Of a stretch of DNA of 11,456 bases, positions 1 through 11,456 are shown in pieces; the first letter of the stretch is position 1, and the number at the start of each line of letters is the position of its first letter. This DNA is from Fidelibacterota bacterium. Its GTDB lineage: Bacteria; Fidelibacterota; Marinisomatia; SCGC-AAA003-L08; D37C17. Position numbers and translations under genes: made by a program. The stretch covers positions 1 to 11,456 of the forward strand of contig DTTG01000067.1 in assembly GCA_012964845.1 (NCBI GenBank), written 5' to 3'. The notes beneath the pieces were generated by a model that ran no database searches, was not told where the DNA came from, and saw nothing but the letters and a program-made list of their open reading frames with translations.

Positions 1-567
1 GGTAATTACCCCAATATCAGTTGACCCGGTGATACCGTAAAGGATGCTCAGTCCAAACAACATTAAGCCGGAAGCAAAGGAGCCGAAAATTACATATTTC
101 AGCGATGCTTCATTGGATTCTTTATCATTCTTCAGCATTCCTGCCAGTATATACGATGGAATACTCACCAATTCAATGGAGAGATAAATCATGATGAGAT
201 TGATTGAGGATGACATGAGAAACATGCCCAGCAGAACGATTAACAGCAGGGCATTATATTCAGCTGAATAATTTTTGTCTAACTGTTTTTCATAACGGGA
301 TATGAGAATAATGGAAAAAGTACTAAGCAAAAATATCATTTTAAAAAAATGAGAAAAAGGGTCAATACTGATCATCCCCATAAACAAGCCATGAGATTCA
401 CCATAACTCTGCCAGAGGAAAACACTTGCCAATAGTATAGCGCCCAGGGATAGAGAGAAGGTATATTTCTTACAAGCAGGAATTACATCCAATACGATCA
501 CCAGCAAAATAGCTGAAATAATAATCAGTTCGGGAATATAATATGATAGACTGCTGAGGTTCGACAT
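1..567 (-). CDS. nuoN: NADH-quinone oxidoreductase subunit N, N-terminal part (cut by window edge)
   Basis: This is the start of an antiporter-like membrane subunit of complex I, which contributes one proton-translocation channel in the membrane arm. Translating the minus strand from the ATG at 567-565 gives 189 uninterrupted codons to the window edge, beginning MSNLSSLSYYIPELIIISAI. Several hydrophobic helices are visible. Residues 126-142 contain IYLSIELVSIPSYILAG, whose Glu132 matches the conserved channel glutamate of the family. Residues 155-183 contain SLKYVIFGSFASGLMLFG and an ITGSTD ending, a NuoN hallmark, with a conserved Lys157. The start lies 11 nt after the nuoM stop and follows a good ribosome binding site (GGAG in the gap). 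It is the last visible gene of the operon, matching the usual nuoL-M-N order. Family length is about 450-500 aa, so more than half lies outside the window. Confidence 0.96.
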   Translation of the reverse strand, partial: MSNLSSLSYYIPELIIISAILLVIVLDVIPACKKYTFSLSLGAILLASVFLWQSYGESHGLFMGMISIDPFSHFFKMIFLLSTFSIILISRYEKQLDKNYSAEYNALLLIVLLGMFLMSSSINLIMIYLSIELVSIPSYILAGMLKNDKESNEASLKYVIFGSFASGLMLFGLSILYGITGSTDIGVIT

Positions 568-578
568 TTCCGTCTCCG

Positions 579-2150
579 TTAAATTACGGATTGTACGATT
601 TTAATGATTCCATCCATTGCCGGGCTGATCATATCCAATAATGGCGCCGGATAGACCCCTAAGAATAAAATGAGTACTGCCAATGGAATTAAGGTAAACA
701 GCTCCCGGTGGCTGATATCCGTTAAATCTTTATAGGTTTCATTAAGTGGTCCCAGGAAGATTCTCTGATAGGCTCGTAAAAAGTAAATGGCATTCAGCAG
801 AATCCCTAAAGTACCAATAATGGTTAAGGTGCGGAAAACACTGAAACCGCCGATAAAACACATGGCTTCACTGATAAAGCCTGAAAGGGCTGGCAGCCCA
901 AGTCCGGCAAAAAATGCAAAGGCCACAAAAGCTGTATAAACCGGAACCTTAGCACCTAATCCGCCAAATCCCTGCTGGCCGGCTAATTCCGGCTTTTCAT
1001 AATCATTGGGGAATACTATCCAACGATGATGAGCTCTATCATATAACATGCCAACCAGCAAAAACAACATTGCCGTAATGGTTCCATGGTTAAACATCTG
1101 CATGAGAGCGCCATTCATTCCAGCTTGGGCACCGGCAGGGCTGTCACTGATGGCAGCAGCCATTCCCAATAGCACGTAGCCCATATGACTCACAGAGGAA
1201 TAGGCAACCATCTTCTTCATGTCAATTTGGGCAATGGCATTGGTAGCGCCCCAGATTATGTTAATTACTCCCAGCACTGCCAGAATATAGGCAAAGTTTA
1301 CCACCTCACCCGGCAGCAAGGGGTAACTGATTCGCAGGAGTCCATAGGTACCCATTTTCAACAATACACCCGCAAGGATGACTGAAATGGCTGTGGGCGC
1401 CTCCACATGCGCAAGGGGCAGCCAGGTATGAAAGGGAACAATGGGAACTTTTATGGCAAACCCAATAAACAGGGACATCCAAATGAGATATTTAACGCTT
1501 AAACCCCAGATAGTGGCATCAATACTGCCTACTGTATGAATGAGTGTAATAAGGCTGAATGTATGCGGATCGGAGTAATAATACAATGCCAGCAATGCTA
1601 AGAGCATAAATACGGATCCAAATAAGGTATAGAGGAAGAACTTAATGGCAGCATACATTCGCTGTGGTCCGCCCCAGATACCGATGAGAAAATACATGGG
1701 CAGCAGCATGACTTCCCAGAATATGTAAAAGAGGAAGAAATCCAGAGATAAAAACACACCCATCATTCCGGCATCCAATAGGAGAAAAAGAGAAAAGTAA
1801 CCTAATGGCTGTTTATCAATTTTCCAGCTGGAAATGATGCAGATAAAAGACAAGAGAGCTGTTAATAAAACCATGGGGATACTTAAACCATCTACACCTA
1901 AAAAGTACTGGATGTTAAAATGTTTTATCCATTCTAATTGTACGGTAAATGGTGATTCAGTGACGCTTAGGGCGGGATCAAAATTAAGATATAATATACC
2001 AGCCAGGACCAGCTGAATACCGGTTGTAATTGCAGCAATCCATTTATAATAATGGGCATTTTCTTTTCCGTACAGCATAGCAAAAGGCAGCATTAAAACT
2101 GCTCCGGCTACGGGTACAAATATCAACAAGGTGAGTATTGACGATTCCAT
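579..2150 (-). CDS. nuoM: NADH-quinone oxidoreductase subunit M (proton-pumping antiporter-like subunit)
   Basis: This is the second antiporter-like subunit of the complex I membrane arm, an integral membrane proton channel. The protein is 523 aa and very hydrophobic, close to the usual ~500 aa. Visible family landmarks are FWEVMLLPMYFLIGIWGG (144-161) with channel Glu146, FAIKVPIVPFHTWLPLAHVE (231-250) with Lys234 and His241, GVLLKMGTYG (261-270) with Lys265, AYSSVSHMGY (316-325) with His322, MFNHG (352-356) and GFISEAM (424-430) with Glu428. All charged residues expected for proton transfer are present. A loop at residues 377-395 is roughly 14 residues longer than I recall for E. coli NuoM. 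The ATG at 2150 follows a clear ribosome binding site (GAGGAT), 12 nt after the nuoL stop. It is part of the co-transcribed nuo operon. Confidence 0.98.
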   Translation of the reverse strand: MESSILTLLIFVPVAGAVLMLPFAMLYGKENAHYYKWIAAITTGIQLVLAGILYLNFDPALSVTESPFTVQLEWIKHFNIQYFLGVDGLSIPMVLLTALLSFICIISSWKIDKQPLGYFSLFLLLDAGMMGVFLSLDFFLFYIFWEVMLLPMYFLIGIWGGPQRMYAAIKFFLYTLFGSVFMLLALLALYYYSDPHTFSLITLIHTVGSIDATIWGLSVKYLIWMSLFIGFAIKVPIVPFHTWLPLAHVEAPTAISVILAGVLLKMGTYGLLRISYPLLPGEVVNFAYILAVLGVINIIWGATNAIAQIDMKKMVAYSSVSHMGYVLLGMAAAISDSPAGAQAGMNGALMQMFNHGTITAMLFLLVGMLYDRAHHRWIVFPNDYEKPELAGQQGFGGLGAKVPVYTAFVAFAFFAGLGLPALSGFISEAMCFIGGFSVFRTLTIIGTLGILLNAIYFLRAYQRIFLGPLNETYKDLTDISHRELFTLIPLAVLILFLGVYPAPLLDMISPAMDGIIKIVQSVI

Positions 2151-2162
2151 ATTATCCTCTAA

Positions 2163-4223
2163 TTAAAATTGTTGAATTAAAATAATGAGCAGCAAAGCTC
2201 CCAACATTCCGCCAAGGAGGTAGTTCTGCACCACACCATTTTGAGTTGATTTCAAAGTCTTACCAAAATATTGAGTAATTTTCCCAAGTCCGTCCACCAC
2301 TTTTTGATCCAGCCAGTTATAATCTACCTCGGCGGATTTATCCGAAAGTTTGATAGTGAGCCAGCCCCAGCCATCTATAAATTTCTGATCATAAACATCC
2401 CAATCAAGTTTTGAGCATAACCAGGATAGTGCCAAAAAGGGTTTGTAAATAATGATATTGTAAATTTCATCAATATAGAATTTGTTAAAAGAAAGATTGT
2501 AGAGCTTTAATTTATTTGCCATGCCCGCTATTTTAGCCGCATCCACTTTTCTTAAGAGATAAAAGAGAATAGCCAGCAGAATACCAATAGTTGCTACGGT
2601 CAAGGAAATTCCCATGGCTGTATAATGGGCATGATGAATTCCCTCCTCAACCGCATGCATATCCAATCCAGCCACATTTTCTATCATGGGGACTGCCTCA
2701 GTAAACCAGCCGTGGTTATCCAGAGGATTAACGGAAAACGGCACCGTAAAGAATATAGCGAAACTCAATCCTGCCAGCAGAATGAGGGGAAAGGTCATCT
2801 GGAAAGGTGATTCATGGATATGGGCATAAACTTTATCATTGGCAGGCTTTCCAAAAAAGGTGAGGAAGATTAAGCGGAACATATAAAAAGCCGTAATGAC
2901 TGCAGCGCCAAATCCGGCAATGGGCAGAAAGAGCGTCCAACCATGGTGTAAATGGTAATAAGATAAAGTACCGGCCAAGATTGCATCCTTAGATAAAAAG
3001 CCGGAGAAGAAGGGTACACCCGAAATAGCCAGAGTAGCAATGAGCATTGTCCAGAAGGTTATGGGCATTTTATCACGCAATCCACCCATATTGTTCATAT
3101 CCTGAGGATCAGTTTCATGGTCATTAAGTTCATGGAGAGCATGGTGCATGGCATGGATTACAGAGCCACTGCATAAAAAGAGGCAGGCTTTAAACATGGC
3201 ATGAGTGGTTAAATGGAAGAATCCGGCTTGATATGCGCCAACCCCAAGAGCCATAATCATATATCCCAACTGGCTCACCGTAGAGTATGCCAATACGCGC
3301 TTGATGTCATTTTGAGTGATAGCGATGATAGCCGCCATGATTGCGGTAATTCCCCCTACCACTGCAATAAATTCTAATGCCCCTGGTGTCAGTATTGGGA
3401 AAATCCGCACCACCATATACACCCCGGCTGCCACCATAGTTGCCGCATGGATTAGGGCGCTGACTGGCGTAGGGCCTTCCATGGCATCCGGCAGCCAAAT
3501 ATGCAGGGGAAACTGGGCAGATTTACCTACTGCGCCCATAAATACCAAAATCCCTGCAATGGTCAAGAGACCCATATTCCCGGCAAAAGCGCCATTGCGA
3601 ACACCATCAATTAATCCATCAATCTGGAAAGTACCGATGCTGAAGAAAAGAATCATAATACCGATGAACATGCCGATATCCCCTACCCTGTTGGTGAGGA
3701 AGGCTTTTTTGCAGGCATCAGCGGCGCTGTTTTTTTCAAACCAGAAGCCAATTAAAAGATAAGAGCTTAAGCCAACCAATTCCCAAAATATGTACATCAT
3801 TATGAGATTATCAGCCAGTACAATGCCGTTCATAGAAAAGGTAAATATTCCCAAATATGCAAAATAACGTGAATACCGAGGATCGCCTTTCATGTAGCCC
3901 ACCGAATAAAAATGCACCAGAAAGGATATAAGAGCCACTACCAAAAGCATAATTGCTGCTTCATTATTGATAAGAAAACCCAGGTTTACGCTGAAACTTC
4001 CGGTACTAAACCAGCGGACGGATGTTTCTAAAATTGGCTGGCCTGTATCTACGAATACATTGGCGAAAAAACTCACGGCGATACCCAGCGAACCGCCAAT
4101 CAGGGCTAAGGCTACCCAATGGGCAGAATTGCCAATTTTCTTGCCAAAAAATATGAGAATCACAAAGGATAAGAGCGGTAAAAACAAATTAAGTAAAGCC
4201 AGAGTTGTAGAATAATTATCCAT
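2163..4223 (-). CDS. nuoL: NADH-quinone oxidoreductase subunit L (distal proton-pumping subunit)
   Basis: This is the largest antiporter-like subunit, at the tip of the membrane arm. The 686 aa length fits the NuoL type with a C-terminal lateral helix. Visible landmarks are IFWELVGLSSYLLIGFW (145-161) with Glu148, VGKSAQFPLHIWLPDAMEG (232-250) with Lys234, SALIHAATMV (255-264) with His259, THAMFKACLFLCSGSVIH (340-357) with Lys346, and GFLSKDAILAG (408-418) with Lys412. Residues from about 560 to 660 are polar and amphipathic, as expected for the long lateral helix that straps the arm, and a final membrane helix occupies about 663-684. A His/Asp/Glu-rich insert follows at 357-373, and another short His cluster lies at 523-533. 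The ATG at 4223 is 2 nt after the nuoK stop, with the ribosome binding site (AAGGGAT) inside the nuoK end. Confidence 0.98.
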   Translation of the reverse strand: MDNYSTTLALLNLFLPLLSFVILIFFGKKIGNSAHWVALALIGGSLGIAVSFFANVFVDTGQPILETSVRWFSTGSFSVNLGFLINNEAAIMLLVVALISFLVHFYSVGYMKGDPRYSRYFAYLGIFTFSMNGIVLADNLIMMYIFWELVGLSSYLLIGFWFEKNSAADACKKAFLTNRVGDIGMFIGIMILFFSIGTFQIDGLIDGVRNGAFAGNMGLLTIAGILVFMGAVGKSAQFPLHIWLPDAMEGPTPVSALIHAATMVAAGVYMVVRIFPILTPGALEFIAVVGGITAIMAAIIAITQNDIKRVLAYSTVSQLGYMIMALGVGAYQAGFFHLTTHAMFKACLFLCSGSVIHAMHHALHELNDHETDPQDMNNMGGLRDKMPITFWTMLIATLAISGVPFFSGFLSKDAILAGTLSYYHLHHGWTLFLPIAGFGAAVITAFYMFRLIFLTFFGKPANDKVYAHIHESPFQMTFPLILLAGLSFAIFFTVPFSVNPLDNHGWFTEAVPMIENVAGLDMHAVEEGIHHAHYTAMGISLTVATIGILLAILFYLLRKVDAAKIAGMANKLKLYNLSFNKFYIDEIYNIIIYKPFLALSWLCSKLDWDVYDQKFIDGWGWLTIKLSDKSAEVDYNWLDQKVVDGLGKITQYFGKTLKSTQNGVVQNYLLGGMLGALLLIILIQQF

Positions 4224-4225
4224 AA

Positions 4226-4534
4226 TTATCCCTTTAGAAGATCAGCATCATCTACATCAACGCTGCCAACATTTTTAAATAAATTTATGACAATTGCCAG
4301 CGCAACTGCCGCTTCGGCTGCAGCCAAAACAATAACAAATATACTGAATACATGACCGTCTAAATTGGCCATTCCGCCAAAACGGTTAAATGCGATAAAA
4401 TTGATATTGGCGGAATTGAGAATCAGTTCAATCCCCATGAGGATAGCCACTGCATTTTTCCGGGTGATGACACCGTATATTCCCATGGAAAATAATATTG
4501 CTGCAATAATGAGATAGGATTGTAAGGAATCCAT
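4226..4534 (-). CDS. nuoK: NADH-quinone oxidoreductase subunit K
   Basis: This is a small three-helix membrane subunit (homologue of mitochondrial ND4L) that links the quinone-site region to the antiporter-like subunits. The protein is 102 aa, the standard length. Both conserved buried glutamates of the family are present: Glu36 in GIELILNSANIN (34-45) and Glu74 in AAAEAAVALAIVINLF (71-86). The first helix spans about residues 5-24. The start ATG overlaps the nuoJ stop by one base (TAATG at 4536-4532), so translation is probably coupled; a GAGG lies about 9 nt upstream. The stop is 2 nt from the nuoL start. Confidence 0.98.
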   Translation of the reverse strand: MDSLQSYLIIAAILFSMGIYGVITRKNAVAILMGIELILNSANINFIAFNRFGGMANLDGHVFSIFVIVLAAAEAAVALAIVINLFKNVGSVDVDDADLLKG

Positions 4535-5019
4535 TAGGTGCGCCTCGATAATAAGGCTGCGCCCATGAGGGCTGCCAACAGTAAAATTGAAATAATTTCA
4601 AAGGGCAGCAGGTATTCGTTTAATAATAGATAGCCAATACTGGCTACAGTGGAATCCCGACTTTGCTCAGTACCAATATGCCAAGGGGTATTAAAAATAA
4701 CGGATACCTGTATGACAAAAATTGAAAATGCCCCCATGCCGCCAATAAACTGGTTCTTGCTGCTGGCAGCTATGCTGGGGGTATCAATGCGGTTGGTGAG
4801 CATTACACCAAAAATTATCAAGACCAGAATGCCTCCAACATAAATCACAACCTGGGTAGCAGCGATAAAATCTGCATAGAGAAAAATATATAATCCGGCG
4901 GTACTAAAGAGGGTGAATAATAATGATACAGCAGAATGAATTAAATTTGGCGAGAATACTACCCAGAAAGCAGATGCAATAACCAAAGCAGCGATGATTA
5001 AAAAGAGGTTCTCAGCCAT
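4534..5019 (-). CDS. nuoJ: NADH-quinone oxidoreductase subunit J
   Basis: This is a membrane subunit (homologue of mitochondrial ND6) with five predicted helices, located between the quinone chamber and the pumping subunits. The protein is 161 aa, typical for bacterial NuoJ. The conserved helix-3 block is visible as DFIAATQVVIYVGGILVLII (50-69), including Tyr60 and the Gly-Gly bulge region known to change conformation in turnover. The C-terminal helix LPFEIISILLLAALMGAALL (138-157) followed by SRR is characteristic. The ATG overlaps the nuoI stop in TAATG (5021-5017). This proves that the unusually long nuoI frame ends exactly at nuoJ and is not followed by a missing gene. Confidence 0.97.
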   Translation of the reverse strand: MAENLFLIIAALVIASAFWVVFSPNLIHSAVSLLFTLFSTAGLYIFLYADFIAATQVVIYVGGILVLIIFGVMLTNRIDTPSIAASSKNQFIGGMGAFSIFVIQVSVIFNTPWHIGTEQSRDSTVASIGYLLLNEYLLPFEIISILLLAALMGAALLSRRT

Positions 5020-6494
5020 TAATTTCCACTCTCCAGATTATTGAGAATTGCAGCTGTGGCATCATCCAACTTGCCAGCCTCTGTTAAACCAGCACGGAGA
5101 TCAGCAATGACTTCTGTTCTTGATTTGTCAGCCCTCTTCCCTGCCATATAGATTTTCTTGGCCATGCCGCGAGTCATCTTATCATCAATACCATTCAGTT
5201 CAGCAATCTCAAACAGTGGCAAATCTTCTGCAGGCTCTGATGCGGCTAGCGATTCTGCTGCAGCTTCTTCAGTGGGTTCGGCTGTTTTTTCCACAGCAGT
5301 AGGCTGGGAAGGTTCTGCGGCAGCACTGGTAAATGAATTTAGCAATTTTTCAGCAGCTACATCTAATTTTCCAGCATCGCCAAGCGCTTTACGGACAGCC
5401 TCAACTTTATCTTCACCAGATCGTTTAGCAGCAAGGAATGCTTTTTTAGCAGTCCCTCTGGCCATTTTATCTTCAATAACATTAAGGTCTTTTATATCGA
5501 ATTCTTTTACTTCTGTAGTTGGTGGAACTTCAGCAACACTTTCCGCTTTAGTAGCTCCCTCTGTTTCCACTACTGGCGTAACTGCTTCTGGTGATGGCGC
5601 TGATAATCCATCTAAAATAGACTGGATATCTTCAGTCATTTTTCCGGCATCACTGAGGGCTTGGGCTACATCAGCCAAAATAGCGGTTGTATCTTTACCG
5701 GCACGCTTGGCAGCCATAAAGGCTTTTTTGGCGATACCCCGGCACATTTTATCAGCAATGCCATTTAAGGACTTGATATCAAACTCACCACCGAGGGGTT
5801 TTACAGCAGTAACTGGTTTGGCAGCTGCAGTACCTGTTTCTAGCACAGGCGCGGCAACTTGCACTGGAGTTGCTTCCGGCACAATGCCCATTAATTCTAC
5901 ACCTTCAGAATTCTTTTTTAATTTTGCATCCCGCTGTTCCAGCCATTTATCACCGCCGGCATCACGGATCATATCATCAGTGGCATCGGCAAACTCAAAT
6001 ATCATCCCGTCCCGTTTATACTGACTGAATTCGTAATCAATTTCATGTTTTTCTGCATTAGGGCCGCCCACCATATAAATACATTCTTCAGGGCAAGGGA
6101 AAACACAGAGATTGCAGTACATGCACTCCGACATGTCAATGGTAAAACGGCTCACAATCATTTTTTTCTGAGTATCATTTGAAGTGATACCGCAATCCAC
6201 ATCACTATCCTTGGGAGGCTTTATGAAATCAATTTTGATGCAATCAACAGGGCAGAACTTTTCACATTGCATACAAGAGATACAATCATCAATATCAACG
6301 TGCAGCCGGGAGCGGATGAGGTTGTACTCCGCATGGTCAAAACCAATATTACGTTCCGGAATGGGCCACTTTTCATGGGGATACTGCAGAGTGGCAACCC
6401 GTTCCTTCTTATTATTAAAATGATCCAGAGTAAGTTTCATACCGGTGAGAAATGATTTTACTCCATATATAATATTGCTAAAATATTCACTCAT
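5019..6494 (-). CDS. nuoI: NADH-quinone oxidoreductase subunit I with a long C-terminal triple-repeat extension
   Basis: Residues 1-200 are a standard NuoI, the peripheral subunit that carries two [4Fe-4S] clusters passing electrons toward cluster N2. There is an amphipathic N-terminus (GMKLTLDHF, 18-26), a first cluster motif with Cys71, Cys74, Cys77 and Cys81, a second with Cys124, Cys127, Cys130 and Cys134, and the typical tail YKRDGMIFEFADA (159-171). NuoI is usually about 130-230 aa; here the frame runs to 491 aa. From about residue 206 it becomes Ala/Pro/Val/Glu/Thr-rich linker holding three diverged Lys/Arg-rich modules at 238-297, 332-388 and 428-487. I do not recognise this module. 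The ATG abuts the nuoH stop (TAA|ATG) with only a weak ribosome binding site, and the stop overlaps the nuoJ start (TAATG). The core identity is certain; the role of the extension is unknown. Confidence 0.95.
   Translation of the reverse strand: MSEYFSNIIYGVKSFLTGMKLTLDHFNNKKERVATLQYPHEKWPIPERNIGFDHAEYNLIRSRLHVDIDDCISCMQCEKFCPVDCIKIDFIKPPKDSDVDCGITSNDTQKKMIVSRFTIDMSECMYCNLCVFPCPEECIYMVGGPNAEKHEIDYEFSQYKRDGMIFEFADATDDMIRDAGGDKWLEQRDAKLKKNSEGVELMGIVPEATPVQVAAPVLETGTAAAKPVTAVKPLGGEFDIKSLNGIADKMCRGIAKKAFMAAKRAGKDTTAILADVAQALSDAGKMTEDIQSILDGLSAPSPEAVTPVVETEGATKAESVAEVPPTTEVKEFDIKDLNVIEDKMARGTAKKAFLAAKRSGEDKVEAVRKALGDAGKLDVAAEKLLNSFTSAAAEPSQPTAVEKTAEPTEEAAAESLAASEPAEDLPLFEIAELNGIDDKMTRGMAKKIYMAGKRADKSRTEVIADLRAGLTEAGKLDDATAAILNNLESGN
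5034..5213 (-). repeat. NuoI extension module, repeat 3 (residues 428-487)
   Basis: This third module forms the very C-terminus of NuoI, only four residues before the stop. It opens with FEIAELNGIDDKM, continues TRGMAKKIYMAGKRADKS and closes with GLTEAGKLDDATAAILNNL. It is the same length as repeat 1 with no gap. It is separated from repeat 2 by an acidic Ala/Glu/Pro/Ser linker (about 389-426). Conserved in all three copies are the LN, DKM, RG, AKK, KR and AGK positions. Confidence 0.85.
5331..5501 (-). repeat. NuoI extension module, repeat 2 (residues 332-388)
   Basis: This is the second module. It opens with FDIKDLNVIEDKM, continues ARGTAKKAFLAAKRSGED and closes with ALGDAGKLDVAAEKLLNSF. 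It aligns with repeat 1 along its whole length apart from a three-residue deletion just before the ALGDAGK segment. Although the AKKAFxAAKR stretch is almost identical in protein to repeat 1, many synonymous codon positions differ (for example GAG/GAA, TTT/TTC, AAG/AAA, CGT/CGA). The duplication is therefore old and kept by selection on protein, not a recent DNA slippage event. Confidence 0.85.
5604..5783 (-). repeat. NuoI extension module, repeat 1 (residues 238-297)
   Basis: This is the first of three homologous ~60-residue modules in the NuoI tail. It opens with FDIKSLNGIADKM, continues CRGIAKKAFMAAKRAGKD and closes with ALSDAGKMTEDIQSILDGL. The shared pattern is F-[DE]-I-x2-LN-x-I-x-DKM-x-RG-x-AKK-x3-A-x-KR, then an Ala/Leu helix, AGK and a final hydrophobic turn. 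It looks alpha-helical and basic in the middle. It is the only copy with a cysteine (Cys251). It is preceded by a Pro/Ala/Val/Thr-rich linker (about 205-236). Confidence 0.85.
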
Positions 6495-7595
6495 TTAAAA
6501 AATCAGTTCCCATAAACTCACTAAAAATAGATTGGCCAATGCAAATGGAATAAAGACCTTCCAGCAGAGATACATGAGTTGGTCTACTCTTAAACGGGGG
6601 AAAGTCCAACGAAACCACATCATAATAAAAATGAGAATAACTGCTTTAAATAGTACCCAGAACAACCCAATTGCCGGGCCATCTAATATAAGCCAGGAAT
6701 CGGGGAAAATATTGAATATCTGCAAGGGAGATAACCAGCCGCCAAGGAATACAATAGAAGCTACAATACTGACGATAAGCATGTTGGCATACTCACTCAA
6801 AAAGAAAAGCGCCCATCGGAATCCGGAATATTCCGTCATCCAACCTGCCACCAATTCTGATTCAGCTTCCGGTATATCAAAAGGAGTACGGTTGGTCTCC
6901 GCAATTGTTGAAATATAGAAAATAAAAAAGGCTAAAAAGGTAAAAGGACTGTGAAAAATAAACCAGCGATGGTCAGCCTGCCATTGAACAATATCACCTA
7001 AATGTAAACTTCCAGCTACAAGCACAACTAAAAGCAAAGACAAACCAATTGGAATTTCATAACTGATAATCTGAGCTGCAGCCCGCATAGATCCATACAA
7101 GGACCATTTATTATTGGAAGACCATCCAGCAAGAATGACACCGATAACACCAATGGAACTCATGGCAAAAATATAAAAAATACCTATATTAAAATCTGAA
7201 ATAACAATATTTTGGGCAAAAGGAAGGCCAATAAATGTAAGAAATGCTCCTGTAAAAATAATAAATGGGGCAAGAATCATTAAGAATTTATCTGCATTAT
7301 TGGGGAGAATATCTTCTTTCACTAATAGCTTTATGGCATCAGCAAGCGTTTGGCCAATACCACCCCAAAACTTCTTCCCACCCTTAAAGCCAAATATTCC
7401 CACTTCCATGGGACCTAACCTGTCCTGCATGAAGGCGGATATTTTTCGTTCAAAATAGACAGCTATGAGAGCGTTGACGGCCATAATTAAAAATATTACG
7501 GTTCCGCCTATGAGGGTAATAACTGGCAGCAAAACTGCTATATCCAGATTAAAGGATGAAAAAGATTTTACCAATGAATCGACAATGGATGTCAT
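6495..7595 (-). CDS. nuoH: NADH-quinone oxidoreductase subunit H
   Basis: This is the membrane subunit (homologue of mitochondrial ND1) that forms most of the quinone-access chamber and joins the peripheral arm to the membrane arm. The protein is 366 aa with about eight or nine hydrophobic helices. Family signatures are ERKISAFMQDRLGP (49-62), GQTLADAIKLLVKED (81-95), IAETNRTPFDIPEAESEL (231-248) with the conserved acidic loop lining the quinone cavity, EYSGFRWALFFLSEYANM (255-272) and RWTFPRLRVDQLM (329-341). All look intact. The ATG at 7595 overlaps the nuoD stop as ATGA, so translation is coupled. nuoE, nuoF and nuoG would normally sit between nuoD and nuoH and are absent. Confidence 0.98.
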   Translation of the reverse strand: MTSIVDSLVKSFSSFNLDIAVLLPVITLIGGTVIFLIMAVNALIAVYFERKISAFMQDRLGPMEVGIFGFKGGKKFWGGIGQTLADAIKLLVKEDILPNNADKFLMILAPFIIFTGAFLTFIGLPFAQNIVISDFNIGIFYIFAMSSIGVIGVILAGWSSNNKWSLYGSMRAAAQIISYEIPIGLSLLLVVLVAGSLHLGDIVQWQADHRWFIFHSPFTFLAFFIFYISTIAETNRTPFDIPEAESELVAGWMTEYSGFRWALFFLSEYANMLIVSIVASIVFLGGWLSPLQIFNIFPDSWLILDGPAIGLFWVLFKAVILIFIMMWFRWTFPRLRVDQLMYLCWKVFIPFALANLFLVSLWELIF

Positions 7596-8731
7596 CTGTC
7601 AATTTCTCCCAGAACAATATCCAGACTGCCTAAAATAGCGATGACATCAGATATCATCCATCCCTCAGCAATTTCACTGAGGACTGATAGATTACAAAAT
7701 GCCGGGGAACGCATTTTCACTCGCAACGGAATATTCTTGCCATTACTGATAATGTAAAAACCTACATCTCCACGAGCCGATTCGTATCTGCCATAAACTT
7801 CCCCCACTGCAGGCCGTATCTTTTTCGGTATTGCCTCATGCACATCTCCATCAGGAAGCTGGGCACAGGCCTGGCGGATAATTTTAGCTGACTCCCGCAT
7901 CTCCAGCACTCGGACATAATAACGATCCCAAGTATCCCCTATTGTACCCATTGTGCCCTCACCCAGCGGCACATCAAAATCAAATTTATCATAAATGGAA
8001 TATGGCTCATTTTTTCGCAGATCCCAATTAACTCCACTACCACGGAGGCTGGGACCGGTAACACCGAAATTGATTCCCACATCCGGTGGAAGAACACCTA
8101 CATCTCCGGTGCGTTCAATAAATATTTTATTGGTACTCAACAGGTTATTAAATTCATCAATCTGAGGGTCAAAGTAATCCAGGAAATCCAGAGTTCTCTC
8201 TACAAACTTGGGCGGTAAATCGTGGGATACACCACCAGGCCAGATATAATTATAGAGCAGGCGTGCACCACAGAGGGCTTCAAATAAATCCAGGATTCTT
8301 TCCCGGTCACGGATGGCCCAGGTAAAGGGGGTTATTGCGCCTACATCCAAACCAAATGTACCCAGGGCAACCAGGTGGCTGGCAATGCGCTGTAATTCTG
8401 CAATGATAACCCTGATATATTCCACTCGCTCCGGAAGTTCAACATCCAATAATTTTTCAACGGCGATTGAAAAGGCATGATCCATGTGCATGGATGCAAG
8501 ATAGTCGCAACGGTCTGTAAAGGGAACAATTTGCTCATAAGATAAATATTCACAGTGTTTTTCAAAACATCTATGGAGATAACCAATAACTGGTTCTATT
8601 TTGGATACGATTTCTCCATCGGTGTGAATTTTCAAACGCAATACACCATGAGTACTGGGATGCTGAGGCCCCATATTCAGCACCATTTCGCCCGTTTCCA
8701 ACACCGATTTAGCTATGGCTTGTTCTTCCAT
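7592..8731 (-). CDS. nuoD: NADH-quinone oxidoreductase subunit D (49 kDa-type)
   Basis: This is the peripheral-arm subunit that, with NuoB and NuoH, forms the quinone-reduction site next to cluster N2. I prefer the ATG at 8731 (379 aa), which sits in a TAATG overlap with the nuoC stop; a TTG at 8740 would add three residues (MGL) and is less convincing. Numbering from the ATG, GPQHPSTHG (21-29) contains the conserved quinone-site histidines, CDYLASM (75-81) holds the conserved Tyr, SARGDVGFY (318-326) is the Arg-Gly-Asp-type motif, and the end GSLDIVLGEIDR is the classic C-terminus. It is a separate gene, not fused to nuoC. Length is close to the usual ~380-410 aa. Its 3' end overlaps nuoH by 4 nt. 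Confidence 0.97.
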   Translation of the reverse strand: MEEQAIAKSVLETGEMVLNMGPQHPSTHGVLRLKIHTDGEIVSKIEPVIGYLHRCFEKHCEYLSYEQIVPFTDRCDYLASMHMDHAFSIAVEKLLDVELPERVEYIRVIIAELQRIASHLVALGTFGLDVGAITPFTWAIRDRERILDLFEALCGARLLYNYIWPGGVSHDLPPKFVERTLDFLDYFDPQIDEFNNLLSTNKIFIERTGDVGVLPPDVGINFGVTGPSLRGSGVNWDLRKNEPYSIYDKFDFDVPLGEGTMGTIGDTWDRYYVRVLEMRESAKIIRQACAQLPDGDVHEAIPKKIRPAVGEVYGRYESARGDVGFYIISNGKNIPLRVKMRSPAFCNLSVLSEIAEGWMISDVIAILGSLDIVLGEIDR

Positions 8732-9216
8732 TAATCCCAATATGTTTTGTCTTTAGGTACAGGCATACCACGATAGTAATCCGGTTCCTTGTAATCTTTC
8801 CGCAGCGGATACCCATCCCAATCTTCAGATAGTAAAATTCTCTTCAAGTTGGGATGACCCTCAAATTGAAGCCCCATCATATCAAAAGCTTCACGCTCAT
8901 GCCAGTCCGCCGCCTGCCATAAGCTGGTGACAGAGGGGATTGCTGTGCCGTCTTCAGTTTCCACCCTCACTTCCAAATAGTGGTTAATGGTAGTGGAAAA
9001 TAAATTATAGGCTGCACCATAAGTCTTGTTATCGCCTTTATCATAGGAGGAGATGCACATGAGATAGTCAAAATCAAGTTTAGATTCATTTTTCAGCAAA
9101 GTGGAAATTTCAACCCAATTATCAGGTGAGACCAAAATAACCTCTTTCCCTTCAATTATGGAGGATTTACCAGCAGCTTTCGTTTCTACAAATTTTATAA
9201 TATCAGCAAAGGTCAT
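8731..9216 (-). CDS. nuoC: NADH-quinone oxidoreductase subunit C (30 kDa-type)
   Basis: This is a peripheral-arm scaffold subunit (homologue of mitochondrial NDUFS3) that packs against NuoD and NuoB and binds no cofactor. The protein is 161 aa. The diagnostic C-terminal signature is complete: WHEREAFDMMGLQFEGHP (105-122) followed by LKRILLSEDWDGYPLRKDY (124-142). The tail (EPDYYRGMPVPKDKTYWD, 144-161) is short, so this is the compact form of NuoC. The ATG at 9216 is one base after the nuoB stop (TAATATG), with an AGGAAGAAGG ribosome binding site inside the end of nuoB. Confidence 0.97.
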   Translation of the reverse strand: MTFADIIKFVETKAAGKSSIIEGKEVILVSPDNWVEISTLLKNESKLDFDYLMCISSYDKGDNKTYGAAYNLFSTTINHYLEVRVETEDGTAIPSVTSLWQAADWHEREAFDMMGLQFEGHPNLKRILLSEDWDGYPLRKDYKEPDYYRGMPVPKDKTYWD

Positions 9217-9217
9217 A

Positions 9218-9712
9218 TTAGGCCTTCTTCCTGAGGGGAGTCTCAGTTTTGATTTTCTTCTGGAGTTCTAACAATCCCTGTAAAAGCGCTTCAGGACGGG
9301 GTGGACAACCAGGGACATACACATCAACGGGTACTACTAAATCAACACCCTTGAGTACATGGTAGCCATACTGCCAGTAAGGACCCCCACTATTGGAACA
9401 GCTTCCCATGGAAATGACATATTTAGGATCGGACATTTGTTCAAATAATCGTTTTACCCGTTCTGCCATTTTTAAAGTAACTGTGCCGGCTACAATCATC
9501 ACATCAGATTGCCGGGGTGATGCTCTGGGCATGGCGCCAAAGCGTTCCAGGTCATGACGAGGGGCAGCTGTTGCCATCATTTCAATAGCACAGCATGCCA
9601 GGCCAAACTGGAAATACCACTGTGAATTAGCGCGAGACCAATTAATAAGGTCATCTAATTTTTCAACTACAATATTGTCCTTGTCAAATCTCTCTAATAA
9701 CGTAGCATCCAT
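9218..9712 (-). CDS. nuoB: NADH-quinone oxidoreductase subunit B (cluster N2 subunit)
   Basis: This subunit holds the terminal [4Fe-4S] cluster N2, which reduces quinone. The protein is 164 aa, standard for the family. All four N2 ligands are visible: the tandem pair Cys40-Cys41 in [12 protein letters not shown] (36-47), Cys105 in [16 protein letters not shown] (102-117) and Cys136 in [17 protein letters not shown] (131-147). The conserved [20 protein letters not shown] segment (57-76) is intact. The ATG at 9712 shares one base with the nuoA stop (TGATG) and is preceded by a strong ribosome binding site (AAAGGAG, 9723-9729) about 10 nt upstream. Confidence 0.98.
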
Positions 9713-10134
9713 CAGCTTGTTTCTCCTTTAGATTGTAGATTAGCATAGCGCCCTTTACCGTAGCGGACATTCATTTTTACCCAGTCAAGATCACCTTTGG
9801 CCCAGACATAAATAAATCCCACAACCAGAATTAATACAAAGATGAAGGCTTCAATAAAGGCCAGTAGACCTAAGTCCTGGAAAACAACTGCCCAGGGGAA
9901 AAGGAATACAATTTCAACATCAAATATGAGGAAGACGAGGGCTATGACATAAAAGCGGATGTTGAATTTAACCCAGGCTGAGCCTTCGGGGAGTTCACCA
10001 CATTCATAGGATATGAGCTTATCGCCACCCTTATTTTTTCTTGGAGAAAGGAGGTATTGCAACCCAAGTGGTACTCCAATGAGTACGGCTGCTAAAACGG
10101 TGAATATTATTATAGGTAAAAAGTCTTGATACAC
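9712..10134 (-). CDS. nuoA: NADH-quinone oxidoreductase subunit A
   Basis: This is a small three-helix membrane subunit (homologue of mitochondrial ND3), the first gene of the operon. The protein is 140 aa. The first helix spans about 5-28. The mobile loop with [10 protein letters not shown] (42-51) contains the conserved cysteine-bearing motif, followed by [20 protein letters not shown] (58-77) with the conserved acidic pair Asp72 and Glu74, then FPWAVVF (79-85). The start is a GTG at 10134 with no obvious ribosome binding site. No ATG nearby would fit as well, and the length before the first helix matches the family, so GTG is the best choice. A perfect 13-bp dyad ends 8 nt upstream of it. 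Confidence 0.96.
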
Positions 10135-10258
10135 AAATATTTCTGTCTGACAGAGTGTTAAATTTAGATGGTTAATTTTTTAATAAACAACCCAAAATCA
10201 CAATAGTATTGAAGATATTTTTCATTTTTGGATATTCATAGAAATACCTGATAATATT
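10135..10258. promoter_or_regulatory. Divergent intergenic region between nuoA and proline dehydrogenase
   Basis: These 124 AT-rich bases must contain the promoters of the whole nuo operon (leftward) and of the proline dehydrogenase gene (rightward). Weak sigma-70-like candidates can be drawn. Leftward, TTGTTT (10190-10185) and TAAATT (10166-10161) are 18 nt apart and would put the transcription start at or just beside the dyad. Rightward, TTGAAG (10209-10214) has only a poor -10 (around 10231-10237). These matches are weak in such AT-rich DNA, and FCB-group bacteria often use a different promoter consensus. The presence of promoters here is inferred from gene layout; the exact elements are not established. 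Confidence 0.4.
10142..10154. promoter_or_regulatory. Perfect 13-bp dyad upstream of nuoA (possible operator or leader hairpin)
   Basis: TCTGTC and GACAGA are perfect inverted arms of 6 bp around a single central T. The dyad ends 8 nt before the nuoA GTG. It is GC-richer than the surrounding AT-rich spacer and could bind a dimeric regulator. A one-base loop cannot form a tight hairpin without opening the inner pairs, so a DNA operator is more plausible than an RNA stem. Chance occurrence is possible. Confidence 0.3.
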
Positions 10259-11173
10259 ATGCAGATGATTAAAAGCATTTTTAACCAATTTATTATTAAA
10301 ATCACTCCCCTGCTTCCCCTCTGGATGGTTTGGAAAATTGCCGGCAGATACGTAGCTGGAGAAAGCATAGCAGATGCATTAGTGGTGATTCGTCAGTTAA
10401 ATGAAAAAGGGTATTCTGCAACGGTGGATATTTTAGGAGAGCATACTGAATCGGAATCTGAAGCAGATGAAATCACCCACGATTATTTAAAAATTTATGA
10501 CAAGATTTCTCAACAGGGTCTGGACTGCAATATCTCCATAAAGCCCAGCCATATTGGTCTGGATATCAGTAATGAAATTCTCCAAAGCAATTTGGATAAA
10601 CTCCTCAGCAAAGCAGAGGAGACTCATAATTTTTTACGCATCGATATGGAAAGCTCAGTTATAACAGATGTGACTATTTCCCTCTTTAAAAGCTGTTATG
10701 AAAAATATCAAAAAGTGGGAACTGTTTTTCAGGCATATCTGTACCGCACCCAAACAGATTTAGAAGATCTCTCTCAAAATGGTAGTTTTAATTTCCGCCT
10801 GTGCAAAGGAATTTATAAAGAACCTCCTGCAATTGCCATCCAGAGACGGCGGAAGATTAACAGTAATTTTATTAAACTTTTACGCTTTGCCTTTGAAAAG
10901 GGGATTTATGTTGGCATAGCCACTCATGATTTAGAACTATTGGAATCAGCCTATGCCCTCATTAGCGAATTCAATGTTTCTTCTGATAAATTTGAATTTC
11001 AGGTTTTATACGGCGTACCCATGTCTGGCTGGCTGGAAAAACACTTAAAGAATAACTTTAAAGTACGGGTGTATGTACCATTTGGTAAAGACTGGTACGC
11101 CTATTCTATTCGACGCTTAAAGGAGAACCCTAATATTGCCGGCTATATTTTGAAGGATTTATTCAGGAGGTAG
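10259..11173 (+). CDS. Proline dehydrogenase (monofunctional, FAD-dependent)
   Basis: This enzyme oxidises L-proline to delta-1-pyrroline-5-carboxylate and passes the electrons from FAD to membrane quinone. It is 304 aa, the length of stand-alone bacterial enzymes such as that of Thermus (about 307 aa), not a fused PutA. Family motifs appear in order along the barrel: NISIKPSHIGL (91-101), LRIDME (126-131), FQAYLYRT (157-164), LCKGIYKEPP (181-190), GIATHD (219-224), FQVLYGVP (247-254), VRVYVPFG (269-276) and YSIRRLKENP (282-291). The last contains the Arg-Arg pair that binds the proline carboxylate. No P5C dehydrogenase lies within the window. The ATG at 10259 has no clear ribosome binding site, and an ATG two codons later is also possible. 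It is divergent from the nuo operon and ends 2 nt from a convergent gene. Confidence 0.95.
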   Translation: MQMIKSIFNQFIIKITPLLPLWMVWKIAGRYVAGESIADALVVIRQLNEKGYSATVDILGEHTESESEADEITHDYLKIYDKISQQGLDCNISIKPSHIGLDISNEILQSNLDKLLSKAEETHNFLRIDMESSVITDVTISLFKSCYEKYQKVGTVFQAYLYRTQTDLEDLSQNGSFNFRLCKGIYKEPPAIAIQRRRKINSNFIKLLRFAFEKGIYVGIATHDLELLESAYALISEFNVSSDKFEFQVLYGVPMSGWLEKHLKNNFKVRVYVPFGKDWYAYSIRRLKENPNIAGYILKDLFRR

Positions 11174-11175
11174 AG

Positions 11176-11456
11176 CTATTTCACCAACATCAACTTCTGA
11201 GTATTTACAAACTCACCAGCCACCATCTTAACAAAATATACCCCACTACCAAACCTATCTGCATTCCATACTACAGAATGATAGCCAGCATCCATATTAC
11301 CATTTACAAGCGATACTACCTCTCTACCTTGCAGGTTATAGATAGATAGTGATACTTCGCTGTCTATTGGCAACGCAAAGCTGAGTGTAGTAGTTGGATT
11401 GAATGGATTAGGATAGGCTCTGTCCAAGCTAAATGCTTCTGGAAGTGGGATAGCCT
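11176..11456 (-). CDS. C-terminus of a secreted protein with a T9SS type A sorting domain (cut by window edge)
   Basis: The minus-strand frame is open from the window edge at 11456 to the TAG at 11178-11176, about 93 codons. The visible part reads PLPEAFSLDRAYPNPFNPTT at its start, then a beta-rich segment with VSLSIYNLQGREV and WNADRFGSGVYFVKM, ending TQKLMLVK. This is the C-terminal sorting domain (Por secretion tail) that directs export through the type IX secretion system and surface attachment or release. The true N-terminus, signal peptide and functional domains lie to the right of the window, so the protein's activity is unknown. A TTG at 11427 is not a real start, because the domain's conserved PEAFSL lead-in lies upstream of it in frame. 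The gene converges on the proline dehydrogenase gene with a 2-nt gap. Confidence 0.93.
   Translation of the reverse strand, partial: AIPLPEAFSLDRAYPNPFNPTTTLSFALPIDSEVSLSIYNLQGREVVSLVNGNMDAGYHSVVWNADRFGSGVYFVKMVAGEFVNTQKLMLVK

Follow-up and report, generated by a model that had tools for sequence, protein, structure and literature searches.

The nuoI gene of a complex I operon from a Fidelibacterota bacterium encodes a protein in which the two-cluster core is followed by three modules of about 60 residues, set on linkers predicted to be disordered. The operon itself lacks the NADH module. We infer, with a probability of about one half, that this extension of NuoI serves as a flexible docking arm, recruiting an electron carrier or an enzyme that reduces such a carrier.

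The nuoI frame and its operon

The window, meaning the whole stretch of DNA analysed, is one entire contig of 11,456 bases (C67) from a fragmented genome of 1.25 Mb in 251 contigs that is 76.8% complete. Most of the 80 relatives used for comparison are Candidatus Neomarinimicrobiota or Marinimicrobia, uncultured ocean bacteria. The window carries a minus-strand operon, nuoABCDHIJKLM, with a partial nuoN at the contig end (Table 1). Pfam matches identified NuoA, B, C, D, H and J; for K, L, M and N the names come from position and from the operons of relatives, without a family scan. The protein of interest counts as NuoI by its two 4Fe-4S motifs and by a match to the NuoI profile TIGR01971 over residues 18-148 (E 3.6e-18; 65.3 bits, below the 113-bit cut-off). 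Neither the open frames nor the Pfam matches of the window operon revealed nuoE, F or G. With nuoA-D and nuoH-N together and NuoEFG missing, the operon fits an 11-subunit complex I. The sole NuoF match of the window genome lies in a different operon on contig C45, which encodes a second, NuoEFG-containing complex I (L036, G000:C45). At one further locus (L039), a NuoEFG-containing and a NuoEFG-less operon adjoin.

The initial annotation had read the nuoI frame as continuing past the two-cluster core to a genuine protein end, and had named relatives stopping near residue 200, or a sequencing error, as grounds for doubt. The frame indeed runs on to 491 residues, and its stop overlaps nuoJ in TAATG. 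Four same-genus genomes encode a NuoI of 483-486 residues that aligns with the window protein over its full length; in a fifth, the frame is divided between two contig ends. Since the four frames match the window protein from end to end, the C-terminal end is genuine. None of these four stops near residue 200, and their agreement makes a sequencing error in the window unlikely.

Several other features of the window were noted. A proline dehydrogenase gene (10259-11173) adjoins nuoA, and a proline dehydrogenase-like frame, judged by eye, is found at the corresponding position in L032, L099 and L107. At the contig edge (11176-11454), the last part of a protein with a type IX secretion sorting domain is encoded. 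A 288-residue open frame on the plus strand (5158-6024) lies antisense to nuoI and is probably a by-product of nuoI composition.

Table 1. Position and basis of the complex I genes in the window and of the parts of NuoI
Feature	Position	Strand	Basis and remarks
nuoK, L, M, partial nuoN	1..4534	-	Downstream of nuoI; open frames; named by position and relatives' operon
nuoJ	4534..5019	-	PF00499, E 6.3e-37; start shares one base with nuoI stop (TAATG)
nuoI	5019..6494	-	Open frame, 491 aa, stop codon TAA (5019-5021) included; TIGR01971 match
Module 3, residues 428-489	5028..5213	-	Profile matches; AlphaFold2
Linker 3, residues 391-427	5214..5324	-	pLDDT 33-37 (residues 391-420)
Module 2, residues 332-390	5325..5501	-	Profile matches; AlphaFold2
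Linker 2, residues 300-331	5502..5597	-	pLDDT 31-38
Module 1, residues 238-299	5598..5783	-	Profile match; four helices predicted, AlphaFold2 mean pLDDT 85.4
Linker 1, residues 201-237	5784..5894	-	Ala/Pro/Glu/Thr-rich; pLDDT 31-43 (residues 201-230)
NuoI core, residues 1-180, two 4Fe-4S cluster motifs	5955..6494	-	Fer4 matches
nuoA, B, C, D, H	6495..10134	-	Upstream of nuoI; Pfam matches

Architecture of the extension

Three homologous modules on linkers had been proposed for the extension, and the analysis bears this out. The modules of the window protein are 42-48% identical in pairwise comparison and score 94.9, 74.8 and 86.9 bits (copies 1, 2 and 3) against a module profile that includes these same copies. 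Among the matches listed for the window genome, the profile recovered stretches at 5601-5783, 5328-5501 and 5031-5213. The linkers between the modules are rich in Ala, Pro, Glu and Thr and free of aromatic residues; linker 1 consists to 68% of A, P, E, T, S and V and has zero aromatic residues. In an alignment of 25 modules, K19 is invariant and D11, R15, A18, K20, R27 and L43 are nearly so. The modules had been described as basic. This applies to their first half (mean net charge +3.7); the second half is acidic (-2.7), and whole modules have a mean of +1.0 (25 modules).

AlphaFold2 modelled a single module as four compact, strand-free helices (mean pLDDT 85.4). For the whole NuoI protein the mean pLDDT was 67.3 and the pTM 0.29; some parts of the core had pLDDT values below 50. 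Ten-residue blocks of this model reached 78-96 within modules and 31-43 where they lay wholly within linkers. Thus the modules are predicted to be folded and the linkers disordered; the low pTM and the poorly scored parts of the core mean that the model does not predict where the modules lie relative to the core.

Conservation and distribution of the modules

Selection was assessed by comparing the window with same-genus genomes. The core gave dN/dS values of 0.019 and 0.018 in the two of four pairs that were computable, the G002 value resting on a dS of 3.83. The modules, in a gap-free alignment, gave 0.066-0.083 and the three linkers together 0.43-0.69 (three of four pairs each), with dS saturated in several same-genus pairs. 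These ratios point to purifying selection on the modules and to drift in the linkers, in keeping with the earlier picture of domain beads on strings, as do the predicted folded modules and disordered linkers. Modules at the same position are 68-97% identical across three same-genus genomes. One locus (L116) shows a recent additional module duplication, at 83% identity.

A search of 245 genomes of the phylum found full modules (E <= 1e-9) in 31. Thirty of these belong to the order of the window, and one carries an apparently mis-binned contig. That contig (L112), from the MAG SRR3965592_bin.3, which also holds another NuoI (L177), matches the window at 100%; it is probably mis-binned. The full-module matches listed are NuoI proteins or contig-end pieces of NuoI, save one Cys-rich protein of G005. 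Counting G020, where the copy is truncated at the end of a contig, 31 of the 41 genomes of the order carry modules, with one to five copies per NuoI. The survey of module number in related nuoI genes that had been suggested at the outset thus places the modules in one order. In the rest of the class, most NuoI frames among the matches listed span 189-220 residues. Within the order, one genome that is 98% complete (G024) has a module-free NuoI stopping at residue 207, and seven genomes have no NuoI at E <= 1e-35 among the matches listed.

Long NuoI frames of 300-368 residues also occur, among the matches listed, in genus g83 of another class of the phylum. The ten g83 genomes read, out of 17 listed, have module-free tails that are Ala/Lys-rich and acidic (L236-L241, L245-L247 and L249); G192 is listed with a frame of 333 residues. 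A short motif resembling [IV]-P-[MIV]-[ED]-[ST]-I appears, as judged by eye, to recur in the acidic low-complexity part of the tails.

Searches for a known family or fold

The initial annotation had allowed for the modules proving to be a well-described domain. They matched no Pfam family, and among PDB folds there was no clear counterpart. Pfam searches with 25 modules returned scattered weak matches to one to three members per family, the best at E 0.0009 for one member, and the best NCBIfam match of the NuoI extension was 0.019. A PDB sequence-profile search placed designed helical repeat proteins at the top, with an E of 6.8e-5 that is summed over many repeats and in which no stretch passes alone; two other weak matches covered one stretch each. 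Foldseek with the module model gave no match at E <= 0.001. The annotation had also seen no lipoyl-lysine motif. In agreement with this, the Pfam matches of NuoI and of the 25 modules include no lipoyl or subunit-binding family, those of the modules no cofactor motif, and the module model is all-helical.

A weak similarity was seen between the module profile and the tail of GatB. Over about 51 columns the score was 31.6 with 18 GatB sequences and 26.6 without the sequence that had drawn attention (L225), whereas 100 shuffles of the 18-sequence alignment reached 18.3 at most. Without L225, hhalign gave a probability of only 38%. The 17 other single GatB sequences scored 8.9-17.6, all below the shuffle maximum, and a YqeY alignment scored 9.96. 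GatB_Yqey (PF02637) is absent from the Pfam matches of the 25 modules.

The motif core on NuoC and other proteins

The first half of the module also occurs at the N-terminus of NuoC in a separate clade, where the consensus by eye is AL.GDMD.IN.IEDRVTR.KAKAALVKAKR. Fourteen stretches were inspected: three hold NuoC carriers, nine encode START-like proteins in which the core is repeated two to four times, one holds a GatB, and one is a contig end where nothing rose above threshold. The START-like carriers (L095-L098, L101, L103, L105, L106 and L108) lie outside the order; two of the four proteins scanned passed the cut-off of PF10604, and the rest were named by eye. Profile comparison with the module over 28-30 columns scored 50.4 for NuoC and 58.4 for the START-like repeats; the highest scores among 100 shuffles of each were 15.2 and 15.7. 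The value of 58.4 is inflated because a motif-derived pattern served to select the repeats; independent support for the motif in START-like proteins comes from the module profile search of the genomes (among the matches listed). The Cys-rich protein of G005 (L035:5537-6235, G005:C82) has 233 residues, ends in one full module and matches no Pfam or NCBIfam family.

Both NuoI and NuoC were recovered at 67 of the 80 loci, with modules on NuoI in 25, on NuoC in 13, on neither in 29 and on both in none. The 67 exclude nine loci without a recovered NuoC and four without a recovered NuoI (L128, L137, L149 and L151), of which L128 and L137 carry modules, as L025 and L022. The 29 loci with neither include the flavodoxin locus described below (L132) and L146, which is cut by a contig end. 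A FastTree phylogeny of NuoB, NuoD and NuoH from 71 loci, midpoint-rooted, with several weak deep nodes and with related loci that are not independent, placed the NuoI carriers (support 1.0) and the NuoC carriers (0.886) in separate groups. The NuoC group contains one apparent loss, in L169 and L173. Loci L130 and L146 are labelled as having none in this tree because contig ends cut both.

Flavodoxin domains in place of modules

In the isolate NAT62 (G007; contig NZVQ01000035.1), NuoI has 654 residues (G007:C33 / L132:6001-7962, also L027). Here the core is followed in frame by two flavodoxin domains, without modules, and nuoJ comes directly after. The protein matches PF00258 at 1.2e-43 in two stretches, which cover profile positions 1-143 and 1-122 of 143. 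The two domains are 76% identical and have net charges of -20 and -24. The genome additionally encodes a separate flavodoxin and a ferredoxin. In the tree, the NAT62 locus is the sister of a three-module locus (support 0.947) and lies inside the module clade; therefore, the flavodoxins most simply replaced modules. The fusion was found only in G007 among the 23 family genomes searched. An assembly artefact is disfavoured, as both domains share one frame within the operon and nuoJ follows directly.

Candidate carriers and donor enzymes

An oxidoreductase of the POR_N family was found in 39 of 42 relatives and in 38 of the 41 genomes of the order, the window genome included. Beside it in the window genome lie frames resembling the beta subunit of a 2-oxoacid oxidoreductase and fumarase, as judged by eye. 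A ferredoxin of about 100 residues related to that of the window genome, whose net charge is -20, is present in 28 of the 41 genomes of the order (E <= 1e-8), in a search with this single query that would miss unrelated ferredoxins. A PF00258 flavodoxin is present in 18 of the 41 (E <= 1e-3), one of them below the family cut-off, and the three flavodoxin domains measured have net charges of -20 to -27. At these thresholds, 29 of the 31 module-bearing genomes encode a ferredoxin (24) or a flavodoxin only (five more). The other two, G013 (80% complete) and G018 (93%), have neither. POR_N was likewise not detected in G018, which may count against the carrier reading or reflect missing sequence. 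The module-free genome G024 also has neither carrier at these thresholds, in favour of the carrier reading. Yet four POR_N matches are kept there, and it is thus no clean case of co-loss. The same type of module is found in genera with only ferredoxin and in those with only flavodoxin, and thus does not point to one particular cargo.

Proposed function of the extension

NuoI is the complex I subunit that would receive electrons first when the NADH module is absent. The arm would thus sit at the electron-entry end of a NuoEFG-less complex I. Each compact four-helix module would act as one binding unit, and the linkers would give several such units freedom to move about the first NuoI cluster. 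The likeliest cargo would be a very acidic carrier in its reduced state, or the 2-oxoacid oxidoreductase from which that carrier receives its electrons; ferredoxin may be the carrier in the window's genus, and flavodoxin in some of the related ones. Such an arm would concentrate the donor close to a complex that lacks the NADH module.

The flavodoxin replacement, the motif on a neighbouring subunit and the acidic nature of the carriers lead us to favour a donor-recruiting arm. Docking of acidic carriers had been suggested at the outset on account of basic modules. The NAT62 flavodoxins, the missing NADH module and the carriers in 29 of 31 genomes are consistent with such docking; the part that did not stand is the simple charge argument, as the modules are bipolar, and related motifs occur outside complex I. 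Against docking also count the lack of a known redox role for the START-like proteins, the Cys-rich G005 protein, the near-neutral modules, the exceptions G013, G018 and G024, and the restriction of the fusion to one genome. More tentatively, NuoI may form a multivalent donor station that holds several ferredoxins or flavodoxins, with the NAT62 fusion identifying flavodoxin as a natural donor of an 11-subunit complex I.

The arm could instead be structural, stabilising the open apex of the peripheral arm at the place of NuoG or joining complexes. In E. coli, NuoI likewise has a lineage-specific extension at the same end of the subunit, which is ordered and braces the peripheral arm (PMC8357420). 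According to the same source the E. coli extensions of NuoB, NuoI and NuoF are ordered and comprise 22-45 residues, whereas that of the window NuoI spans about 290 and consists of modules and linkers. Long predicted-disordered linkers, a variable copy number and one relative without modules fit poorly with a fixed brace, and we regard this explanation as improbable. A somewhat better case, still an unlikely one, can be made for a general adaptor, through which NuoI or NuoC and the START-like protein would bind a common scaffold or lipid surface in a respiratory patch. The motif core common to all three would follow from it, and at L096 and L103 the START-like gene adjoins apparent genes for Rieske protein, cytochrome b and haem A synthesis, judged by eye. 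However, no respiratory neighbour was recognised by eye at the other seven START-like loci inspected, full modules (E <= 1e-9) within the order are, among the matches listed, on NuoI and the one G005 protein, and the replacement by flavodoxin in NAT62 would be left unexplained.

We consider it very unlikely that the basic helix of the arm serves to contact nucleic acid or the translation machinery. The tail domain of GatB contacts tRNA, and both the basic first half of the module and the weak GatB similarity above the shuffle maximum would agree with such a role. However, the hhalign probability falls to the low value given above once the picked sequence is left out, none of the other single GatBs exceeds the shuffle maximum, and the net charge of the module is near zero. 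We know of no precedent for nucleic-acid binding by a complex I arm.

Comparison with known systems

The E2 subunits of 2-oxoacid dehydrogenases also carry their domains on Ala/Pro-rich linkers, and the extension had been likened to their swinging arms. The likeness lies in the arrangement of domains on linkers; the all-helical module differs, and no lipoyl or subunit-binding family was matched in Pfam. The analogy suits the flavodoxin-bearing version of NuoI better, the modules being without a matched cofactor motif.

In Epsilonproteobacteria, the carriers of complex I are separate proteins and the donor enzyme is a 2-oxoacid:acceptor oxidoreductase, whereas here modules or flavodoxins lie within the NuoI chain. 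Feeding of the epsilonproteobacterial complex by flavodoxin or ferredoxin is cited in PMC6143742 and PMC11238625. In photosynthetic NDH-1, NdhS, NdhV and NdhO at the apex near NdhI aid ferredoxin binding (PMC7021789). These are separate small subunits, unlike the modules in the NuoI chain, and NdhS has an SH3-like fold (PMC7021789), whereas the module is predicted to consist of four helices without strands and thus would not be NdhS-like.

A Marinimicrobia complex I without the NADH module has been named nNDH, with flavodoxin proposed as a possible donor (Getz et al. 2018, PMC6143742). The NADH module is thus missing both there and in the 11-subunit complex I. The main text of that paper is without the word 'extension', and no mention of a NuoI or NuoC extension or of a flavodoxin fusion was found in it. 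No published description of the NuoI arm or of the fusion was found in the open-licence literature searched. PMC11238625 treats the identity of the direct donor to the 11-subunit complex I as an open question.

In summary, the NuoI module is a conserved protein unit covered by no Pfam family. Flavodoxins in the place of the modules hint at how a NuoEFG-less complex I may be fed with electrons, and the flavodoxin-bearing NuoI of NAT62 offers a concrete, testable candidate donor for the 11-subunit complex I.
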